From Prochlorococcus sp. AG-402-G06 (GTDB taxonomy: Bacteria > Cyanobacteriota > Cyanobacteriia > PCC-6307 > Cyanobiaceae), in NCBI GenBank assembly GCA_003277985.1, contig QCHR01000003.1:1-64000 (forward strand): a DNA stretch of 64,000 bases, written 5' to 3'. The position numbers and the translations under genes were made by a program. Positions 1 through 64,000 of this stretch are shown here, one piece after another. How positions within the stretch are numbered: the first letter of the stretch is position 1; each line of letters opens with the position of its first letter. Under the pieces are notes generated by a model. It saw only the letters and a program-made list of their open reading frames with translations. It had not been told where the DNA came from and made no database searches.

Positions 1-86
1 TGACTTGTAGATATATTCTTATAATTGATAGTTTTTATTGATGAAAGAGATTAGCTTTACAATTGTTCTATAATTTTATCTTTTCA

Positions 87-290
87 CTAATTATTATCAT
101 CAATCTGATTTTTGGCATTAGATTTTTGAAAATAGTCAATTATTTCTTTACTCTGCTCTAATGTTAATGATGATAGAGGTGATGAAGCAGGTATTTTTAG
201 AAGTGTACAGGTTGCAATTATCTCTGGAGAATCAACGCTTAGGGCTTTAGCAAGTTCCTTTACTCTCAATCTAGCAATATTAAAACTCAT
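87..290 (-). CDS. Small protein resembling an IF2 N-terminal domain
   Basis: A 67-residue protein. Its first 50 residues (VKELAKALSV..., then TLLKIPASSPLSSL, then a helix ending in a Tyr/Phe pair) look like the small helical N-terminal module of bacterial initiation factor IF-2: a VxELAKxL helix followed by a turn with a lysine-isoleucine core. Here the module stands alone, with a charged Asn/Asp tail and no GTPase domain. In IF-2 the module contacts the ribosome or nucleic acid; that this protein does so is inference. It is divergent from the gene at 377, so the 87 bases between them probably hold two promoters. Family assignment is by eye only. Confidence 0.6.
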   Translation of the reverse strand: MSFNIARLRVKELAKALSVDSPEIIATCTLLKIPASSPLSSLTLEQSKEIIDYFQKSNAKNQIDDNN

Positions 291-376
291 CGTTCTTAAT
301 GACCTTATAAAGATCTACGTGTTTATTTTTTTATTTTATTGCTATGTGTAGGAATAACAGACTTGAACTTGATTAA

Positions 377-574
377 ATGAAAGATGATAGTGATTTGAAG
401 TTGACCCTCCGGAATGTTGTCTCTAATGCGGTGCAACGAATGGAATCTGCTTCAGATGCCAAAGTGAGAAGGTGCATATTTCAAGAATATAAAGAATGGT
501 TAGGAACTTCTATTGATGATTGGGTTTTAGCATTGCCTAAAGATTGGGGTAAGTCTGATGGTAATTTTTTCTAG
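377..574 (+). CDS. Small soluble protein, EYKEWL family (distant member)
   Basis: A 65-residue protein of unknown function. An amphipathic N-terminal helix (residues about 5-30) is followed by FQEYKEWL near residue 35-42 and an acidic, tryptophan-rich tail. The E-(Y/F)-(K/R)-E-W motif recurs in the small proteins at 52803-52985 (minus) and 53220-53414 (plus), which are clearly related to each other; this one is more distant. No signal peptide or membrane span is visible. The start ATG at 377 directly follows an AT-rich divergent promoter region. Confidence 0.55.
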   Translation: MKDDSDLKLTLRNVVSNAVQRMESASDAKVRRCIFQEYKEWLGTSIDDWVLALPKDWGKSDGNFF

Positions 575-623
575 TTTTATTAATGGCTATATTGGTGTAT
601 ATGTTTGTTATGAATATATTGGA

Positions 624-860
624 TTAATTAAAGTTTTTTTGCGCACACTCATAACCTGATTCTCTAATATCTTTATTCTCATCGATAATTAATTTGAGAG
701 CACAATCGCAGTAATTAGTTATTGAATCTTTAGAAATCGACTTAGTTGCTGGATTACTTAAAGCACTTGAAATACAGTCCGCAATTTGACTTTCAGGATA
801 TGAAAATGCTGGAGCTGAAAAAGAAATCAATAAGATGTATATAAACAGGATTTTTTTCAT
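624..860 (-). CDS. Small secreted cysteine-containing protein
   Basis: A 78-residue protein with a textbook N-terminal signal peptide: a Lys-Lys start, a hydrophobic core ILFIYILLISFSA and a likely cleavage near PAFS-YPES. The mature part of about 58 residues has four cysteines (C-I-S-S, two in YCDC, one near the end in YECAQK), consistent with a periplasmic disulfide-bonded or metal-binding helical protein. The spacing resembles small Cys-rich periplasmic proteins, but I do not recognise the family. It is an isolated minus-strand gene between two plus-strand small genes. Confidence 0.6.
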   Translation of the reverse strand: MKKILFIYILLISFSAPAFSYPESQIADCISSALSNPATKSISKDSITNYCDCALKLIIDENKDIRESGYECAQKNFN

Positions 861-1019
861 TTATGGTAAATAATAATTCAATTATACATTTATTTTATTA
901 TTAATTAATTAATTTTACTTATCAAATTAATCCTTTGTAGTGATTTTCTTCATATTTAATAATTTATGTCTTTGATAATCTAAAATGATAATTCTATTAC
1001 TTGAAATTGCATTTCTTAA

Positions 1020-1235
1020 ATGTCATTAGATCAATTAAGAAGATTTTTAAAGAAAATGCAGAATGATGCTTCATTAAAAGATGAAGTCCTTTCTTCATCA
1101 ACTGCAGACGATGTTGCTCTCATTGCCTTAAGGAGAGGATATGAATTTTCAGGAGATGAATTGCTACGATTTTCAGGAAAAAAGGTTGGAAGAGTTACAG
1201 TAAAAAAGAACGATGTACCGGGAGAATATAATTAA
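1020..1235 (+). CDS. Nif11-domain small protein without a core peptide
   Basis: A 71-residue protein opening with MSLDQLRRFLKKMQND, then LKDEVLSSSTADDVALIALRRGYEFSGDEL. This is the Nif11-type pattern (a short helix with F-x-x-K, then L-x-x-A-x-x-x-G-Y-x-F-x-x-x-x-L). In many cyanobacteria Nif11 domains serve as leaders of ribosomally made peptides. Here there is no double-glycine cleavage site and no Cys/Ser/Thr-rich core; the tail is basic (KKVGRVTVKK). No lanthionine synthetase is nearby. A free-standing Nif11 protein of unknown role is the best description. It converges on the small gene at 1240-1386. Confidence 0.7.
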   Translation: MSLDQLRRFLKKMQNDASLKDEVLSSSTADDVALIALRRGYEFSGDELLRFSGKKVGRVTVKKNDVPGEYN

Positions 1236-1239
1236 TTCA

Positions 1240-1386
1240 CTATTTTCTCTTACTTAGCTCTTTAACTATTCCTTCCCACTTTTTACCGGCGTTGATATAA
1301 GTATTTCTTTTTCGCTTATCGATTAAATAATTAAAAATGCAAGTAGATAATATAAATATAATTAATAATAATAATATAAAATTCAT
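1240..1386 (-). CDS. Single-span membrane microprotein
   Basis: A 48-residue ORF with an N-terminal membrane helix (MNFILLLLIIFILSTCIF) followed by a strongly basic cytosolic tail (IDKRKRNTYINAGKKWEG...). Its stop lies 4 bases past the stop of the convergent Nif11 gene. The helix-plus-basic-tail design is typical of the single-pass microproteins seen throughout this window. Function unknown. The rest of the interval up to 1560 is AT-rich, with nothing further that I can support. Confidence 0.5.
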   Translation of the reverse strand: MNFILLLLIIFILSTCIFNYLIDKRKRNTYINAGKKWEGIVKELSKRK

Positions 1387-1559
1387 TTTAAGTCATTTAA
1401 TTATTTTATATTATATATATATTTATATAAAATGTGAAATCTGCATCTATCTATCATTACATTTTCATTGAAATTAAGTGATGATACTCATTTTATCAAA
1501 ATTATTTTGCCATTTTTATTCATTTTCAACTAAGATATAATGAAGTCATTACTAAATTT

Positions 1560-1892
1560 ATGGATATCACCTTAATAGCTTTAGCTATTTTTATCTTGCT
1601 TGCAATTGTATTTCTTACACTATTTTTGTTTAAAAGTATTAATAAAAAATCTTTTTTAGCAGAAGACGGATCTATTTTTGATAACAAATCTGATCTCGAC
1701 ATATATCAGAACCTGTATGACAAGACTAAGCCTTTGTTTGGTTCTGATGATGAGAATGGTTCTGCTCAGCAAATACTAGGTTTTGAGAAAAAATTCCTAT
1801 CTAAATTAACTTCAGAAGGTTTCCCAGATTTAAAAACTATTGTTAAATACCGTAAACAATTTAAGTCTTTATCAGAATTAATTAATACTTAG
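1560..1892 (+). CDS. Membrane-anchored small protein, unknown function
   Basis: A 110-residue protein with one N-terminal transmembrane helix (about residues 4-26, rich in Ile/Leu/Phe) followed by a short basic stretch (KSINKKS). The soluble domain is acidic at first (AEDGSIFDNKSDLDIYQNL) and helical later, with a Lys-Tyr-Arg-Lys segment near the end. The charge pattern suggests a cytoplasmic soluble domain. No catalytic motif is recognised. It is followed 60 bases later by the small gene at 1953 on the same strand, possibly co-transcribed. Confidence 0.6.
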   Translation: MDITLIALAIFILLAIVFLTLFLFKSINKKSFLAEDGSIFDNKSDLDIYQNLYDKTKPLFGSDDENGSAQQILGFEKKFLSKLTSEGFPDLKTIVKYRKQFKSLSELINT

Positions 1893-1952
1893 ATTGTTTT
1901 TGATTTTTTTTCATAGCTGTATACTAATATTAAAATAATTATATAAGTCCCT

Positions 1953-2135
1953 ATGAGTAAAATTGATTATACTGAAGAACAACTATCAGAAATGAGGGAA
2001 GATGCATTTGTAAATATTAAAGAAGCCTGCATGAGACTTCAAGAAAGAACAAAGTGTAATAATGACGTTGTCATAAAAATGTTAACCGAAGTGTCTCAAT
2101 TTTATATTACCCAGGATGAGAAAAATAAAAACTAG
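1953..2135 (+). CDS. Small helical soluble protein
   Basis: A 60-residue protein, highly charged and predicted helical throughout (TEEQLSEMREDAFVNIKEAC..., then RLQERTKCNN). Two cysteines lie about 10 residues apart in the middle. There is no membrane helix and no recognised domain. It sits downstream of the membrane-anchored protein at 1560 on the same strand and converges on the MBL-fold gene whose stop is at 2160. Confidence 0.55.
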   Translation: MSKIDYTEEQLSEMREDAFVNIKEACMRLQERTKCNNDVVIKMLTEVSQFYITQDEKNKN

Positions 2136-2159
2136 TTGAATAAAACATTATTCGTATTA

Positions 2160-2891
2160 TCAAATTTCATATTCTTTAAATGGTTCAGGATTTATCAAGC
2201 TAGTTCTAGTATCTTTAAACAAAGTAAGATCTTCAACTGATCCCTCAACTTTGATTAAATTATTTATTACTCCTGTAAATGTAATATCTCCTCCTGTTGT
2301 ACTTGCTAAAACTGTAGTTGGATTAAATAACTTTAATAATTGAGGTAATACAGTTTTACCTTTAATAAATTTACCCGCAAGTGGTAATGAAAAGTCTATA
2401 ACTGGCGTTATTAATAAATCAATAGTTCTTGGTTTTATTTTTTTATCAAGAAATCCATGGGGTTCAATATAAATTGAGCCCATGCAAGAATCAATAATGT
2501 AACCATTTTCAATATTTGGTACTGAAGCACCCGATGTCGCTTGAATTTTTAGATCGGAATCTTTAAAGGATTCACCAGGTGTAAGTGTGTTTATGTTGGT
2601 AAATCCTAATTGACTTACAACTTTGCCAGCTGCTTGAGAAGCAATAACTGTGATACTTTTATCTATTTTTTTTAATGTTGGAGGATGGGAATGATCCGGT
2701 TGGCCTTGGGTTAAGATTAAAAAATCAATCTCGCTAGGAACCTCTATTTCTTTGCCTAATTTCCCTTTGATTAGCCAGTCTCCAGTAGGGAATTGCAAAT
2801 CGCCATTAAGCCAGGGATCAATCAATATTCTTTTTTTATTGACTTCAATAAGCCAACCATTTGCTCCGTAGTAAGTCGCCTTTATTGTCAT
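2160..2891 (-). CDS. Metallo-beta-lactamase fold hydrolase (UlaG-like)
   Basis: A 243-residue protein matching the short, UlaG-like branch of the metallo-beta-lactamase superfamily. The N-terminus (MTIKATYYGANGWLIEV, then ILIDPWLNGDLQFP) is the usual first two strands with the Asp-Pro-Trp turn. The metal-binding loop reads LTQGQPDHSHPPTLK instead of the classical HxHxDH, so ligands after the first strand are partly replaced (Q-x-x-D-H-S-H keeps Asp-His and one further His). A later Asp is in ITPVID. Many plant and cyanobacterial homologues have this altered motif. Substrate unknown; some such proteins may bind metal poorly. Confidence 0.75.
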   Translation of the reverse strand: MTIKATYYGANGWLIEVNKKRILIDPWLNGDLQFPTGDWLIKGKLGKEIEVPSEIDFLILTQGQPDHSHPPTLKKIDKSITVIASQAAGKVVSQLGFTNINTLTPGESFKDSDLKIQATSGASVPNIENGYIIDSCMGSIYIEPHGFLDKKIKPRTIDLLITPVIDFSLPLAGKFIKGKTVLPQLLKLFNPTTVLASTTGGDITFTGVINNLIKVEGSVEDLTLFKDTRTSLINPEPFKEYEI

Positions 2892-2964
2892 GGTTTTTAC
2901 TTGTAATATAACTATTGTTATTTAATTTGGTGGATTACTAAAAAGTATTATTTTATATTTAATT

Positions 2965-3069
2965 TTAATATATCACTAATATTATCAATAAAATAATAAT
3001 AAACGAAATTATTAGAACTGTAAATTTTTTAATATATTTTTGAAATTCATACAACCAATCATTTTCCAT
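2965..3069 (-). CDS. Very small membrane microprotein
   Basis: A 34-residue ORF: a polar aromatic head (MENDWLYEFQKYIKK) followed by one long hydrophobic helix to the C-terminus (about 18 residues of Ile/Leu/Val/Phe). A Trp-Leu-Tyr head, basic collar and terminal transmembrane helix form a plausible tail-anchored microprotein. It occupies the intergenic region between the MBL-fold gene and the SDR gene. Otherwise 2892-3201 holds only AT-rich sequence, including a T-run around 3078. Coding status is inferred from composition alone. Confidence 0.4.
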   Translation of the reverse strand: MENDWLYEFQKYIKKFTVLIISFIIILLIILVIY

Positions 3070-3201
3070 GGTATCAATATTTTTTTTTCATTATATACTT
3101 TCTACTATTGTAATAGAGTATTCATACAATTATATGACGTGTCTTACTATCTCTCGCTAAAGACAATATTTGCCTAGTATTGATTTCCATCTGTAGATAT
3201 C

Positions 3202-3921
3202 ATGACAATTCGAGATTGGGAAGGAGTTGCTCTAATTATTGGCGCTGGGGATATTGGTAAATGTATTTCAGAATATTTGACGACTATATCTCCTGATTTG
3301 GATGTTATTCTATGTGGCCGTGATCTTTCTAAACAAAGTGATATTTATTTAGATTTAGAAATTGATAATTCATTCAATCATTTTGAAAAACAAATTTCAC
3401 TTTTTAACAAACCACTTCGACTAGTTATTAATACCAGTGGTTTTTTGCACTCTGACCTTATAAAACCTGAAAAGAGACTTTCTCACTTAAAGCGCTCAAA
3501 TATAATTAAAAATTTCTCTATTAATTCAATTGCTCCTATTTTGATAGCAAAAAGTATAGAAAAATTTATTAGACCAGAACTTCCATTCTCCTTTGCAAGT
3601 TTGAGTGCCAGAGTGGGTAGTATTGGCGATAATAAACTTGGCGGTTGGTATTCCTATAGAGCTTCTAAGGCTGCTCAAAATCAATTTTTAAAAACCCTTA
3701 GTATTGAATGGCAGAGAAGATTTCCTCATGCAATTGTGTCTATATTGCATCCAGGTACTTGTGATACAAAACTATCGAAACCTTTTCAGTCATCAGTACC
3801 CAAGGATAAACTTTTTACTCCTAAACAATCAACAGAATATTTAATTAATATTATTTCTGATCAAAAACCATCTGATTCTGGTAAGTTTTTAGCATGGGAT
3901 AGTAGTATTATCACCTGGTGA
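3202..3921 (+). CDS. Short-chain dehydrogenase/reductase (SDR)
   Basis: A 239-residue Rossmann-fold oxidoreductase of the SDR superfamily. The N-terminal nucleotide site is ALIIGAGDIGKCI, a variant of the TGxxxGIG loop. NTSG sits where the NNAG motif is expected. A catalytic Ser is in FASLSARVGSIG and the catalytic pair is in YSYRASKAAQ (Tyr-x-x-x-Lys). The PG motif after strand 6 is ILHPGTCDTKL, which resembles the CsgA/C-factor branch of small SDRs. Substrate cannot be read from sequence. It is alone on the plus strand; the S51 peptidase gene follows after 102 bases. Confidence 0.85.
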   Translation: MTIRDWEGVALIIGAGDIGKCISEYLTTISPDLDVILCGRDLSKQSDIYLDLEIDNSFNHFEKQISLFNKPLRLVINTSGFLHSDLIKPEKRLSHLKRSNIIKNFSINSIAPILIAKSIEKFIRPELPFSFASLSARVGSIGDNKLGGWYSYRASKAAQNQFLKTLSIEWQRRFPHAIVSILHPGTCDTKLSKPFQSSVPKDKLFTPKQSTEYLINIISDQKPSDSGKFLAWDSSIITW

Positions 3922-4023
3922 GTCTTTTTTTTAATATATTATTTCTATTTATTTAATCTTTTATTTTTCAATTTGTTTTATGTATTTTTTAGTTGTATTA
4001 TATTGAAACTACATCTTTGAGAG

Positions 4024-4716
4024 TTGAAAAAGCATATTATAGCGATAGGTGGTGGTGGATTTGGTAGAAATAGTTCATCTAATTTAATAGAAAAATATAT
4101 ACTTGATCAATCAGGGAATGATTGTCCTAAAATTTGTTTCTTACCTACTGCAACAGGTGATAATGATAGCTATATAGTTCGCTTTTATTCTATTTTTACT
4201 CATTTTAATTGCCTACCAACCCACATTGAATTTTTTAAAAGAACAACAGATATACATAATCATATTTTGAGCCAAGATATTGTATTTGTTGGTGGTGGTA
4301 ATACAAAGAGCATGCTTGCAATTTGGAATGAATGGGGGATGAGTTCAGTGCTTAATGAAGCATACAATCAAGGAGTAATCATGAGCGGAGTTAGTGCAGG
4401 TGCAATTTGTTGGTTTACTCGTGGTATCACTGACTCATGGGAAAATGAATTAAAAATTTTACCCTGTTTAGATTTTATAAATGGGACTTGTTGTCCTCAT
4501 TATGATGAAGAACCTTCTCGTATTCCTTTCGTTAAAAAAATGCTAATTGGCAAAAAGATCAACAATTGCATTTCAATTGAGGGTGGTTCCGCTATGCACT
4601 TTATTGATGGAAAACCATTTAAAAATGTAAGTTTTAATAAGAATAAAAATTCATACAATGTATTTCTTGACAATAAGGATATAGTTGAAAGCCCCTTTGA
4701 AAAAATTCAATTGTAG
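4024..4716 (+). CDS. Peptidase family S51 (peptidase E-like)
   Basis: A 230-residue protein with the peptidase E/cyanophycinase fold. It has an opening strand IIAIGGGGFGR, FVGGGNTKSML in the middle, and the nucleophile elbow SGVSAGAICW with Ser124. PHYDEEPSR contains His159 and acidic residues that complete the usual S51 active site. Family members hydrolyse Asp-X dipeptides (PepE) or cyanophycin; length and lack of extensions favour a PepE-like dipeptidase. The start is TTG at 4024, because the N-terminal strand begins there and no upstream ATG fits. No cyanophycin synthetase is in the window. Confidence 0.85.
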   Translation: MKKHIIAIGGGGFGRNSSSNLIEKYILDQSGNDCPKICFLPTATGDNDSYIVRFYSIFTHFNCLPTHIEFFKRTTDIHNHILSQDIVFVGGGNTKSMLAIWNEWGMSSVLNEAYNQGVIMSGVSAGAICWFTRGITDSWENELKILPCLDFINGTCCPHYDEEPSRIPFVKKMLIGKKINNCISIEGGSAMHFIDGKPFKNVSFNKNKNSYNVFLDNKDIVESPFEKIQL

Positions 4717-4800
4717 GTTAATTATATTCATTTACATTTCTCATCTTATTTGTTATTTCCTTTAATATTAAAAACATAATTTTATTTAGTACTAGCAAAA

Positions 4801-5007
4801 ATGTATTGTTTCTTGTTGTCGTTTACTGAGATGGGCCTAAGTTTTCCAATTATCATTATATTAATTATTTTTGGTGGTTTCTTTCTTGTAAGCTTTTTTA
4901 TAACAAGTCCTAATATGGATACAAAAGGTTTATTAAGAGTTTTATATTCAAAACCAATTAGGAAGCCTGATGGAACAGTTGAGTATCCTGAAAGTAGGAA
5001 TAACTAA
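4801..5007 (+). CDS. Single-span membrane microprotein
   Basis: A 68-residue ORF (58 residues if translation starts at the second ATG, 4831, which gives a cleaner N-terminus, MGLSFPIIIILIIFGG). One transmembrane helix is followed by a conserved-looking polar tail with SPNMDTKGLLRVLYSKPIRK and a Pro-Asp-Gly-Thr turn. Unknown function. The next 190 bases to the desaturase gene contain no supported feature. Confidence 0.55.
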   Translation: MYCFLLSFTEMGLSFPIIIILIIFGGFFLVSFFITSPNMDTKGLLRVLYSKPIRKPDGTVEYPESRNN

Positions 5008-5198
5008 TTTTAGAAGATATAAGTATTTGTTATCAATTTTATAGTTGCTTTAGTCGCTGACATTCTAGAAAATAAATGTACTTTAATTTATTTATTGTTC
5101 ATTCAGGAGCTATGTTTTGTGAAAGTTAGAAATTCCTATAGCCTCATAGCACTCTTGAATAGTAACGTCGTATGTGATCCTTAATCAAGCTATAAAAA

Positions 5199-6413
5199 TT
5201 GGAAAAAAGTTTGCTTACTAAATTCAAGAGGAAAAATAAAGAAAATAATAATAGGAATTTTCTTCCTTCTGGACTAAAAGGGAAAGCTTTAGAAATCACA
5301 CTTGATGACATACCCTCAAGGAAAGAAGTTAGAGAAGCAATACCCAAGCACTGTTTTACTCGACAGACTAAAAGATCTATTTTTTATCTTACTAGGACAG
5401 TTGTTATTCAGTTCTTTGTTGTTTTGCTTGGACTATCTATTCCCTTTACTAAGGAAATGATTCCGATTTGGTTTTTATATGCACTTCTCTCTGGGACAAC
5501 TTCAATGGGGCTTTGGGTTTTAGCTCATGAGTGTGGGCATGGAGCATTTTCAGATAATCGTAAATTAGAAACAGTTGTCGGATATTGTCTTCATTCATTT
5601 TTACTAGTTCCATATTTTTCATGGCAAAGATCGCATGCAGTTCACCATGCTTTTACAAATCACATAACCGATGGAGAAACGCATGTACCTGTAGTCATAT
5701 CAGGAGATGGAAAATTCGAAAAAAAAGGTGGTGAAGCTGAAATTGAGTCATCATTATTCTTTGGTCCAATTCTGTATGGCTTTAATCAATTATTCCTTCA
5801 CTTAATTCTTGGTTGGCCTGCTTACTTACTTTTTGGTAAAACAGGTGGACCTCGCTATGGAACTAGTAATCATTTTTGGCCAATAGCCCCATTTTCGAGA
5901 AAACTTTGGCCATCCATATGGGCAAAAAAAGTATGGATCTCCGACTGGGGAATACTTTTCATGCTGCTTTTATTGACTTTTTGGTCTTTGATTTTTGGAA
6001 TAAATTCGATGATATGTCTTTATTTAGGTCCTCTTATTGTTGTTAACATTTGGCTAGTAATTTATACATGGCTTCACCACACCGATACTGATGTTCCTCA
6101 TCTTGGCGCCAGTCAATTCTCTTATATGCGAGGAGCATTCCTCTCTATAGATCGACCATACGGAAAAATATTAGATTTTCTCCATCACTCAATAGGTTCT
6201 ACTCACGCTATTCATCATATTGAACCAACAGTACCTCACTATCATGCGAGACTTGCTACTAGAATTTTGAAAAATAAATTTCCTAAAGTATATCTATATA
6301 ATCCGACTCCAATTCATAAATCACTATGGCACATAGCTACAAATTGTGTAGCAGTAAAGAAGGATTATACAATTGATAGATATGTCTGGAAACAACCGCA
6401 GGACTCTCAATAA
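5199..6413 (+). CDS. desA: Membrane fatty acid desaturase, delta-12 (DesA) type
   Basis: A 404-residue integral membrane di-iron desaturase. The three histidine boxes are intact: HECGH at residues 110-114, HAVHH at 146-150 and HAIHH at 336-340. Hydrophobic spans lie around residues 62-105, 190-215 and 245-285. Box spacing and the flanking IEPTVPHYHA match acyl-lipid delta-12 desaturases, which introduce the second double bond into C18/C16 acyl chains of glycerolipids using ferredoxin as donor. Delta-12 versus a neighbouring regiospecificity cannot be settled by eye. Translation appears to begin at TTG 5199; there is no good Shine-Dalgarno and no upstream ATG in frame. A Nif11-like small gene follows after 20 bases. 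Confidence 0.9.
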   Translation: MEKSLLTKFKRKNKENNNRNFLPSGLKGKALEITLDDIPSRKEVREAIPKHCFTRQTKRSIFYLTRTVVIQFFVVLLGLSIPFTKEMIPIWFLYALLSGTTSMGLWVLAHECGHGAFSDNRKLETVVGYCLHSFLLVPYFSWQRSHAVHHAFTNHITDGETHVPVVISGDGKFEKKGGEAEIESSLFFGPILYGFNQLFLHLILGWPAYLLFGKTGGPRYGTSNHFWPIAPFSRKLWPSIWAKKVWISDWGILFMLLLLTFWSLIFGINSMICLYLGPLIVVNIWLVIYTWLHHTDTDVPHLGASQFSYMRGAFLSIDRPYGKILDFLHHSIGSTHAIHHIEPTVPHYHARLATRILKNKFPKVYLYNPTPIHKSLWHIATNCVAVKKDYTIDRYVWKQPQDSQ

Positions 6414-6433
6414 TAATTAAAAATTATATTAAA

Positions 6434-6616
6434 ATGTCAAAAGAAAATTACGAATTGTTCCTTTACAAAATTGATCAACTAAATAAATTGGTGGAATTAA
6501 TTAACAAGTCTCCTAAGAAGTATGAATTATTTATAAGTTGTAAAACACATGATGATGTTGTGAAACTTGCAAAGCAATGGGGATATGAAATTGGTAGAAG
6601 ATGGGGAGAATCTTAG
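6434..6616 (+). CDS. Nif11-like small protein
   Basis: A 60-residue protein with the Nif11 layout: a first helix with F-x-x-K (YELFLYKIDQ), a second helix, then the signature ending DVVKLAKQWGYEIGRRWGES (A-x-x-x-G-Y-x-I). There is no leader cleavage motif and no core peptide. It is only 20 bases downstream of the desaturase and could share its transcript. Function unknown. It is the second Nif11-type protein in the first 7 kb (see 1020-1235). Confidence 0.65.
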   Translation: MSKENYELFLYKIDQLNKLVELINKSPKKYELFISCKTHDDVVKLAKQWGYEIGRRWGES

Positions 6617-6639
6617 GCTTTCCATTTAAAAAAGGGAAG

Positions 6640-6891
6640 CTACTGTCCGCCTCCATTGCAGCTCCAAACTTTAGAAGGCATTCCTTGTGTGTTTTTCCCG
6701 TCGATGCGAAATGTTTTCGTTATGCATTCGTTTTGTGAGTCGGCCCAGGCAGAAATCGGTTCCAAATCACTAGATATCTCCTTAACTGATTTTGATACGG
6801 AAATAATTGAAATTGATGTAAATACGAGGGATAAAGTACTTAAGCTTGCACAAATTAAGTATTTGTTATTGTCAATAAATTCCTTTACCAT
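6640..6891 (-). CDS. Membrane-anchored small protein with Cys-rich tail
   Basis: An 83-residue protein with one transmembrane helix near the N-terminus (LICASLSTLSLVFTSISII), then a helical linker and the polar tail WADSQNECITKTFRIDGK...KVWSCNGGGQ with two cysteines. The tail, with its Trp-x-x-Ser-Gln-Asn and SCNGGG pieces, looks like a small conserved domain rather than random translation. For that reason I prefer this strand to the overlapping plus-strand frame 6656-6898. A GC-poor hairpin (6616-6640, GGCTTTCC against GGGAAGC) separates it from the convergent Nif11 gene. Confidence 0.65.
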   Translation of the reverse strand: MVKEFIDNNKYLICASLSTLSLVFTSISIISVSKSVKEISSDLEPISAWADSQNECITKTFRIDGKNTQGMPSKVWSCNGGGQ

Positions 6892-7038
6892 CTCTTGAAA
6901 TGTTTAATTACTAACAACATTACTTATAATTTAGACATTGATCAGATTAAGTTTTCCTTTGAAAATATTAGCTAAATACTGAAAATTATATTTCATTGAC
7001 TTAAAAGCTAAGCGGTTATGTTCTTCATTAGGAAGAAT

Positions 7039-7200
7039 TTAATTCTTTTTTTCAAAAAAATCTAAGATCTTTTTTAATCTATCTGTGTTCTCAAAGTTAG
7101 GACTTGCTGTAAGGAAAATTACTAAAAGTATCATTAGGACCCCAATACTAGATACACCTAAAAGAAGTTGTTGGAATGGATCTAAGGATTCAAGCATCAT
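7039..7200 (-). CDS. Single-span membrane microprotein
   Basis: A 53-residue ORF with a polar start (MMLESLDPFQQLLLG), one hydrophobic span (VLMILLVIFLTA) and a tail NFENTDRLKKILDFFEKKN. The amphipathic C-terminal helix after the membrane span and the SPNFE linker look like a real protein. It lies upstream of the 83-residue gene on the same strand and downstream of 7299-7466. Function unknown. Confidence 0.55.
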   Translation of the reverse strand: MMLESLDPFQQLLLGVSSIGVLMILLVIFLTASPNFENTDRLKKILDFFEKKN

Positions 7201-7298
7201 TATTTGGTTTAAACTTGATATATACTCTATAAATGATAATTGAACAAAAGGCTTTATAACGCAAGCAATACTATATGTTTTAGATCTTAAATAATTAT

Positions 7299-7466
7299 TT
7301 ACTTCTCGTTAGTTTCTTTAGGCCATCTTGCCTTTAAATTTAGAGGATTCTTGAGATTTAATTCTATAGGTTTCCCTTGAGCTATAGAGATCAAAGCCTT
7401 AAAAGCCCACCCACCAAAAATTAATAGCAATGAGATTAAAAATATATAACCTATGTTAGCAAGCAT
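7299..7466 (-). CDS. Single-span membrane microprotein
   Basis: A 55-residue ORF: a membrane helix (YIFLISLLLIFGGWAFKALI) followed by a basic, proline-containing tail (NLKNPLNLKARWPKETNEK). The frame stays open about 10 codons upstream with further hydrophobic residues (VAIILRF), so a non-ATG start would give a longer helix. Together with 7039-7200 and 6640-6891 it makes a minus-strand run of three membrane microproteins. Confidence 0.5.
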   Translation of the reverse strand: MLANIGYIFLISLLLIFGGWAFKALISIAQGKPIELNLKNPLNLKARWPKETNEK

Positions 7467-7786
7467 AAATCTTAAAATAATTGCAACTATAATGACGTTA
7501 TTTGAAAGTTTAATCTATTACTAATAAAAATAAAAAATTTTTATTAGTAATTTTATAAAATTTAAAATTTATTTTAATCTGCTAAATGTATCGGTTTCTC
7601 TATATATTCTTATATTTCCTTAAGCAAAAGTAGACCCAGCAAAAGGCCATGACTTCTAGTTATAAATACTTAGGTTGCAGTCTTTGAAACTCTTAATGTG
7701 TTTTCTATCATTTTATTATTTTTTTTTTATCTCTATTGATTTTTATCTGATTTGGTATGAATATAAAAAAGTTATTATTTGTTTGA
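7467..7786. other. Non-coding AT-rich interval with a perfect palindrome
   Basis: No supported gene lies in these 320 bases. The main feature is a near-perfect inverted repeat at 7518-7531 and 7537-7550 (14-base arms reading TTACTAATAAAAAT, loop AAAAA). Being nearly pure A/T except one G/C pair, it is a weak terminator candidate at best. The remainder is AT-rich with a T-run near 7720. Confidence 0.5.
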
Positions 7787-7993
7787 ATGATCAGCAGTAT
7801 CTATTTATATTCAATTTTTATAATAATTGCCACTAGTACTATCATATATTTATTTTTCAATTTTAGACCTGGCAAAAACGCTCTTAGCAATAAAATTGTT
7901 TTAAAGAATTTATTAGAAAGTTTAGATGTGGAATTACCTGATGAATTGAAAGCATTAGATAATTCTTCTACTGATCCTACCAATTTTTCATAG
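7787..7993 (+). CDS. Membrane-anchored small protein
   Basis: A 68-residue ORF with one N-terminal transmembrane helix (IYLYSIFIIIATSTIIYLFF), a basic collar (RPGKNALSNK) and a short acidic amphipathic tail (LLESLDVELPDELKALDN). The tail reads like a genuine helix pair. The opposite frame (7801-7983) is the antisense shadow. It is followed by another small plus-strand ORF at 8010. Confidence 0.5.
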   Translation: MISSIYLYSIFIIIATSTIIYLFFNFRPGKNALSNKIVLKNLLESLDVELPDELKALDNSSTDPTNFS

Positions 7994-8009
7994 TTTGCAC
8001 TAGTATTTA

Positions 8010-8180
8010 ATGTCCAAATTCAACTTTGATGATACAGAAACATCTGGCATTTGGTGGTCTACTAATGTTTCTATTAGAGATCTATGCTTAGAACTTAAGG
8101 AGGATACAAGTTGTGATGATAGTCAAATAGTTGAATTGCTTAGATCAATAGCAGAATCAATAGATGTGAATGGTTTATAA
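8010..8180 (+). CDS. Small acidic soluble protein
   Basis: A 56-residue ORF (MSKFNFDDTETSGIWWSTNV..., then DLCLELKEDTSCDDSQIVEL). Acidic, with two cysteines and a Trp-Trp pair, and probably an amphipathic C-terminal helix (LLRSIAESIDVNGL). It begins 16 bases after the preceding membrane microprotein on the same strand, so the two may form a small operon. Function unknown. Confidence 0.5.
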   Translation: MSKFNFDDTETSGIWWSTNVSIRDLCLELKEDTSCDDSQIVELLRSIAESIDVNGL

Positions 8181-8207
8181 GTTAATATTTTTCAAAATCA
8201 TATCAAC

Positions 8208-9248
8208 TTAATATTTATCCCATTGTAGTTTCCATTGGGATGCTTTCCACTGTCTTGACCATGAACTTCTTTCTTTATTCTGATATTCAAGTTTTTCGTT
8301 AAGCCAATCTTTAAGAGATGTAGGCACAATATTTAACTCATTTTGAATGATTTTAAGTTTATTCATATCTGCGCCATATCCAGATCGTTCAATCCAATCC
8401 GCCATTACTCCTATGTCGTATTCCAAAAGCTTAATTGCAACTCTCGGTATCATTAAATAATTAGTTTGAAACCCTTCTGATGAAACTATTCTTTGAAGCG
8501 TCATTGCCATTTCAAGGCCTGTTAACTCCTCACCAGCTATATTTATAGATTGATTTTTATATTTCTCAGGTTTCGACAAAACACCTCTTACCCATTTACC
8601 TATATCGTCAACTGCGATTGTTTGCCACTTAAAATTCTTCCCTACTATTCCGGGAAACACTTTTTTTGAAATTGTATATCCTGGTAATTTATTTTCAAAA
8701 TTTTCAAAGTAGCTAACAGGTCTTAAGACAGTTGTGATTTTTGATAGATCTAATTTTTTAATATATTCTTCTATATCCCATTTGCTAGTAAAATGTCCCG
8801 GAGCAGGATCATTTTTTATTGGATCTTTGGCTTTACAAATTGAGCTAAATATAAAGTGATTTAGTTGTCCTGATTCGTATGCAATTTTAACTTGATTTAT
8901 CAAGTTAAGTCCTTGTTCCAATTCATAAGACCTTACAATACTCCCTCTAAATAATTTCCAACCTTTTGTAGGGGTTGTATTTCCAAAAATAACGTCAACT
9001 CCCTTAAAAGCTTTATAAAGGCTTTTAGGATCCATTAAATCCCCTTTAACTACTTCAACATTATTAAGACTTCCAAGCTCTAGAGCTTTTAAGCTTTTTG
9101 TATTTCTTGTGATTGCACGTATTTTAAATTTGTTTGTTTTACTTAGTTCTTTTACTACTCCCATGCCTTGACGACTGGTAGACATAGTTACTGCTATGAG
9201 AGATTTTCTAATTACATCTGACTCAATAATTTCACCAATCTCAATCAC
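8208..9248 (-). CDS. NmrA-like atypical SDR (NAD(P)-binding)
   Basis: A 346-residue protein of the NmrA/atypical SDR type. It has a Rossmann N-terminus, an Arg-rich segment after strand 2 (IRAITRNTKS), VEVVKGDLMDPKSL at strand 3, VDVIFGNTTP at strand 4 and HFIFSSICKAKDP at strand 5, followed by the TVLRPVSYFENF element typical of NmrA-like proteins. The nucleotide loop is unusual: VTMSTSRQGMGVVKEL where GATGxxG is normal, so cofactor binding may be altered. Such proteins often act as redox sensors or as isoflavone-reductase-like enzymes; the substrate is unknown. The extra C-terminal segment is tryptophan-rich (SSWSRQWKASQWKLQW). Confidence 0.8.
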   Translation of the reverse strand: MIEIGEIIESDVIRKSLIAVTMSTSRQGMGVVKELSKTNKFKIRAITRNTKSLKALELGSLNNVEVVKGDLMDPKSLYKAFKGVDVIFGNTTPTKGWKLFRGSIVRSYELEQGLNLINQVKIAYESGQLNHFIFSSICKAKDPIKNDPAPGHFTSKWDIEEYIKKLDLSKITTVLRPVSYFENFENKLPGYTISKKVFPGIVGKNFKWQTIAVDDIGKWVRGVLSKPEKYKNQSINIAGEELTGLEMAMTLQRIVSSEGFQTNYLMIPRVAIKLLEYDIGVMADWIERSGYGADMNKLKIIQNELNIVPTSLKDWLNEKLEYQNKERSSWSRQWKASQWKLQWDKY

Positions 9249-9344
9249 GATGAAAACCTAATTTATTAAGAAATTTATATCATAAATGAATTTATGTAAA
9301 GTTGTTGTGCTTTTTTTGCTCAAGATGTTAGTTGACTAGAGGAA

Positions 9345-9671
9345 TTGAATGGATTTAACGATTTGGTGGATGACTTTTCTTCTGTTTGGCATTTCGTAAA
9401 GGAATGTTTTAATTGCTTTTATAGCTTCCAAATATTGGCTATGTATTCATTAGTTCTAAGTTTGATCATTATGGCAAATGAAGTTCTTGCAGAAATGGAT
9501 AGACAAAACATTATCTTTGATGTTGTCGACGGCATTCCACCATCAGGAGATGAATCCGAAGAAATTAGATTCTTTCGTTCCCAAATAGAATCTGATAATT
9601 TGATGCTTGAATATTCAGCAGAAGAGTTGGGTTTTAATAATGTGTTATTTGAATACCTAAGTCAGGGATAA
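9345..9671 (+). CDS. Small protein with one hydrophobic segment
   Basis: A frame of 108 residues opening with TTG at 9345, or about 76 residues if translation starts at ATG 9441 (MYSLVLSLIIMANEVLAEMD). A GAGG sequence lies immediately before the TTG, but with spacing of only about 2 bases, so the start is undecided. The C-terminal half is acidic and helical (SGDESEEIRFFRSQIESDNLMLEY). The later start would place a hydrophobic or signal-like helix at the N-terminus, which I favour slightly. Function unknown. Confidence 0.55.
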   Translation: MNGFNDLVDDFSSVWHFVKECFNCFYSFQILAMYSLVLSLIIMANEVLAEMDRQNIIFDVVDGIPPSGDESEEIRFFRSQIESDNLMLEYSAEELGFNNVLFEYLSQG

Positions 9672-9692
9672 ACGCGTACATAAATTGTAAAT

Positions 9693-10094
9693 TTAATCTA
9701 ATCCTTGGAATAATTCTTTGTGTACTGCAAATGTATGGTATAAACATGTCCCATTTTCTGGGGATAATCGTTCACCGTCTTTATTCCATGCCAAAGTGCA
9801 GACTAGGTCTCCATCCCATTTTACTTTATGTTCATTAACTTCCTTGGACCAAACTCTGACGCTGCTAAAATGTTCTGGCATATGGGCACCTATCTTTCTG
9901 CAAATTTCACATAGAACTGATAATATTGGTGGCTTCGTATCTAATTGAAGATCTTTAGTAAGTGACGGTTGATTAAATACACCTATATATCTAATGTGAT
10001 CAATAATCCTTTGTTCTTTATTATTTAAGTTAGCTTTTTTACATGCTTCATCAAATTCATCGACTGGTGTTATTGGACGTATGTTAGAAACCAC
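9693..10094 (-). CDS. Conserved-looking hypothetical protein
   Basis: A 133-residue soluble protein. The N-terminal half is helical (DEFDEACKKANLNNKEQR, then a segment with LCEICRKIGAHMPEHF). The C-terminal half looks like a beta-rich domain (VRVWSKEVNEHKVKWDGD, then CTLAWNKDGERLSPENG). Paired Cys residues (CEIC) and several Trp and His are notable, but no zinc ribbon is complete. It is probably a picocyanobacterial orphan family. Confidence 0.65.
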   Translation of the reverse strand: MVSNIRPITPVDEFDEACKKANLNNKEQRIIDHIRYIGVFNQPSLTKDLQLDTKPPILSVLCEICRKIGAHMPEHFSSVRVWSKEVNEHKVKWDGDLVCTLAWNKDGERLSPENGTCLYHTFAVHKELFQGLD

Positions 10095-10408
10095 TTTAAA
10101 CCTTCAAATTATATTTTATTATCATATATTACTAAATACATCTTCATTTCTATTATATTATTGATAGATGAATTAAGAAATAAATTATAATTTTGATCTT
10201 TTTTTCTATTTATTTGAAATATTGAATCTTGAAGACAAACTTCAGATTGCAAACCTTTCATGAATTTGAGTTTCACTGTGTTTTCTTCATGATTCGGTTT
10301 CTAAAGCCAGTCATAGCTTACTTAAGCTGGAACTAAATGTTACAAATTAAAATATCAATGGTCATATCCCCAGATGACTGGTATTTATATTGGGTCTTAC
10401 TAAAGAAC

Positions 10409-10558
10409 ATGCTTCCTTTAACTTTCGCTGGACTACTAAGTACGCCAGCTCCTACTGCTCCAATCATAGGTATTGCTTTTATGGCCCTATTTGGAATTAT
10501 GGCTGTCGTAGTTGGCCCTAATTACGATGGTTTTAATGATCCAAATACATCTAAATAA
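10409..10558 (+). CDS. STPAPTA-type membrane microprotein, copy 1
   Basis: The frame is open from ATG 10337 (73 residues), but the in-frame ATG at 10409 gives a 49-residue protein that aligns end to end with the gene at 10849. Shared pieces are AGL(L/T)STPAPTA, a 20-residue membrane helix, then VGP(N/D)YDG(F/M)N and a short Lys-ending tail. The extra 24 residues of the long form have no counterpart in copy 2, so I choose 10409. A single-span membrane protein of unknown role, of a size comparable to small photosystem subunits, though it matches none I can name. A hairpin terminator follows. Confidence 0.6.
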   Translation: MLPLTFAGLLSTPAPTAPIIGIAFMALFGIMAVVVGPNYDGFNDPNTSK

Positions 10559-10578
10559 TTAGATTATCTAGCAAATTT

Positions 10579-10617
10579 AGTGGGTTTATATGATTTACAT
10601 GTTTACCCACTTTTTTT
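10579..10617 (+). terminator. Intrinsic terminator after STPAPTA copy 1
   Basis: Inverted repeat AGTGGGT (10579-10585) and ACCCACT (10605-10611) with a loop of about 19 bases, followed by an uninterrupted T-run to 10617. It is the best GC-containing rho-independent terminator in the window and it separates the two paralogous microprotein genes into different transcripts. Confidence 0.8.
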
Positions 10618-10848
10618 GTGTTTTAAAATAATCACTTTAAAATGAAATGATTCCATTAGGATTAATTCTCTAAATCATACGTGTACTATTAATAAATCAA
10701 TATGTATAGAATATTTTCTAGCATTTAAACAATAGTTTCTTCTTTGTGTATCAAAATGTCGATTTTAAGCTTTTTAGTTCAAAACCAGTTAATAATTAAT
10801 TAATTTATTCCTTTTTCTGCTATTTATAACTAGCTTTATTTATCTTTT

Positions 10849-10998
10849 ATGGGCAATTTGTTATTTGCTGGTCTTACTAGTACTCCAGCACCAACTGCCG
10901 TTCTAGTTGGAGTTGCGTCAATTGCATTATTTGCAATTGTAGGATTAATGGTTGGTCCAGACTACGATGGGATGAATGCTCCAGAGGTGAAAAAGTAG
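10849..10998 (+). CDS. STPAPTA-type membrane microprotein, copy 2
   Basis: A 49-residue ORF (MGNLLFAGLTSTPAPTAVLV..., then VGPDYDGMNAPEVKK). A Ser-Thr-Pro-Ala-Pro-Thr-Ala head precedes one membrane helix and an acidic loop with a conserved Tyr-Asp-Gly. Same architecture and length as the gene at 10409. It lies about 290 bases downstream, with its own AT-rich upstream region and a hairpin after the stop. Function unknown; thylakoid or cytoplasmic membrane location cannot be told from sequence. Confidence 0.65.
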   Translation: MGNLLFAGLTSTPAPTAVLVGVASIALFAIVGLMVGPDYDGMNAPEVKK

Positions 10999-11024
10999 AG
11001 ACTATAATTTTTAAGATTTACTGG

Positions 11025-11068
11025 AATAACTAAGATAAATTATTTATTATTTTTCTTAGTTATTTTTT
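11025..11068. terminator. Bidirectional hairpin terminator
   Basis: A 10-base perfect inverted repeat AATAACTAAG (11025-11034) and CTTAGTTATT (11055-11064), flanked by T-rich sequence after the right arm and A/T sequence between the arms. It sits between the convergent STPAPTA copy 2 and the P-loop kinase gene; the right arm overlaps the kinase stop codon. It probably ends transcripts from the left and possibly from both sides. Confidence 0.6.
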
Positions 11069-11667
11069 ATTTCATCTAAATTCTTAACTAATTTACTATA
11101 GGAATTTTTATCCACTGGATTTAAAAGCATTACTTTATTACAATTAAGAAAGTTTTGAATGTTTAGATAAAATAAATTCCATGACTTATTAAATTTTTTT
11201 ATGACTTCATTTATATTTCTTCCTCTTTCAGATTGATCTCGTTGTAGTCTTCTTTTAAAACAGATTTGTTTTTTATCCTCACATATAATATTTATAGTTT
11301 CATGATAGTTTAGATCTAATCTATGAGCGAATATTCCTTCTAATATGATTATTTGATTTTCTAAATTATAGTTAACCCTTTTTTTTAATATTGATGTGTG
11401 TTTTCTCTTGAAGTCGTATTTATAAAATGAAATTATCTCCTCTTTATTATATATGGAACTAAGTGTATTCATTAATTTCTTTTGTTTTATACTTATAGGT
11501 CTATCATAAATATCATATAAAAATATAGATAGAAATCGGATAAATATGTTATCCCTATAATATGAATCTGTCTTAATAACTATTGAATTAGAATATAAAG
11601 CAGATAATTTTTTACTTAAAATTGACTTTCCAGAGCCTGATGGTCCTGTAATAACAATAGTTTTCAT
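11056..11667 (-). CDS. Uridine kinase-like P-loop kinase
   Basis: A 203-residue P-loop protein with Walker A at the N-terminus (VITGPSGSGKSILSKKL). IKTDSYYRDN follows, the position where uridine kinase and phosphoribulokinase have their catalytic Asp and substrate-binding Tyr. A Walker B-like strand is IIILEGIFAHR. A lid-like region follows (FKRRLQRDQSERGRN) with the R-R-x-x-R-D pattern of uridine kinases. The likely activity is phosphorylation of uridine or a related small molecule; no chaperone or CTP domain is fused. AT-rich codon use is in line with its neighbours. Confidence 0.8.
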   Translation of the reverse strand: MKTIVITGPSGSGKSILSKKLSALYSNSIVIKTDSYYRDNIFIRFLSIFLYDIYDRPISIKQKKLMNTLSSIYNKEEIISFYKYDFKRKHTSILKKRVNYNLENQIIILEGIFAHRLDLNYHETINIICEDKKQICFKRRLQRDQSERGRNINEVIKKFNKSWNLFYLNIQNFLNCNKVMLLNPVDKNSYSKLVKNLDEIKNN

Positions 11668-11725
11668 TATATAGTTATTACTAATATATATAATATAATT
11701 TAAATATAATCTAAATATTAGGTTA

Positions 11726-11866
11726 CTAGGCTATTTTATTGTAATTAAGTTCTTCTGTCGTCCAGTTTCTATTATTAAATCTGTTTTCAATAAATCTTAA
11801 AACTAGTATTATTACAGGAATATGCATAAGTCCACCTATTAGCACGGTGATTTGGTCGTAAGGCAT
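11726..11866 (-). CDS. Single-span membrane microprotein
   Basis: A 46-residue ORF: a hydrophobic helix (ITVLIGGLMHIPVIILVLRF) followed by a polar tail rich in Asn/Arg (ENRFNNRNWTTEELNYNK). It lies about 60 bases upstream of the P-loop kinase on the same strand and may share its transcript. Function unknown. Confidence 0.45.
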   Translation of the reverse strand: MPYDQITVLIGGLMHIPVIILVLRFIENRFNNRNWTTEELNYNKIA

Positions 11867-11965
11867 AATCCTTTTATTTAGCTATTATCAATATACTTTA
11901 TTAATCATTTGTCATCATAGCATGTATCTTTTAGTCATATAAGAAATTATATATTTAAGTATAAA

Positions 11966-12193
11966 TTACATCATTTCAGACAATTCCTTTTCGAAAAACC
12001 AATTTATTTCACCATTCCTAAGTTTAACAACTAGTCCAAATTGATTTCCATCAACCATTTTGTATCCGACTAGTTCGACTACAGGTTCCTTTTTTATTAT
12101 TTCCAGAATATGTTTTGGTAAACGATCTTTTACTTCACTAATTTCGACTCTTAAATTTTGACCCTTTTGAAGAGTTGATGAATCTCTTATCAT
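11966..12193 (-). CDS. DUF2862 family small protein
   Basis: A 75-residue soluble protein matching the cyanobacterial DUF2862 pattern: QKGQNLRVEISEVKDRLP at the start, then VELVGYKMVDGNQFGLVVKL and a C-terminal EINWFFEKEL. Probably a small beta-barrel-like domain. The family is confined largely to cyanobacteria and has no established biochemical role. It is followed on the same strand by the microprotein at 11726 and preceded by the DUF1330-like gene at 12217, so a small operon is plausible. Confidence 0.8.
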   Translation of the reverse strand: MIRDSSTLQKGQNLRVEISEVKDRLPKHILEIIKKEPVVELVGYKMVDGNQFGLVVKLRNGEINWFFEKELSEMM

Positions 12194-12216
12194 ATTTATT
12201 ATTCCTATTTATTTAG

Positions 12217-12507
12217 TTATCCAATTATTGATAGCGATAATTGGTTTTCAATTCCACTATATTTAATATATTCTTGAAATTCTGATGAATTAAATGCCCT
12301 TTGAGCAGCAGCTTTAGATTCAAATTCAACTATTACCCCTAATTGACCACCATCCCATTCGTTTAAATCTGAATTTTGATTCACATCTTTAGCAATAATT
12401 GTTCCACCTACTGATCTAAGCCATGGAACCACGGTTTTTACATATTCGATGAATTGCGCCGTGCTTTCAATTTTGGCCTGCTTGAGCCAATAGCCCTTAG
12501 TTCCCAT
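12217..12507 (-). CDS. DUF1330-like (dimeric alpha-beta barrel) protein
   Basis: A 96-residue protein with the ferredoxin-like alpha-beta barrel pattern of DUF1330 proteins: KGYWLKQAKI strand, FIEYVKTVVPWLRSVGG helix and turn, GGQLGVIVEFESKAAAQRAF second strand and helix, and a final FQEYIKYSG segment. Family members are small dimeric proteins of poorly known function. The internal motif TIIAKDVN is in the place where related proteins have a conserved Arg/Gly turn. 23 bases separate it from the DUF2862 gene. Confidence 0.75.
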   Translation of the reverse strand: MGTKGYWLKQAKIESTAQFIEYVKTVVPWLRSVGGTIIAKDVNQNSDLNEWDGGQLGVIVEFESKAAAQRAFNSSEFQEYIKYSGIENQLSLSIIG

Positions 12508-12705
12508 TTCTTAATTTTTTCTTTAGATTCTCTCATGGCTTGGGCTCATTCGGTTCAAGAACGGAAATTATTTAATGTTGGTACTTTGTAAGTATTTTTA
12601 CTATTCTTTTGACTTAATACTTTGAAAATCTATACTTTTATTTATTAATCAGGATGAAAATATATTTAGAATAATTCTAATTATATTTGCTCACATTTTA
12701 TTTAG

Positions 12706-12933
12706 TTAATTTATAGGGTTTATTGTTTCAAGTTTTGCCTTTAACTGTATCGCAAGATGTTGTCGACCGACTGCTAGTACTTTAAGAGTGTCTTCATGCA
12801 TCCTTAATTGTGCATCTGCAACCTGCATTCCTTTGACGAGCTCTTGGACTTCTTTTGGCATACTTTTAAGATCATATTTTTTATCTTCAAATGTTAAAAT
12901 TGCTTCCCTTTCGTTTGATGTGCTACTTGACAT
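12706..12933 (-). CDS. DUF6447-like small protein
   Basis: A 75-residue protein: a short beta segment (AILTFEDKKYDLKSMP) followed by a long helix (EVQELVKGMQVADAQLRMHE...LAVGRQHLAIQLKAKL). This arrangement is familiar from small cyanobacterial proteins of the DUF6447 type; the name is given with moderate certainty. No membrane span. It lies between the ABC exporter gene and the DUF1330-like gene on the same strand. Confidence 0.65.
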   Translation of the reverse strand: MSSSTSNEREAILTFEDKKYDLKSMPKEVQELVKGMQVADAQLRMHEDTLKVLAVGRQHLAIQLKAKLETINPIN

Positions 12934-12977
12934 TCAATTAATATTTAATTCTATATAATATACCATCGATTACATTC

Positions 12978-14714
12978 TTAAAAGCTCTTAATAAATTGTT
13001 TATCGCAAAACTCTTTATATCTTCCTTGCCTGTTAATTAATTCTTTATGATTGCCTACTTCACATATTTTCCCTTTCTCAATCACTGCTATTTTATCTGC
13101 CTTTTGTATTGTTGATAATCTATGGGCGATTACTACGACTGTTCGACTATGCATAGCTTGTTTAAGACCTTTTTGTACTGATTCCTCAGCTTCCGCATCC
13201 AAAGAGCTAGTAGCTTCATCTAGTAATAAAATCGTTGGATCTCCTAGTAAAGCTCTTGCAATTGATATTCTCTGTAATTGACCTCCAGAGAGATTAGTAC
13301 CTCTTTCTTCTATAAATGTTTCATAACCATCGGGGAATTGCTCAATAAAATCGTGAGCATTTGCAATTTTTGCTGCATTTACAATGTTTTCTCTTGTCGT
13401 CGGTCTTCCAAATCTAATCGCTTCAGCAATGGTTCCTGAAAATATAAATGTTTTTTGTGGAACTATACCTATTAATCTTCGTAAATAGTTTGTATTTACA
13501 TTATCCAAATTGTATTCATCAATAAATATTGATCCCTTATTTGGCTCTATGAATTTTAAAATTAATGAAAAGATAGTGCTTTTACCTGCTCCCGAGGGAC
13601 CAACTAAGGCAATAATTTTACCACTATCTATATCTAAACTTATATCTTTTATTACGTCATTATCCTGGCTATATGAAAAAAATACATTCTTAAATGTAAT
13701 CTTACCATCTATCTTATTGGGTATAAAACCTCTATCAATTTTCGATATTTCTTGTGGATTCTTTGTTATTTCATTTAACCGTCTAAGTGATGCTTGTCCT
13801 TGCTTTAATTCGTTATAATTGGTCGTTATATGGCTTATTGGATCTATTAACATTATTAATGCTGTAAAATAACTGCCGAATTCTTCGTTAGTCATACCCC
13901 CACTTTGTATTCTAAATGTTCCAATCGCGAGAATACTCAAAATACCTATTACTTCTATTAATCCAACTATTGGATGTTGAAGAGCTACAAGTTTAAGCAT
14001 ATTAAATTTAGCTTCTTTGTGTAATTCAACTTGTTTATCAAAATCATTCTGCAACCAATCTTCAACAGCAAATGCTTTAACCATTGGCAGCCCTTGAATT
14101 GCCTCGGAAAGCAAACCTGCTAAAGAACTAATTTTGTTTTGACTTCTTTCGGATGCTTTTAAGACTCTCCCTCCAAAATCACTAACTAATAATGCAATTA
14201 ATGGAGCTAATATGATTGTTGCGAGTGATAAATTCCAGTCAATAAATATCATGTACCCAAATACTGCTAATAATTGAAATATCGAAGGTGTCGTGTCTTG
14301 AATAGATTTATAAATAACTTCTCCAACTCGATCAACATCCTCAGTTAGTCTGTAAGCTATATCTCCAGATGAGAGTTTTTCTATGAAAAGAATATTACTT
14401 TTTTGAAGTTTTCTAAATAGTGTTGTTCTAAGATCTTGGCTTAATGATAATGCGGGTTTTGCAAGGAGACTATCTTGTAGATATTGTGCAGTTTTTTGAA
14501 TGATAAATACAATTAATGCTTGTAAAATTACGGTTAAAACTAGTTTTATATTTCCTTGACCAATAGCGGGTATTAACTTTCCAGATAACCATGCAAGTAT
14601 TGGCCAACAAATAACGTATACAAACATGTTTATTCCACCCAGCAACAAAATTGGCAAATGTCCCTTGAGTCTCTTTATCAGGTAAATGAAATTTATTTTG
14701 TTTTTTTGTGTCAT
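12978..14714 (-). CDS. MsbA/ABCB-type ABC exporter, half-transporter
   Basis: A 578-residue fused permease-ATPase. The N-terminal half (about residues 18-320) has six predicted membrane helices. The ATPase half contains Walker A GPSGAGKST (372-380), a Q-loop region with IVPQKTFIFSGTI, signature LSGGQ (475-479), Walker B ILLLDE (495-500) followed by ATSSLD, and the H-loop VVIAHRLSTI. This matches homodimeric exporters of the MsbA/LmrA type, which flip lipids, lipopolysaccharide core or drugs. The cargo cannot be fixed from sequence; lipid A or lipid flipping is likely in this genome. It is divergent from the S4-domain gene, and the 38 bases between them must carry both promoters. Confidence 0.9.
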   Translation of the reverse strand: MTQKNKINFIYLIKRLKGHLPILLLGGINMFVYVICWPILAWLSGKLIPAIGQGNIKLVLTVILQALIVFIIQKTAQYLQDSLLAKPALSLSQDLRTTLFRKLQKSNILFIEKLSSGDIAYRLTEDVDRVGEVIYKSIQDTTPSIFQLLAVFGYMIFIDWNLSLATIILAPLIALLVSDFGGRVLKASERSQNKISSLAGLLSEAIQGLPMVKAFAVEDWLQNDFDKQVELHKEAKFNMLKLVALQHPIVGLIEVIGILSILAIGTFRIQSGGMTNEEFGSYFTALIMLIDPISHITTNYNELKQGQASLRRLNEITKNPQEISKIDRGFIPNKIDGKITFKNVFFSYSQDNDVIKDISLDIDSGKIIALVGPSGAGKSTIFSLILKFIEPNKGSIFIDEYNLDNVNTNYLRRLIGIVPQKTFIFSGTIAEAIRFGRPTTRENIVNAAKIANAHDFIEQFPDGYETFIEERGTNLSGGQLQRISIARALLGDPTILLLDEATSSLDAEAEESVQKGLKQAMHSRTVVVIAHRLSTIQKADKIAVIEKGKICEVGNHKELINRQGRYKEFCDKQFIKSF

Positions 14715-14752
14715 TCCATCAAACTATCAGTGTTTAATTTAAATGTACGTAT

Positions 14753-15016
14753 ATGAAATTAGATCAATTTCTAAAATTTATTGGTGTCGTTCAGACTGGA
14801 GGAGAAGCAAAATTGATTATTAAATCAGGAAAAATATCAGTTAATGGCATAGTTGAAAACAGAAGAGGGAGAAAATTAATTGATGGTGATCAAATTAATT
14901 TTGCAAATGAAACATACATAGTTTCAAATTCTGATCCTCTAGGCCGTAAGTTGGCAAGAAGCGAAAATGAGGAGCTAGCGTGCGTAAACCAGTCATCGCA
15001 GGGAATTGGAAAATGA
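14753..15016 (+). CDS. S4-domain RNA-binding protein
   Basis: An 87-residue protein that is essentially one S4 RNA-binding domain of the YbcJ/RlbA type: [20 protein letters not shown], then [20 protein letters not shown] and [14 protein letters not shown]. Related proteins bind structured RNA or the ribosome. The last 37 bases overlap the start of tpiA in another frame, so the two are translationally linked, and the Shine-Dalgarno of tpiA lies inside this gene. First gene of a tight S4-tpiA-folP cluster. Confidence 0.85.
14969..14974 (+). promoter_or_regulatory. Shine-Dalgarno for tpiA
   Basis: GAGGAG lies 5 bases before GTG 14980, inside the S4 gene. It decides the GTG start of tpiA over later candidates. 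Confidence 0.75.
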
Positions 15017-15720
15017 ACATGACTTGTACTCAGGCGATAGAGTACATGGGGGTATTGATGCCATTATTGAAAGATATACCCAAAAAAGATAGGGAAGTTG
15101 TTATTGCACCCCCATTTACAGCCTTGTACCCTCTCTCTGAGTTCATTAAGGACAAAAGTGAATATCTTTCTTTATCTAGCCAAAATGTTCATTGGGAGGA
15201 TAGTGGAGCCTATACAGCCGAGGTTTCTCCTCTCATGCTTAATGAGCTTTCTGTTAAATGTGCAATTGTTGGGCATAGTGAACCACGCAAATATTTTAGT
15301 GAAAGTGATGAACAAATAAATAAGAGAGCCCAATCGGCTCAGGATCATCAATTAATTCCAATTGTTTGTGTTGGGGAAACTATCGAACAAAGAGAGCTTG
15401 GTGAAGCTGAAAGAGTTATTAGAAGGCAAGTTGATCAGGGTCTTGAAGGCATTGATTTAAAAAGGCTAATTGTCGCTTATGAACCAATTTGGGCAATAGG
15501 AACTGGGAAAACATGTGAAGCAAACGAGGCTAATAGGATTTGTGGTTTGATTCGTAAATGGACTGGTTACGAAGATGTAATTATTCAATACGGTGGATCA
15601 GTTAAATCAAATAATATTGATGAGATTATGTCTATGTCTGATATTGATGGTGTATTAGTTGGTGGAGCCTCTTTAGATCCTAAAAATTTTGCAAGAATTG
15701 CTAACTACGAAACAAAATAA
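14980..15720 (+). CDS. tpiA: Triosephosphate isomerase
   Basis: A 246-residue TIM-barrel enzyme interconverting glyceraldehyde 3-phosphate and dihydroxyacetone phosphate in the Calvin cycle and glycolysis. Landmarks are AGNWKMN with the catalytic Lys, [10 protein letters not shown] with the catalytic His, [13 protein letters not shown] with the catalytic Glu and flexible loop, and the phosphate-binding IIQYGGSVK and [10 protein letters not shown]. The length is normal. The GTG start is supported by a good Shine-Dalgarno at 14969. It overlaps the S4 gene by 37 bases and folP by 32 bases, both in different frames, so translation of the three is likely coupled. Confidence 0.97.
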
Positions 15721-16540
15721 AAATTATCTGCCAGAACATTGGGAAAGAGAAACCCATTTAATGGCAATAGTTAATATCACTGAGGATTCATTTAGTGATG
15801 GTGGACTATATATTGATTTACCGTCTGCAATTAATCATGCATCATTATGTATTAAGCAAGGCGCACACATTTTAGATATTGGGGCACAGAGCACGCGACC
15901 TGGAGCATTTGAGGTTGGAGCCGAAATAGAGATTAAAAGATTGGTTCCTTTAATAAAAGAATTAAAATTATTACATCCCGAGATTCCAATTTCTGTAGAC
16001 ACCTTTCATCATTCTGTAGCTGAGAAAGTAATAAATGTTGGTGCCGATTGGATTAATGATGTAAGTGGCGGTCGTCACGATCCCGAAATGTTTAGTGTTG
16101 TTGCTGATAAAGATTGTCCTTATATTTTGACTCATAGTCGAGGAAATAGTATGACAATGGATTCTTTAGCTACATATTCAAACGTTGTTAAAGATGTGAA
16201 AAATGAATTACTAAATCAAATCGATTTGGCAGTATCTAAAGGTATAAAAAATGAACAAATTATTATTGATCCTGGAATAGGTTTTGCAAAGAATGTTGAT
16301 CAAAACCTAACTTTGCTTAAAAATATAGATGAATTTGTTTCTATGAACTATCCAATATTAATAGGAGCTTCTAGAAAAAGATTTATTGGGTCAGTTATTA
16401 ATGAACCTGACCCTAATAAAAGAATATTTGGAACCTCTGCAGTTGCTTCTAGATGCGTAATCGCTGGAGTTGATATTTTAAGAGTTCACGATATTAAACA
16501 AATATCTCAGGTTATAATAATGACCAAGTCTATTATTTAA
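15689..16540 (+). CDS. folP: Dihydropteroate synthase
   Basis: A 283-residue enzyme of folate synthesis that joins p-aminobenzoate to 6-hydroxymethyl-dihydropterin pyrophosphate. Family motifs are [60 protein letters not shown] and [11 protein letters not shown]. The proposed start is TTG 15689 inside tpiA. The alternative ATG at 15761 would begin directly on the first catalytic strand and is too short for the family. It ends 7 bases from the convergent chlH stop, leaving no room for a normal terminator. Confidence 0.95.
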
Positions 16541-16547
16541 TATATAA

Positions 16548-19500
16548 CTAATCTTCTGAATTTACTCCTTCAATTCTATCTTCTACTTCTTGGTATAGCT
16601 CTTTTAATTGTTCAATATTCTCATCAGATGTTTCCCAATAACCTCTCCCATTAACTTCCAATAATGTCCCAACTATTCTTCTAAAACTATGAGGATTTAA
16701 TTCCATTAATCTTTTCCTCATCTCCGGATCATTTATAAAAGTTTCATTTGATTCTTCATATACAAAATTATCAACTTGTCCACTAGTTGCACTCCAACCT
16801 AATGTGTAATTAAGTCTATTTGAGACTTCCCTTACCCCTTCATATCCAGATTTGAGCATACCTTCATACCATTTTGGGTTAAGTAATTTTGTTCTAGAAT
16901 CTAATCTAATTGTTTCACTTAATGATCTAACCTGAGCATTTGCTGTGGTTGTGTCTGCTATGAAACTACTTGGAGCTTTCCCATCATCTCTAAGATTTTT
17001 AATTAAATTTGTTGGATCCGAGTCAAAGTAATGACTTACGTCGGTTAATGATATTTCAGAAGAATCTAAATTTTGGAATGTGACATCTGCAGTTTTCATA
17101 ACTGATTCAAAAACTTCTCTGTTCTGATTCATTTCACCAGGATTATCTGCATTAAAAGCATATGTTTTTCTGGAAAGGTACATTTCTTGTAATTCATTTT
17201 CTTCTTCCCATGTTGAATTCTCTACTGCCAAATTGACATTTGAGCTGTAACTTCCACTTGCATTTGAGAAAACCCTGCTGGCTGATTCCCTAATACTTTT
17301 CCCTTCCTTTTCTGCCTGTTCGAGTGCATGTTTTCTTACGAAATTTTGATCAAGTGGTTCATCTGCCTCTGCAGCCATTTTTACTGCTTGATCAATCAAT
17401 GCCATTTGATTAATAAATAAATCCCTAAACACGCCAGAGCAGTTAACGACTACATCAATTCTTGGCCTTCCTAGTTCCTCAAGAGAAAGAAGTTCTAATT
17501 TGTTTACCCTTCCGACTGAGTCTGGTTTTGGCTTAACTCCTACAAACCAAAGGATTTGAGCTAATGATTCTCCATAGGTTTTAATGTTGTCAGTCCCCCA
17601 AAGTACACAAGCAATTGTTTCAGGCCAAGTACCTTGCTCCTCTTTTTGTCTCTCAATAAGCTTGTCAACTACACCTTTGGCTGAAGCCACAGCAGCTACT
17701 GTTGGAATTGACTGAGGATCTAATGCATGAATATTCTTTCCACTTGGTAATACTCCAGGGTTTCTTATCGGGTCACCTCCAGGTCCAGGAATAACATAAT
17801 CTCCATCCAGAGCTTTTAAAAGGCTCTCCATTTCCTTATCAGCACATATCTGCTCTAAGCAAAATCTTAGATAATCAAACAATTTATCTAATGAACTTGC
17901 ATTTACAGTTTCAAAACCAGCATTCTTCGCCACTGATTGCCAAGGCGATGGAATTGAGAAACCAATTCCTCTCAAGAATTCTACAATTAGAGTCCAGATA
18001 TTCTTCTTCATATTTACTCTCCCATCTCTTCCAGTTAGGGACTTAACCATTGAACCAACAGCTTCTCTGGATGTTTCTGTAATTAATTTATTAAGTTCAA
18101 CATCTTCTAATTTTCCCTTGTTATTACCATCGTAGACTTCATCAATTGTTTTTCCTTTTGATTCAGCTAATAATCCTGGTAATGATCTGATGCCATCATC
18201 TTCTCTTTCTATGGATGCGATACTTACTAACGTTGCAATGGCTTCTTCAGCAGTGGCGGGTTTTCCAATAGTGTGTAAGCCGCAAGGTAATAATCGACTT
18301 TCTATTTCCATTAATTGTTTATAAACATTTCCAACGACTAAATCTCTTTCATCTATTGCTAATTCGGAGGCATCTTTTTCAGGTAGTTTTACATCTTCAT
18401 CAAGATTACATTTTTTTGATGTTTCGACTATTGCGTTAACGATTTGAATTCCTCTTCCACTTTCTCGTAGTTGTTGATAAGAACCTACTAACTCCCCAAG
18501 TTCTTTTAGACCTTTATACAGTCCAGCATTTTCAGCAGGTGGAGTTAAATAACTAATTGTTGATGCATATCCTCTTCTTTTTGCGATTGTTGCTTCAGAA
18601 GGATTATTTGCTGCGTAGTAATAAAGATTAGGTAGACCTCCGATTAATGAATCGGGATAACAAGTCTCACTCATACCCATTTGTTTACCAGGCATGAATT
18701 CAAGCGATCCATGAGTTCCAAAATGAAGAACTGCGTCTGCCTTCCAAACTTTTTCTAAATAAGTGTAATAAGCTGCAAAACCATGATGAGGACTAGCACT
18801 TCGCGAATAAAGCAATCTCATAGGATCGCCTTCATATCCGAAAGTTGGTTGTACCCCAACAAATACATTCCCAAACTCTTTTCCATATATAAGAAGATTT
18901 TGTCCGTCACTATTTAAATTTCCTGGTGGTTTTCCCCAATTCTCTTCAAGCCTCTCGGAATAAGGAGTCAATTTTTCATATTCTTTTACGCTCATTCGAT
19001 GCGCTATTGATAGTTCAGGAGAACCTTGTAAAGCTTCAGGATCATTTATTAATTTCTCCATAAGTTCTTTTGGATTCTTAGGCAAATCTTTTATGTCATA
19101 CCCTTTTTGCTTCATTTCTTCTAAAACTCTATAAATAGAGCCAAAGACGTCTAAGTAGGCAGCTGTTCCAACATTCCCTTTATCAGGCGGAAAACTAAAT
19201 ACAGTAATTGCTAATTTCTTTTGATTGCGTTTTTTAATTCTCAATGATGACCATCGAATAGCTCTTTCAGCTATTGCATCTACTCTGTCTTGAAGTGTAT
19301 GAGCTTTACCAGTGGCATCATCACGCCCAGATAAGACTATTGGCTCAATAGCTCCATCTAATTCAGGAATAGCAATCTGAAGAGCAACTTGAACAGGATG
19401 AAGACCTAGATCACTTCCTTCCCATTCTTGTGTTGTTTGAAAGACTAGAGGAAGAGCAACCATATAGGGCCGATTGAGTTTCTTTAATGCCTCCACAGCT

Positions 19501-20561
19501 TTTGGGTGATCCTGCCTTGCAGGACCGCCTACAAGTGCAAAGCCCGTAAGTGAGACAACGCCGTCTACAATAGGGTTATCAGGGTTGATTGGATCATAAT
19601 AAAATTCATTTACTGGCCTAGAAAAATCTAATCCACCACAAAAAATTGGTATGACCGTTGCTCCCCGATATTCAAGTTCTTGAATTACTGCGACGTAGTG
19701 TGCATCATCCCCAGTAACGATATGACTTCTTTGAAGCACAAGACCGATAACTGGACCTTCTTTGGCCTTGTTTGATAGGTCATCTCTAGACGCAGTCCAA
19801 TTTAGGTATTCTTTTTTATCTTCAAACATATTTGGAGCTAAAGGGTGCCAAATTCCTAAATCTGGAAAAACTTCTGGCTCTGCAACTTCAATTTTTTCTT
19901 CTTCTATGTTTAGTTCTGGGAATACATATTTGTCTCCAAGCATTAAAAGGAAGTTTCTTAAATTATCTGGGGTACCTCCTAACCAATATTGGAAACTAAG
20001 CATAAAGCTACGAGCATCTTGAGCCTTATCAACAGGTAGGTACTTAAGAATTGAAGGAAGAGTATTTAGAAGCTTCAGCATTGAATCTTGAAAGCCAGCA
20101 CCGCCTGCTTCTTTCCTCTTCTTCATGAAATCGCCAATAATGCTTTTACTTTGGCCTAACTGCGCCATAGAAAAAGTTCCCAATTTATTCAATCGCATCA
20201 CTTCTGGCATTGAAGGAAATACAACCGCCGCTTTAAGACTTTCCTTATGAGGTTCTACTGCTTCAACAACTTTTTGAGCCAAATCTTCAATGAAAATCAA
20301 AGAGGCTACAAATAAATCAGCTTTTTCTATATCTTTTTTAAAGCTTTCATAATTGGCATTATCTCTCAGTTCTTCAATTAGATATCCATTAAGCTCAATT
20401 CCAATAGGACCATTTTGAGAATTTAATGAGTTTGCAGCTTGTGTAAGAGCATTTTGATATTGTGGCTCCAGAACCACATAAACGGCCTTCATCACTGCTT
20501 TATGCTTGTGATTCTCGACAGGTGAAACTCTGCGATTGGCTGAGCGAACCTGTGTAAACAT
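16548..20561 (-). CDS. chlH: Magnesium chelatase subunit H
   Basis: A 1337-residue protoporphyrin-binding subunit that inserts Mg2+ together with ChlI and ChlD, the first committed step of chlorophyll synthesis. The N-terminal region ([12 protein letters not shown]...) is followed by a CobN-like body with motifs such as [56 protein letters not shown] and ALDPQSIPT. The frame is open 9 codons further upstream, but ATG 20561 ([12 protein letters not shown]) is the natural start. It is full length with no gaps. It is divergent from dapB; about 115 bases between the ATGs hold both promoters. Confidence 0.97.
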
Positions 20562-20675
20562 CTTTTTCTTCAAACGGAATTCGACCAAGCCTAGTGTTCA
20601 GTGGCCCTTTAGTGTGTTATTTAGTTAATGCCTGTTACAAGGGATATCAAATATGATTGTAAAAAAAGCAATTCA

Positions 20676-21524
20676 ATGAGCTCAGCTAATCAATCAATTC
20701 CAGTTTTAGTTGCAGGTGCTTTAGGTCGAATGGGAGCTGAGGTTATTAAAGCAATTAATTCATCAAGAGATTACCAACTTATTGGTGCAATTGATAATCA
20801 GAAGGATAAAGAAGGTCAAGACATTGGATCATTAATAGGTTTAGGGCCTCTAGATATATTCCTTTCAAGTGATTTCGAAGGCTCTCTATGTGCTGCAAGT
20901 CAAAACGTGCCTAAGGATGGTTCTAATAATGGAGCTGTTTTAGTTGATTTCACACATCCAAAAGTTGCTTATAAACACACTCGAACATCAATTGCTTATG
21001 GAGTTCATCCAGTAATTGGTACTACTGGAATAACAACAGATCAATTAGAAGATCTTTCTAAATTTGCAGAAAAGGCTTCTCTTGGTGCAGCGATTATTCC
21101 AAACTTTTCAGTAGGAATGGTTTTACTGCAGCAAGCAGCAGCTTCAGCAGCTCGTTTTTATGAGTTCGCTGAATTGACTGAAATGCATCACAACAAAAAA
21201 GCTGACGCACCAAGTGGAACCTGTATTAAAACAGCTGAATTGATGGAGGAGCAAAGGTCAGATTTTAATAAGCCTTTAGTAAAAGAAGAAGAATCTATTG
21301 AAGGATCTAGAGGTGGCTCTCGCCCTAGTGGATTGAGGCTTCATTCTGTAAGATTACCCGGCCTAGTAGCTCATCAACAAGTCATGTTTGGTTCCAATGG
21401 TGAGACTTATGAACTGGTTCACAACACTATTGATCGTTCTGCTTATATGCCTGGAGTTCTATTAGTTGTTAAAAAAATCAGAACATTCAATAAACTAATT
21501 TATGGGCTCGAAAAAATCCTATAG
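20676..21524 (+). CDS. dapB: 4-hydroxy-tetrahydrodipicolinate reductase
   Basis: A lysine and diaminopimelate pathway enzyme reducing HTPA to tetrahydrodipicolinate with NAD(P)H. The nucleotide site is VLVAGALGRMGAEV near the N-terminus. VDFTHPKVAY and GVHPVIGTTGIT are the family's substrate-adjacent segments. The catalytic block is TEMHHNKKADAPSGTCIKTA (His-His with Lys). The reading frame is open from ATG 20628, but ATG 20676 gives the usual N-terminal length just before the Rossmann strand; both remain possible. It is followed 12 bases later by a membrane protein gene. Confidence 0.95.
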   Translation: MSSANQSIPVLVAGALGRMGAEVIKAINSSRDYQLIGAIDNQKDKEGQDIGSLIGLGPLDIFLSSDFEGSLCAASQNVPKDGSNNGAVLVDFTHPKVAYKHTRTSIAYGVHPVIGTTGITTDQLEDLSKFAEKASLGAAIIPNFSVGMVLLQQAAASAARFYEFAELTEMHHNKKADAPSGTCIKTAELMEEQRSDFNKPLVKEEESIEGSRGGSRPSGLRLHSVRLPGLVAHQQVMFGSNGETYELVHNTIDRSAYMPGVLLVVKKIRTFNKLIYGLEKIL

Positions 21525-21536
21525 TTATTTATACAA

Positions 21537-22184
21537 ATGCTATTTCCGATTAAGCAGAATGAGATAGGTAAATTGATCCCTTCAGTAGCAACTGGGAAGC
21601 AATTTAATGCTGCGTTGGGTAACCCTCAGAAGATTTTTCAAAGAATTATGATCTCAGCAATTGGAGGAGTAATTACTTTGCTCATCAGCCAAAGTCAAGT
21701 AACAAGTCAGTTTTACTCTTTATGGTTGATATTAGGAGTAGTTTTCCTTTTATATATTTTATGGGGTCCAATACTTGAAGCCAGTAGAAAGAACTCAAAG
21801 TTTAAAAGTTTCTCTTTCTCAGCATTAGTTGATGGTTATATTTCTGATGTTTATGTAGAAGATAGGGTAGAAAACAAACAGGAACAAGCTAACAAAGATG
21901 GAAGGTTAGAAGTGTTAGAGAAAAAAAGAACATGGGTAGTTTTGGATATAGAAGACGAAGATGGCTTTATAGGTAATATAAGTTTTCCATTACAAAATAA
22001 GTTCAATATACTATCAAAAGGAATGAGAATTAACTGCGTTGTTTTTAGTAATAGAAGGGATTTTGACAGGATTCAGGCTATAAGTGATGCATGGTGTCCA
22101 GAAATAAATTTATGGGTTGGTTCTTACCCCTTTCTTCTCCGTCCTGCATTTGAAGAATTTGTTAATATGAGAGTTTTGAACTAA
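21537..22184 (+). CDS. Two-span membrane protein, cyanobacterial family
   Basis: A 215-residue protein. Two adjacent hydrophobic spans (about residues 40-58 and 65-82) are followed by a soluble domain with LVDGYISDVYVEDRVEN, RTWVVLDIEDEDGFIGNISF and CVVFSNRRDFDRIQAIS. The last segment, PEINLWVGSYPFLLRPAFEE, looks conserved. Homologues in cyanobacteria are often labelled phosphate ABC transporter permease, but nothing here resembles a transporter permease and I would not carry that name over. Probably a cytoplasmic-membrane or thylakoid protein with a small beta domain. It is co-directional with dapB and the UbiH-like gene. Confidence 0.7.
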   Translation: MLFPIKQNEIGKLIPSVATGKQFNAALGNPQKIFQRIMISAIGGVITLLISQSQVTSQFYSLWLILGVVFLLYILWGPILEASRKNSKFKSFSFSALVDGYISDVYVEDRVENKQEQANKDGRLEVLEKKRTWVVLDIEDEDGFIGNISFPLQNKFNILSKGMRINCVVFSNRRDFDRIQAISDAWCPEINLWVGSYPFLLRPAFEEFVNMRVLN

Positions 22185-22217
22185 ATATTTTATGTAGTAA
22201 ATGATATAATATTGTCT

Positions 22218-23330
22218 ATGAATATAGCAATTATTGGTTCTGGGTTAACTGGGTCATTGGCAGCAATATCATTAGCAAATTCTGGCTGTAGAATTGATCT
22301 ATATGAGAGATTATCTGACGAAGAACTTATAAATAGAGATAGAACATACGCAATAACACACTCATCTAGAAAGATATTGCAAAAAATCGGAGTATGGTCT
22401 TATTTAACAACAAATTTGGTTCCTTTTCAATATTTAAATGTGATAGATTACGAATTAAATAAACAGTGTCAATTTCTTATTAATGATTTAAACCTTTCAG
22501 ATCAAAAGTATTCGGCTGTAGGTTGGATCGCTGAGCATAAAAATATCATGTCTTCAATTTTAAAGATTATATCAAATATTGATAATATTAATAAAATTCC
22601 TACATCAGTTATCCCTAATACTAATAATTATGACTTAATTATCGCAGCAGATGGATCAAATTCAAATACCAAAAAGAAACTTAAAACACCCTCTTTTAAC
22701 TTTAATTATGATCAAATGTGCATCACAGCCAAGGTTCTATTAAGAGGTATTAAATCCAATGAAGCATATGAAATATTAAACTCTGAGGGTCCATTTGCAA
22801 TATTACCTCTTGGTGGAGACTTATTTCAGATAATATGTAGTCAATCGATAGTAAAAGGTAGTTATAATATGAGTCAGCCAAAGTCTTTGTTTTTAGATTA
22901 TTTAGCAACTATTCTTCCATATGGTATTGAAGTTGATACTATTATCGACGAGCCAAAATCTTTTCCAATAAGTTTTTTATTTAATTATTTATTTTATTCA
23001 GGAAAATATATATATTTAGGTGAAACAGCTCATAAAGTTCACCCGGTAGGTGGTCAAGGTTTGAATTTATGCTGGAGAGATGTTGATAGCCTTACAAATA
23101 TAATTTCCATACCAATTTTAAGAAATAATTTTTCCATTATTCCTGTTATATATTCATTGTCTAGATTAATTGATGTTTTATTAATTTCTATCTTAACTGA
23201 TAGTTTAGTAAGATTTTCTAGAAGTAACTCGATTATCTTTGGATTACCAAGAAAATTTGTTTTCGTGATTCTGAAGAATTTTGTTTTTATTAGAAAATTT
23301 ATTCTTAACCTAATGACTAATGGTCTGTAA
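22218..23330 (+). CDS. UbiH/VisC-type FAD monooxygenase
   Basis: A 370-residue flavoprotein hydroxylase. FAD-binding motifs are IAIIGSGLTGSLAAISL at the N-terminus and LYERL after strand 2. DRTYAITHSSRKIL is the usual ubiquinone-hydroxylase segment, with LIIAADGSNS (the DG motif) and YLGETAHKVHPVGGQGLNL (the GD motif, here with Glu in place of Asp). In other bacteria this family hydroxylates the quinone ring; in a cyanobacterium a role in plastoquinone or other quinone chemistry is an inference. ATG 22218 is preferred over an in-frame TTG two codons earlier. The C-terminal part is rather hydrophobic. Confidence 0.85.
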   Translation: MNIAIIGSGLTGSLAAISLANSGCRIDLYERLSDEELINRDRTYAITHSSRKILQKIGVWSYLTTNLVPFQYLNVIDYELNKQCQFLINDLNLSDQKYSAVGWIAEHKNIMSSILKIISNIDNINKIPTSVIPNTNNYDLIIAADGSNSNTKKKLKTPSFNFNYDQMCITAKVLLRGIKSNEAYEILNSEGPFAILPLGGDLFQIICSQSIVKGSYNMSQPKSLFLDYLATILPYGIEVDTIIDEPKSFPISFLFNYLFYSGKYIYLGETAHKVHPVGGQGLNLCWRDVDSLTNIISIPILRNNFSIIPVIYSLSRLIDVLLISILTDSLVRFSRSNSIIFGLPRKFVFVILKNFVFIRKFILNLMTNGL

Positions 23331-23346
23331 TCAGAAATAGATATAA

Positions 23347-23556
23347 ATGATTAATACTAATAATTCTATTAATCCTCCTTCAGAAGAATTGTGTAATTTT
23401 ATCATTGACAAACTAGGTATAAGCAAGAGTGCATTGAAATTAGGTGTTAAACGATGTTCATTAGAAAATTCTCCATTACCCATTGTCATGTGGAGTTATG
23501 GGTTAATAACTCGATCTCAACTCAAGATAATATTAATTTGGCTAAAAGATAATTAA
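23347..23556 (+). CDS. DUF2949 small protein
   Basis: A 69-residue protein with the DUF2949 layout: LCNFIIDKLGISKSALKLGV, then a Pro-Leu-Pro-Ile-Val-Met-Trp-x-Tyr-Gly-Leu core (PLPIVMWSYGLI) and a final QLKIILIWL helix. The family is typical of cyanobacteria and of unknown function; the central segment resembles a response-to-T4SS-like winged-helix end, which is only a guess. Its stop overlaps the stop of apt by 4 bases (convergent). Confidence 0.85.
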   Translation: MINTNNSINPPSEELCNFIIDKLGISKSALKLGVKRCSLENSPLPIVMWSYGLITRSQLKIILIWLKDN

Positions 23557-24071
23557 TATTTTATGAGACTTTCAATAATTATATTAGTACCTAATTTATC
23601 TCTTCCTTGAAGTTCAGTAAGCTCTACAAGAAAAGCGAATCCAATCAAATTGCCTCCAGCTTCTCTGATTAAAGTACCTGCCGCTCTAGCAGTTCCTCCA
23701 GTTGCAAGCAAATCATCTATTACAATTATTTTACTACCTTTTTCAATTGAATTGCGCTGAATTTCTAGTCTATCTTCACCATACTCAAGCTTATAATTAA
23801 CACCAATTACTTTTCCTGGTAATTTTTTAGGCTTTCTAATAGGGATAAAACCTACATCAAGTTTAAAAGCTAAAGCAGATGCAGAGATAAAACCTCTCGA
23901 TTCAATACCAGCTATGTAATCCGGATTTATTGTGGATATTAGCCTTTGAAGAGGCATCATTAACTCGTTCCATTTCTTAGGCTCTTTATATATTGGGTTT
24001 ATGTCTTTGAAGACTATTCCTTCCCTTGGAAAATCTTGTACTTCATTTATATGCTTTTTCAAGTTTTCCAT
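23553..24071 (-). CDS. apt: Adenine phosphoribosyltransferase
   Basis: A 172-residue purine-salvage enzyme converting adenine and PRPP to AMP. The N-terminal hood (VQDFPREGIVFKDINP) is diagnostic of APRT. The PRPP-binding loop is IIVIDDLLATGGTARAAG. IAGIESRGFI is the second conserved strand and loop. Normal length. It converges on the DUF2949 gene with a 4-base overlap and is divergent from the DUF3038 gene. Confidence 0.95.
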   Translation of the reverse strand: MENLKKHINEVQDFPREGIVFKDINPIYKEPKKWNELMMPLQRLISTINPDYIAGIESRGFISASALAFKLDVGFIPIRKPKKLPGKVIGVNYKLEYGEDRLEIQRNSIEKGSKIIVIDDLLATGGTARAAGTLIREAGGNLIGFAFLVELTELQGRDKLGTNIIIESLIKY

Positions 24072-24152
24072 TCCTTACAAATATTGGTGTGCGGTTTTAT
24101 AAAACTAACAATAAAGCTAGCCAACCTACCAACTGCTGTCATTATTTAATGT

Positions 24153-24749
24153 ATGAATAAATCTAATTCACTTACTACGCAGTACGAAAACGTAAATAAT
24201 GTCTCAAGATCCCAAGACAGTACTTCTGACAACACATTTGTTAATTGTGTAATTTCTTATGATACTACGAGAAAACTTGATTTTTTAATTTTAGTTATTG
24301 AAACACTCCAAATCAATGCAACCGATTCATTATTATTGAAGGCAAGAGATAGTGGAATGTCTGGTGATTTCACGAATAGAGTTCAATTATGGAAAATCAG
24401 ATGTTCCAACCCTCTTAGGAAAACTTATACATTTTCATCTTTATCCGATGAGCAGATTGATTCACTAGTTGTGCTTATATCATCAATGGCAGAAAAACTT
24501 TATCCCCTCATTAGGCAATTACTTTCCTCTAAAGAATCAAAGACACTGAATAAAGAGAGATGGATTTTATTTAGTAGTCGTCTAAAGTCACTAATTCGAG
24601 AAAGGATGAATTTTAAACGTAGTTATATTTCTTCCTTATTAAGTGATGAAAGTAATGAATTTTTTCGAGAGTTATTAGTTATTCTGTCTTTATCCTGTGG
24701 AACAGGAGGAGCTAATCGTTTGAAAGCCTCTTTATATAATCAATCATAG
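24153..24749 (+). CDS. DUF3038 protein
   Basis: A 198-residue helical protein with no membrane span, assigned to the cyanobacterial DUF3038 family from its layout (DFLILVIETLQINATDSLLL, RVQLWKIRCSNPLRK, then a Leu-rich middle ending in FFRELLVILSLSCGTGG). Its partner DUF4335 gene follows after 9 bases, and this adjacent pairing is the usual arrangement, which strengthens both calls. Function unknown; the pair may act together near a membrane. Confidence 0.75.
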   Translation: MNKSNSLTTQYENVNNVSRSQDSTSDNTFVNCVISYDTTRKLDFLILVIETLQINATDSLLLKARDSGMSGDFTNRVQLWKIRCSNPLRKTYTFSSLSDEQIDSLVVLISSMAEKLYPLIRQLLSSKESKTLNKERWILFSSRLKSLIRERMNFKRSYISSLLSDESNEFFRELLVILSLSCGTGGANRLKASLYNQS

Positions 24750-24758
24750 TATTTATAA

Positions 24759-25367
24759 ATGATTAATTTATCTTATAGATTTGATCAAAACTCTTCTTCA
24801 CTAGAACTTGCAGGGATGCCAGATGTTTCTAATGGTGACTCAGAATCTACTATCGGTATAATATTTTCATGGACATTGAAAATTATTGGCTGTCCTCTAT
24901 TAGAAGGAGAGAAAGAACATCTTGATAATTTGATGCAAGTAATTCTTCAATATTCACGATCATATATATCTGGTATTCGTAAAACATTTGTATCAAACAA
25001 AAAAATAGTAACAATATCTCCCTTCGGTATTAGTCATAAACTATTACTCAACAGTACCAAAAAAGGAGTTAAGCCTTTAGAAATTATTCTGGATGACTCT
25101 GAATTGTCTGACCTTACAAGATGTCTAGATCTACTTAGATATGACCCTAGATTTAATATTAGATGGGACATAAATCAAGAAAGACCCTATAGCAAGAAAT
25201 ATATTCGTCAAAATTTATCTAATCCTAACAAGAATTTTAACTTCTTTTATTCATTTATTATATTCCTTTTTACTAGTACTTTATTAGTTCTTATTCCTAC
25301 GAATAACAAATTTGAGTTAAAAGAAAGTACCAATTCATATCAATCACTATCAGAGCAATCTCAATAA
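24759..25367 (+). CDS. DUF4335 protein
   Basis: A 202-residue protein paired with the DUF3038 gene. The N-terminal part has beta character (INLSYRFDQNSSSLELAGM). A middle segment (YISGIRKTFVSNKKIVTISP) precedes DLTRCLDLLRYDPRFNIRWD, the most conserved-looking piece. A C-terminal transmembrane helix (FFYSFIIFLFTSTLLVLIP) anchors it with only a short tail beyond. The N-terminal domain would lie in the cytoplasm. Same transcript as DUF3038 on spacing alone. Confidence 0.75.
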   Translation: MINLSYRFDQNSSSLELAGMPDVSNGDSESTIGIIFSWTLKIIGCPLLEGEKEHLDNLMQVILQYSRSYISGIRKTFVSNKKIVTISPFGISHKLLLNSTKKGVKPLEIILDDSELSDLTRCLDLLRYDPRFNIRWDINQERPYSKKYIRQNLSNPNKNFNFFYSFIIFLFTSTLLVLIPTNNKFELKESTNSYQSLSEQSQ

Positions 25368-25450
25368 AAAATTAGTAATCTAATTTCTTCACTTATTTAT
25401 ATATCTATCTTATGTATTTCTAAATATACAATTAAATTTTATTATATTTA

Positions 25451-25496
25451 TAAATAAACTTTATTGTTATTAATAAATAAACTTTATTGTTATTAA
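25451..25496. repeat. Perfect tandem repeat, two 23-base units
   Basis: Two identical, directly abutting 23-base units (25451-25473 and 25474-25496, each beginning TAAATAAACTTTATTG) lie in the 220-base gap before the methyltransferase-like gene. A further hairpin (CCAATT...AATTGG, about 25533-25554) follows. AT-rich; this could be slippage or replication-born duplication, or a regulator-binding repeat. Confidence 0.85.
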
Positions 25497-25587
25497 TAAT
25501 TAACTGTAATTTTATTATTAATTGATAATTTGCCAATTATCTCCAATAAATTGGAAATCATCTAATATAAAAAAAAAATTAATTTAG

Positions 25588-26238
25588 ATGAAACTTTCAA
25601 TTTATGACAGAGAAAAAATTGATATTACTGATGATCAAATCTTTTACCAACAACCGAGACTCGTTCATCACCTTAGCAGTTCATTCAGAACTCGACTTAC
25701 AAAGTTATACTCAGAATATCTTATCAATCACAATGTAATTCTAGATTTAATGAGTAGTTGGGTAAGCCATTTGCCTTCAGATATTAGATATAAAAAAGTT
25801 ATTGGTCATGGAATGAACGAAGCTGAATTAAGTTCAAATAAAAGACTTGATAGCTACTGGGTCCAAAATTTAAATAAGACACAAAATATGCCAATTGAAG
25901 ATTCTTATATTGATGTTGGATTAATTGTAGCTGGATGGCAATATCTTCAATATCCCGAAAATGTTTCATTAGAACTATCGAGAATTATCAAATCTGATTC
26001 ATTATTGATAATTTCATTCACTAACAGAGCATTTTGGACCAAAGCCCCAAATATCTGGACTAATTCTTCAGAGGAAAAAAGAATTGAATACGTAAGCGAT
26101 ATTCTTTCAACAAATGGCTGGAGGATTGAAAAAATAATCAACGAAACAACTGAAGATAAAAGGCTTTTTGGGTTTTACTCCTCAGAGAGTGATCCTTTCT
26201 TCTCAGTTATTGCAAGAAATAATAAGTCTAATAACTGA
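25588..26238 (+). CDS. SAM-dependent methyltransferase-like protein
   Basis: A 216-residue protein with a class I methyltransferase-like outline. A short helical N-terminus with Gln-Gln-Pro-Arg (FYQQPRLVHHL) precedes ILDLMSSWVSHLP, where the GxGxG SAM loop should be; here it is DLMSSWVSH, as in a cyanobacterial subfamily that keeps the strand but not the glycines. VIGHGMNEAEL follows as strand 2, then IDVGLIVAGWQYLQYP as strand 4 with an aromatic pair. The last third contains LLIISFTNRAFWTKAP. SAM binding is uncertain because the loop is altered. Substrate unknown. Confidence 0.7.
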   Translation: MKLSIYDREKIDITDDQIFYQQPRLVHHLSSSFRTRLTKLYSEYLINHNVILDLMSSWVSHLPSDIRYKKVIGHGMNEAELSSNKRLDSYWVQNLNKTQNMPIEDSYIDVGLIVAGWQYLQYPENVSLELSRIIKSDSLLIISFTNRAFWTKAPNIWTNSSEEKRIEYVSDILSTNGWRIEKIINETTEDKRLFGFYSSESDPFFSVIARNNKSNN

Positions 26239-26291
26239 ACTAGTTTTTATCGAAAGGTATATTTAGTATTAGTTCTCAATAGAATTTTTTT

Positions 26292-26600
26292 ATGTCCTGT
26301 TCATTAATTAAATTTAGTTCTGAGGATTGTGGAACTTGCCATAGGATGAGCTTCTTTGATTCTAAAGTTGCAAAAGAATTAGGTATTGAATTTATTAGCG
26401 TAAAACTTCAAGATACAGTTGTTTATAGAAAATATAGGCCGATATTGTTAAAGCAATACCCTACAAAAGAGGGAATGGGCTGGCCAACTTACCTATTAGT
26501 TAATGAACCAGAAGGAGAATTTGAAATTATAGGAGAGCTAAAAGGAGGAATTGCTAAGGGTGATTTTAGAGATAGACTGGCAAAACTAATACCTAATTGA
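26292..26600 (+). CDS. Thioredoxin-fold protein with CxxC
   Basis: A 102-residue thioredoxin-like protein. The redox motif is CGTC (SEDCGTCHRMSFFD), preceded by a short strand (LIKFSS). The cis-Pro is in GMGWPTYLLVNE, and a later GELKGGIAKGDF loop ends the fold. Size and motif suggest a small cytoplasmic thiol-disulfide protein, unlike TrxA whose motif is WCGPC. No signal peptide. Partner unknown. Confidence 0.75.
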   Translation: MSCSLIKFSSEDCGTCHRMSFFDSKVAKELGIEFISVKLQDTVVYRKYRPILLKQYPTKEGMGWPTYLLVNEPEGEFEIIGELKGGIAKGDFRDRLAKLIPN

Positions 26601-26608
26601 TCATATAA

Positions 26609-26791
26609 TTAACTCACTGGTTGCATTAAGCCACCACTTCCAGAATCAGAATCATCATCGTCGTTACCTGCGTCTACAGTCAAAAGTGTAAATATCCCTA
26701 AAGCTAAAAGACTTATCATTCCACTAAAAAGACTTAGCCCATATTGGTTAGTACTGATTTCTATTACTTCACCCAAGGTAAAAATACTCAA
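26609..26791 (-). CDS. Small single-span protein with Asp/Gly-rich tail
   Basis: A 60-residue protein: a short polar N-terminus (MSIFTLGEVIEIS), a membrane helix (LSLFSGMISLLALGIFTLLT) and an acidic low-complexity tail (DAGNDDDDSDSGSGGLMQ). The DDDD stretch is unusual and would be a strong negative patch. It converges on the thioredoxin-fold gene. Function unknown. Confidence 0.5.
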   Translation of the reverse strand: MSIFTLGEVIEISTNQYGLSLFSGMISLLALGIFTLLTVDAGNDDDDSDSGSGGLMQPVS

Positions 26792-26878
26792 ATTTTGGTG
26801 ACTATAGCAATTTTTTACTTAAAAAGGGTTTTGGTCAACCAATTGAAAGATTGACATGACTATTATTTTGGTATTGAT

Positions 26879-29800
26879 CTATTGAATATTGATTTCAGAA
26901 TTCATTAAAGCCAGCCATTCAGTAAGTTGATCTAGAAGTTTATCGCTATCCAAAATGCCAAGACCTCGAATGATTACGGACGAGTACCGATCTCCTTTCT
27001 TATAGATAAACCTTCCATGAAGATGTTTAGCCAGACCATTTCTAAGTAGCTTAAATGCTGGTTCATCCATCATTGTTTCAAGCTCAACATTTGGTTTGGA
27101 CAATTTGATTCTCGAAAAACCACACTTTTTGGCGATTATTTTTAATTTCATTACTACTATTAATGACTCAACTGGCTTTGGCAATGTTCCATATCTATCA
27201 ACCATGTTGCTAGCAAATTGAACCAACCCATCATTGTCTTCACATTCAGTGGCTAATCTATAAGCATTTATTTTTTCATCTGGATCAGTTATCCAATCTC
27301 CAGGTATAAATGCTGTCACGGGTAAATCAATTTGTGTATCATCAACAGATGGAATGTCTTGTCCTTGTATTTCGGCTATAGATTCTTGCAATAATTCCAT
27401 ATACAAATCAAAACCTATTGTTTCCATTTGTCCGCTTTGTTCGATACCTAAAATATTTCCAACACCTCTAATTTCCATATCCCTCATAGCTAACTGATAA
27501 CCGCTACCCAAGTCACTAAATTCTTTTATGGCCTTTAACCGTTGTCTGGAAGTTTCATTTAATTTCTCATCACTTGGGTAAAACAACCATGCATGCGCTT
27601 GTACACCACTACGGCCAACTCTCCCTCTTAATTGGTAAAGTTGAGATAAACCAAATTTGTGTGAATCTTCTATTAATATAGTGTTTACACGAGGTATATC
27701 TAATCCGCTCTCCACAATAGTTGTACAAAGCAAAATATCTGCTTCTCCTGCATTAAATGCCAACATTGCATTTTCTAATGCACCTTCTTCCATTTGCCCG
27801 TGAGCTATCAACAATTTAACATTTGGTATCATCATTTTTAATTTTTCAGCTACATCATCAATCCCTTTAATTCGAGGAACAATATAAAATATTTGGCCAC
27901 CTCTATCTATCTCTTGTGAAATTGCACTTCTAATAATTTCATTATCAAGTGGGGCTAAATGAGTATTAATAGGCCTGCGTAAAGGCGGTGGTGTTGAAAT
28001 TAAACTCATTTCACGGACTCCAGAAAGACTCATGTAAAGTGTTCTGGGAATTGGTGTTGCAGAAAGAGTTAATACATCTACGCTCTTTTTTAAATCTTTT
28101 ATTTTCTCCTTTTGATTAACTCCAAAGCGTTGTTCTTCATCTATAACAAGAAGTCCTAAATCTTTATAAACTAATTTTTTATTTAAGAGTTGATGTGTAC
28201 CTACAACAGCATCAATTTGTCCTTCTTTAAGTCCACTTACAATTTGTTTCCTTTCACTACTAGTTTTAAATCTATTCAGTAAAGATACTTTTATAGGGTA
28301 TGGTGCAAATCGATCAGATATAGTTCTCCAGTGTTGTTGAGATAATACTGTAGTTGGTGCTAACAATGCTATTTGCTTCCCTGATGTAATTGCTTTAAAA
28401 ATTGCTCTTATGGCTACCTCAGTTTTGCCAAATCCAACATCACCACAAACTAATCTATCCATAGGTTTCTCACTTTCCATATCACGTTTAACTTGAGTTG
28501 TCGCTGTCGCTTGATCAGGTGTTAATTCGTAAGGAAAGGAGTCCTCTAGTTCACTTTGCCATGGGCCATCATTTGGAAACTTGAATCCTTTTTCTTTACT
28601 TCTTTCTGCATATAACTTAATTAAATCTAAAGCTACCTTTTTTACAGATTTCTTAGCTTTGGCCTTTATTTTGTTCCAATTAGCGCCACCTAATTTACTT
28701 ATTGTTGGGGTTTTAGAATTGGAATTCCTATATCTACCTAAGCTACCAAGTTGATCTGCAGCAACACTTAGTTTTCCATCCAAATATTTAATAACAAGAT
28801 AATCTCTTGCCTCACCATTAATTTTTATTTTTTGAATATTTTGGAACAATCCGATACCGTGATTTCTATGAACAACGAAATCTCCAGGTTTCATTTTATT
28901 AGGATCTATCTTTTTACTCTGTGCTTGCTTTCTTCTTCTTACATAGCCAGTACTAGAAATATTATGTTGTCCAAAAAACTCCTTATCTGTTACTATTGCG
29001 ATTTTCCAGGCTGGTAGGAAAAATCCTTCTATTTCACCATCATTATTATTTTTAATAGCCACAGGTACATTGTCATCTAGGACAGTTTTAATACCATTAA
29101 GATCATTATTATTTGGTATAAACTTTGATATTAATTCATGTTCTTCTAAGAGAGAAACAGCTCGACTAGGTTGAGCTGATATTATCCAGATAGAATATTT
29201 ATCTCTTATATAATCTTTTAATGAAAGACTAATTTTTCCATATTGATTAGGTAGCCAATGATGAACTTTACTAGAAATATTAAATACATTTTTTTTCCCT
29301 GTATTATCATCTAAATCGGTTATGTCAAAACCCATATAACAGTTTATCGATTCATAAATATCGTTAATATTTTTATGAAGATTAGGTTTTAATAAATTTT
29401 TTAATGCTTTGTTGTCTAATGAATTACTAATTAATTCAGTATAACTTTCATTAACTATGTTAAACCAAGCATTTCCATGAGATACACCTTGCAACCTTTC
29501 ATCAACTACAATAAATGTACTATTATCTAGATAATCTAACAAAGAAGAAGGGTTATCAAATGCAACTCCTAAATATTTTTTTGCAGATTCTAAAGTATTT
29601 GAATTTACTAACTCGCTGTAATCATTATCAGAAAATAAAACCGATATATCCTTATCCTTAATTGATGTAAGCCTATTAATGATTAGTGGATCAAAGCCTG
29701 TTGGTGTAATACATACGTTATCAATTTGATCCAAAGATCTTTGAGATATTGAATCAAATTCTTTAATTTTGTCTATTTGATCACCAAACAATTCCAACCT

Positions 29801-30385
29801 AATTGGAAGTTCACTACTAACGGGATAAATATCAATAATATCCCCACGACGTGTCCATGTACCTTCTTGATCAATATTATTAGACTTAATATATCCAGAT
29901 TCACTCAATTTTAAAGATAATTCACTTAGGTTAATTTCGTCTCCAACATTTAATTTTATACACTTTGATTTAAGATATTCAAATGGAGGGAGATGAGGTT
30001 GTAATGACCTTTCAGTCGCAATTATTGCAATATTTTCATCATCTTTTAATTCTAATATATCGCTTAGAACTTGCAATTGTCCCCATATAATTTCTGAAGT
30101 TGTCTGTATAGAATCATATGGAGATACTTCACTCGTTGGATACAAGCATGTCTTGCTCCAACCGCATTCTTTTACTAATGGGAACCACCTAGTAGCATCT
30201 TCTAATGTTGGGACAATTACCAATAATGTTTTGGATACTTTTTTAGCAAGTGAAGTTGTAATTAACGCTTTTGCTGTTCGTGGTGCACCTGTTAATACTA
30301 ATCTTTCATCTCTATTTGTTCGTACAATCAACTCATTTGTTAATTGATGATTTTCTAAATAATTTGCTATTGACTCTAAAGACAC
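26879..30385 (-). CDS. mfd: Transcription-repair coupling factor
   Basis: A 1168-residue ATP-dependent translocase that removes RNA polymerase stalled at lesions and recruits UvrA. The N-terminal UvrB-homology module contains VLTGAPRTAK and RRGDIIDIYP. The CarD-like RNAP-interaction domain has KPGDFVVHRNHGIGLFQ. The RecG-like translocase has Walker A GDVGFGKTEVA, DEEQ box VIDEEQRFGV, TLSATPIPRTLYM and GRVGRSGVQAHAWLF, with the TRG motif near residues 950-1000 (DLGSGYQLAMRDMEIRGVGN). Full length. It is divergent from nothing nearby; a small hypothetical gene follows it on the same strand. Confidence 0.97.
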   Translation of the reverse strand: MSLESIANYLENHQLTNELIVRTNRDERLVLTGAPRTAKALITTSLAKKVSKTLLVIVPTLEDATRWFPLVKECGWSKTCLYPTSEVSPYDSIQTTSEIIWGQLQVLSDILELKDDENIAIIATERSLQPHLPPFEYLKSKCIKLNVGDEINLSELSLKLSESGYIKSNNIDQEGTWTRRGDIIDIYPVSSELPIRLELFGDQIDKIKEFDSISQRSLDQIDNVCITPTGFDPLIINRLTSIKDKDISVLFSDNDYSELVNSNTLESAKKYLGVAFDNPSSLLDYLDNSTFIVVDERLQGVSHGNAWFNIVNESYTELISNSLDNKALKNLLKPNLHKNINDIYESINCYMGFDITDLDDNTGKKNVFNISSKVHHWLPNQYGKISLSLKDYIRDKYSIWIISAQPSRAVSLLEEHELISKFIPNNNDLNGIKTVLDDNVPVAIKNNNDGEIEGFFLPAWKIAIVTDKEFFGQHNISSTGYVRRRKQAQSKKIDPNKMKPGDFVVHRNHGIGLFQNIQKIKINGEARDYLVIKYLDGKLSVAADQLGSLGRYRNSNSKTPTISKLGGANWNKIKAKAKKSVKKVALDLIKLYAERSKEKGFKFPNDGPWQSELEDSFPYELTPDQATATTQVKRDMESEKPMDRLVCGDVGFGKTEVAIRAIFKAITSGKQIALLAPTTVLSQQHWRTISDRFAPYPIKVSLLNRFKTSSERKQIVSGLKEGQIDAVVGTHQLLNKKLVYKDLGLLVIDEEQRFGVNQKEKIKDLKKSVDVLTLSATPIPRTLYMSLSGVREMSLISTPPPLRRPINTHLAPLDNEIIRSAISQEIDRGGQIFYIVPRIKGIDDVAEKLKMMIPNVKLLIAHGQMEEGALENAMLAFNAGEADILLCTTIVESGLDIPRVNTILIEDSHKFGLSQLYQLRGRVGRSGVQAHAWLFYPSDEKLNETSRQRLKAIKEFSDLGSGYQLAMRDMEIRGVGNILGIEQSGQMETIGFDLYMELLQESIAEIQGQDIPSVDDTQIDLPVTAFIPGDWITDPDEKINAYRLATECEDNDGLVQFASNMVDRYGTLPKPVESLIVVMKLKIIAKKCGFSRIKLSKPNVELETMMDEPAFKLLRNGLAKHLHGRFIYKKGDRYSSVIIRGLGILDSDKLLDQLTEWLALMNSEINIQ

Positions 30386-30446
30386 TATTCCTTTTTACTT
30401 TATATATTGAGATACTATAACATTTTTATTATCACATTGAAAAGAG

Positions 30447-31109
30447 TTAATGAGGAAGATACTTATTTCTAATTAATTTTAGCTTATCAACAAATGAACT
30501 TAATTGTTTTTCATTAAGTTCCTTCCTCGTAGAAACATTAAACTCCCTCTGTAAATATTCTCTCCCCTGTATATGGTCCCAGGATAGATCCTTAAGTATA
30601 ATATCGGACTCTTCAATTAAACTACTAATATTATTAACATTTGGTTGATTTTTAATGTCTTCATTTTTTAAAAGTTTTAGATAATTTACTAAATCACTAT
30701 AGTTAGTTATTTTGTTTCGATTATTATAACCTAATTTTTTTTCTAGGAAGCTTATTTCATCATCTCTAGACCATTTTAAGCGTTTAATTTCTGAATCTAT
30801 TGCCGTTAATTCATTGCTCCAATCACTCGGCTCGTGATTCATATTACTTTGGTCTATTTTTTTAATTTTTGCTAATTCAACATTCAATGTAGGTTTCATT
30901 ATCTCTTGATTAATTGACTTTATGTCTGCATCATTTTTTGAGGTTGAATTTATCCTGTTTTTTAGTCTTGATATTGCTTTATCCTCAGCGACTTCAACTG
31001 TGGCCCCTTCTGCTAATGCGCTTCCAAGGTTTTTGTCATTTTGCCATCCTTTTACTTGAACAACAGCCTTATTTTCTGATAAATGGCAAAGTTTAGATTC
31101 AATACGCAT
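30447..31109 (-). CDS. Conserved hypothetical cyanobacterial protein
   Basis: A 220-residue soluble protein. The first 45 residues (CHLSENKAVVQVKGWQNDK, then GSALAEGATVEVAEDKAISR) form a compact N-terminal domain with the feel of a small nucleic acid-binding or Rad52-like strand-helix unit; that is only a visual impression. The C-terminal half has two short repeats built around W-S-R-D-D-E and W-D-H-I-Q-G, each followed by a Leu-Gly-like helix. No membrane span. It lies immediately upstream of mfd on the same strand, so co-transcription is possible. Confidence 0.65.
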   Translation of the reverse strand: MRIESKLCHLSENKAVVQVKGWQNDKNLGSALAEGATVEVAEDKAISRLKNRINSTSKNDADIKSINQEIMKPTLNVELAKIKKIDQSNMNHEPSDWSNELTAIDSEIKRLKWSRDDEISFLEKKLGYNNRNKITNYSDLVNYLKLLKNEDIKNQPNVNNISSLIEESDIILKDLSWDHIQGREYLQREFNVSTRKELNEKQLSSFVDKLKLIRNKYLPH

Positions 31110-31195
31110 AACCCTTCTGAATTAACCCTAAATAGAATTATTAGAGTTAACATATACCAGACATGCATTATGGATAGCTCTTTTGTCTTAATTTA

Positions 31196-31915
31196 ATGGA
31201 TTCAGCATCTCTCAGATCCTTAACTCCGTTACTTGATGGTATCGATAGATGGGTTGAACTAGCCCCTCTATTGCCAATTATAGTCTCGTTGGAGCTTGTT
31301 TTGTCGGCTGATAATGCTGTAGCTCTAGCCTCCATAACAAAGAATCTAAATAATATTGATCTTCAAAAAAGAGCACTAAATATAGGCATATTTATTGCTT
31401 TAATATTAAGAATACTTGTAATTCTTACTGCCCAATTAATCCTGGATTTTTGGCCAGTAAAACTTATTGGTGGTACTTATTTGATATCACTATCACTGTC
31501 AAAGCTTATCTTCAACAATGATATATCTTCTAAGAAAGATAATAATATTAATGATAAATCTGAAATTTCAATTGTAAAAGTTATCCTTCTATTGTCTGTA
31601 ACTGATTTAGCTTTCTCTATCGACAGTATTACTGCAGCCGTTGCAATAAGTGATCAATTTCTTTTAGTTATTACAGGCGCCATTATAGGAGTGATAGCAT
31701 TACGTTTTACTTCTGGATTATTTATTAAATGGCTTGAAATATATACAAATTTAGAAAAGGCTGGTTATATTGCTGTTGGTATTATTGGAGTAAAGTTAAT
31801 CCTCCAATTAATATTTTCAAAATTATTAGTACCAGAATATATATTCTTCTTATTCATGGTATGCCTTTTTCTATGGGGCTTTTCAAGTAAAGCGAGTAAC
31901 GCTAATAATTTCTAA
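31196..31915 (+). CDS. TerC family membrane protein
   Basis: A 239-residue polytopic protein with about seven membrane helices. The TerC signature residues are present: [14 protein letters not shown] in the second helix, LKIIG/GGTYL-type segment ([11 protein letters not shown]), [16 protein letters not shown] in the middle with paired Asp residues inside the membrane, then a final helix pair. TerC/Alx proteins export Mn2+ or handle metal stress and, in thylakoids, help membrane protein insertion. Which of these applies is not decidable. Its end overlaps fmt by 4 bases (convergent). Confidence 0.9.
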
Positions 31916-32922
31916 TTACCCAATATATTATTAATGCTTAGTTTTGATTGTACTGATAAAGTATAACTGTCAGTAGGCTTTTTCCCTTCTAGCTGAGCGT
32001 ATTTAATTTGAATTGGATAATCATTCGTCATTATTTTTATGCCATCGTGTTTATTTATCATAGTTATTGATCCTGGTATTCTATCTTTTATTGATTGAGT
32101 ATCCATACATTGACTTTCTAGCAATTGATCGTCACTACCTTTTATTGTTGCCTCTAAGATTTTTATTCTTTTACCTTTATAGAGTGTATATGCATTTGGA
32201 TATAACGCCTGTATTTGCTTTAAAATTTGTCTCGCATTTTTATTCCAACTTATTAGATAATCTTCTTTTTTTATTTGTCTTGCATAACTCGGATTACCCT
32301 TTAATTTAGACTGTTCGATAGCATTTAATTCATCTAGCATTGATGATTTATTTATAGATTTGGTGAGGCTTATCCTTTCAAGTGCTTTTACTAATAACTT
32401 TGATGATATTTTCGAAAGTCTATTTGTAAGAGACTCTAGATTATCTGAATCTTTAATCACTGCTACCTCCTGTTCAATAACCGGTCCCGTATCTAACCCT
32501 TCTTCCATGGACATTATACAAATACCTGTTTTTGAATCATCGTTAAGAATGCACCACTGGATTGGTGCAGCTCCTCTCCAAACAGGTAGTAAGGATGCAT
32601 GACTATTCCAGCAACCCAGCTTTGGTTGATCTAATATTTCTTTTGGAAGGATTTGCCCAAAAGCTACAACTATGTATATGTCGGCGTTTAAATATTTAAG
32701 TGAATCCTTTGTATTTTGATCCTTACTGATTGATTGTGTAGCAAAGACAGGTATACCAAAATCAATGGCAGCTTGTTTCACTGGAGAAGGTGACAATGCT
32801 TTCCCTCTCCCACGCTTTCTATCGGGTTGCGTAACTACGCCTATTACTTCGAATCCCGCATTAACGATATTAATAAGATTTTCCGCAGCATATTTAGGGG
32901 TTCCCCAAAAAACTATCTTCAC
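31912..32922 (-). CDS. fmt: Methionyl-tRNA formyltransferase
   Basis: A 336-residue enzyme formylating initiator Met-tRNA with 10-formyl-tetrahydrofolate. The N-terminal [14 protein letters not shown] is diagnostic. The formyl transferase core has [19 protein letters not shown] with the catalytic Asn-x-His, and [11 protein letters not shown] with the catalytic Asp. The C-terminal domain is present. The start overlaps the end of tldE by 4 bases (ATGA-type), so the two are translationally coupled on the minus strand. Confidence 0.96.
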
Positions 32923-34307
32923 GCTTCACCAGTTATTGATATGTTCTCAATCCATATATGTGGACTAATACCTTGATGAGTAACAATCTGGTTACTTTCA
33001 ATTTTTACAATACTATTTAATACTTTTAAAATATCACCCGCTACGGTTGCGGCTTCAATTGAAGTCTTTTTGCCATTATTAACGATCCAACCATCAAAGG
33101 GTAAAGAAAAAGAACCTTGACTAGATTTGACCCCTGAATGAATAGCAGATAATTCATCTATTAGAATGTATTCTTTAAGTGTAGTGTTTATATTTAGACT
33201 TTCGTCTTTATCTTTTTCAGATTCATTTTTGCTTACTACTAGCCAATCTGGAGAAACCGATACCTTAGCTCCTAATCCAGCGTGACCAGTTGGTTTTACA
33301 CCAAATTTTCTAGCAGTTGCTTCTGAATGAAGTAAATTAGTTAATTTACCTTTTGTGATCAATTTTATATTTTGTGTTGGAGTTCCTTCACCATCAAAAC
33401 TAAAGGCACCAACATTTTCAGGATGAAGCCCTTCGTCGCTTATGTTTAAATTTGGGACTGTAATTTGATTACCAATTGAGTCTTCATTCATTAAACTTAG
33501 TCCATCTATAATAGATCGTGCGTTAAACATAGAGCTAAATGCAGTTATTAACTGAAGAAAAGCTTCGGGAGTAAAACATGTTAAATACTTATTAGTTTCA
33601 ATAGGTTTATAATTTAAATGACTGATCAACTTATCTGAAGTTTCCTTTATACAAGAGTCTATATCAAGATCATTTAAATTAGAATTTATTCTGATACCAC
33701 CTGCGCTTCGAGGCTTTTTATTGATTTCCTCGGCTTTAGCATACAGATATATTGAAGATTGAGATAATTTCATATGTCTATTAGCTCCCTCACTATTCAA
33801 ATATATCCTTTCTATATAACTTTCGTTTAAACCATTATATGGAACGGAATCTATAGACTTATGAGTATCTATTAATAGTTTCTCAGCATTTTTTAGGATG
33901 GTGAGTAATTCATCAATTGTATGAGGATTGGAGATTTTAGAATTAATATTTTCCAATTCTGTTTTAGCTAAAGGAGAGAACTCTGGAGATTCTTTTTCGT
34001 TACCAAAGAGACTTGCTTCAATTGCACCTTTCATTGCTTTTTTTATACCTTCACTAGTTAAGTCAGATGTACTAGTAATACCTACCTGATTATTTTTATT
34101 CCATACTCTTAAAGTCATTGAATTTCTTTGAGAACCCTTTAACTGCTTGGCATTCCCTTGTTGAACTTGAACAGATATGTCCCTGCTTGAGGATGCGCCC
34201 ATATCCCATTTTTTTATTTCTGACTCTTTACTGAATTTTTTTAAAAGATTAGTCAATGAAACAGGATCTAATTCACCTATTTTTTCATTAGAAATTGCAA
34301 TAGTCAT
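32919..34307 (-). CDS. tldE: TldE/PmbA-type metalloprotease partner
   Basis: A 462-residue partner of TldD. TldD/TldE heterodimers degrade unfolded peptides and process some modified peptides such as microcins. This chain has the shared fold ([11 protein letters not shown]..., [16 protein letters not shown], a C-terminal [12 protein letters not shown]) but lacks a HExxxH, as expected for TldE; the metal site sits on TldD. It starts 1 base after the end of tldD on the same strand and overlaps fmt by 4 bases. Confidence 0.92.
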
Positions 34308-34308
34308 T

Positions 34309-35754
34309 TTATCTGCCTCCTACTGTTATTGAATCTACTTTTATATGTGGTTGACCCACAGTAACGTTTACGCTTCCGCTTACAGATCCACAAAAACCAG
34401 CAGCAAGATCGAGATCGTTTGCGCACATTGATATTCTAGGTAATATTTCTTTTGCTTCACCAATCAATGTTGCACCCTTAACAGGTTTATCAAGTTTTCC
34501 ATTCTTAATTAAATAACCTTCTTCAACTGAGAAGTTAAATTGGCCAGTTGGACCTACACTTCCTCCACCCATAGATTTACAATAAAGACCATCATTAACA
34601 CTATTTATTAGTTCATCAGGAGTGAAATCACCTTGTTTAATGTATGTATTTCTCATGCGACTTGCTGCGGCGAACGAAAAATTTTGCCTCCTGCCACTAC
34701 CTGTTCTTGCATGACCTGTTCGAAGTGAGCCTGCTCTATCAGAAAGGAATCGTTTTAAAATTCCATTTTCAATGAGTAATGTATTTTGTGGTTCCATTCC
34801 TTCATCATCCATTGAGAGAGAGCCGAAAGCATGTGTTGAGAGCCCTTCATCGACTGCACTTACAGCATTGTGAGCAATTTGTTTGTTTATAGAGTCATGA
34901 AATGGGGATGTTCCTCTTTCTAATTGAGTCGTTTCTAGAAGATGCCCACATGCTTCATGAAATATTACACCGCCAAATTTATTGGCAAGAACAACGGGCA
35001 TTTGACCTGCATCAACATATTCTGCATAAAGCATTTTCTGCGCACTTTCATTTAATTCAGACGCACTTTTTTCAATTTCCCAGTTTCTTAAATCATCAGG
35101 GTTACCGGAACTTCCAAATCTTCTGGCAGAAGTTGATCTGTTTTTACCTTGTTGAGCGATTACGTTTAAACCAACTGTTTGATGAAGACGTATGTCTCTA
35201 GCAAAAACTCCATCAGAAGCTGCTACAAGAACCTCCTGCCAGTTCCTTGAATAACTAGCTCTTCTAACTTGTAAATTTTTATTTTTATAAGCAAGTGATT
35301 TTGTTGCTTCTAGAAGTTTGAGAGTGGATTCATCAAGATCTGGTGATTGGATTAACCAATCATTCTTTTTTCTACCAAAATCCTTCAAATCAGATAACCC
35401 TTCAAATTCAACCCTATTTTTTGATCCAGTTACAAGTCCTAACATCCCTAGCGCTTGATTAAGGGCATATAGAAGCCCAGCTTTTGATAAATCATTTGTA
35501 CTGACAAAGCCGTCCTTTTTGCCAAGAAATACCCTAATACCTGCTCCAACGCCAAAAGAGGGACTTACATTTGATATATCTTCTTGCTCTGCCAGAAGTG
35601 AGATATTATCTGATTTTTCAAGAAAGACTTCAACGAGGTCAGCTCCAGCTGATGAACCAAGAGCCAATAATTCTTCAATTTGGGGCTTTAATGTGTCGTC
35701 AAAAATATGAAATAGCAAATTTTCGCTCTGTTTAGTTAGTAATGAATTAGTCAA
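34309..35754 (-). CDS. tldD: TldD metalloprotease
   Basis: A 481-residue catalytic subunit of the TldD/TldE protease. The zinc motif HExxxH is in GVIFHEACGHLLET near residues 265-275. The C-terminal region has GGSVGPTGQFNF and a metal-ligand Cys in ISMCANDLDLAAGFCGSVSG. Known roles in other bacteria are processing of peptide-modifying antibiotics and turnover of unfolded peptides. Paired with tldE one base away. An A/T-rich gap of 120 bases separates it from DUF2996. Confidence 0.94.
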   Translation of the reverse strand: MTNSLLTKQSENLLFHIFDDTLKPQIEELLALGSSAGADLVEVFLEKSDNISLLAEQEDISNVSPSFGVGAGIRVFLGKKDGFVSTNDLSKAGLLYALNQALGMLGLVTGSKNRVEFEGLSDLKDFGRKKNDWLIQSPDLDESTLKLLEATKSLAYKNKNLQVRRASYSRNWQEVLVAASDGVFARDIRLHQTVGLNVIAQQGKNRSTSARRFGSSGNPDDLRNWEIEKSASELNESAQKMLYAEYVDAGQMPVVLANKFGGVIFHEACGHLLETTQLERGTSPFHDSINKQIAHNAVSAVDEGLSTHAFGSLSMDDEGMEPQNTLLIENGILKRFLSDRAGSLRTGHARTGSGRRQNFSFAAASRMRNTYIKQGDFTPDELINSVNDGLYCKSMGGGSVGPTGQFNFSVEEGYLIKNGKLDKPVKGATLIGEAKEILPRISMCANDLDLAAGFCGSVSGSVNVTVGQPHIKVDSITVGGR

Positions 35755-35874
35755 TTTTTTTTTTTTATTATTATGGCATTTGATTGGCTTAACCGCGTAT
35801 ATATAAATTAAGTAGAAATAATTGTTGTTATTATTAAAAAAAACTTACATTATCATAACAAAAATAATATCTAT

Positions 35875-36423
35875 TCAATTCGCACCGATCCATTTCTGAC
35901 CATTTAACCTTTGAAGAACTCTTGAAGTTAGTAAAGGTAATGTTGTCTTTTTTTCATCAATTAAAAAAGATTCAACTATGCTTGGGTCAGAATTAGACTC
36001 AGCTAGTAAGATTGTCTTATCGGAGGTTATTATTTTATTACTAAAGCAAAGCCAAAACTTCCTCTGCTCCGATAATTCGCAAAAAACCATCCAGCAATTT
36101 CCACCAACTACAGGCCTCTCGCCTTCGATTAATTTGATAACATTAACTGAAGTTCCCTTGTCTTGAATAGATTTCTTCAATTCTGGAATTAAATAATTAG
36201 TTATAAACTCATCAAACGGCTTATCTTCAAGTTTAGGAGGTTTAGTAGCTTTTTTTGGGGTGGGTGCTTTATTTGGATTTGGAGTATTGGATTCGTCTTT
36301 AGCCGAAGAAACTGATTGATTGATTGAGGGAACAGTACTATCAACGCTGGGAGTTGAATCTATTTCTAAGCGAGTATCTTTGTTGTTTGAGTTTATTTCG
36401 TTTGAAGGTTTTGTATTTTCCAT
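35875..36423 (-). CDS. DUF2996 protein
   Basis: A 182-residue protein. The first 70 residues are low-complexity, rich in Ser/Pro/Lys/Asn (a disordered N-terminus including PNPNKAPTPKKATKPPK). The folded C-terminal domain carries KPFDEFITNYLIPELKK, GGNCWMVFCEL and KFWLCFSNKIIT, matching DUF2996, a family largely confined to oxygenic phototrophs. Function unknown; homologues in plants have been linked to photosystem assembly, which I mention only as background. Monocistronic or the tail of the minus-strand run. Confidence 0.85.
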   Translation of the reverse strand: MENTKPSNEINSNNKDTRLEIDSTPSVDSTVPSINQSVSSAKDESNTPNPNKAPTPKKATKPPKLEDKPFDEFITNYLIPELKKSIQDKGTSVNVIKLIEGERPVVGGNCWMVFCELSEQRKFWLCFSNKIITSDKTILLAESNSDPSIVESFLIDEKKTTLPLLTSRVLQRLNGQKWIGAN

Positions 36424-36495
36424 ACTTTGATATTAGCAAATTTATTTAGATTCCTGCTTATTATTTTAGATTAACTATATTTGTAGATGAATAGT

Positions 36496-37047
36496 TTACC
36501 AGTTTAAAAAAGAATGATCGTTCCAATCTATTGATAATTTACTATCATTTTTATTTTCATAATTAGTTTCTTTTTGATATTCATCTCTATCTTGTAATTC
36601 ATTAGTTTCTTGGTCATAAACATTTCTTAAGTTGATATTCGAAGAATCAAAATCATTTTTAGATGTTTTACCTATCACTCTGAATCTAGCATTAATAGTT
36701 GGAGATGGGTCCTTAATCTCTCGTTCAATTAGCGTATTATCATATGAACTAAAAATATTTGAGTCAACGTAGTCATTACTTTCATCTTGAATATTATCAG
36801 ATTTAGTTTTTAATATTTTTTTTAATCTAGGTCTATTAAGATTAGAGAGTTTATTAGTTATGAGAAAAGAGAGGATAAAGCCAGAGCCAGTAGATATTGC
36901 AAGATATTTTCCAAGCGCAAGTGATGGAGTCTCCCATATGAGAATTTTTATTTTAGTAGTATGTTTCTGATTACTAATGCTAAAGAAAACAATTAATACT
37001 AATGATGTTAAGAACGGTAAAACTTTAATCAGATAATTAAATTTCAT
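36496..37047 (-). CDS. LapA/DUF1049-like membrane protein
   Basis: A 183-residue protein with two N-terminal transmembrane helices (LPFLTSLVLIVFFSISN and LAISTGSGFILSFLIT) around a short loop ending in the Leu/Ile/Trp pattern of LapA/DUF1049 proteins. The long acidic, Asp/Asn-rich C-terminal part (about 110 residues) is not conserved-looking and probably disordered, although a Phe/Arg-Val-Ile-Gly segment (RFRVIGKTSK) stands out. It overlaps ubiX by 4 bases. LapA-type proteins function in envelope assembly in other bacteria; that is background, not evidence. Confidence 0.6.
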   Translation of the reverse strand: MKFNYLIKVLPFLTSLVLIVFFSISNQKHTTKIKILIWETPSLALGKYLAISTGSGFILSFLITNKLSNLNRPRLKKILKTKSDNIQDESNDYVDSNIFSSYDNTLIEREIKDPSPTINARFRVIGKTSKNDFDSSNINLRNVYDQETNELQDRDEYQKETNYENKNDSKLSIDWNDHSFLNW

Positions 37048-37652
37048 TTAACCGGACCTTCCCATCTTTTTACATTATTTAAGTCCTCCCCAAGTGAATC
37101 AAAAAGTCTTACTACTATAAAATCAATCATTTCATCAATAGTTTTTGGATTTGTGTACCATGCAGGAATTGGTGGCACAATTAATGCTCCGGCCATGGCT
37201 AAACGTCTTATGTTTTCAATATGAATTAAATTCAAGGGTGATTCTCTTGGGGATATAATTAATTTTCTATTTTCCTTTAGGTGAACATCTGCACATCTCT
37301 CTATTAAATCAAGTGAAAAGCCAGATGCAATACGACCTAATGTTCCCATTGAACAAGGAGCAATAACCATTCCCATTGTTTTATGACTTCCGCTTGCAAT
37401 TGAGGCTGAATGATCATTCCAACGATAACAAGTCAATTTCCCAGTCATAACTCCTAATTTATTTCGCCAGAAAACAGCCTGAGCTTTTGGGTCTACAGGA
37501 ATATTAATATTTCGCTCACTTTTAGCTACTTCATAAGCGCCCTTGCTTAGAATTAAATCGACTGTTTTATTATTATCTAATAATAACTGTATGGATCTTT
37601 CACCTATTTGCATAGCTGAAGCACCTGTAATTGCAAGAACAATACTTTTCAT
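37044..37652 (-). CDS. ubiX: UbiX-type flavin prenyltransferase
   Basis: A 202-residue enzyme that makes prenylated FMN, the cofactor of UbiD decarboxylases. Its motifs are VLAITGASAMQIG (the GASG variant here is Ala-Met), VDLILSKGAYEVA, VIAPCSMGTLGRIASGFS, and the signature region PRESPLNLIHIENIRRL with PPIPAWY near the end. Active-site residues look intact. No ubiD is adjacent in this window. 6 bases downstream of the RNase R-like gene on the same strand. Confidence 0.92.
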   Translation of the reverse strand: MKSIVLAITGASAMQIGERSIQLLLDNNKTVDLILSKGAYEVAKSERNINIPVDPKAQAVFWRNKLGVMTGKLTCYRWNDHSASIASGSHKTMGMVIAPCSMGTLGRIASGFSLDLIERCADVHLKENRKLIISPRESPLNLIHIENIRRLAMAGALIVPPIPAWYTNPKTIDEMIDFIVVRLFDSLGEDLNNVKRWEGPVK

Positions 37653-37658
37653 TAGCTG

Positions 37659-39962
37659 TTAATTATCCGTATCTGTATGATTATAAATTTCTGTGTTTTT
37701 ACTTAGTTCTGTATCAGCCTTTTTTACAAGTTCTAAGTCGATCTGATTTTTTAGAATGTCAACTTTTAATACTTTAATATTTACTTTTTGAGAAAGTTGA
37801 TAAGTCTTTTTACTTTTTCGACCTACTAAAAGGTTTTGTCTAGATCTATATTCATACCAATCATCACCAAGAGTACTAACATGAACTAAACCCTCAGCAG
37901 ATATGCAGTCAATTTCAGTGAAAAAACCATAACTTTGAACCCCTGTTATTATTCCTGTTACTTCTTTACCGATAATCTTTTGTGCTTCTCTACACTGTGC
38001 AATTGATATTATATTATTCCTAAATGATTTTGATTTATTACGCATTTCATTTAAATCTTGGATTAATTTTAAATTTGATAAATTATAAATATTTTCATTA
38101 ATTTTAGAGGGAAGTATATCCCATGTAACTTCTTTCCAACTATCTTTTTTACCTAAGTCTATTGAATCCCTACTCCTACTTGATGATTTCTTTTTACCAT
38201 CAGTCAAAAGTGTTGATATTATAAACTGATTAAATATATTCCAATAATTAATTGAAGGACAACACCATGGTGATTCAATATATTCATTGGCTAATTCGTT
38301 TAATAAATCGACATTATCAATAGAGTAATTTGAATTGAAAAGTTTTAAATGAATACCAGGAATTATATGTTTAACCAATTTATGCAGTATTTTCCTATTA
38401 GAACTTGAATCAAATGCCTTTATTAGATCGTTAATTGTAGCAGAACCATCTATGTTGATTGTTATTTTTTTATCTAATGCTAAAGCTGATTTAGTTAATT
38501 CATTTAAGGATGAGGGATCCACTTCTTCGTGTTTCTTATAAATAAATGGTAATTTATATCCAAGTAAATGTTGTCCAAGAATACTGTTAGCAAGTCTAAT
38601 GTATACATCAATGATAGATTGGGGATCACAACAGTCATAAGATTTAGACCATCCATGAAAATCTCTACTAGGAAAAACTTTTTGTAATTCCATTAATCTT
38701 TCTAAATTTGGAATATTTTGATCTAATTTTACAAGAGAAATATTATTATTACTTATTATTTTAGAAGAATGAATAATAGTATAAATGACTTCCAAGCTGT
38801 CTTTTATTGGCTTTAGTGCAATAGGGACTGCTTTTGATTTAATTTTTCTTTTATTAATAGCATTAAAATGTTTTGAAGTAATAAGATTTACAGGTTTAAT
38901 TAAACTGAGAGTGAATCTCCAGTCAACTACATTCCCCTCACTATTAATATCAATCATTAATGATATTGCTTCATTTTTTTTATTTAGCTCAAATTGTGAT
39001 GCTGATTTAAGTGATTCATTAAGAAACTCAAGCCAATCATTTCCTAAACATATAACTTCCCCTTTTTCTTTAAGAAATTTATCTAGCTTGCCTCCTATAT
39101 TAAGTCTTTCGGAAACTGTAGGACAATGTATCCATAAGCGATTACCTCCATCATAGGGTTGAGCAAATAAGGCCGGTAATGAAGGTGAATTTTTACATTC
39201 CCAGCTTTCAAACAATAATGAAGGTTGAGAGGTTAAGTCTTCTCTTCCCTTTATTGAAATTTTCTTAGGCGCAACTTTTGGATAAGAAATATTCTTAGAA
39301 ATATTATTCTTTGAAAGCAATATTTCGATATCTCCTTCTACACCATCGTTAACTGATAATTCTCTAATTATAGAAGCTGTAGCCTTGAATTGACCTATTG
39401 GATATTTTGTAATTTTAATTTCATAAATTAAATCTTTACTTGGTATTTTATTTTTATTAGCAAAATCATCATCTAGATCAATAATTACTGGGATTCTGTC
39501 ATCCAATGGGTAGGCCTTTAATTCCCCAGTTTTTTTTTCTATTTCTAATTTTGCAAGCAAAATATCATTATATCTTTTTAGTACACATTGTATAGATCCT
39601 TCTGGGGCTCTCCTCTTAACTCCTGGTTTTGTAATTAATACAATTACAGAATCTCCGTGCCAAGCATTATTTAAGTTATTTTCTCTAATGTAAATATCTT
39701 CACCTTGGTCTTCTCTAACAACAAAACAATACCCTTTACTGCTACAACGTACCCTCCCTTGTATAAAATCAACTTCACTACTAATTAAAACTTTACCATC
39801 ATCCGTATTTTTAACTATTCCCAGCCTTGTAAGAGCTTTAATAGCTATATTTAAGTCGTCTCTATCAGGTTTCTTTGTTAGTTTTAACGATTTCTCAAGT
39901 TTGGAAATCTCTAAGCCTTCCTCTCTATTTAGATTTTCTAATATGTTTAAAACAGTTGTCAT
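37659..39962 (-). CDS. RNase R-like protein with degenerate RNB domain
   Basis: A 767-residue protein with the outline of RNase II/R: an N-terminal winged helix (about residues 1-50), cold-shock-like OB segment (GKVLISSEVDFIQGRVRC...), RNB region and a C-terminal S1 domain (about 665-748; GKEVTGIITGVQSYGFF). The RNB catalytic core is not intact. At residues 264-287 (ALFAQPYDGGNRLWIHC...) there is no acidic D-x-x-x-x-x-D-I-D-D cluster. The region at 564-579 reads SPWCCPSINYWNIFNQ where active enzymes have SPIRRYPDL. It is therefore probably a non-catalytic RNA-binding or scaffold homologue. It may be annotated as RNase R or VacB; the residues argue against nuclease activity. First gene of a minus-strand run with ubiX. 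Confidence 0.85.
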   Translation of the reverse strand: MTTVLNILENLNREEGLEISKLEKSLKLTKKPDRDDLNIAIKALTRLGIVKNTDDGKVLISSEVDFIQGRVRCSSKGYCFVVREDQGEDIYIRENNLNNAWHGDSVIVLITKPGVKRRAPEGSIQCVLKRYNDILLAKLEIEKKTGELKAYPLDDRIPVIIDLDDDFANKNKIPSKDLIYEIKITKYPIGQFKATASIIRELSVNDGVEGDIEILLSKNNISKNISYPKVAPKKISIKGREDLTSQPSLLFESWECKNSPSLPALFAQPYDGGNRLWIHCPTVSERLNIGGKLDKFLKEKGEVICLGNDWLEFLNESLKSASQFELNKKNEAISLMIDINSEGNVVDWRFTLSLIKPVNLITSKHFNAINKRKIKSKAVPIALKPIKDSLEVIYTIIHSSKIISNNNISLVKLDQNIPNLERLMELQKVFPSRDFHGWSKSYDCCDPQSIIDVYIRLANSILGQHLLGYKLPFIYKKHEEVDPSSLNELTKSALALDKKITINIDGSATINDLIKAFDSSSNRKILHKLVKHIIPGIHLKLFNSNYSIDNVDLLNELANEYIESPWCCPSINYWNIFNQFIISTLLTDGKKKSSSRSRDSIDLGKKDSWKEVTWDILPSKINENIYNLSNLKLIQDLNEMRNKSKSFRNNIISIAQCREAQKIIGKEVTGIITGVQSYGFFTEIDCISAEGLVHVSTLGDDWYEYRSRQNLLVGRKSKKTYQLSQKVNIKVLKVDILKNQIDLELVKKADTELSKNTEIYNHTDTDN

Positions 39963-40045
39963 AAGAAAGATTGGTAACTAAATTCAATTACTTGGTTTTA
40001 AGTCTCTAAGTTACAAAGACTATTAATCAGTGATTGATTATTCTA

Positions 40046-40339
40046 CTAGGTATCACCAGTAGATTCTTTTTTACTTTGTGCTAGAAGGTTTATTCCTATT
40101 ATTAAGAATACTATTCCAGAGAGCAGTTTTAGTGAGAAGGCAGGGATGAGATTAGCAATAGATCCTCCGGCCAAAGCTCCTAGAAGCGTAGCTAATATAA
40201 GAGCTAATGACGAGCCAATAAATACTGCTAAAGGTTTATTAGTTGTACTACTTAAAGTTATTGTAGTTAATTGAGTTTTGTCACCCAATTCCGCAAGAAA
40301 TATCGTGACAAATGTAGTAAAAAAAAGGGTAAGAAGCAT
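40046..40339 (-). CDS. Half-size Gdt1/UPF0016 (Mn2+ exporter) subunit
   Basis: A 97-residue protein with a single UPF0016 repeat: TIFLAELGDKTQLTTITLSS (the E-x-G-D-K-T-Q motif) and three membrane helices. Full Gdt1/Mnx proteins contain two repeats in one chain; here each half is its own protein, and the other half is encoded 4 bases upstream. Such half-size pairs (Hmx1/Hmx2-type) are thought to work as hetero-oligomeric Mn2+ or Ca2+ exporters in cyanobacteria. Sits after the 40344 gene on the same strand. Confidence 0.85.
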   Translation of the reverse strand: MLLTLFFTTFVTIFLAELGDKTQLTTITLSSTTNKPLAVFIGSSLALILATLLGALAGGSIANLIPAFSLKLLSGIVFLIIGINLLAQSKKESTGDT

Positions 40340-40343
40340 TAAA

Positions 40344-40703
40344 TTAGTTCAAATTTTTATTTTGAATAAATTCAACAAAACCTTGTGATACCAAGAATAT
40401 TCCTAAACTTAACATAATTATTCCTGAAACTAGTGTAAACCTTTGTCTTGGTAGATTATTTGAAATCCAGCGACCAATTAGAACTCCAAGAAGGCTTGTT
40501 GAAATAAGTGCTACAGCTGCGCCAATGAAAATAATTAGTGGCCTACCCGACTGTGCAGAAAGCATTAAAGTTGCAAGTTGTGTTTTATCTCCTAACTCGG
40601 CCAAGAAAATTGTACTAAAAGAAGTAATTAACACACTAAAAAAAGGAGTAGAATCCTTTGAATAACTATCTTCTGGTTTTGGAATTTGATTAGTTTGACC
40701 CAT
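40344..40703 (-). CDS. Half-size Gdt1/UPF0016 (Mn2+ exporter) partner
   Basis: A 119-residue protein carrying the companion repeat: TIFLAELGDKTQLATLMLSA, then LLGVLIGRWISNNLP and a final helix with IIMLSLGIFLVSQG. It has a longer, polar N-terminus (MGQTNQIPKPEDSYSKDS) than its partner. Together with the 40046 gene it supplies the two repeats of a Gdt1-type transporter. Mn supply and export matter for photosystem II. Same strand, 4 bases apart. Confidence 0.85.
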   Translation of the reverse strand: MGQTNQIPKPEDSYSKDSTPFFSVLITSFSTIFLAELGDKTQLATLMLSAQSGRPLIIFIGAAVALISTSLLGVLIGRWISNNLPRQRFTLVSGIIMLSLGIFLVSQGFVEFIQNKNLN

Positions 40704-41009
40704 TACTTCCCATCAAGTGATGTTATTCTTCTTTATGTTTATAGTTCAATTACATCTTATATATAAATCCTATATATGATCAAGTTCTCGAAAGAGTGTC
40801 ATATCATCTACAAATTGATCCATGTCAAAATCTACTCAAGTAATCTATAAATACATTTGAGTCAGATGCTCTAGGTCTTTTTTAATGTCATCAAGAAATC
40901 TTGACGTAATCCAAAAACAGGTAGACTTAGAAATATGAACATCAAAATTTTTTAATTATTCGTTAGTAATGCCACTTATTTAGTAGGATATAAAAAATTT
41001 TTAATCAAC
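40704..41009. other. Non-coding upstream region of psb30
   Basis: About 300 bases between the Gdt1-type pair and psb30. No convincing gene; short frames such as ATGTCATCAAGAAATCTTGA... (17 codons) are not supported. Divergent promoters for the Mn exporter pair (minus) and psb30 (plus) must lie here. The shared position of a Mn transporter pair and a PSII subunit is worth noting, though it may be chance. Confidence 0.5.
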
Positions 41010-41093
41010 ATGGGAAACCTCTTGCCTCTAGTAGCTGTTTTTCTTGCCGGACCAGCAATTATTGCTTTGATTTTCTATAGAAGAGGAGTATAA
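41010..41093 (+). CDS. psb30: Photosystem II protein Psb30 (Ycf12)
   Basis: A 27-residue ORF, one transmembrane helix with the diagnostic ending AGPAIIALIFYRRGV, as in Psb30/Ycf12 of cyanobacteria and algae. It is a peripheral single-helix subunit of photosystem II near cytochrome b559 and PsbJ/PsbK. Start ATG 41010 reads MGNLLPLVAVFL. It ends 5 bases before the convergent recJ stop. Too short for standard gene callers. Confidence 0.85.
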   Translation: MGNLLPLVAVFLAGPAIIALIFYRRGV

Positions 41094-41098
41094 AAGGG

Positions 41099-43003
41099 CT
41101 AAGACGCTTTCCCAAGAGCAATCTCTGCAAAACTAAGAATCTTTTTCGCAAAAACTCTTTGTTTTGCATTTAGATACTCTGAAGATATTGATAGATCTGA
41201 ACTAAAGCACTGACCTTTGGAGTTAGTGATTAAAATTTTTTTATTGTCAGTCAATTGGCATTTATAAATTTTATTGTGTATTTGTAAATCAATTATTTTA
41301 TTATGAATTTTGATATCTATAATGTTTAATTGAAGTTTTTTATTTTTTTTCCAAATATTAACTTCAATATAAAATGCAACATCGATTAAGTCATTTTTAT
41401 TTAATTGTATTGATCCATTCCATTTAATTGCATCTATTGACGAGGTCCCATCATTAAGAGTCATTTTAATATGGTCACCTTTAAGCTTGTAAATATCTAA
41501 AATCTTACATTTTCGCGTCCAGAATATAGGTGCAGGATTCATTATCCCAAATGGTCCAATCAATGTTAGTTGTTCATATAAGTCTTGATTTATATCTTTA
41601 AGCCTAATGTATGCATCAGGTTTTAAAGAGTTGGTTAAATTAACATTTTCAAATTCTCTATTAGCTATGTTATTAAGCTTTTCCATAAGTCTTTGAATAT
41701 TTTCTTCTTTAATTGAAAAACCTGCGGCAGCTGAATGTCCACCATGAGCTATAAGAAGATCATTGCATTCATCGAGTGCTAGATTTACTTTTAATTTATT
41801 ATTAGATCTAATTGATCCTCTGAAATTCCCGTCATTTGCCTCTGCAAGTAAAGCAGTCGGGAGATTAAACTTTTCAACTATTCTTGCAGCTACAATACCA
41901 ATAATACCGGCGTGCCATTCTTTATTGACAAGCACTAAGAACTTTCTATCATTTTTATACTCATTTAATGCTATTTCTAATGCTTCTTGTTCAATTAATG
42001 AAGTAATCCTTTTTCTTTCTTTATTCATTGCGAAACACGTATTAGTAAGTTTATATACAGATTCATTTGATTCATTTGTGAATAGATCAATAATTAAATT
42101 TGGATCACCAAGTCTACCAACAGCGTTAATTAGTGGAGCAATTTTATAACCTATATCTTCAGATGTTATATCTATTTTATCAATTGAAAGCTTTTTTATA
42201 ATTGATTTAATTCCTTTATTGGTTGATATATTAATTTTCGGTAAACCCTCCTTAAGCCATTTTCTATTAGCTCCTTTAAGAGGAGCCATATCAGCAACTG
42301 TGCCAATACAAAAGAATACAGTTGCTGATGTGCGGTTTAAATCAAAATTTAATTTTTTACAAATATTTTTTGCTAGTAAATATGCAATTCCTACCCCTGC
42401 TAAATATTTATAAGGTGAATCACTGGGTGTTCTTTCAGGATGTATTAATGAAAATATATCTAATTGATAATTTGGTATTTTATGATGATCAGTAATAATT
42501 ACATCTATTCCATAGTCTTTTGCCTTTTTTATTGCATCAATCGCTGAGATGCCATTATCTACAGTAATAATTAGCTTTGTTTTTTTATTATTAATTTCAT
42601 TGATCATGTTTACGTTAAGTCCATAACCTTCATCCTGTCTTGATGGTATGTATGGCTTTACTCTTGCTCCAAGTAGAGATAATAATTCAACTAGAAGTAC
42701 TGTGCTTGTTATGCCATCAGCGTCATAATCACCACATATCGCAATTTGCTCTTTTCTGTTGCAAGCTTGAATGATTCTTTGAGTAGTCTTGCATAATTCA
42801 TTAAAATGATCCTCTGGGTTAGGTAATTCTGATGGTGTTATATATTCATCCAATTCATTATTTAGATTTATCCCTCTTCTAATTAAGACTTTCTGTAATG
42901 TATTGTTTAAATTTATATTAGCTATTTCATCTTCATTTATAGGTTTTGGTAATATCCAATTTTTGATATGATAATTAACTGTTTTCAAAAGCTTATCCTG
43001 CAT
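41099..43003 (-). CDS. recJ: Single-stranded-DNA exonuclease RecJ
   Basis: A 634-residue 5'-3' exonuclease of the DHH family, acting in recombination and repair. Catalytic motifs are ICGDYDADGITSTVLL (motif I), LIITVDNGISAIDA, VIITDHHKIP (the DHH motif), then GVGIAYLLAK, VADMAPL and the DHHA1 region GHSAAAGFSI. The OB-type C-terminal part follows. Complete relative to the family. It converges on psb30 and is divergent from the HAD gene at 43050. Confidence 0.95.
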   Translation of the reverse strand: MQDKLLKTVNYHIKNWILPKPINEDEIANINLNNTLQKVLIRRGINLNNELDEYITPSELPNPEDHFNELCKTTQRIIQACNRKEQIAICGDYDADGITSTVLLVELLSLLGARVKPYIPSRQDEGYGLNVNMINEINNKKTKLIITVDNGISAIDAIKKAKDYGIDVIITDHHKIPNYQLDIFSLIHPERTPSDSPYKYLAGVGIAYLLAKNICKKLNFDLNRTSATVFFCIGTVADMAPLKGANRKWLKEGLPKINISTNKGIKSIIKKLSIDKIDITSEDIGYKIAPLINAVGRLGDPNLIIDLFTNESNESVYKLTNTCFAMNKERKRITSLIEQEALEIALNEYKNDRKFLVLVNKEWHAGIIGIVAARIVEKFNLPTALLAEANDGNFRGSIRSNNKLKVNLALDECNDLLIAHGGHSAAAGFSIKEENIQRLMEKLNNIANREFENVNLTNSLKPDAYIRLKDINQDLYEQLTLIGPFGIMNPAPIFWTRKCKILDIYKLKGDHIKMTLNDGTSSIDAIKWNGSIQLNKNDLIDVAFYIEVNIWKKNKKLQLNIIDIKIHNKIIDLQIHNKIYKCQLTDNKKILITNSKGQCFSSDLSISSEYLNAKQRVFAKKILSFAEIALGKAS

Positions 43004-43049
43004 TGATTCCTAAGTAATTAGAATTATATTTGTTTTATACTGAAATATC

Positions 43050-43796
43050 ATGAATAAGTTAAAAGCAGTATTTTGGGACCTAGATGGAACCATAGCTAAC
43101 ACAGAATTGTGTGGACATAGAGTTGCTTTTAATATGGCTTTTAAGGATTTTGATTTGGATTGGAACTGGAATGATAAGCAATATTTGGATCTGTTAAAAA
43201 TATCAGGAGGTTATAACCGTATCATTCATTATCGAAACTTAATAGATAGCAAAATTAGTGATACCAAATGTTCTGAAATTCAATCGAAAAAACGTATTTA
43301 TTATATGAATTTAATTCAGACTGGAAAAATCAAAGTAAGAGAAGGCGTTCTACGGCTAATTGATGAACTATCTAACTATGATGTACAGCAATTTATAGTT
43401 ACGACCAGTGGCAGAGATTCCTTAGACCCATTTTTGAGAAATTCAATGACTTCTCATTTTAATTATTTTACCAAATGCATTACTTATGAAGATGTAAGCA
43501 ATCACAAACCTTCTCCCGATGCATATCTCTTAGCACTTCAATTAAGTAAAGAATCTGATGTTAGTTGCCTAGCCATTGAAGATTCTATGATTGGTGTTGA
43601 GGCTGCAAAAGCTGCAAATCTTAATTGCCTTTTGACATTACCACCTTGGTCAATTTCTTCTAATAATGTTACTAGAAAAGCAAATGCATGTGTAAATAAC
43701 CTCGGTAATGCTAATAATCCATCTAAGCTGATTTATGGCAAGAAAATGGATAATAGCTATGTTGATTATCAATATTTGACAAATATTATTAATTAA
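43050..43796 (+). CDS. HAD-family phosphatase, CbbY-like
   Basis: A 248-residue haloacid dehalogenase-type hydrolase. Motif I FWDLDGTIANTE carries the nucleophile Asp, with motif II in FIVTTSGRDSL, the motif III Lys in NHKPSPDAYLLAL, and motif IV CLAIEDSMIGVEAAKAA. A cap domain is inserted after motif I. CbbY-like members remove phosphate from sugar phosphates such as xylulose-1,5-bisphosphate, a natural by-product of Rubisco; this assignment to CbbY is inferred from the cap and length only. 2 bases upstream of ycf20. Confidence 0.85.
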   Translation: MNKLKAVFWDLDGTIANTELCGHRVAFNMAFKDFDLDWNWNDKQYLDLLKISGGYNRIIHYRNLIDSKISDTKCSEIQSKKRIYYMNLIQTGKIKVREGVLRLIDELSNYDVQQFIVTTSGRDSLDPFLRNSMTSHFNYFTKCITYEDVSNHKPSPDAYLLALQLSKESDVSCLAIEDSMIGVEAAKAANLNCLLTLPPWSISSNNVTRKANACVNNLGNANNPSKLIYGKKMDNSYVDYQYLTNIIN

Positions 43797-43798
43797 AA

Positions 43799-44128
43799 AT
43801 GCAAAAAACTAAATTCACTGAACTTGTAGATTTACTGGTTAATTCTATTAATCCAATTGTCACTGACTCCTGGAGCAAGAGAAGTATCTTAATACTTTCT
43901 TTACTCTCAGGTTTTTATTTTACTAACAGTTTTCTATCATTTTTATTAGATAAAGCTGTGAATACAATATTTATTGCTGTTCTAGTATTATTTATTATGG
44001 AGATATCAATTCGAACATATCTAATAACTTATCGATCCAAATTTTCAATAATTATAATGGCAGTAAATAATTTAAGAATTGGCTCAACATATGCCCTTAT
44101 TCTTGAAGCATTTAAACTAGGTTCTTAA
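43799..44128 (+). CDS. ycf20: Ycf20-like membrane protein (DUF565)
   Basis: A 109-residue protein with three predicted helices (SILILSLLSGFYFTNSF, then NTIFIAVLVLFIMEI, and a third segment). The final polar stretch FSIIIMAVNNLRIGSTYALI matches the conserved C-terminus of DUF565/Ycf20 proteins. Algal homologues have been linked to non-photochemical quenching; function in picocyanobacteria is open. It follows the HAD gene after 2 bases and converges on rpmF with a 6-base gap. Confidence 0.85.
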   Translation: MQKTKFTELVDLLVNSINPIVTDSWSKRSILILSLLSGFYFTNSFLSFLLDKAVNTIFIAVLVLFIMEISIRTYLITYRSKFSIIIMAVNNLRIGSTYALILEAFKLGS

Positions 44129-44134
44129 TTATGC

Positions 44135-44314
44135 TTAATCTGAGTCTTCTTCTGAAGTCTCATTCATTGGATAAACAAATCCCTGTGCCCTGCCGGTGAG
44201 TACTGATTTCCCTATTGATAAAGCCTTTTCTGCGGCAATAGCGGCTTTACCTTTCCATGTAGCATGCCTTTGATTTCTTTTCCCTTTAGAGGTTTTCTTC
44301 TTAGGTACAGCCAT
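44135..44314 (-). CDS. rpmF: 50S ribosomal protein L32
   Basis: A 59-residue protein: [20 protein letters not shown] is the classic L32 N-terminus, followed by a basic helix and the acidic tail (NETSEEDSD) found in cyanobacterial L32. No zinc-binding cysteines, as in the C- form of L32. It is shorter than typical automated cut-offs. It converges on ycf20 and is divergent from the FtsH-like gene. Confidence 0.95.
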
Positions 44315-44362
44315 TTGCTCTCAACATTTACAGATTTTATATTTTATAACGTCATGCACCAA

Positions 44363-44385
44363 TTTATCAAAAAGACTTTGATAAA
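44363..44385. other. Hairpin in the rpmF/FtsH-like divergent region
   Basis: A 9-base perfect inverted repeat, TTTATCAAA (44363-44371) and TTTGATAAA (44377-44385), 48 bases before the rpmF start and about 100 before the FtsH-like start. In the intergenic space between two divergent genes it is more likely an operator or promoter element than a terminator. Confidence 0.45.
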
Positions 44386-44440
44386 AAACTAACTTCTTGT
44401 CTCTTTTTCTATATAAACTCAATTAACTTATCATTTTGAC

Positions 44441-44446
44441 TATAAT
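44441..44446 (+). promoter_or_regulatory. Possible -10 box of the FtsH-like gene
   Basis: TATAAT at 44441-44446, 42 bases before ATG 44488. It implies a 5' leader of about 30-35 bases; no clear -35 element. Low certainty in such AT-rich DNA. Confidence 0.35.
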
Positions 44447-44487
44447 TTATATATATATTTTTTTAAATTAGTTGATTTAATTATCAA

Positions 44488-46215
44488 ATGAGTAAAAGTT
44501 ATAGTCAATTATTAAGGGATATTGAAAGTGGAGAAATTATTTCTATTATATTAATCCCAAACAGAAGAGAAGTCATAGTTGAATTTATTAATGGAGAGAG
44601 ACAGTTAATACCGATATTTTATAATGATCAAAAAATTCTTCGAATATCTGAAGAATATAATGTTCCTCTTACTGTTAGAGATATTAGATCAGAACAGCGA
44701 TTAGCTAACTTCATTACGGGATTTGGTCTTACTCTAATATTTGTTTTATCCCTTTCATTTTTAATTAGAAGATCGTCCAAGTTGTTAAACAACATGCAAA
44801 AATTTTCCGGCCGTTCTTCTCAAGTAAATGAGGATGATATTAAAACATACACGTTTGATGATGTAGCAGGCTTAAATGAAGAATCAGATGAATTAAAAGA
44901 AATTGTTACCTTTTTAAGAAATCCACAGATATTGATCGACCTTGGTGCAAAAACCCCAAAAGGTGTTTTGTTGGTTGGCCCCCCTGGGACTGGTAAGACG
45001 TTATTAGCTCGTGCAATTGCAGGAGAGGCAGAAGTTCCTTTCTTCTCTATTTCTGCGTCAGAATTTGTTGAAATGTTTGTTGGTGTTGGAGCTGGTCGAG
45101 TTCGTGATTTATTTAAAAGTGCAAAATCTAAATCGCCTTGCATAGTTTTCATAGATGAAATTGACTCAATTGGACGTCAAAGGGGAGCTGGAATAGGAGG
45201 TGGTAATGATGAGAGAGAGCAAACATTGAATCAACTTCTTACTGAGCTTGATGGATTCGAAGCAAATAATGGGGTAATAGTGATTGCGGCTACTAACAGA
45301 CCTGATATTCTTGACCAAGCCTTAACGAGACCAGGAAGATTTGATCGTCGTATTGATGTATCACTTCCTAATAGAAAAGCCAGGCACAAAATTCTAACCG
45401 TACATGCAAGATCAAAACCTCTATGCGATTCGGTAAATCTTATGGATTGGGCCTCTAAAACGCCTGGTTTTTCTGGAGCAGATTTGCAAAATCTTCTAAA
45501 TGAAGCTGCAATTTATGCTGCTAGAAATGGTAAATCCTTTATAGGCAGTATCGAAATGGATAATGCCCTTGATAAAGCAAGATTTGGCTTGTTGACAAAA
45601 CCGCTATCAGATCCAAATAAAAAAAGACAAATTGCATATCAGATTATTGGTAAAACATTAGTCTCTCTTCTACTTCCATCACAAGATAAATTAGAAAAAA
45701 TCTCATTATTTAAGTCCCTTGGAGATCTGTCCGGAATGACCTATTTCACACCTGATGAGGAGACAATAGATAGTGGCTTGTTGACCCGAAATTACATATA
45801 CAACAAAATTGTTATTTCTCTTGGTGCTAGGGCTGCTGAAATAATTATTTTTGGCTCTAAAGAGGTTACACAAGGATCTCAAAAGGATCTAGAAAATGTA
45901 TATTTTTGGGCTAATCAAATGGTTACAAAATTCGGATTCTCCGATCTTGGCCCTGTTGCATATGACTCCGAAAAAGATTCAATTTTTCTTGGCAAAGGTA
46001 TTATGAAAAACAGAAAGGAATACTCACAGAGAACAAGTAAGGAGATTGATAATCAAATAATATCAATAGCAAACAAAGCTATTAAGGATGCTATCAATCT
46101 GTTATCAGATAAGGTCTTCTTAATGGATACTCTTGTTGATGAACTAGTTATTAATGAAACACTTGAATCTGAATATGTTATCAACTCACTAAACTCTTAC
46201 CTCTCTAATAATTAA
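44488..46215 (+). CDS. FtsH-like AAA protein lacking the HExxH zinc site
   Basis: A 575-residue AAA protein of FtsH design. It has one membrane helix (about 74-93) instead of the usual two. The AAA core is intact with Walker A GPPGTGKT (164-171), Walker [10 protein letters not shown] (ending at 226), the second region of homology [20 protein letters not shown] and [11 protein letters not shown]. The protease part keeps its outline ([11 protein letters not shown]..., [34 protein letters not shown]). At the zinc site, where active FtsH reads HEAGH, it reads QIIGK (residues 385-389; CAG at 45640). The downstream Asp ligand (467) remains. Such inactive FtsHi-type chains in chloroplasts act without proteolysis. 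Likely a chaperone/unfoldase or regulatory partner for active FtsH. Confidence 0.92.
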
Positions 46216-46235
46216 GCAATAACTGTAAATTACTT

Positions 46236-46832
46236 TTAGAGTGCAGAAAAATATTCCTTACTTCCTTTAGGATCTTCTTTCATCGTTTTGTCACCAGGGG
46301 TCCAGCCAGCAGGACATACTTCATCAGGATGAGATTCAACATATTGATATGCTTGTAATATTCTAAGAGTCTCATCAATATTGCGTCCAACAGGAGCTTT
46401 ATTAATAGTTGAATGCATAATTATTCCACTTGGGTTAATTATAAATAAGCCTCTATCAGCTTCTCCATCTTCATTTAATACATTATAAGATTGGCAAATT
46501 TCACGCTTTAGATCAGATACTAGGGGATAGTTAATATCTCCAATTCCCCCCTCATTTCTGGGTGTTTGAATCCAGGCTAAATGCGTGAATTTACTATCAA
46601 CAGAAACACCTAAAACTTCAGTGTTTTTGCTACTAAAATCACTATATCTATCGCTAAAAGCAGTAATTTCTGTGGGGCAAACAAATGTGAAGTCTAATGG
46701 ATAGAAAAACAGAACCACATACTTTCCTTTGTACTGTGATAGGGTTATCTCCTTAAATTCTTGATCAACGACTGCTGTAGCAGTAAAGTCAGGTGCTTGC
46801 ATTCCTACCCTTAGGCACTCATTTGTTGTCAT
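46236..46832 (-). CDS. Typical 2-Cys peroxiredoxin
   Basis: A 198-residue AhpC/Prx1-type peroxiredoxin. The peroxidatic Cys52 is in [18 protein letters not shown]. The resolving Cys173 is in [11 protein letters not shown]. This arrangement gives obligate dimers with inter-subunit disulfides; it reduces H2O2 and peroxides with electrons from thioredoxin or NTRC. The C-terminal YFSAL tail is a variant of the YF motif linked to overoxidation sensitivity. It converges with the FtsH-like gene (21 bases). Confidence 0.95.
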
Positions 46833-46957
46833 GGGTTTTGTTTCGTATTTTGATTGGTTTGGAGGGTAAAGAACTTCCCCTTTTTCCTATTTATAATTTA
46901 TCATGTAAAGATCGATTGAACTTACTCTTTCTAACTAAACGAGCATAAACTACAAAA

Positions 46958-47368
46958 ATGAATGATCCAATTAGTTGGGACCCTAGCCTTGTTAAAAAAT
47001 TTAGTTCTTCTAATCATTATAAGCTATTAAATCAGTTGAGAAATGAAGTTAAAAAGTATCCGTTAAATAATAAGCAAAAAACCTCCTCTTTTAAGAACAG
47101 GGAGTCAAATCAAGATAATAACAAATCAAATAATTCAAACACATTTAATAGTTCATTTACTAATAATATTAATCCAAATGACGAAGTGAATAGTAATAAA
47201 TCAACTGTAAGCTTCAATAATGCCAAGAATTTTTCAATATACAACCAGACGAGCAATAATAATAATGGTAGTCAAAATGAAAGGTTGTTAATTGACAAAT
47301 CGAACTCAAATGATGACTCCTCACTTCCAACTTTTAAAGATCGGCTTAATCAAATAGATATGAAATAA
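46958..47368 (+). CDS. Asn/Ser-rich low-complexity protein
   Basis: A 136-residue hydrophilic protein. The N-terminal 30 residues (DPISWDPSLVKKFSSSNHY, then KLLNQLRNEVKKYP) look like a short folded helix pair. The rest is low complexity, dominated by Asn, Ser and Lys, ending LPTFKDRLNQIDMK. Probably intrinsically disordered with short binding ends. AT-rich DNA favours AAT/AAC/AAA codons, so the composition is partly base-driven. Coding status rests on the two ordered ends. Confidence 0.55.
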   Translation: MNDPISWDPSLVKKFSSSNHYKLLNQLRNEVKKYPLNNKQKTSSFKNRESNQDNNKSNNSNTFNSSFTNNINPNDEVNSNKSTVSFNNAKNFSIYNQTSNNNNGSQNERLLIDKSNSNDDSSLPTFKDRLNQIDMK

Positions 47369-47491
47369 TTTTTTATTAGATATAAATACAAACTTTTTAT
47401 ATTAGATAGTAGATACAAATAACTGAGTAAAAATAACTTATTTCGATTGATTCAAATATAATACTTGTATTACCATAGTTCTTAATGACAA

Positions 47492-47565
47492 TGTCAGTGG
47501 AGAGACTTGAACTCTCGACCTCAGCGTTATGAATGCTGTGCTCTAACCGGCTGAGCTACACTGAC
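47492..47565 (-). tRNA. trnM: tRNA-Met (CAU)
   Basis: A complete cloverleaf on the minus strand. Acceptor arms GTCAGTG and CACTGAC pair over 7 bp with A as discriminator; CCA is not encoded. The D stem contains GCTC...GAGC with GCCGGTTA. The anticodon loop is TTCATAA (CAU). The T arm reads GAGAGTTCAAGTCTCTC. The anticodon stem has one A-C mismatch at its base. CAU could also be an initiator or a lysidine-modified tRNA-Ile; the standard acceptor with A discriminator and normal D arm favour elongator Met, but this is not proven. Confidence 0.9.
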
Positions 47566-48028
47566 CGATTGATACCTATATAAACAAAAGATTAAGGACT
47601 AGCATTATTCAAGAAATTATTCCTTGAATAAGAGTTATCTAATCTGATAGTTAAAGGTATACAAGAAACATAATAATTCAGGATGGTCTTCTAAGGAAGA
47701 AATCTTTAGATCTAAATTTTTTTAGGTTGTCATAATAATGGTAAGCAATAGAATCACTCGGTTAAAGAGACCTATGATTGAAAGCCTACGTTACCTATTC
47801 CTAAAAAAGAGTTGATTTTAGGATTAGGTCTTACTTGAAATCAATTGATTTACGCAAGAAAAGATCAATATATAAAGTGGCTATAATGAAAGTTTGAAAT
47901 TATTATGATCTAAGTATTTAAACTTATACTGCTAAAAAGCTTGTAAAGCAAAGAGAAAGAGAATATTAAATAATCTTAATTTATCTAATTTGCGTACTAA
48001 ATATTAAAATAAAGCAGTAGTTCTCTAA
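47566..48028. other. Non-coding stretch with hairpins downstream of tRNA-Met
   Basis: No credible gene. Two inverted repeats: TATTCAAG/CTTGAATA (47606-47613, 47623-47630), and a larger one with 13-base arms, 12 of 13 paired (47794-47806 against 47816-47828; arms CCTATTCCTAAAA and TTTTAGGATTAGG). The bases between 47700 and 47830 are otherwise of higher GC than the surrounding DNA and could be a small RNA gene. An 11-base string GGTTGTCATAA near 47725 recurs near 50377. Confidence 0.5.
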
Positions 48029-48220
48029 ATGAGTAGTAATTACTTAAACGCATACCAGTCTTTGCAAGATTACTCTGATAAGATTTCGTATACAAAAATA
48101 TCTAAAGTGTCTTATCTTTTAAAATTAAAGGCTCAAAGTAATTCTATATCTGATTTGGATAGAAAGCACAAAGCATGGGGACAGAAGAATTCAAAACAAA
48201 CTGACTATCAATATAAATAG
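48029..48220 (+). CDS. Small basic protein
   Basis: A 63-residue ORF rich in Lys/Ser/Tyr (MSSNYLNAYQSLQDYSDKIS..., KVSYLLKLKAQSNSI, then a short tail with WGQKNSK). Basic pI and Tyr-x-x-x-Leu-x-x-Tyr spacing suggest a small helical protein. First small ORF of the accessory stretch. An AT-only hairpin with a T-run (48241-48267) may terminate it. Coding status moderate. Confidence 0.45.
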   Translation: MSSNYLNAYQSLQDYSDKISYTKISKVSYLLKLKAQSNSISDLDRKHKAWGQKNSKQTDYQYK

Positions 48221-48325
48221 AACTAATATATACGTTAGCAATATTAGATATCACTAATATAGTTTTTTAATTTAAATTTGTTCTAGATAAATTATTGCAA
48301 GATAAATAAAAATTGCTATATATGT

Positions 48326-48386
48326 GATGAGGGTGATCGGAACATAATGAAGCTTCCCCAACAGAAAAAGCTTCGTCATCCTCAAT
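48326..48386 (+). ncRNA. Candidate structured RNA
   Basis: A two-stem arrangement. The outer arms TGAGGGTGA (48328-48336) and TCATCCTCA (48376-48384) pair over 9 bp with one G.T; the inner perfect arms GAAGCTT (48349-48355) and AAGCTTC (48368-48374) have a CCCCAACAGAAA loop. The stretch has far more G and C than its AT-rich flanks and no reading frame of note. It could be a small RNA or a leader element. Strand is a guess, since the arrangement folds on either strand. Its immediate neighbours are 48029 (plus) and 48600 (minus). Confidence 0.5.
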
Positions 48387-48599
48387 TATTTAAGGGTTAA
48401 AACTTTTCTCTGCAGAATAAAATTTTGATTATTTCTTCTGAGCAGATCTAATATGAGTAAACTTATGGAGGCATAAAAATATACCTTTTAATTTAAATAA
48501 AATCAATTACTATATTATATTTAATATCTAAAAATTATTTTTTAAAAATAAAATATTAATAATGACGTCTTTATTAAATATGAGGTAATTAAAATCTTT

Positions 48600-48740
48600 T
48601 TACTGATCTTCGTCATCATTTCCAACCCTAATTTCGACACCTATACAAGACGCAAATAATACTAATAAGAAGCCAATTATAGATTTCCATAGGCCAAAAT
48701 GAGCTATTTGCTCAGGAGATTGAAAGAAATCTGGAATCAT
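48600..48740 (-). CDS. Single-span membrane microprotein
   Basis: A 46-residue ORF: an amphipathic head (MIPDFFQSPEQIAHFGLW), one hydrophobic helix (IIGFLLVLFASCIGV) and an acidic tail (NDDEDQ). A short gap (15 bases) separates it from the 48756 gene on the same strand, so it may be the second gene of a pair. Function unknown. Confidence 0.5.
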   Translation of the reverse strand: MIPDFFQSPEQIAHFGLWKSIIGFLLVLFASCIGVEIRVGNDDEDQ

Positions 48741-48755
48741 AAGTTAATGATACAA

Positions 48756-48962
48756 CTATTTTTCTTCTTCCCATTCCTCTTCAGCTTTATCGAGAATATC
48801 CTCAACAGTATTGTCAAAAGTTTCAGCTACTGACCTAAGCATTTTTGAAATAGTCTCATCTGGGCAAGCAAGGTCTTTCTGGATACTTTCAGCGCAGTCT
48901 TTTAGTTCTTCCCATGCATCTACCAGAACTTGAGAATCTACTGGTTTCCAATCTTCTGACAT
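48756..48962 (-). CDS. Small acidic helical protein
   Basis: A 68-residue soluble protein (MSEDWKPVDSQVLVDAWEEL..., then KDLACPDETISKMLRSVAET and a Glu-rich tail). The frame is open 13 codons further, but a strong Shine-Dalgarno (GGGAGG, 48971-48976) sits just before ATG 48962, so I use that start. Helical, with two cysteines (one in DCAES, one in LACPDE). Function unknown. Confidence 0.6.
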   Translation of the reverse strand: MSEDWKPVDSQVLVDAWEELKDCAESIQKDLACPDETISKMLRSVAETFDNTVEDILDKAEEEWEEEK

Positions 48963-48970
48963 AGCTAACC

Positions 48971-48976
48971 TCCCTA
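48971..48976 (-). promoter_or_regulatory. Shine-Dalgarno fixing the 48962 start
   Basis: GGGAGG read on the minus strand, 8 bases before ATG 48962. It marks the real start of the small acidic protein over the longer frame. Confidence 0.7.
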
Positions 48977-49095
48977 TAAGAATAGTTTTGACATATTTCA
49001 ATACTCATTAATTTTAGCTTTTACTCAGACAAAGACTGTCTTGATTTGTTCATTTTAAAGATATGTGCTGACTCAACTGCTAATTTGCCTGATCT

Positions 49096-49251
49096 ATGAA
49101 AAAATCAGCGAAAGAAATTCAATGGCTTCGCTTAAAAGCCGAGGCATCATTGAATAAGAGTTCTCAACTCCAACAAACACTAGCTCAGAATGAAGCAACC
49201 CTCTCAAGAAAGGAAAATCAAAAGGTTACCGAGAAGTCAGTAAAAAGATAG
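49096..49251 (+). CDS. Coiled-coil microprotein, cassette copy 1
   Basis: A 51-residue ORF (MKKSAKEIQWLRLKAEASLN..., SQLQQTLAQNEATLSRKE...). By hand alignment it is about 32 of 51 identical, without gaps, to the ORF at 49746. Heptad-like Leu/Gln spacing suggests a short coiled coil or helical protein. Equal lengths and conservation at both ends support real coding. No membrane span. It is followed by the MLLPKPVRP micro-ORF at 49344. Confidence 0.65.
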   Translation: MKKSAKEIQWLRLKAEASLNKSSQLQQTLAQNEATLSRKENQKVTEKSVKR

Positions 49252-49343
49252 TATTTACTGTATCAAGAAGTTTCAAACCTTTAATTCTTATTTACGTATT
49301 TAGAAAAACACCTATAAATGAATATAGAGATCGAATTTCAATT

Positions 49344-49403
49344 ATGCTTTTGCCTAAACCAGTAAGACCTGTTGATTCAGAGAAGAAAGGAAAGCTAGAA
49401 TAG
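49344..49403 (+). CDS. MLLPKPVRP micropeptide, cassette copy 1
   Basis: A 19-residue ORF (MLLPKPVRPVDSEKKGKLE). The first nine residues are identical to the ORF at 49977, including the Pro-x-Pro-x-Arg-Pro core, and the two stand in the same order behind paralogous partners. The duplication is the main argument that these tiny ORFs are real. No clear Shine-Dalgarno. A terminator follows at 49462. Confidence 0.5.
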   Translation: MLLPKPVRPVDSEKKGKLE

Positions 49404-49461
49404 TTTAACAACTTTTGAACTATTGATTTCAAACTTTGTCTAGTGTTGTAATTTATTAATT

Positions 49462-49502
49462 AAAAGAACGTAGGTATAAATTCGTATCTTCGTTCTTTTT
49501 TT
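49462..49502 (+). terminator. Intrinsic terminator after cassette copy 1
   Basis: Arms AAAAGAACG (49462-49470) and CGTTCTTTT (49491-49499) with further T residues past 49500. It ends the first cassette (49096-49403). Confidence 0.75.
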
Positions 49503-49745
49503 ATGTTAATTCATATCTTTCAAATATTAAAACACAATGACTGATTATAAGTAGATATAAGAAATTGATTTATTCACTGCGACGTAAACCATATAGAGGT
49601 AATTATACATTTATCAACAGATAGTGATTTCATCTATTGACATCTTGAATATCTTTGGCAAATTTGTTCGTGTATTCTGAAAATAAATTTAATTGGTACA
49701 TGTCTTTTGTTTATTTAGGAAAAATACAATCTTTTCATTTTCACT
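49503..49745. other. Non-coding gap between cassette copies
   Basis: Upstream region of cassette copy 2. No gene, repeat or tRNA-like structure that I can support; it presumably holds the promoter of copy 2. Confidence 0.5.
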
Positions 49746-49901
49746 ATGAAAACTGCATCTAAAGAACTTCAAAAGCTTAGATCGATGGCTGAAACCTCAT
49801 TGAATAAAACAGCTGAACTTCAGCAGGTTTTAGCTCAAATAGAAGCAAATCTCTCAAGAGCTGAATGCCAAAAAGTTACTGAAAAAATAAATAAAAAATA
49901 A
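49746..49901 (+). CDS. Coiled-coil microprotein, cassette copy 2
   Basis: A 51-residue ORF (MKTASKELQKLRSMAETSLN..., ELQQVLAQIEANLSRAE...). Paralogue of 49096-49251 with the same length; conserved blocks are SLNK, LQQ-x-LAQ, LSR and QKVTEK. Helical, with a Leu/Ala repeat. Reading on past its TAA stop, the frame stays open through to the next micro-ORF (49977), so it would extend if the stop were read through. Confidence 0.65.
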   Translation: MKTASKELQKLRSMAETSLNKTAELQQVLAQIEANLSRAECQKVTEKINKK

Positions 49902-49976
49902 ATATTGGACTTCGTATCATTAATTGCAGATTCCAAAATAGGTCTTGAGTATAAAAAGATTAAATATTCTATTATT

Positions 49977-50042
49977 ATGCTTTTACCTAAGCCTGTACGT
50001 CCTCTAGATAGAAACGATAAAAATAAAAAAATATTAATGTAA
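49977..50042 (+). CDS. MLLPKPVRP micropeptide, cassette copy 2
   Basis: A 21-residue ORF (MLLPKPVRPLDRNDKNKKIL). Same nine-residue head as the ORF at 49344, behind the same kind of partner. It lies in the same reading frame as the 49746 ORF with a stop between them. The tail is basic and Asn-rich. A hairpin (50053-50080) follows. Confidence 0.5.
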   Translation: MLLPKPVRPLDRNDKNKKILM

Positions 50043-50052
50043 ATAATTAGAA

Positions 50053-50080
50053 TTTTTATTAGTAAAGCCCCTAATAAAAA
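50053..50080 (+). terminator. Hairpin terminator after cassette copy 2
   Basis: Arms TTTTTATTAG (50053-50062) and CTAATAAAAA (50071-50080), loop TAAAGCCC. A T-run begins at 50093, rather far away, so termination efficiency is uncertain. Confidence 0.55.
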
Positions 50081-50099
50081 CTTCTAACAAAATTTTTTT

Positions 50100-50261
50100 T
50101 TACTGTGGATATAATCGAGATATTTTTTTCATTTTTCTTTCTTTTTGTCGCTGTTTAAACTTTCTATTAGTTGCTGAAGTAAAAAAGATTCCTGGAATAA
50201 TCCAAGCACCTGCTATAAAAAATGACATAAGTACTTGATTTTTAAATATTGTGTCTAGCAT
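50100..50261 (-). CDS. Single-span microprotein with basic tail
   Basis: A 53-residue ORF: a hydrophobic head helix (MLDTIFKNQVLMSFFIAGAW, then IIPGIFF) and a strongly basic tail (NRKFKQRQKERKMKKISRL). This charge pattern indicates a membrane-anchored protein with a cytosolic, nucleic-acid or lipid-binding tail. Convergent with the cassette on the other strand. Function unknown. Confidence 0.55.
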   Translation of the reverse strand: MLDTIFKNQVLMSFFIAGAWIIPGIFFTSATNRKFKQRQKERKMKKISRLYPQ

Positions 50262-50861
50262 TTTTTGCTTATTCTAATGACTTATGAAAAGAAGCGTGTG
50301 TGTTCTAGGGGAGAGATAATTGTAGAATTTATATAAGTCAGTCTATTGGCTCTAGAATCTAAATATTCTTCATGGGTTGTCATAAAAATCTATTAAAGAA
50401 TAGTACTATATAAATACAATCTATAACAAAAGGAAAACAAAGCAAGCAAAATAAATGCAGGCCAATCACAAAAAAATTAAAAAAGTGTTATGCCAAATTA
50501 TATTGAAATAAACATGTTTTAGGAATCTAACTTCTAGGCTAAAAATAAAATAATATTGATTATAAATAATAATAGGTTAAAAAAAACAAGTAATAAAAGA
50601 ATCAGTTTAATAGAAAAAGAAAATCATTCTTTGAACTAGGTATATAAGTTAATGGAAAATTAACTACTTCAGAAAATTATAATATTATCATAGTCAAAGG
50701 CCTAGAACTCATAGATCAAAGTGATGCCAATTAGTAGCTAATTTTTTTTAATTAATATATATATTCGATATTATTATAGATTTAGTTCGGTATATACTAC
50801 TATTTATCATCATAATCAATGTAAGTTGTAGTTAAATTATCACATACTATACTTTAAATTT
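50262..50861. other. Non-coding 600-base stretch
   Basis: No supported gene. Very AT-rich, with many stops in all frames. The GGTTGTCATAA string near 50377 recurs from the 47.7 kb region, and GGAAAATTAACTACTTC and nearby segments show no clear symmetry. A promoter for the 50862 gene is expected close to its end. I see no integrase remnant, tRNA or repeat array. Confidence 0.5.
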
Positions 50862-51074
50862 ATGTCGAAAAGAAGGTACATCGTAAAAAGATTTATTGAA
50901 AATACTAAATATTTAAAAGGTATGCTCAATTCAAACAAAATCAAGCTAGAAAAATATTCTTTAAATACGGTTTTTGAAGATGGTCATGAATCAATTAATG
51001 TACCAAAAAATAATGGTGATGTTTTAACTAATTTACAAAATTCCAGCGTAAAAAAATTATATAACCCTAAATAA
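50862..51074 (+). CDS. Small basic protein
   Basis: A 70-residue ORF with a basic start (MSKRRYIVKRFIENTKYLKG), then a mixed polar body (EKYSLNTVFEDGHESINVPK) and a short Asn/Leu-rich tail. No membrane helix. Start codon and AT-rich leader are plausible, but nothing identifies a family. Coding status moderate. Confidence 0.45.
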   Translation: MSKRRYIVKRFIENTKYLKGMLNSNKIKLEKYSLNTVFEDGHESINVPKNNGDVLTNLQNSSVKKLYNPK

Positions 51075-51119
51075 ATAATAAAACATTTTTTTATTCACAA
51101 GATTATTAGATTTAAAGTA

Positions 51120-51386
51120 TTAATGGCTAATAAAGTAGTGAAGAACAAGAGATAATAAAATTCCAGTCCATAGACCTTTTAACCAACTTAGGACTAACAT
51201 TTGATAATTGCTCAATCGAAAGTGGTTTTGAATAGCAAGAGCAGCCCTTTTATCAAAGCCAAGTAGAGAGTATTGTCGAATGCTCTCTGTATTAAACAAT
51301 TTTCTATTCACATTTATCTCATATAAATTAATAATATAAGATATTTTATTCCTATTGATAATTTTATTTAACAAAAATATAAGCAT
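51120..51386 (-). CDS. Small membrane protein
   Basis: An 88-residue ORF. The N-terminal third is hydrophobic and basic (MLIFLLNKIINRNK...). The central segment LLGFDKRAALAIQNHFRLSN is well organised, and the C-terminus is a clear membrane helix (LKGLWTGILLSLVLHYF). The C-terminal 50 residues look the most protein-like; the true start might be internal. Function unknown. Confidence 0.45.
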   Translation of the reverse strand: MLIFLLNKIINRNKISYIINLYEINVNRKLFNTESIRQYSLLGFDKRAALAIQNHFRLSNYQMLVLSWLKGLWTGILLSLVLHYFISH

Positions 51387-51602
51387 GAATCATTCAGGTT
51401 AAAACTCTTCATATCAAAGATGTATGGAAGTAACCCGAACAAATTTAAAACACACTATTGCCTTTATTACTCAATAATAATAAAAACTATATCTGGAAAT
51501 TTACTTCTAACAGTTTTAGTCCATCAAACTGTATTCATCCAATATCACCTCAATCATTATGTAAGAGGTTTATTGATGTAATTTTTTAATTTTCTAACTT
51601 AA

Positions 51603-51737
51603 ATGAAATTCATTAAACAAGAAACCAAAAATAAGGCGAATGAAAGAATTCTCAAGTTATTAGCAGAATTAAACTCAACACTTGACCTTTATTATGAAAT
51701 CTCTAAAGAAAGTGAGATTACTTCTAGTGAGCAGTAA
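51603..51737 (+). CDS. Small helical microprotein
   Basis: A 44-residue ORF (MKFIKQETKNKANERILKLL, then AELNSTLDLYYEI and an acidic tail). One amphipathic helix with alternating Lys/Glu and Leu/Ile, consistent with a peptide that dimerises or binds a surface. No family recognised. Followed by about 200 bases with no gene except the weak 24-codon frame at 51876. Confidence 0.45.
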   Translation: MKFIKQETKNKANERILKLLAELNSTLDLYYEISKESEITSSEQ

Positions 51738-51875
51738 ATTTAATCCGAATTAATATACGTTGAATTACTTCAGAATTGAAACCCCTTATCTCCTAAAATT
51801 ATTAATCCTGTCAAAATACTTGAAATTCATAATATCGTTGATAAGTTAATAAATATATAATCTATTCAGTCTTTC

Positions 51876-51950
51876 ATGCAATTTAGAGGAATTTTAGTCG
51901 CTCCTCTTGGTCAAGAACAGTTACCTAATTTACTATTCCTTCTAACATGA
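51876..51950 (+). CDS. Possible coupled leader micro-ORF
   Basis: A 24-codon frame (MQFRGILVAPLGQEQL...). Its TGA overlaps the ATG of the next ORF (51947) as ATGA, the arrangement seen for translational coupling. The composition is not obviously random (hydrophobic, proline and glycine mid-section). Support is only the overlap. Confidence 0.3.
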   Translation: MQFRGILVAPLGQEQLPNLLFLLT

Positions 51951-52081
51951 CTTGTAATTGCCAGCACTGTATGCAAATAAGAAAACAGCTTGATAGAGCT
52001 GAACAAAGGCAAGTAGAGTTATTTAAATCAAGGACTTCAAAACTTAATCTTAGATCGGAACTTATTGATTATATGGAATAA
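51947..52081 (+). CDS. Cysteine-motif microprotein
   Basis: A 44-residue ORF beginning MTCNCQHCMQIRKQL with three cysteines in C-x-C-x-x-C spacing right at the N-terminus, then a helical, charged remainder (DRAEQRQVELFKSRTSKLN). The motif suggests metal binding. It may be coupled to the preceding 24-codon frame by ATGA. Its last 20 bases overlap the convergent 52062 gene. Confidence 0.5.
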   Translation: MTCNCQHCMQIRKQLDRAEQRQVELFKSRTSKLNLRSELIDYME

Positions 52082-52286
52082 CAGGAATACTTATTCTCAC
52101 ATTTTTATCTTTAATACCAGGTCTACCATCGTTGACTACTTCATCATTTTCTGAATTTAGATTTTCATCTATGACTTTACTTGCCTCAAGGTTTATAAAA
52201 AAGAAATAAATTGCTATTAAAAGGAAATATGGGACCAGGTTTCTTAGATTCTTTAGGATTACAGATATGTTCATAATCTTTTGCAA
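52062..52286 (-). CDS. Small membrane-anchored protein
   Basis: A 74-residue ORF with an N-terminal membrane helix (LVPYFLLIAIYFFFINLEAS) and an Asn/Asp/Lys-rich tail ending IKDKNVRISIPVIPYNQ. Five codons in there is a second ATG (MNISVIL). Overlaps the cysteine-motif ORF by 20 bases at the 3' ends. Probably real because the tail is ordered, but function unknown. Confidence 0.5.
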   Translation of the reverse strand: MQKIMNISVILKNLRNLVPYFLLIAIYFFFINLEASKVIDENLNSENDEVVNDGRPGIKDKNVRISIPVIPYNQ

Positions 52287-52464
52287 TTAAATCTTCTATT
52301 TTGTTAGTATAGTTAGATTTTTGTTCATATGCCAAGCCTCCTTTTTTAACTCTTTAATCAAACAATCATAAATAATATTAAAAAAATATATTTCTCGGTT
52401 AATACGGTTATTCGCACAACAATTAAAAAATATGTTTATTAAAATACCTCTTTATACTACTTAA

Positions 52465-52560
52465 ATGAATACCGAAAAAATCGAAGCTGCAGAGCAACGT
52501 ATAAGAGAATTAAAGCTTTTGATAAAGTGTTGGTCAAAAACAGCTCACACTAGAGACTGA
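52465..52560 (+). CDS. Short helical microprotein
   Basis: A 31-residue ORF (MNTEKIEAAEQRIRELKLLI, then KCWSKTAHTRD). An amphipathic helix with Glu-Lys/Arg-Leu spacing. The M-x-x-E-K-I-x-A-A start is one I associate with tiny picocyanobacterial proteins, which is a memory-based impression. Function unknown. Confidence 0.45.
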   Translation: MNTEKIEAAEQRIRELKLLIKCWSKTAHTRD

Positions 52561-52593
52561 TCTCGACTAGGTTGGTTTAAATAATTAATTGAT

Positions 52594-52800
52594 ATGCTGC
52601 AATTAGCAACTGCGTTATTTTTTCCAGATTATGGGAATGAAGGTGTCCCATGGGATTTGTTTCTATTACACTTTTATTTTTTTGTAATATTTATTCCATT
52701 TTTAATTATTTTTAATGCTGCAAGAAGTTCAGACAAGGATAATCCAAATAGAATTAAAGATCAAAATACAAGATATCCAGATTTACATCCACGTGCCTAA
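52594..52800 (+). CDS. Small single-span membrane protein
   Basis: A 68-residue ORF: a short head (MLQLATALFFPDYGNEGVPW), one membrane helix (LLHFYFFVIFIPFLIIF) and a polar, basic tail (NAARSSDKDNPNRIKDQNTR, YPDLHPRA). The GVPWD pattern before the helix and the Pro-Asp-Leu-His tail look conserved. Converges on the 52803 gene with a 2-base gap. Confidence 0.6.
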   Translation: MLQLATALFFPDYGNEGVPWDLFLLHFYFFVIFIPFLIIFNAARSSDKDNPNRIKDQNTRYPDLHPRA

Positions 52801-52802
52801 CC

Positions 52803-52985
52803 TTACTTTACAATTTTATTGATATAGAGAACATCATAGTTTTTATAATCACTTTCTATAGCATCTATCCATTCTCTAAATTCGTCCTCAAGAGCCAATT
52901 TATTTTTACCCTCTAACATTGACAGTCTCCTAAGTACATTATTAATTGTGACTTCACAACTTCCTACCAGTCTATTCTTGGACAT
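52803..52985 (-). CDS. EYKEWL-family small protein
   Basis: A 60-residue soluble protein (MSKNRLVGSCEVTINNVLRR, LSMLEGKNKLALEDEFREWI, then DAIESDYKNYDVLY). It aligns with the 53220-53414 protein without gaps over about 45 residues: V-x-x-x-L-x-R-L-x-x-L-x-G-x-N-x-x-A-L-x-x-E-(Y/F)-(K/R)-E-W. Paralogous pair on opposite strands, 234 bases apart. A more distant relative lies at 377. Function unknown. Confidence 0.6.
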   Translation of the reverse strand: MSKNRLVGSCEVTINNVLRRLSMLEGKNKLALEDEFREWIDAIESDYKNYDVLYINKIVK

Positions 52986-53219
52986 TGTTTACACGGATTT
53001 TTTCTATTTTAATTTTTCCGTTATCGACTGTTAATTAGTAAATACCGTAACCCAAAATTTATTCTTAAATACTATGCCCATTCTTTTAGATAAAAATAAT
53101 GAGTTAGGTTTACTATTCTGTATTTTCAAGTGCTGTAAACTTAAGTTTTGATTTATGTAATAAATGAAACTGAAATATACTTGTTTATGATTTATTATTT
53201 TAAAAGATATATTTCCTCT

Positions 53220-53414
53220 ATGTCTTCAAGGCAATCTGGAGCTTTACAGGCTGTTGAGGTAATGCTTAACGGATCACTTAAACGTCTCAATAATTTAAAA
53301 GGAGAGAACCGGGAAGCCCTTTATGATGAATACAAAGAATGGTTAGAAGTAGATGATAATAATGTAATAAATGATGGTGTTTTATACTGTAATTATCTGG
53401 GATCAAAAGAATAA
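53220..53414 (+). CDS. EYKEWL-family small protein
   Basis: A 64-residue protein (MSSRQSGALQAVEVMLNGSL, KRLNNLKGENREALYDEYKE, WLEVDD...). The frame is open 24 codons further upstream (from 53148), but ATG 53220 removes a hydrophobic non-homologous segment and matches the start of its relative at 52803. The same motif as that protein, E-Y-K-E-W-L, ends the helical part. Function unknown. Its stop is 2 bases before the convergent trmL stop. Confidence 0.6.
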   Translation: MSSRQSGALQAVEVMLNGSLKRLNNLKGENREALYDEYKEWLEVDDNNVINDGVLYCNYLGSKE

Positions 53415-53415
53415 A

Positions 53416-53916
53416 CTATTTGCTTAACAAATTTAATTGTAAACACGCTGAATAACAAACTATCCCACACGCAACGGATAAATTCAAACTTCTAACTCCG
53501 CCAGTCCTTAATTGATTCTCCCCTCCTGGCATAGGTATACCCGCAACTATTTCACAATTTCTAATTATGTTATCGGGTAAACCAGTATCTTCTCGTCCGA
53601 ATAAAAGTATATCTGTCTCTTTATAAATAATATTGGAGATTGTATTGCCACTTTTTTTGGTTAGAGCGATAATTCTTGAGTTTTTAAAAGAATTTTTATA
53701 TTGTTCAAATGTTTCAAATAAATGTAGATCTACATTTGCCCAGTAATCTAAGCCTGCTCTTTTTAAGTATTTATCTTCAAAACTAAAACCAGTTGGCTTA
53801 ATAATATCTAACGGGAGATCAAAGGCTAAGCATGATCTACCAATTGTTCCAGTATTCTGGGGAATTCTTGGTTCAAATAACGCGACTCTTGGTCGAGAAC
53901 TATTTAATGAATTCAT
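53416..53916 (-). CDS. trmL: tRNA (cytidine(34)-2'-O)-methyltransferase
   Basis: A 166-residue SPOUT methyltransferase (TrmL type) that methylates the ribose of wobble C34/U34 in tRNA-Leu. Motifs are RVALFEPRIPQNTGTIGRSC at the N-terminus, LLFGREDTGLPDNI in the middle and the knot-forming C-terminus CEIVAGIPMPGGENQLR, then GVRSLNLSVACGIVCY. Typical length. Overlaps cobU by 4 bases. Confidence 0.93.
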   Translation of the reverse strand: MNSLNSSRPRVALFEPRIPQNTGTIGRSCLAFDLPLDIIKPTGFSFEDKYLKRAGLDYWANVDLHLFETFEQYKNSFKNSRIIALTKKSGNTISNIIYKETDILLFGREDTGLPDNIIRNCEIVAGIPMPGGENQLRTGGVRSLNLSVACGIVCYSACLQLNLLSK

Positions 53917-54470
53917 GGTATTAGATCACCAAATTTATCTAAGTCAATTGCAGTCCCATTGATAGCAAGCCACCTTTGTTTTGAATGGCGACTTATCAAT
54001 GAGGTTAGCGTGCTCTGTCGTTCACGAAATAAATGACCTAATGGTGTCGCGGGAACAACTCCCCAGCCAACTTCCTCCGAAACAACAACAATACATAAAT
54101 TATCTTCTGAAAGGCAATTAATAAATTTAATTTGGAAATCATCCCATTGATCGTTATCTTTTATTAGGTGCTGTTCTACTAAGCCACCTAATGAATCAAT
54201 TAATACTGTCTGATTTCCGTTAATCGATTCAATTGCATTAATGATGTCTTTTGGATGCTCATTAAGCGTCCAGCTTTCAGGTCTTCTCTCCCTGTGAATA
54301 TCTATCCTATCTTGCCAATCTGAATCATTTGGTCTAGGTTTTGATGTTGCTATGTAGGTGACGGGATCTTGCTCCGAAATTAAAAATTCAGCTAATTTAC
54401 TTTTTCCACTTCTTGTCGGTCCTGTAATTGATATGAGTCCTTTATAATTTTTGGCTATTGGTGTGATCAT
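53913..54470 (-). CDS. cobU: Adenosylcobinamide kinase/guanylyltransferase
   Basis: A 185-residue bifunctional CobU/CobP enzyme of the late B12 pathway, phosphorylating adenosylcobinamide and making AdoCbi-GDP. Walker A is SITGPTRSGKSKLAEFLI. VTYIATSKPRPNDSDWQDRI, HRERRPESWTL (the His for guanylylation) and VLIDSLGGLV follow, then VVVSEEVGWGVVP. Prochlorococcus uses pseudocobalamin-type B12; no other cobalamin gene is in the window. Overlaps trmL by 4 bases. Confidence 0.93.
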   Translation of the reverse strand: MITPIAKNYKGLISITGPTRSGKSKLAEFLISEQDPVTYIATSKPRPNDSDWQDRIDIHRERRPESWTLNEHPKDIINAIESINGNQTVLIDSLGGLVEQHLIKDNDQWDDFQIKFINCLSEDNLCIVVVSEEVGWGVVPATPLGHLFRERQSTLTSLISRHSKQRWLAINGTAIDLDKFGDLIP

Positions 54471-54603
54471 ATTCTGAGCTATTGGATAAATCTATTAAAA
54501 GTGTTTTTTAATATATTATATCGATATTGATTAGAGAATAAAGGTAGGCATTGATATGTATAATAAAGAATCAATATATTTATTTAAAATATTGAATAGA
54601 TAA

Positions 54604-55221
54604 ATGTATAAAATTTCTAGCTTAGTTATAATATTTGGATCTTTTTTACTAATTTTATCAATTATAAATATTAGCACTGCTAATCAAGTTAATCCAACTC
54701 TAGTAAGAGCAGAGACAATATCTGGAATTGCTTCAATAGCTTTAATAACAATAGGTTATCTATGGACTGAAATTAAACCTAAACAACCTTCTAAGGTTAG
54801 CTTGGATGGGAAAGAGGGTTTTGAGCTTTGTACTAAATTAACTGACGATCAAAGAAATGAATTAGCCTGGGGAAGTCAGCAAATACTAACTGCAACGGCA
54901 GCTAGTACTATATTAATATATTGGGATAATAAAGTAATACTTAGAAGAGGCTTAATATCTGAGGAACTTTTTAAACCTGGAGAAATATGTAAAAGATCAA
55001 TTGATCAAAAACGATTAATATCATTAGTTAATACTGAATTATTTCCAGGTAGAGATGAGTTTGATGGTGTGTTGAATAATTTACCTGCAGTGATTGTTTA
55101 TCCTCTAGAAAATAGAGGCCTTACAATAGTTGGGGGTTGGTCAAAGAGATCATTTACCAATTCAGATGAAAAATGGATATCAGGATGGTCAGATAAGTTA
55201 TATGTATTACTTAGTAAGTAG
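54604..55221 (+). CDS. CCB2/CCB4-type cofactor-assembly protein
   Basis: A 205-residue protein with two N-terminal membrane helices (ISSLVIIFGSFLLILSI and IASIALITIGYLWTEI) followed by a soluble domain with ELAWGSQQILTATAASTILI, VNTELFPGRDEFDGVLNNLP and LTIVGGWSKRSF. This is the CCB2/CCB4 (cofactor assembly of complex C subunit B, DUF2930) design; plant CCB proteins attach the extra heme ci to cytochrome b6. The end overlaps lptC by 15 bases (convergent). In the cyanobacterium the same role is inferred from orthology only. Confidence 0.85.
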   Translation: MYKISSLVIIFGSFLLILSIINISTANQVNPTLVRAETISGIASIALITIGYLWTEIKPKQPSKVSLDGKEGFELCTKLTDDQRNELAWGSQQILTATAASTILIYWDNKVILRRGLISEELFKPGEICKRSIDQKRLISLVNTELFPGRDEFDGVLNNLPAVIVYPLENRGLTIVGGWSKRSFTNSDEKWISGWSDKLYVLLSK

Positions 55222-55866
55222 GAAGTTAATAGTTGTTTCTACCTGTTTCTCGTTAGATGTAAAAACTAATGTATTATCCTTTTTATACCATTTTGCAAAA
55301 TCAGATATAATTTTTACCTGATACTCCTCTTCACCTTTTGAATTATATATAAATCTATTGAATACACTATTGTCTATTTTAAGTAGGCTTGCATCTATAT
55401 TATACAATCCATTAGTTGCATTTATTCTAGTATTATCAAAATTAATATTGACTGGATCTCTTATATCAATAATAGAGGTATTTAAATCCCAATCAAAGGA
55501 ATTAGTCTTTATATAGTAATCCTGGTTGTTAAGAAATGATATGTTTACACTATTAAAAACTCTAATAGAATTAGTTAAATTATTTAGAGTTGAATTGCCA
55601 GACTTAACTTTAAAGTCTTGACCATTTTTATTAAGCAATTCAATTGAGCTGTCAAATATATCTATATCATTATTTGTTGGGTCAATTATGGCTTTAGGAC
55701 TAGTGATTCTTACGCTGGTTTGATTATTAGGATTCTCCTGAAGTAGTTCAAAGTTATTAATGTAGCTTTTATTATCTAGCTGAGAAGAAGATTTTTTTGA
55801 ATTTTGACACCCAAATAGAGGTAATGTAGTAATTATTAGCAGAAAATAAATTGGTAAATATTTCAC
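55207..55866 (-). CDS. lptC: LptC-like LPS export lipoprotein
   Basis: A 219-residue protein with a lipoprotein signal (MKYLPIYFLLIITTLPLFGC; Cys20 in the lipobox LFGC). The rest is beta-rich and Asn/Ser/Thr-rich with repeats such as VRITSPKAIIDPTNNDIDIF and INATNGLYNIDASLLKI, consistent with the periplasmic LptC/OstA-like jellyroll that carries LPS to the outer membrane. Starts at the last base of metG on the minus strand. Assignment to LptC is by fold outline. Confidence 0.8.
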   Translation of the reverse strand: MKYLPIYFLLIITTLPLFGCQNSKKSSSQLDNKSYINNFELLQENPNNQTSVRITSPKAIIDPTNNDIDIFDSSIELLNKNGQDFKVKSGNSTLNNLTNSIRVFNSVNISFLNNQDYYIKTNSFDWDLNTSIIDIRDPVNINFDNTRINATNGLYNIDASLLKIDNSVFNRFIYNSKGEEEYQVKIISDFAKWYKKDNTLVFTSNEKQVETTINFLLTK

Positions 55867-57416
55867 TATACAGAATTCTCATTAAATTCAATTTTATCCA
55901 TGACTGGAGAAGGGTCTTGTAGTCCATTATCAGGATCTAACAAACCCCAACGTAATGATTTTTGAAAATTAATAGTAGAAGAATCAATATTTAATTGATT
56001 TAATATTCTAATACTTAAATTTGGTACAAAAGGATTTAGCAATATGCCAATAATTCGACAAGATTCAAGTACAGAATATATATCAAGAGCAACAATATCT
56101 TTATTTTCGATATCTTTAATTAGCTTCCACGGTGCACGATCATTTAGGTAGAGGTTTGCACTATTAGATAGGTCTATAATTGCATTTGCAGCATTTTTAA
56201 AATTGCTATCTTTAAATGATTGCATATATTCATCTATTTTTATCATTGATTGAACTTTAAGAGGAGATTCAAGTAACAAAGAATTATCTATTGGAATTTT
56301 ATTATTAAACCATTTTTTAGACATTGTAAGTGTTCTGTTTAACAAATTACCAATGGTATTACTTAAATCACTATTAACAATATCCACAAATCTTCTCATT
56401 TGAAAATCACCATCTTCACCAAATTCAATATCTCTTAAAAGATACCATCTCATCGCATCTATACCCCCATATTCCAAGAGTTCTATCGGGTCGAGCACGT
56501 TACCTAATGATTTACCCATTTTTTGCCCTTCTCGTGTTAAAAACCCATGCCCAAAAACACTTACAGGTGGTTTCATACCAGCAGAAAGTAGCATTGCTGG
56601 CCAATAAACCGCATGAAATCTGAGTATATCCTTTCCAATTACATGTATATTTGCTGGCCAATTACATAACGATTCCTCGGTGAGTTCAGGAGAGTTTTGA
56701 TCACTAAGAGATCCACTAATATAACCTAATAAAGCATCAAACCATACATAAAAAGTGTGATCATTTGTTCCAGGGACATTTATTCCCCATTTTAAGTTTA
56801 CTCTAGAAATTGAGAAATCCCTTAAGCCTTTTGAGACAAAATTGATAATTTCATTTTTTCTACTTTTAGGAGAAATAAAACCATCAATTTGAATTAATTT
56901 TTCTATTTGATCTTGATATTTTGATAATTTAAAAAATAAGTTTTCTTCATCTCTCCATTCTAATTCTTTTTTATGAATTGAACAGATTGGGCTTTTATCA
57001 TCCTCATCTACATCTTTATATTCCTCACATCCAACACAATACCAGCCACTTTGTCTACCCATATAAACATCATCAGATTTCAAAACTTTTGAATAAAATT
57101 GATGAACTAATGAAGTGTGATCTTCAGAGGTTGTTCTTACAAATCGATCATAACTAATATTTAATTTATCCCATAAATATTTATACTTTTTAGTAATTTC
57201 ATCACAATGTAGTTGAGGTTGAAGGCTTTTACTTTCTGCGGTTCGTTCAATTTTTTGACCATGTTCGTCAACGCCAGTAAGAAAAAGTACTGTATTTCCA
57301 CTTAGTCTTTGAAATCGAGCTATTGCATCACAAGCGATTGTTGTATATGAACTACCTAGATGAGGCTTGTCATTAACATAATATAGTGGTGTTGTAATTG
57401 TGTATTTCATATTCAT
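55866..57416 (-). CDS. metG: Methionyl-tRNA synthetase
   Basis: A 516-residue class I synthetase. The HIGH-equivalent is HLGS (residues 19-22 in YYVNDKPHLGSSYT). A single zinc knuckle is WYCVGCEEY...ICSIHKK with a second half lacking the usual Cys pair. The KMSKS-equivalent is KMGKS in REGQKMGKSLGN. The anticodon-binding helical domain follows; no C-terminal EMAP-type domain is attached, so this is a short MetG. Downstream of the RNB gene and coupled to lptC by a 1-base overlap. Confidence 0.95.
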   Translation of the reverse strand: MNMKYTITTPLYYVNDKPHLGSSYTTIACDAIARFQRLSGNTVLFLTGVDEHGQKIERTAESKSLQPQLHCDEITKKYKYLWDKLNISYDRFVRTTSEDHTSLVHQFYSKVLKSDDVYMGRQSGWYCVGCEEYKDVDEDDKSPICSIHKKELEWRDEENLFFKLSKYQDQIEKLIQIDGFISPKSRKNEIINFVSKGLRDFSISRVNLKWGINVPGTNDHTFYVWFDALLGYISGSLSDQNSPELTEESLCNWPANIHVIGKDILRFHAVYWPAMLLSAGMKPPVSVFGHGFLTREGQKMGKSLGNVLDPIELLEYGGIDAMRWYLLRDIEFGEDGDFQMRRFVDIVNSDLSNTIGNLLNRTLTMSKKWFNNKIPIDNSLLLESPLKVQSMIKIDEYMQSFKDSNFKNAANAIIDLSNSANLYLNDRAPWKLIKDIENKDIVALDIYSVLESCRIIGILLNPFVPNLSIRILNQLNIDSSTINFQKSLRWGLLDPDNGLQDPSPVMDKIEFNENSV

Positions 57417-57474
57417 AATATATTCTAATTATTATATTGTATTTTTAAAACTCTTGCACACTTATGATGAACGC

Positions 57475-58761
57475 TTATTTTGATAATGAAATTAATTCGA
57501 AAAATATTATATCATTGTTATTATTATTGACTATATTTTGAACGTTAAAGCTCTCGCCAATATTTAAGCACTTATTTGATTTTAGATTACATATAGTAGA
57601 GAAATGATAGTCATGAAAGTATAAAATACAAATGTTTTTATATCTGTTTACCCAATTCAGTAAAATCACATTATATACGTTTAATGAGTTTTTTTCGAAC
57701 CATTTACTTAGCCAATATTTTTGATCCTCTCTATATCTCATAATATTTTGTCTTCCTTGATTATTAATCTGAAGAATCATTTGTTCAACATCTTCTTTAG
57801 ATATAATTTCCTTATTATTTAGATATCTATTTAATTGAAAGTTAACTATCAAGTCAGCATATCTTCTTATCGGTGATGTGGCATGTACATAAGATGTTAA
57901 GCCTAAACTAGAGTGTCGCATTGGACTTATTGAATAATATGACTTACCCATGGTTTTCTTAAGTACAAAATTGTATAAAACATTATTATCAGAATCTTGA
58001 ATATTATCTTTAGAAACTTTATCTATACGTTGTTGGACTCTATATGGAACAGGAATTTTATTGACCTTAGTAAAATTTGAAATAAGATTTCCATACAAGA
58101 TCATTGCTTCACTTATTAATTGTCTCGATAGCGTTGGATCTATTATCTTAAGGGCGGGATTGTTATCTTCTACAATAATCTTTCCAAATGATTCTAATAT
58201 TTCCGTAGCACCTGAATTCTTTCTCCAACATTTTCTACTTTGTAAAATTTCAGAGATAATACTTAAATCTTCTTCTTCTTTTGGCGCATAATCTATTAGT
58301 TCATCAGCTTCTGTATAATTTAACCTGAAGTCTACTTTAATAATACTCTGGACTATTTCTGTAGAACCAATACTACCGTCTTCATTAAAAACAACACCTA
58401 AACTTAATGATTCTCTCTTTTCTTTATCACTTAGACTAAACACATCATTTATTAAGATTTCAGGAAGCATATAATAAGTATTAGTTGATAAATAAATAGT
58501 TGAAATAAGTTTCCTTGCCTTCTTATCAATAGCTGATTGATATTCAAAATATGAAGCAGGGTAAGCAATGTGGATCCATAACTTATGCTGATAAGATATT
58601 TTTTCTAATGAAATAGCATCATCTATTTCATACGTTTCAGTATCATCTATTGAATATGTTTTAAGATGTGTAAGGTCTTTAACTGATGTGTTTACATTAT
58701 TTGTTTGTTTAAATCTAGAAATTATATTTTTAACTTCATTATCTATTATTTTATTGCACAT
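57475..58761 (-). CDS. RNB-domain exoribonuclease, minimal (RNase II family)
   Basis: A 428-residue protein that is almost only the RNB catalytic domain. The acidic cluster is present at residues 39-49: DDTETYEIDDA. The RNA-exit motif SPIRRYADL is present with both arginines. N-terminal cold-shock domains seen in RNase II/R are missing; about 35 residues precede the cluster. At the C-terminus only a short S1-like remnant remains. Compared with the family (about 640 residues or more) it is heavily reduced at both ends. Likely a 3'-5' exonuclease, possibly of restricted substrate range. It follows rpsR and rpmG on the same strand. Confidence 0.88.
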   Translation of the reverse strand: MCNKIIDNEVKNIISRFKQTNNVNTSVKDLTHLKTYSIDDTETYEIDDAISLEKISYQHKLWIHIAYPASYFEYQSAIDKKARKLISTIYLSTNTYYMLPEILINDVFSLSDKEKRESLSLGVVFNEDGSIGSTEIVQSIIKVDFRLNYTEADELIDYAPKEEEDLSIISEILQSRKCWRKNSGATEILESFGKIIVEDNNPALKIIDPTLSRQLISEAMILYGNLISNFTKVNKIPVPYRVQQRIDKVSKDNIQDSDNNVLYNFVLKKTMGKSYYSISPMRHSSLGLTSYVHATSPIRRYADLIVNFQLNRYLNNKEIISKEDVEQMILQINNQGRQNIMRYREDQKYWLSKWFEKNSLNVYNVILLNWVNRYKNICILYFHDYHFSTICNLKSNKCLNIGESFNVQNIVNNNNNDIIFFELISLSK

Positions 58762-58784
58762 TCTATAATTAATAGAATATTAAC

Positions 58785-59006
58785 TTACCCTTCCGGATTA
58801 ACAAAGGGAAGTAAGGCAATAATACGTGCTCTTTTAACAGCTGTAGTTAAATCTCTTTGTTGCTTAGCCGTTAATCCAGTAAGTCTTCTAGGTAAGATTT
58901 TTCCTCTATCTGTAATAAATTTCTTTAATAATTCTACGTCCTTATAATCAATAGGATCTCCAGGCTTTATTGGAGAGAGCTTTTGTTTGAATAGTGAATT
59001 AGTCAT
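58785..59006 (-). CDS. rpsR: 30S ribosomal protein S18
   Basis: A 73-residue protein: basic N-terminus, then the S18 core [20 protein letters not shown], then [20 protein letters not shown] and the short tail LLPFVNPEG. Full length. 27 bases after rpmG and 23 bases before the RNB gene, the usual cyanobacterial order. Confidence 0.97.
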
Positions 59007-59033
59007 TTTTATAAAGTGTATAAAAGGAAATGA

Positions 59034-59231
59034 TTATTTGATTTCTCTATGAATAGTCATCTTATTTAATTCAGGGCAGAATTTTTTAAGTTCCAACCTC
59101 TCAGTAGTGTTCCTACGATTTTTTTCTGTAGTGTATCTAGATACCCCTGCAGAACGCTTTTCTGAGCTAGGTACAGATCTAGACTCAGTACATTCTAACG
59201 TAACCACTATTCTGGTACCTTTTTTAGCCAT
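59034..59231 (-). CDS. rpmG: 50S ribosomal protein L33
   Basis: A 65-residue protein ([20 protein letters not shown], then [20 protein letters not shown] and [14 protein letters not shown]). Only the two separated cysteines of the zinc-free form are seen, so this is the C- type of L33. Full length. First gene of the rpmG-rpsR-RNB-metG-lptC run. Confidence 0.97.
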
Positions 59232-59347
59232 ATGAACTTAGCTCAACTTTTGTGAGTCTAGGAAACAAAGTACAATCTTACTAGGCTAAGCACCCTTTTT
59301 TATAAATTCATTCGAGCAACTATGCTTAACTCCTGTAAAAGCTAATC

Positions 59348-61822
59348 ATGAAGGTATCAGTTTCTTGGCTAAAAGATCTTGTCGAATTTAACAATGATAT
59401 TGATGAATTGGCTGAAAAGCTTTCAATGACAGGCTTTGAAGTTGAATCATTAGAAGACTTATCAGCCCAAGCAAAGAATGTTGTTATTGGTTATGTTGAT
59501 GAAATCACACCACATCCAAATGCCGAAAAGCTCAAAGTTTGTTCAGTAGACGTTGGTTTACCCAAAAAGTTAAGTATTGTTTGTGGTGCACCAAACGTAA
59601 AAGCCGGATATCACGTCCTTGTGGCGAAGGTTGGAGCCTATTTATCCTCAAAATCATTAAAAATAAAATTATCTAATTTACGAGGCGTAGAAAGCGCAGG
59701 AATGATTTGTTCTTTGGATGAACTAGGGATTGAAAGTAGTAATGAAGGTATAGAAATTCTTGAAGAAAGTGAAACAAATATCCCTCCAATTGGTTCAAAT
59801 GCTGTCGATTATCTTGGTTTGAATGACACCATTATTGAATTAGCTATTACTGCTAACAGACCTGATGGGATGTCTATGGCTGGTATAGCACGAGAAATAT
59901 CAACAATAACAAATTCAAAATTAACACTGCCAACTTTAAATTTCAATAAAGACTTTGATAAATTTGAGCCACAAATAAGAGAAAAAGAAACGATAGGCTC
60001 AGACTTTATTTACTCACTTACGTATATAGATACTATAAACAATAATGGAAAGATAAATAAGTCTATATCTAATAAATTAAATTCATTAAGACAAAATTGT
60101 ATAAACCCTGTTGTTGACATAACAAATTTTTTAATGCTTGAGCAAGGCCAGCCACTTCATGCCTTTGATGCAGATCTATTAGATAATATAGCTGGTAGAA
60201 TTGTTATGCCAAATGATTTTGGTATTAGAAATGGTAGAGAAGGAGAATCATTTATTGCACTCGATAAAAAAGAATATAAATTAAATGAAAATATAAAAGT
60301 AATTACATGTTGCGATGTTCCAATTGCAATAGCTGGGGTTATCGGAGGAAACAACAGTTCCGTAAGTGAAAAAACTACAAGAGTTTGGTTAGAAGCAGCT
60401 GTATTTACCCCTACATCAGTTAGAAATAGTAGTAGAGAAATAGGGCTCAGAACAGATGCAAGTAGTAGATACGAAAAGGGGATATCACCTAATATGACAA
60501 CTGCTGTTTCACTGAGAGCTAGTGATCTTATATCGTTAGAATTAGGTGGTAATATTAAATCGACTCATGTCAATAATGAATTTATTAGAAAAGATATTAG
60601 TGTAAATCTTAGAATAGACAAAATTAACAAGGTTCTAGGTAAATTGAGATGCATAGATAATAACCAATTAGACAAAAGTACTTATACATTCCGTTATCTT
60701 AATAAGGATGAGATTGAGCCTCTTCTAACAAAACTTGGCTGCCTAATTACGTCAACTTCTAGTGGTTGGGATGTACGAATTCCTCCTTACAGATCATCTG
60801 ATTTAACTAGAGAAATCGATTTAATAGAAGAGATTGCAAGACTAATTGGATATGATAATTTTGATTCGAATATGCCAGATCCTCTTGAGCCAGGAGTATT
60901 AAAACCTGAAAATTTGGTTGAAAGACGATTACGAAATTCATTTATCCACAATGGTTTTCAAGAAGTAGTGACTTCATCACTTGTTGGTCCTGATAACACT
61001 GATGGAAATGCTGTAATAATTAAAAATCCATTATTATCAGAGACTAGTAGATTAAGAACAAATGTATGGGATGAACATCTTAAAATTCTTCAGAGAAATG
61101 TATCATTTGGAGCTGAAGGGTGTTGGATCTTTGAAATAGCAAAGACATACAAAAAAGATAAAGAAAGCTTTGTTGAAACAAATTTATTATCAGGTGCTTT
61201 GACTGGAAATAAGCGATTTAGTAAGTGGGGCTCAGCATCAAAACAAATATCTTTAGATTATTTTGATGCAAGAGGAAAACTTAAGCAATCCCTTGGAGTT
61301 CTCGGAATTGAAACTATTGATAAGCAACTTGTCGACAAAGATTTCATGCATCCAGGTCGAACTTCGGAATTATTTGTTGAAGGAAAAAGTATCGGCTTCT
61401 TTGGACAAATACACCCTTCTCTCTCAGAGAAATATGATCTAATTCAAGAGACTTACTTATTTAACCTTGAGTTTGATCCCCTAATTAAAGCGTCAACAAG
61501 GAAAACAAATTGGACAAGAATATTTAAGGATTACCCCACTGTTCCTTTTATGGAAAGGGATATTGCGTTTATTCATTCAAAAAAATATAGCTCTTTAGAA
61601 ATAATAAATCTAATAAAGAAATCTGGAAGACCACTTTTAGAGAAAGTGGAATTGATAGACCGTTACGAGGGATCTTCTATTCCAGAGGATTCGGTTAGCC
61701 AGGCTTTTAGAATAAAATATAGAGATCCTAAAAAAACTCTGGTAGAAGAAGATATAAATCCAATACATGAAAATATAAGAACTGCTCTTAAAGAAAAAAT
61801 AAATGCGGAGCTCAGAAGTTAG
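59348..61822 (+). CDS. pheT: Phenylalanyl-tRNA synthetase beta subunit
   Basis: An 824-residue subunit of the alpha2beta2 enzyme. N-terminal tRNA-binding OB domain: VVIGYVDEITPHPNAEKLKV and LSIVCGAPNVKAGYHV. B3/B4 editing domain in the middle (SLRQNCINPVVDITNFLMLE, QPLHAFDAD), B5 domain (YRSSDLTREIDLIEEIARLI) and the C-terminal FDX-ACB domain (DYPTVPFMERDIAFI). No frameshift. Divergent from rpmG. Confidence 0.97.
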   Translation: MKVSVSWLKDLVEFNNDIDELAEKLSMTGFEVESLEDLSAQAKNVVIGYVDEITPHPNAEKLKVCSVDVGLPKKLSIVCGAPNVKAGYHVLVAKVGAYLSSKSLKIKLSNLRGVESAGMICSLDELGIESSNEGIEILEESETNIPPIGSNAVDYLGLNDTIIELAITANRPDGMSMAGIAREISTITNSKLTLPTLNFNKDFDKFEPQIREKETIGSDFIYSLTYIDTINNNGKINKSISNKLNSLRQNCINPVVDITNFLMLEQGQPLHAFDADLLDNIAGRIVMPNDFGIRNGREGESFIALDKKEYKLNENIKVITCCDVPIAIAGVIGGNNSSVSEKTTRVWLEAAVFTPTSVRNSSREIGLRTDASSRYEKGISPNMTTAVSLRASDLISLELGGNIKSTHVNNEFIRKDISVNLRIDKINKVLGKLRCIDNNQLDKSTYTFRYLNKDEIEPLLTKLGCLITSTSSGWDVRIPPYRSSDLTREIDLIEEIARLIGYDNFDSNMPDPLEPGVLKPENLVERRLRNSFIHNGFQEVVTSSLVGPDNTDGNAVIIKNPLLSETSRLRTNVWDEHLKILQRNVSFGAEGCWIFEIAKTYKKDKESFVETNLLSGALTGNKRFSKWGSASKQISLDYFDARGKLKQSLGVLGIETIDKQLVDKDFMHPGRTSELFVEGKSIGFFGQIHPSLSEKYDLIQETYLFNLEFDPLIKASTRKTNWTRIFKDYPTVPFMERDIAFIHSKKYSSLEIINLIKKSGRPLLEKVELIDRYEGSSIPEDSVSQAFRIKYRDPKKTLVEEDINPIHENIRTALKEKINAELRS

Positions 61823-62554
61823 TCTCACTGATCTAGAATTAGTCCCACAATAGGTCTACTATGGAGACTATAACGGGACTCTATAGATTATATTAATGCG
61901 AACAATTTCTTTTGCGAATGCTTACTTTTTTGAGTAAAAGCGTATTTTGTAATTGGCATAAAATCACTAAGAGAAGAATAACTTGAAAAGTTCTCCGGAT
62001 ATAAAACTCGGACCACCAATATAGAGAAAGGTCTTAAGCTTCTTACAAAAGAATTACAACGAGACTCGGCAAGAGACTCATCCTAGATTAATGAGAAGGA
62101 TTTGTACGCTAAAATAGAAACCATTTCAAGCTATTTAAAATTCTTCGGCATATAAAGGGTTATTGGAATCTGCATAACTGTCTATAAAGCAGTTATGCAC
62201 GTTGTAAAATCATTTTATGGCAATGGATTATGGCTACCCAAAAATGGTTGGACATGAGATGGACATGATTGGTCTCTAGATGCACTAAATCGAAAGAATA
62301 TTTACAAAACGAATAAAATAAGTTCCAATTTTTGTTCATTTTAAAATGCATTAAATGACTTCCTGTACTCTCTTGTACCTTTGATCTATACGATTTAAAC
62401 CAAAATAAAACAATAGTTTGAAATAACGGTTCTATTTAATTCAAATCCCTGTGTATTTAATGAAGTCTATTCCAACCAAACATTAAATCTCATGCTTCTT
62501 AGATAAGTCTTTTCTAGAGACTAATATTAAGACCAATTCAAGACTCGTGAGAGT
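61823..62554. other. Intergenic stretch, probably decayed sequence
   Basis: 732 bases without an intact gene. A nested hairpin just after pheT (AGTCCC 61841-61846 with GGGACT 61875-61880) may terminate it. A perfect 10-base inverted repeat TGCATAACTG/CAGTTATGCA lies at 62171-62180 and 62190-62199. TGGACATGA is repeated 11 bases apart (62249-62257, 62260-62268). Translations of the plus strand show protein-like pieces interrupted by stops (such as VVKSFYGNGLWLPKNGW around 62204-62253), suggesting a decayed gene, not confirmed. Confidence 0.5.
62171..62199. repeat. Perfect 10-base inverted repeat
   Basis: Arms TGCATAACTG (62171-62180) and CAGTTATGCA (62190-62199), loop TCTATAAAG. GC content is higher than around it, and no T-run follows. 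It could be an operator, a structured RNA stem or a leftover of a mobile element. Confidence 0.6.
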
Positions 62555-63613
62555 CTAATTTTTGTATAAATCTTTGAGTAATTGATAAGCCTCGTTTAGT
62601 TTTCTCATGGTTTCGTTTGATCCACCGGCGTCAGGATGATTGGAAAGAGCTTTTTCTTTATAGGCCTCTCTAATAAAAGAAAGGGTTAGAGATGATCCAG
62701 CCTTTGTTGGCAAACCCAATAACTTCAGAGCACCATGAACAGTCATCGTAGACTCAAGTGTTTGGAATGAAGTTACATTTTGACTACGTTTGAATTTGTT
62801 AACGAATCTGCGAATGAGAGTAGGGATTCTGCTTCTTAGGTTTTTAGTTGAAAAGGGATCTTCGAGCGCCCCTGCTAATATAACCACATCATCAAAAGAG
62901 AGTGAATCGATTTTCCAATCACTGCAATAGGAATTAAGCATTTTACAGGCAGCATTCCATGTAAAAGGAATATTTTCTGTGCCATCGACATTTGGCCAGA
63001 TGTCTCTAGCTAGCCATATCATTGAAGCCTCAATAACACTTTCCGTCGGTTTTTGCCCATAAAGATAGATCCAATGTTTTTCTGCAGCATCTTTCGCTTC
63101 TAACAAATCATCAATATCAATAGTGGTTATTGAGGTATCTTCCATATTTTTAAAAGTTTTATCTTTACTCAAACTTTTCTTTAGGTTGGTAGTTTGTTTT
63201 CTAATAAAACCTGGTAATTCAATGCCTGTGGAGACAGTATCCTTTTTATTACTTTGAACATTATTAGCTTTGACATCATTGACAGCTACATTTTTTATTT
63301 CAATATTTTTATTTCCAACTATCACAAGTGCTTTTTCTTCCTGGTTACTAATGTCTAATTCATTTTGAGCTGTTGAAGAATCATGATAACTATTATTATT
63401 AAAATCTAGTTGTTTATTATCAACAATATCTTCGTCTAAATCATTAGATAAAATAACCTCTAATAATCTCTCGAAAACTAGTCCTCTAGCTCTAAATCCC
63501 CACTCTTTGCGAAGTCGATCGACGCCATCAACTAGATCAATTGGTAAATCAATTGATATTCTCTTAACTTCTTTGCCTTCCCCTTCTGCCACAAGATCAT
63601 TATATCTAGTCAT
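62555..63613 (-). CDS. J-domain protein with RHH-like N-terminus
   Basis: A 352-residue protein with an unusual order. The N-terminal 55 residues (VKRISIDLPIDLVDGVDRLR, then FRARGLVFERLLEVILS) look like a ribbon-helix-helix type strand and helix pair. A long low-complexity Asn/Asp/Ser/Lys linker follows. A middle helical domain is around 170-260. The last 65 residues are a J-like domain (FIREAYKEKALSNHPDAGGS, with HPD at 326-328, then RKLNEAYQLLKDL). The J domain stimulates Hsp70. A J domain placed at the C-terminus with a possible DNA-binding head suggests a specialised co-chaperone. Confidence 0.75.
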   Translation of the reverse strand: MTRYNDLVAEGEGKEVKRISIDLPIDLVDGVDRLRKEWGFRARGLVFERLLEVILSNDLDEDIVDNKQLDFNNNSYHDSSTAQNELDISNQEEKALVIVGNKNIEIKNVAVNDVKANNVQSNKKDTVSTGIELPGFIRKQTTNLKKSLSKDKTFKNMEDTSITTIDIDDLLEAKDAAEKHWIYLYGQKPTESVIEASMIWLARDIWPNVDGTENIPFTWNAACKMLNSYCSDWKIDSLSFDDVVILAGALEDPFSTKNLRSRIPTLIRRFVNKFKRSQNVTSFQTLESTMTVHGALKLLGLPTKAGSSLTLSFIREAYKEKALSNHPDAGGSNETMRKLNEAYQLLKDLYKN

Positions 63614-63784
63614 ATATTAATAGCCTTTTTATCTGCAACACACCTTTAGCTTTGAATTTATATATTTAATCTTTAATTGCAAAATATATTAAAATTTCGA
63701 TATATTATCTTAAATTTAAATAATGGCCACATCGATCAATAATATTATGTATTATTTTTTTAGTGAATCAAATAGTAATCAGTA

Positions 63785-63964
63785 ATGAACTTCTGCGAAT
63801 CATCCAGAAACTGGAGTGAAAGAAAAAGATTTTTTCAAGCAAGGAAACTAAATTTTTTAGTTTCTGCTAAAGAATCTTATGAAAGAAAACTTGCTGCTAT
63901 CACAGCTTCTATATCAAAACTTGAAGAACAAATGAATTCAACATCTCCTAGTGTCGATAGCTAA
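63785..63964 (+). CDS. Small helical protein
   Basis: A 59-residue ORF (MNFCESSRNWSERKRFFQAR, then KLNFLVSAKESYERKLAAIT, ASISKLEEQ...). Basic start, long amphipathic helix and a short Ser/Thr tail. Similar in style to the small helical ORFs at 49096, 49746 and 52465, though not clearly homologous. Divergent from the J-domain gene. Function unknown. Confidence 0.5.
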   Translation: MNFCESSRNWSERKRFFQARKLNFLVSAKESYERKLAAITASISKLEEQMNSTSPSVDS

Positions 63965-64000
63965 ATCAACTTTAATCTACTTCTTAAATCACATCCTTTA

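Follow-up and report, generated by a model that had tools for sequence, protein, structure and literature searches.

At one locus of a Prochlorococcus genome a reading frame for a 51-residue protein is followed by the frame of a micropeptide, and the same pair is then met a second time, in tandem. The question that this arrangement raises is whether the two pairs are copies of one two-part system or whether their parts are genes in their own right. The repeat lies within a stretch of 64,000 nucleotides, here referred to as the window. All four open reading frames (ORFs) were found where the first-pass annotation had placed them, and folding confirmed the hairpin that it had noted 3′ of each micropeptide (Table 1). 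The 51-mers of copies 1 and 2 are, as it had counted, identical at 32 of 51 residues in an ungapped comparison, and the first nine residues, MLLPKPVRP, are common to both micropeptides. A six-frame search of the window's own genome with one 51-mer recovers the other copy only (E = 1.8e-11 or 1.6e-11, depending on the query), and with an E value near 1e-11 between the copies in a whole-genome search the repeat cannot be ascribed to chance.

Table 1. Features of the repeat locus and its divergent neighbour (positions in the window)
Feature	Position	Strand	Remarks
68-aa acidic protein, MSEDWKPVDSQVL...	48756..48962	-	divergent neighbour; found at each of the 30 loci
51-aa ORF, copy 1	49096..49251	+	degenerating paralog; open in the window, broken at 14/30 loci
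Promoter-like region of micropeptide 1	49259..49319	+	near-invariant in 30-locus alignment
Box TCAAGAAGTTTCAAAC within promoter-like region of micropeptide 1	49263-49278	+	
TTTACG, promoter-like region of micropeptide 1	49291-49296	+	followed by 16-nt spacer
TATAAA, promoter-like region of micropeptide 1	49313-49318	+	
Micropeptide 1, MLLPKPVRPVDSEKKGKLE	49344..49403	+	consensus in relatives MLLPKPVRPVDSEKKGKDx; intact at 30/30 loci
Putative intrinsic-terminator hairpin 3′ of micropeptide 1	49462..49500	+	T-run; fold -14.1 kcal/mol
Conserved block CTATTGACAT...TTTGGCAAATTT 5′ of copy-2 51-aa ORF	49634..49664	+	alignment of 28 loci
51-aa coiled-coil-like protein, copy 2	49746..49901	+	conserved paralog; dN/dS 0.10; one long helix; high-light relatives
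Micropeptide 2, MLLPKPVRPLDRNDKNKKILM	49977..50042	+	paralog lost at 20/28 loci
Hairpin 3′ of micropeptide 2	50047..50087	+	fold -10.8 kcal/mol

Locus and distribution

Thirty loci, that of the window included, were compared, all of them at one syntenic position. The relatives that carry the locus are, as far as they are named, Prochlorococcus single-cell genomes, and the clade of the 30 genomes is probably low-light clade I. The gene order is an FtsH-like protease, a peroxiredoxin, the divergently oriented gene for a 68-residue acidic protein, copy 1 and copy 2; the protease and the peroxiredoxin could be identified wherever the locus was long enough to contain them (26 loci), and the 68-residue gene at all 30. 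The two copies are usually spaced about 600 bp apart, and in one genome (G030) copy 2 is absent from the locus. Characteristic residues tell the copies apart (SRKENQKVTEKS versus SRAESQKVIEKT, and VDSEKKGKDx versus NNNDKNKK), and each copy forms an orthologous group of its own at the shared syntenic position. Since these residues distinguish the copies, the duplication, as read from the alignments, is older than the split between the genomes that have both copies.

The loci were collected by a search for the start motif of the micropeptide, a step that genomes with a diverged start would escape; an independent search, with a DNA profile built on the promoter and peptide region, recovered the same 30 genomes. 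This profile gave strong matches in 30 of the 41 genomes of the genus and no convincing match among 359 other genomes of the family, and the micropeptide-1 unit thus appears to be found only in one genus. Micropeptide 1 went undetected in 11 of the 41 genus genomes (several of which are incomplete, and 10 of which are also without the flanking 68-residue gene), and the genus can therefore do without it. Two candidate matches were judged to be due to chance: micropeptide relatives in the picocyanobacterial genus g6 (L104-L111), a frame without a start codon with E values of 0.2-2, and a likeness of the micropeptide start to the start of rnpA in G036 (E = 0.003), where matches of similar score in the genus lie in a different gene. 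Near position 1500 of L104-L111 a stretch, PVRPVDAWKGGKDEEN, is common to eight genomes and lies in the startless frame, of 23 codons.

The 68-residue acidic protein has no match in Pfam; its gene, present at every locus compared, is missing along with the micropeptide from the 10 genomes mentioned, and a distant relative of the protein is encoded in G028 (L167:791-973). Between this gene and copy 1 lies a conserved block (window 49020-49060, ACTGTCTTG.TTTCTTCATTTA.ATGAAA) that persists also at loci with a broken copy-1 ORF.

Coding selection on micropeptide 1

The reading frame of micropeptide 1, which is 17-19 residues long across relatives, is intact at 30 of 30 loci and its substitutions are nearly all synonymous, with pS 0.52, pN 0.016 and pN/pS 0.03, a ratio that, like the others given here, is pairwise, pooled over related genomes and descriptive, not a formal test. 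As controls, pN/pS is 3 and 10.6 in the other two frames, 0.6-1.2 in the upstream or promoter region and about 1 in the 3′ untranslated region (UTR). In many genomes an in-frame stop lies four codons 5′ of the ATG (the open frame has 22), which marks this ATG as the start. The LPKPVRP motif is near-invariant, the KKGK tail is conserved as much as the prolines, and the peptide is without a transmembrane segment. The first-pass annotation had proposed that the micropeptides be checked for conservation of the ATG and frame and for neutral rates of substitution; micropeptide 1 withstands this check, its ATG and frame being conserved and selection at the protein level being strong. That its conserved frame is subject to purifying selection on the protein is well supported by these alignments.

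Putative transcription signals

About 80 nt 5′ of the micropeptide-1 ATG are near-invariant and read TCAAGAAGTTTCAAAC...TTTACG-16 nt-TATAAAT...ATAGAGATTAGATTTTTATC-ATG, with the box GTTTCAAAC just upstream of the putative −35 element. Mean pairwise identity is about 0.82-0.83 in this upstream region versus 0.46 in the 3′ UTR; it is 0.81 in the leader of about 29 nt and 0.66 at the third codon positions of the micropeptide. Since a generic sigma-70 scan, which found no excess of promoters here, does not list the micropeptide-1 site, it is conservation that marks the region as promoter-like. The upstream box was no commoner elsewhere in six genomes than a reversed control, and a regulator site at this position is therefore not backed by a regulon. 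On the other side of the frame most relatives have a similar hairpin with a T-run, 36-63 nt beyond the stop codon, and its stems co-vary (GAACAT/ATGTTC, GAATAT/ATATTC, CACAGG/CCTGTG and GAGCATAT/ATATGCTC). Micropeptide 1 would thus form an autonomous transcription unit of about 175 nt and, because it has a promoter-like region and a putative terminator of its own, does not on this evidence look like a second cistron in a fixed cassette of two ORFs.

Opposite fates of the two copies

According to the first-pass annotation both parts of the cassette were retained after duplication, which was taken to mean that both are translated. Among the loci of the 30 relatives, however, the four ORFs fare differently, and the two parts are not kept as a unit. 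The copy-1 51-residue ORF is broken by stops, frameshifts or loss of the start at 14 of 30 loci, as scored by eye from the translations, and the breakage is scattered: a tree of the two neighbouring genes, FtsH and peroxiredoxin (26 genomes and 2.3 kb, several forks being unresolved), requires no fewer than 10 changes. In copy 2 it is the 51-residue ORF that is conserved, and micropeptide 2 is recognisable at only 8 of 28 loci, once with a TTG start, under a weaker constraint (pN/pS 0.25, with 0.14 in the head and 0.33 in the tail). The window genome, where none of the four ORFs has yet been lost, is in the minority among the 30 loci. Retention of both parts in both copies is hence contradicted by the relatives, and the argument for coding holds in part: for micropeptide 1, which keeps its ATG, its frame and its 17-19 residues, and for the copy-2 51-residue ORF, which is likewise a real gene (dN/dS 0.10). 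The conserved block 5′ of the latter is probably its promoter or regulatory region.

Because it is the micropeptide that is retained in copy 1 and the 51-residue ORF in copy 2, the parts are, on the evidence of the alignments, separable genes, and the duplicated halves decayed reciprocally. The separation extends to individual genomes: G004 has both 51-residue ORFs broken and micropeptide 1 kept, G030 has micropeptide 1 and no copy 2, and genomes of genus g18, presumably high-light Prochlorococcus, have the 51-mer without the micropeptide, all of which makes a fixed two-part system unlikely. Genomes with the peptide and without the 51-mer also offer an easy control. The reciprocal decay is still under way, some genomes having all four ORFs to this day, which makes this an unusually clear natural example of subfunctionalisation in bacteria.

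The 51-residue protein

The copy-2 protein is modelled by AlphaFold2 as one continuous helix (mean pLDDT 93.5) that stands by itself; a comparison with solved structures gave no meaningful match. Pfam and NCBIfam scans of both 51-mers and micropeptide 2 returned no profile match above the cut-off. In genus g18 the family occurs once per genome (E about 1e-14), for example at L155:2038-2184 and L160:2030-2179 (G191 and G245), where the distance from pstB to the single-copy relative downstream is about 390 bp. The MLLPKP peptide was absent beside this locus in the g18 genomes inspected, and a small hydrophobic ORF of about 29 residues, which reads MKNFPFLPFLIFAGALITTATVGLPVFNS in L156, lies between pstB and the 51-residue relative. 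A functional link of the 51-mer to phosphate was dropped, as the pstB of the window genome is about 48 kb off and has no adjoining 51-mer. In G030 (L164:1843-2170) and G023 (L163:2015-2348) a 51-residue relative directly follows an ORF for a 58-residue one-helix membrane protein, and the gap of 1 nt between them suggests translational coupling. A phage origin was also considered and rejected: no relatives of the 51-mer were found in 50,697 phage records or IMG/VR, and the one match to the micropeptide pattern in viral contigs lies in a GC-rich sequence that is otherwise dissimilar and was judged unrelated.

Proposed explanation and alternatives

The reading that we favour, at a probability of roughly 55%, is that a tandem duplicate underwent reciprocal loss and left a free-standing micropeptide-1 gene whose product acts in trans as a ligand. 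The ancestral unit would have consisted of a gene for a 51-residue coiled-coil protein and a gene for a peptide of about 19 residues, and would have been duplicated in tandem before the radiation of this Prochlorococcus clade; by reciprocal loss, copy 1 would then have become the micropeptide specialist and copy 2 the specialist for the 51-residue protein. Coding selection on micropeptide 1, its independence from the 51-mer and the conservation of its promoter-like region and terminator can be read from the alignments; its transcription, the level of its translation and its function as a soluble ligand are what we infer. In the free-standing gene a transcript of about 175 nt would start from the promoter-like region, carry a short leader and 17-19 codons and end at the intrinsic terminator, and the product of the gene, MLLPKPVRPVDSEKKGKDx, would be a free, soluble peptide of the cytosol. 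Its LPKPVRP motif and basic KKGK tail may bind in trans, as a ligand in extended form, to a conserved partner, which one could imagine to be a protein or an RNA-protein assembly, and its level may be set at transcription through the GTTTCAAAC box upstream of the −35 element. That micropeptide 1 is at once among the shortest independently transcribed, protein-selected genes known in cyanobacteria and a diffusible ligand of 17-19 residues that regulates a conserved target, and that it arose when a unit of two genes was duplicated and its copies split reciprocally, is a more tentative claim, to which we give less than even odds.

Among the alternatives the best placed, and still an unlikely one, is a dual-function sRNA, in which the transcript would be an sRNA as well as the message of the peptide, in the manner of SgrS/SgrT or Yfr6, and could be one of Yfr106-108 of NATL2A. 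Its estimated size of 175 nt and its clade restriction fit this reading, as do the precedent of Yfr6 in the genus (PMC2518516) and the detection of the low-light-specific Yfr106-108 in intergenic regions of NATL2A (PMC7368042). Constraint within the transcript is, however, limited to leader, codons and terminator stem, with third codon positions (0.66) and the 3′ UTR (0.46) free to vary; beyond promoter and terminator the leader is the only conserved non-coding part, and an Rfam search gave no match.

Somewhat less probable is that the peptide is no regulator and instead a very small, permanent component of some large complex such as the ribosome or ATP synthase. Its extreme sequence constraint and its basic, extended character would suit a structural subunit, but it is confined to part of one genus and absent from related genomes, the extra conserved box in its promoter region suggests regulated expression, and a role in a photosystem would want the transmembrane segment that it lacks.

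We think it distinctly improbable that micropeptide 1 is a leader peptide acting in cis, with ribosomes that pause on the proline-rich MLLPKPVRP governing the terminator and hence the reading of the copy-2 51-residue gene. A short peptide with three prolines, a terminator 36-63 nt after its stop codon and a gene downstream on the same strand are what such a leader would present. Attenuation would also call for conservation of a gene further along the transcript, yet the peptide is kept in G030 where copy 2 is missing and in G004 where copy 2 is broken, and copy 2 has a conserved upstream block of its own. Moreover, the charged KKGK tail is as conserved as the prolines that precede it, and a conserved antiterminator between stop codon and terminator seems unlikely, identity there being only 0.46.

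Least probable by far is the two-part cassette implied by the first-pass annotation, with products that cooperate as toxin and antitoxin or as protein and peptide partner: the parts are adjacent in both copies and both paralogs of each are open in the window genome, but partners of this kind should be kept together, and here loss is reciprocal, G004 has the peptide without any intact 51-mer and high-light genomes have the 51-mer without the peptide.

Comparison with known systems

The leader peptides MgtL and TrpL have fewer than 20 residues, MgtL being proline-rich, and are followed by a terminator-like hairpin. Unlike these, micropeptide 1 is without a conserved downstream gene and persists where the downstream gene is missing.

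No paper describing micropeptide 1 was found in the open-licence literature. Its transcript might be among the low-light-specific, intergenic sRNAs Yfr106-108 of NATL2A (PMC7368042). A known parallel is Yfr6 of Prochlorococcus MED4, an ncRNA with a conserved frame of 33 residues (PMC2518516): in both cases a short Prochlorococcus transcript (here a predicted one), outside annotated genes, encodes a conserved micropeptide. Yfr6 differs in that its whole RNA is conserved and that it overlaps Yfr14 (PMC2518516), whereas micropeptide 1 has 17-19 residues and shows constraint on codons, leader and terminator only; the DNA profile found no relative of it in high-light genomes.

In its proposed mode of action micropeptide 1 may be likened to the small cyanobacterial regulators AcnSP (44 residues), PirA, the glutamine synthetase (GS) inactivating factor IF7 (65 residues) and NblD (66 residues), soluble small proteins that bind an enzyme or a signalling protein (PMC7760959). 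This is an analogy in how they work, and these regulators have known partners and at least 44 residues, AcnSP being the smallest in a 2020 review (PMC7760959). A 2016 survey gives PetN, with 29 residues, as the shortest conserved protein annotated in cyanobacteria (PMC5126843). The gene of micropeptide 1 resembles that of PetN in being very short, conserved and stand-alone, but PetN, which is conserved throughout the cyanobacteria, belongs to the membrane subunits of cytochrome b6f, whereas micropeptide 1 is shorter, predicted to be soluble and restricted to a clade. The clean, synonymous-only variation across 30 genomes suggests that streamlined Prochlorococcus retain still smaller genes that annotation has overlooked.
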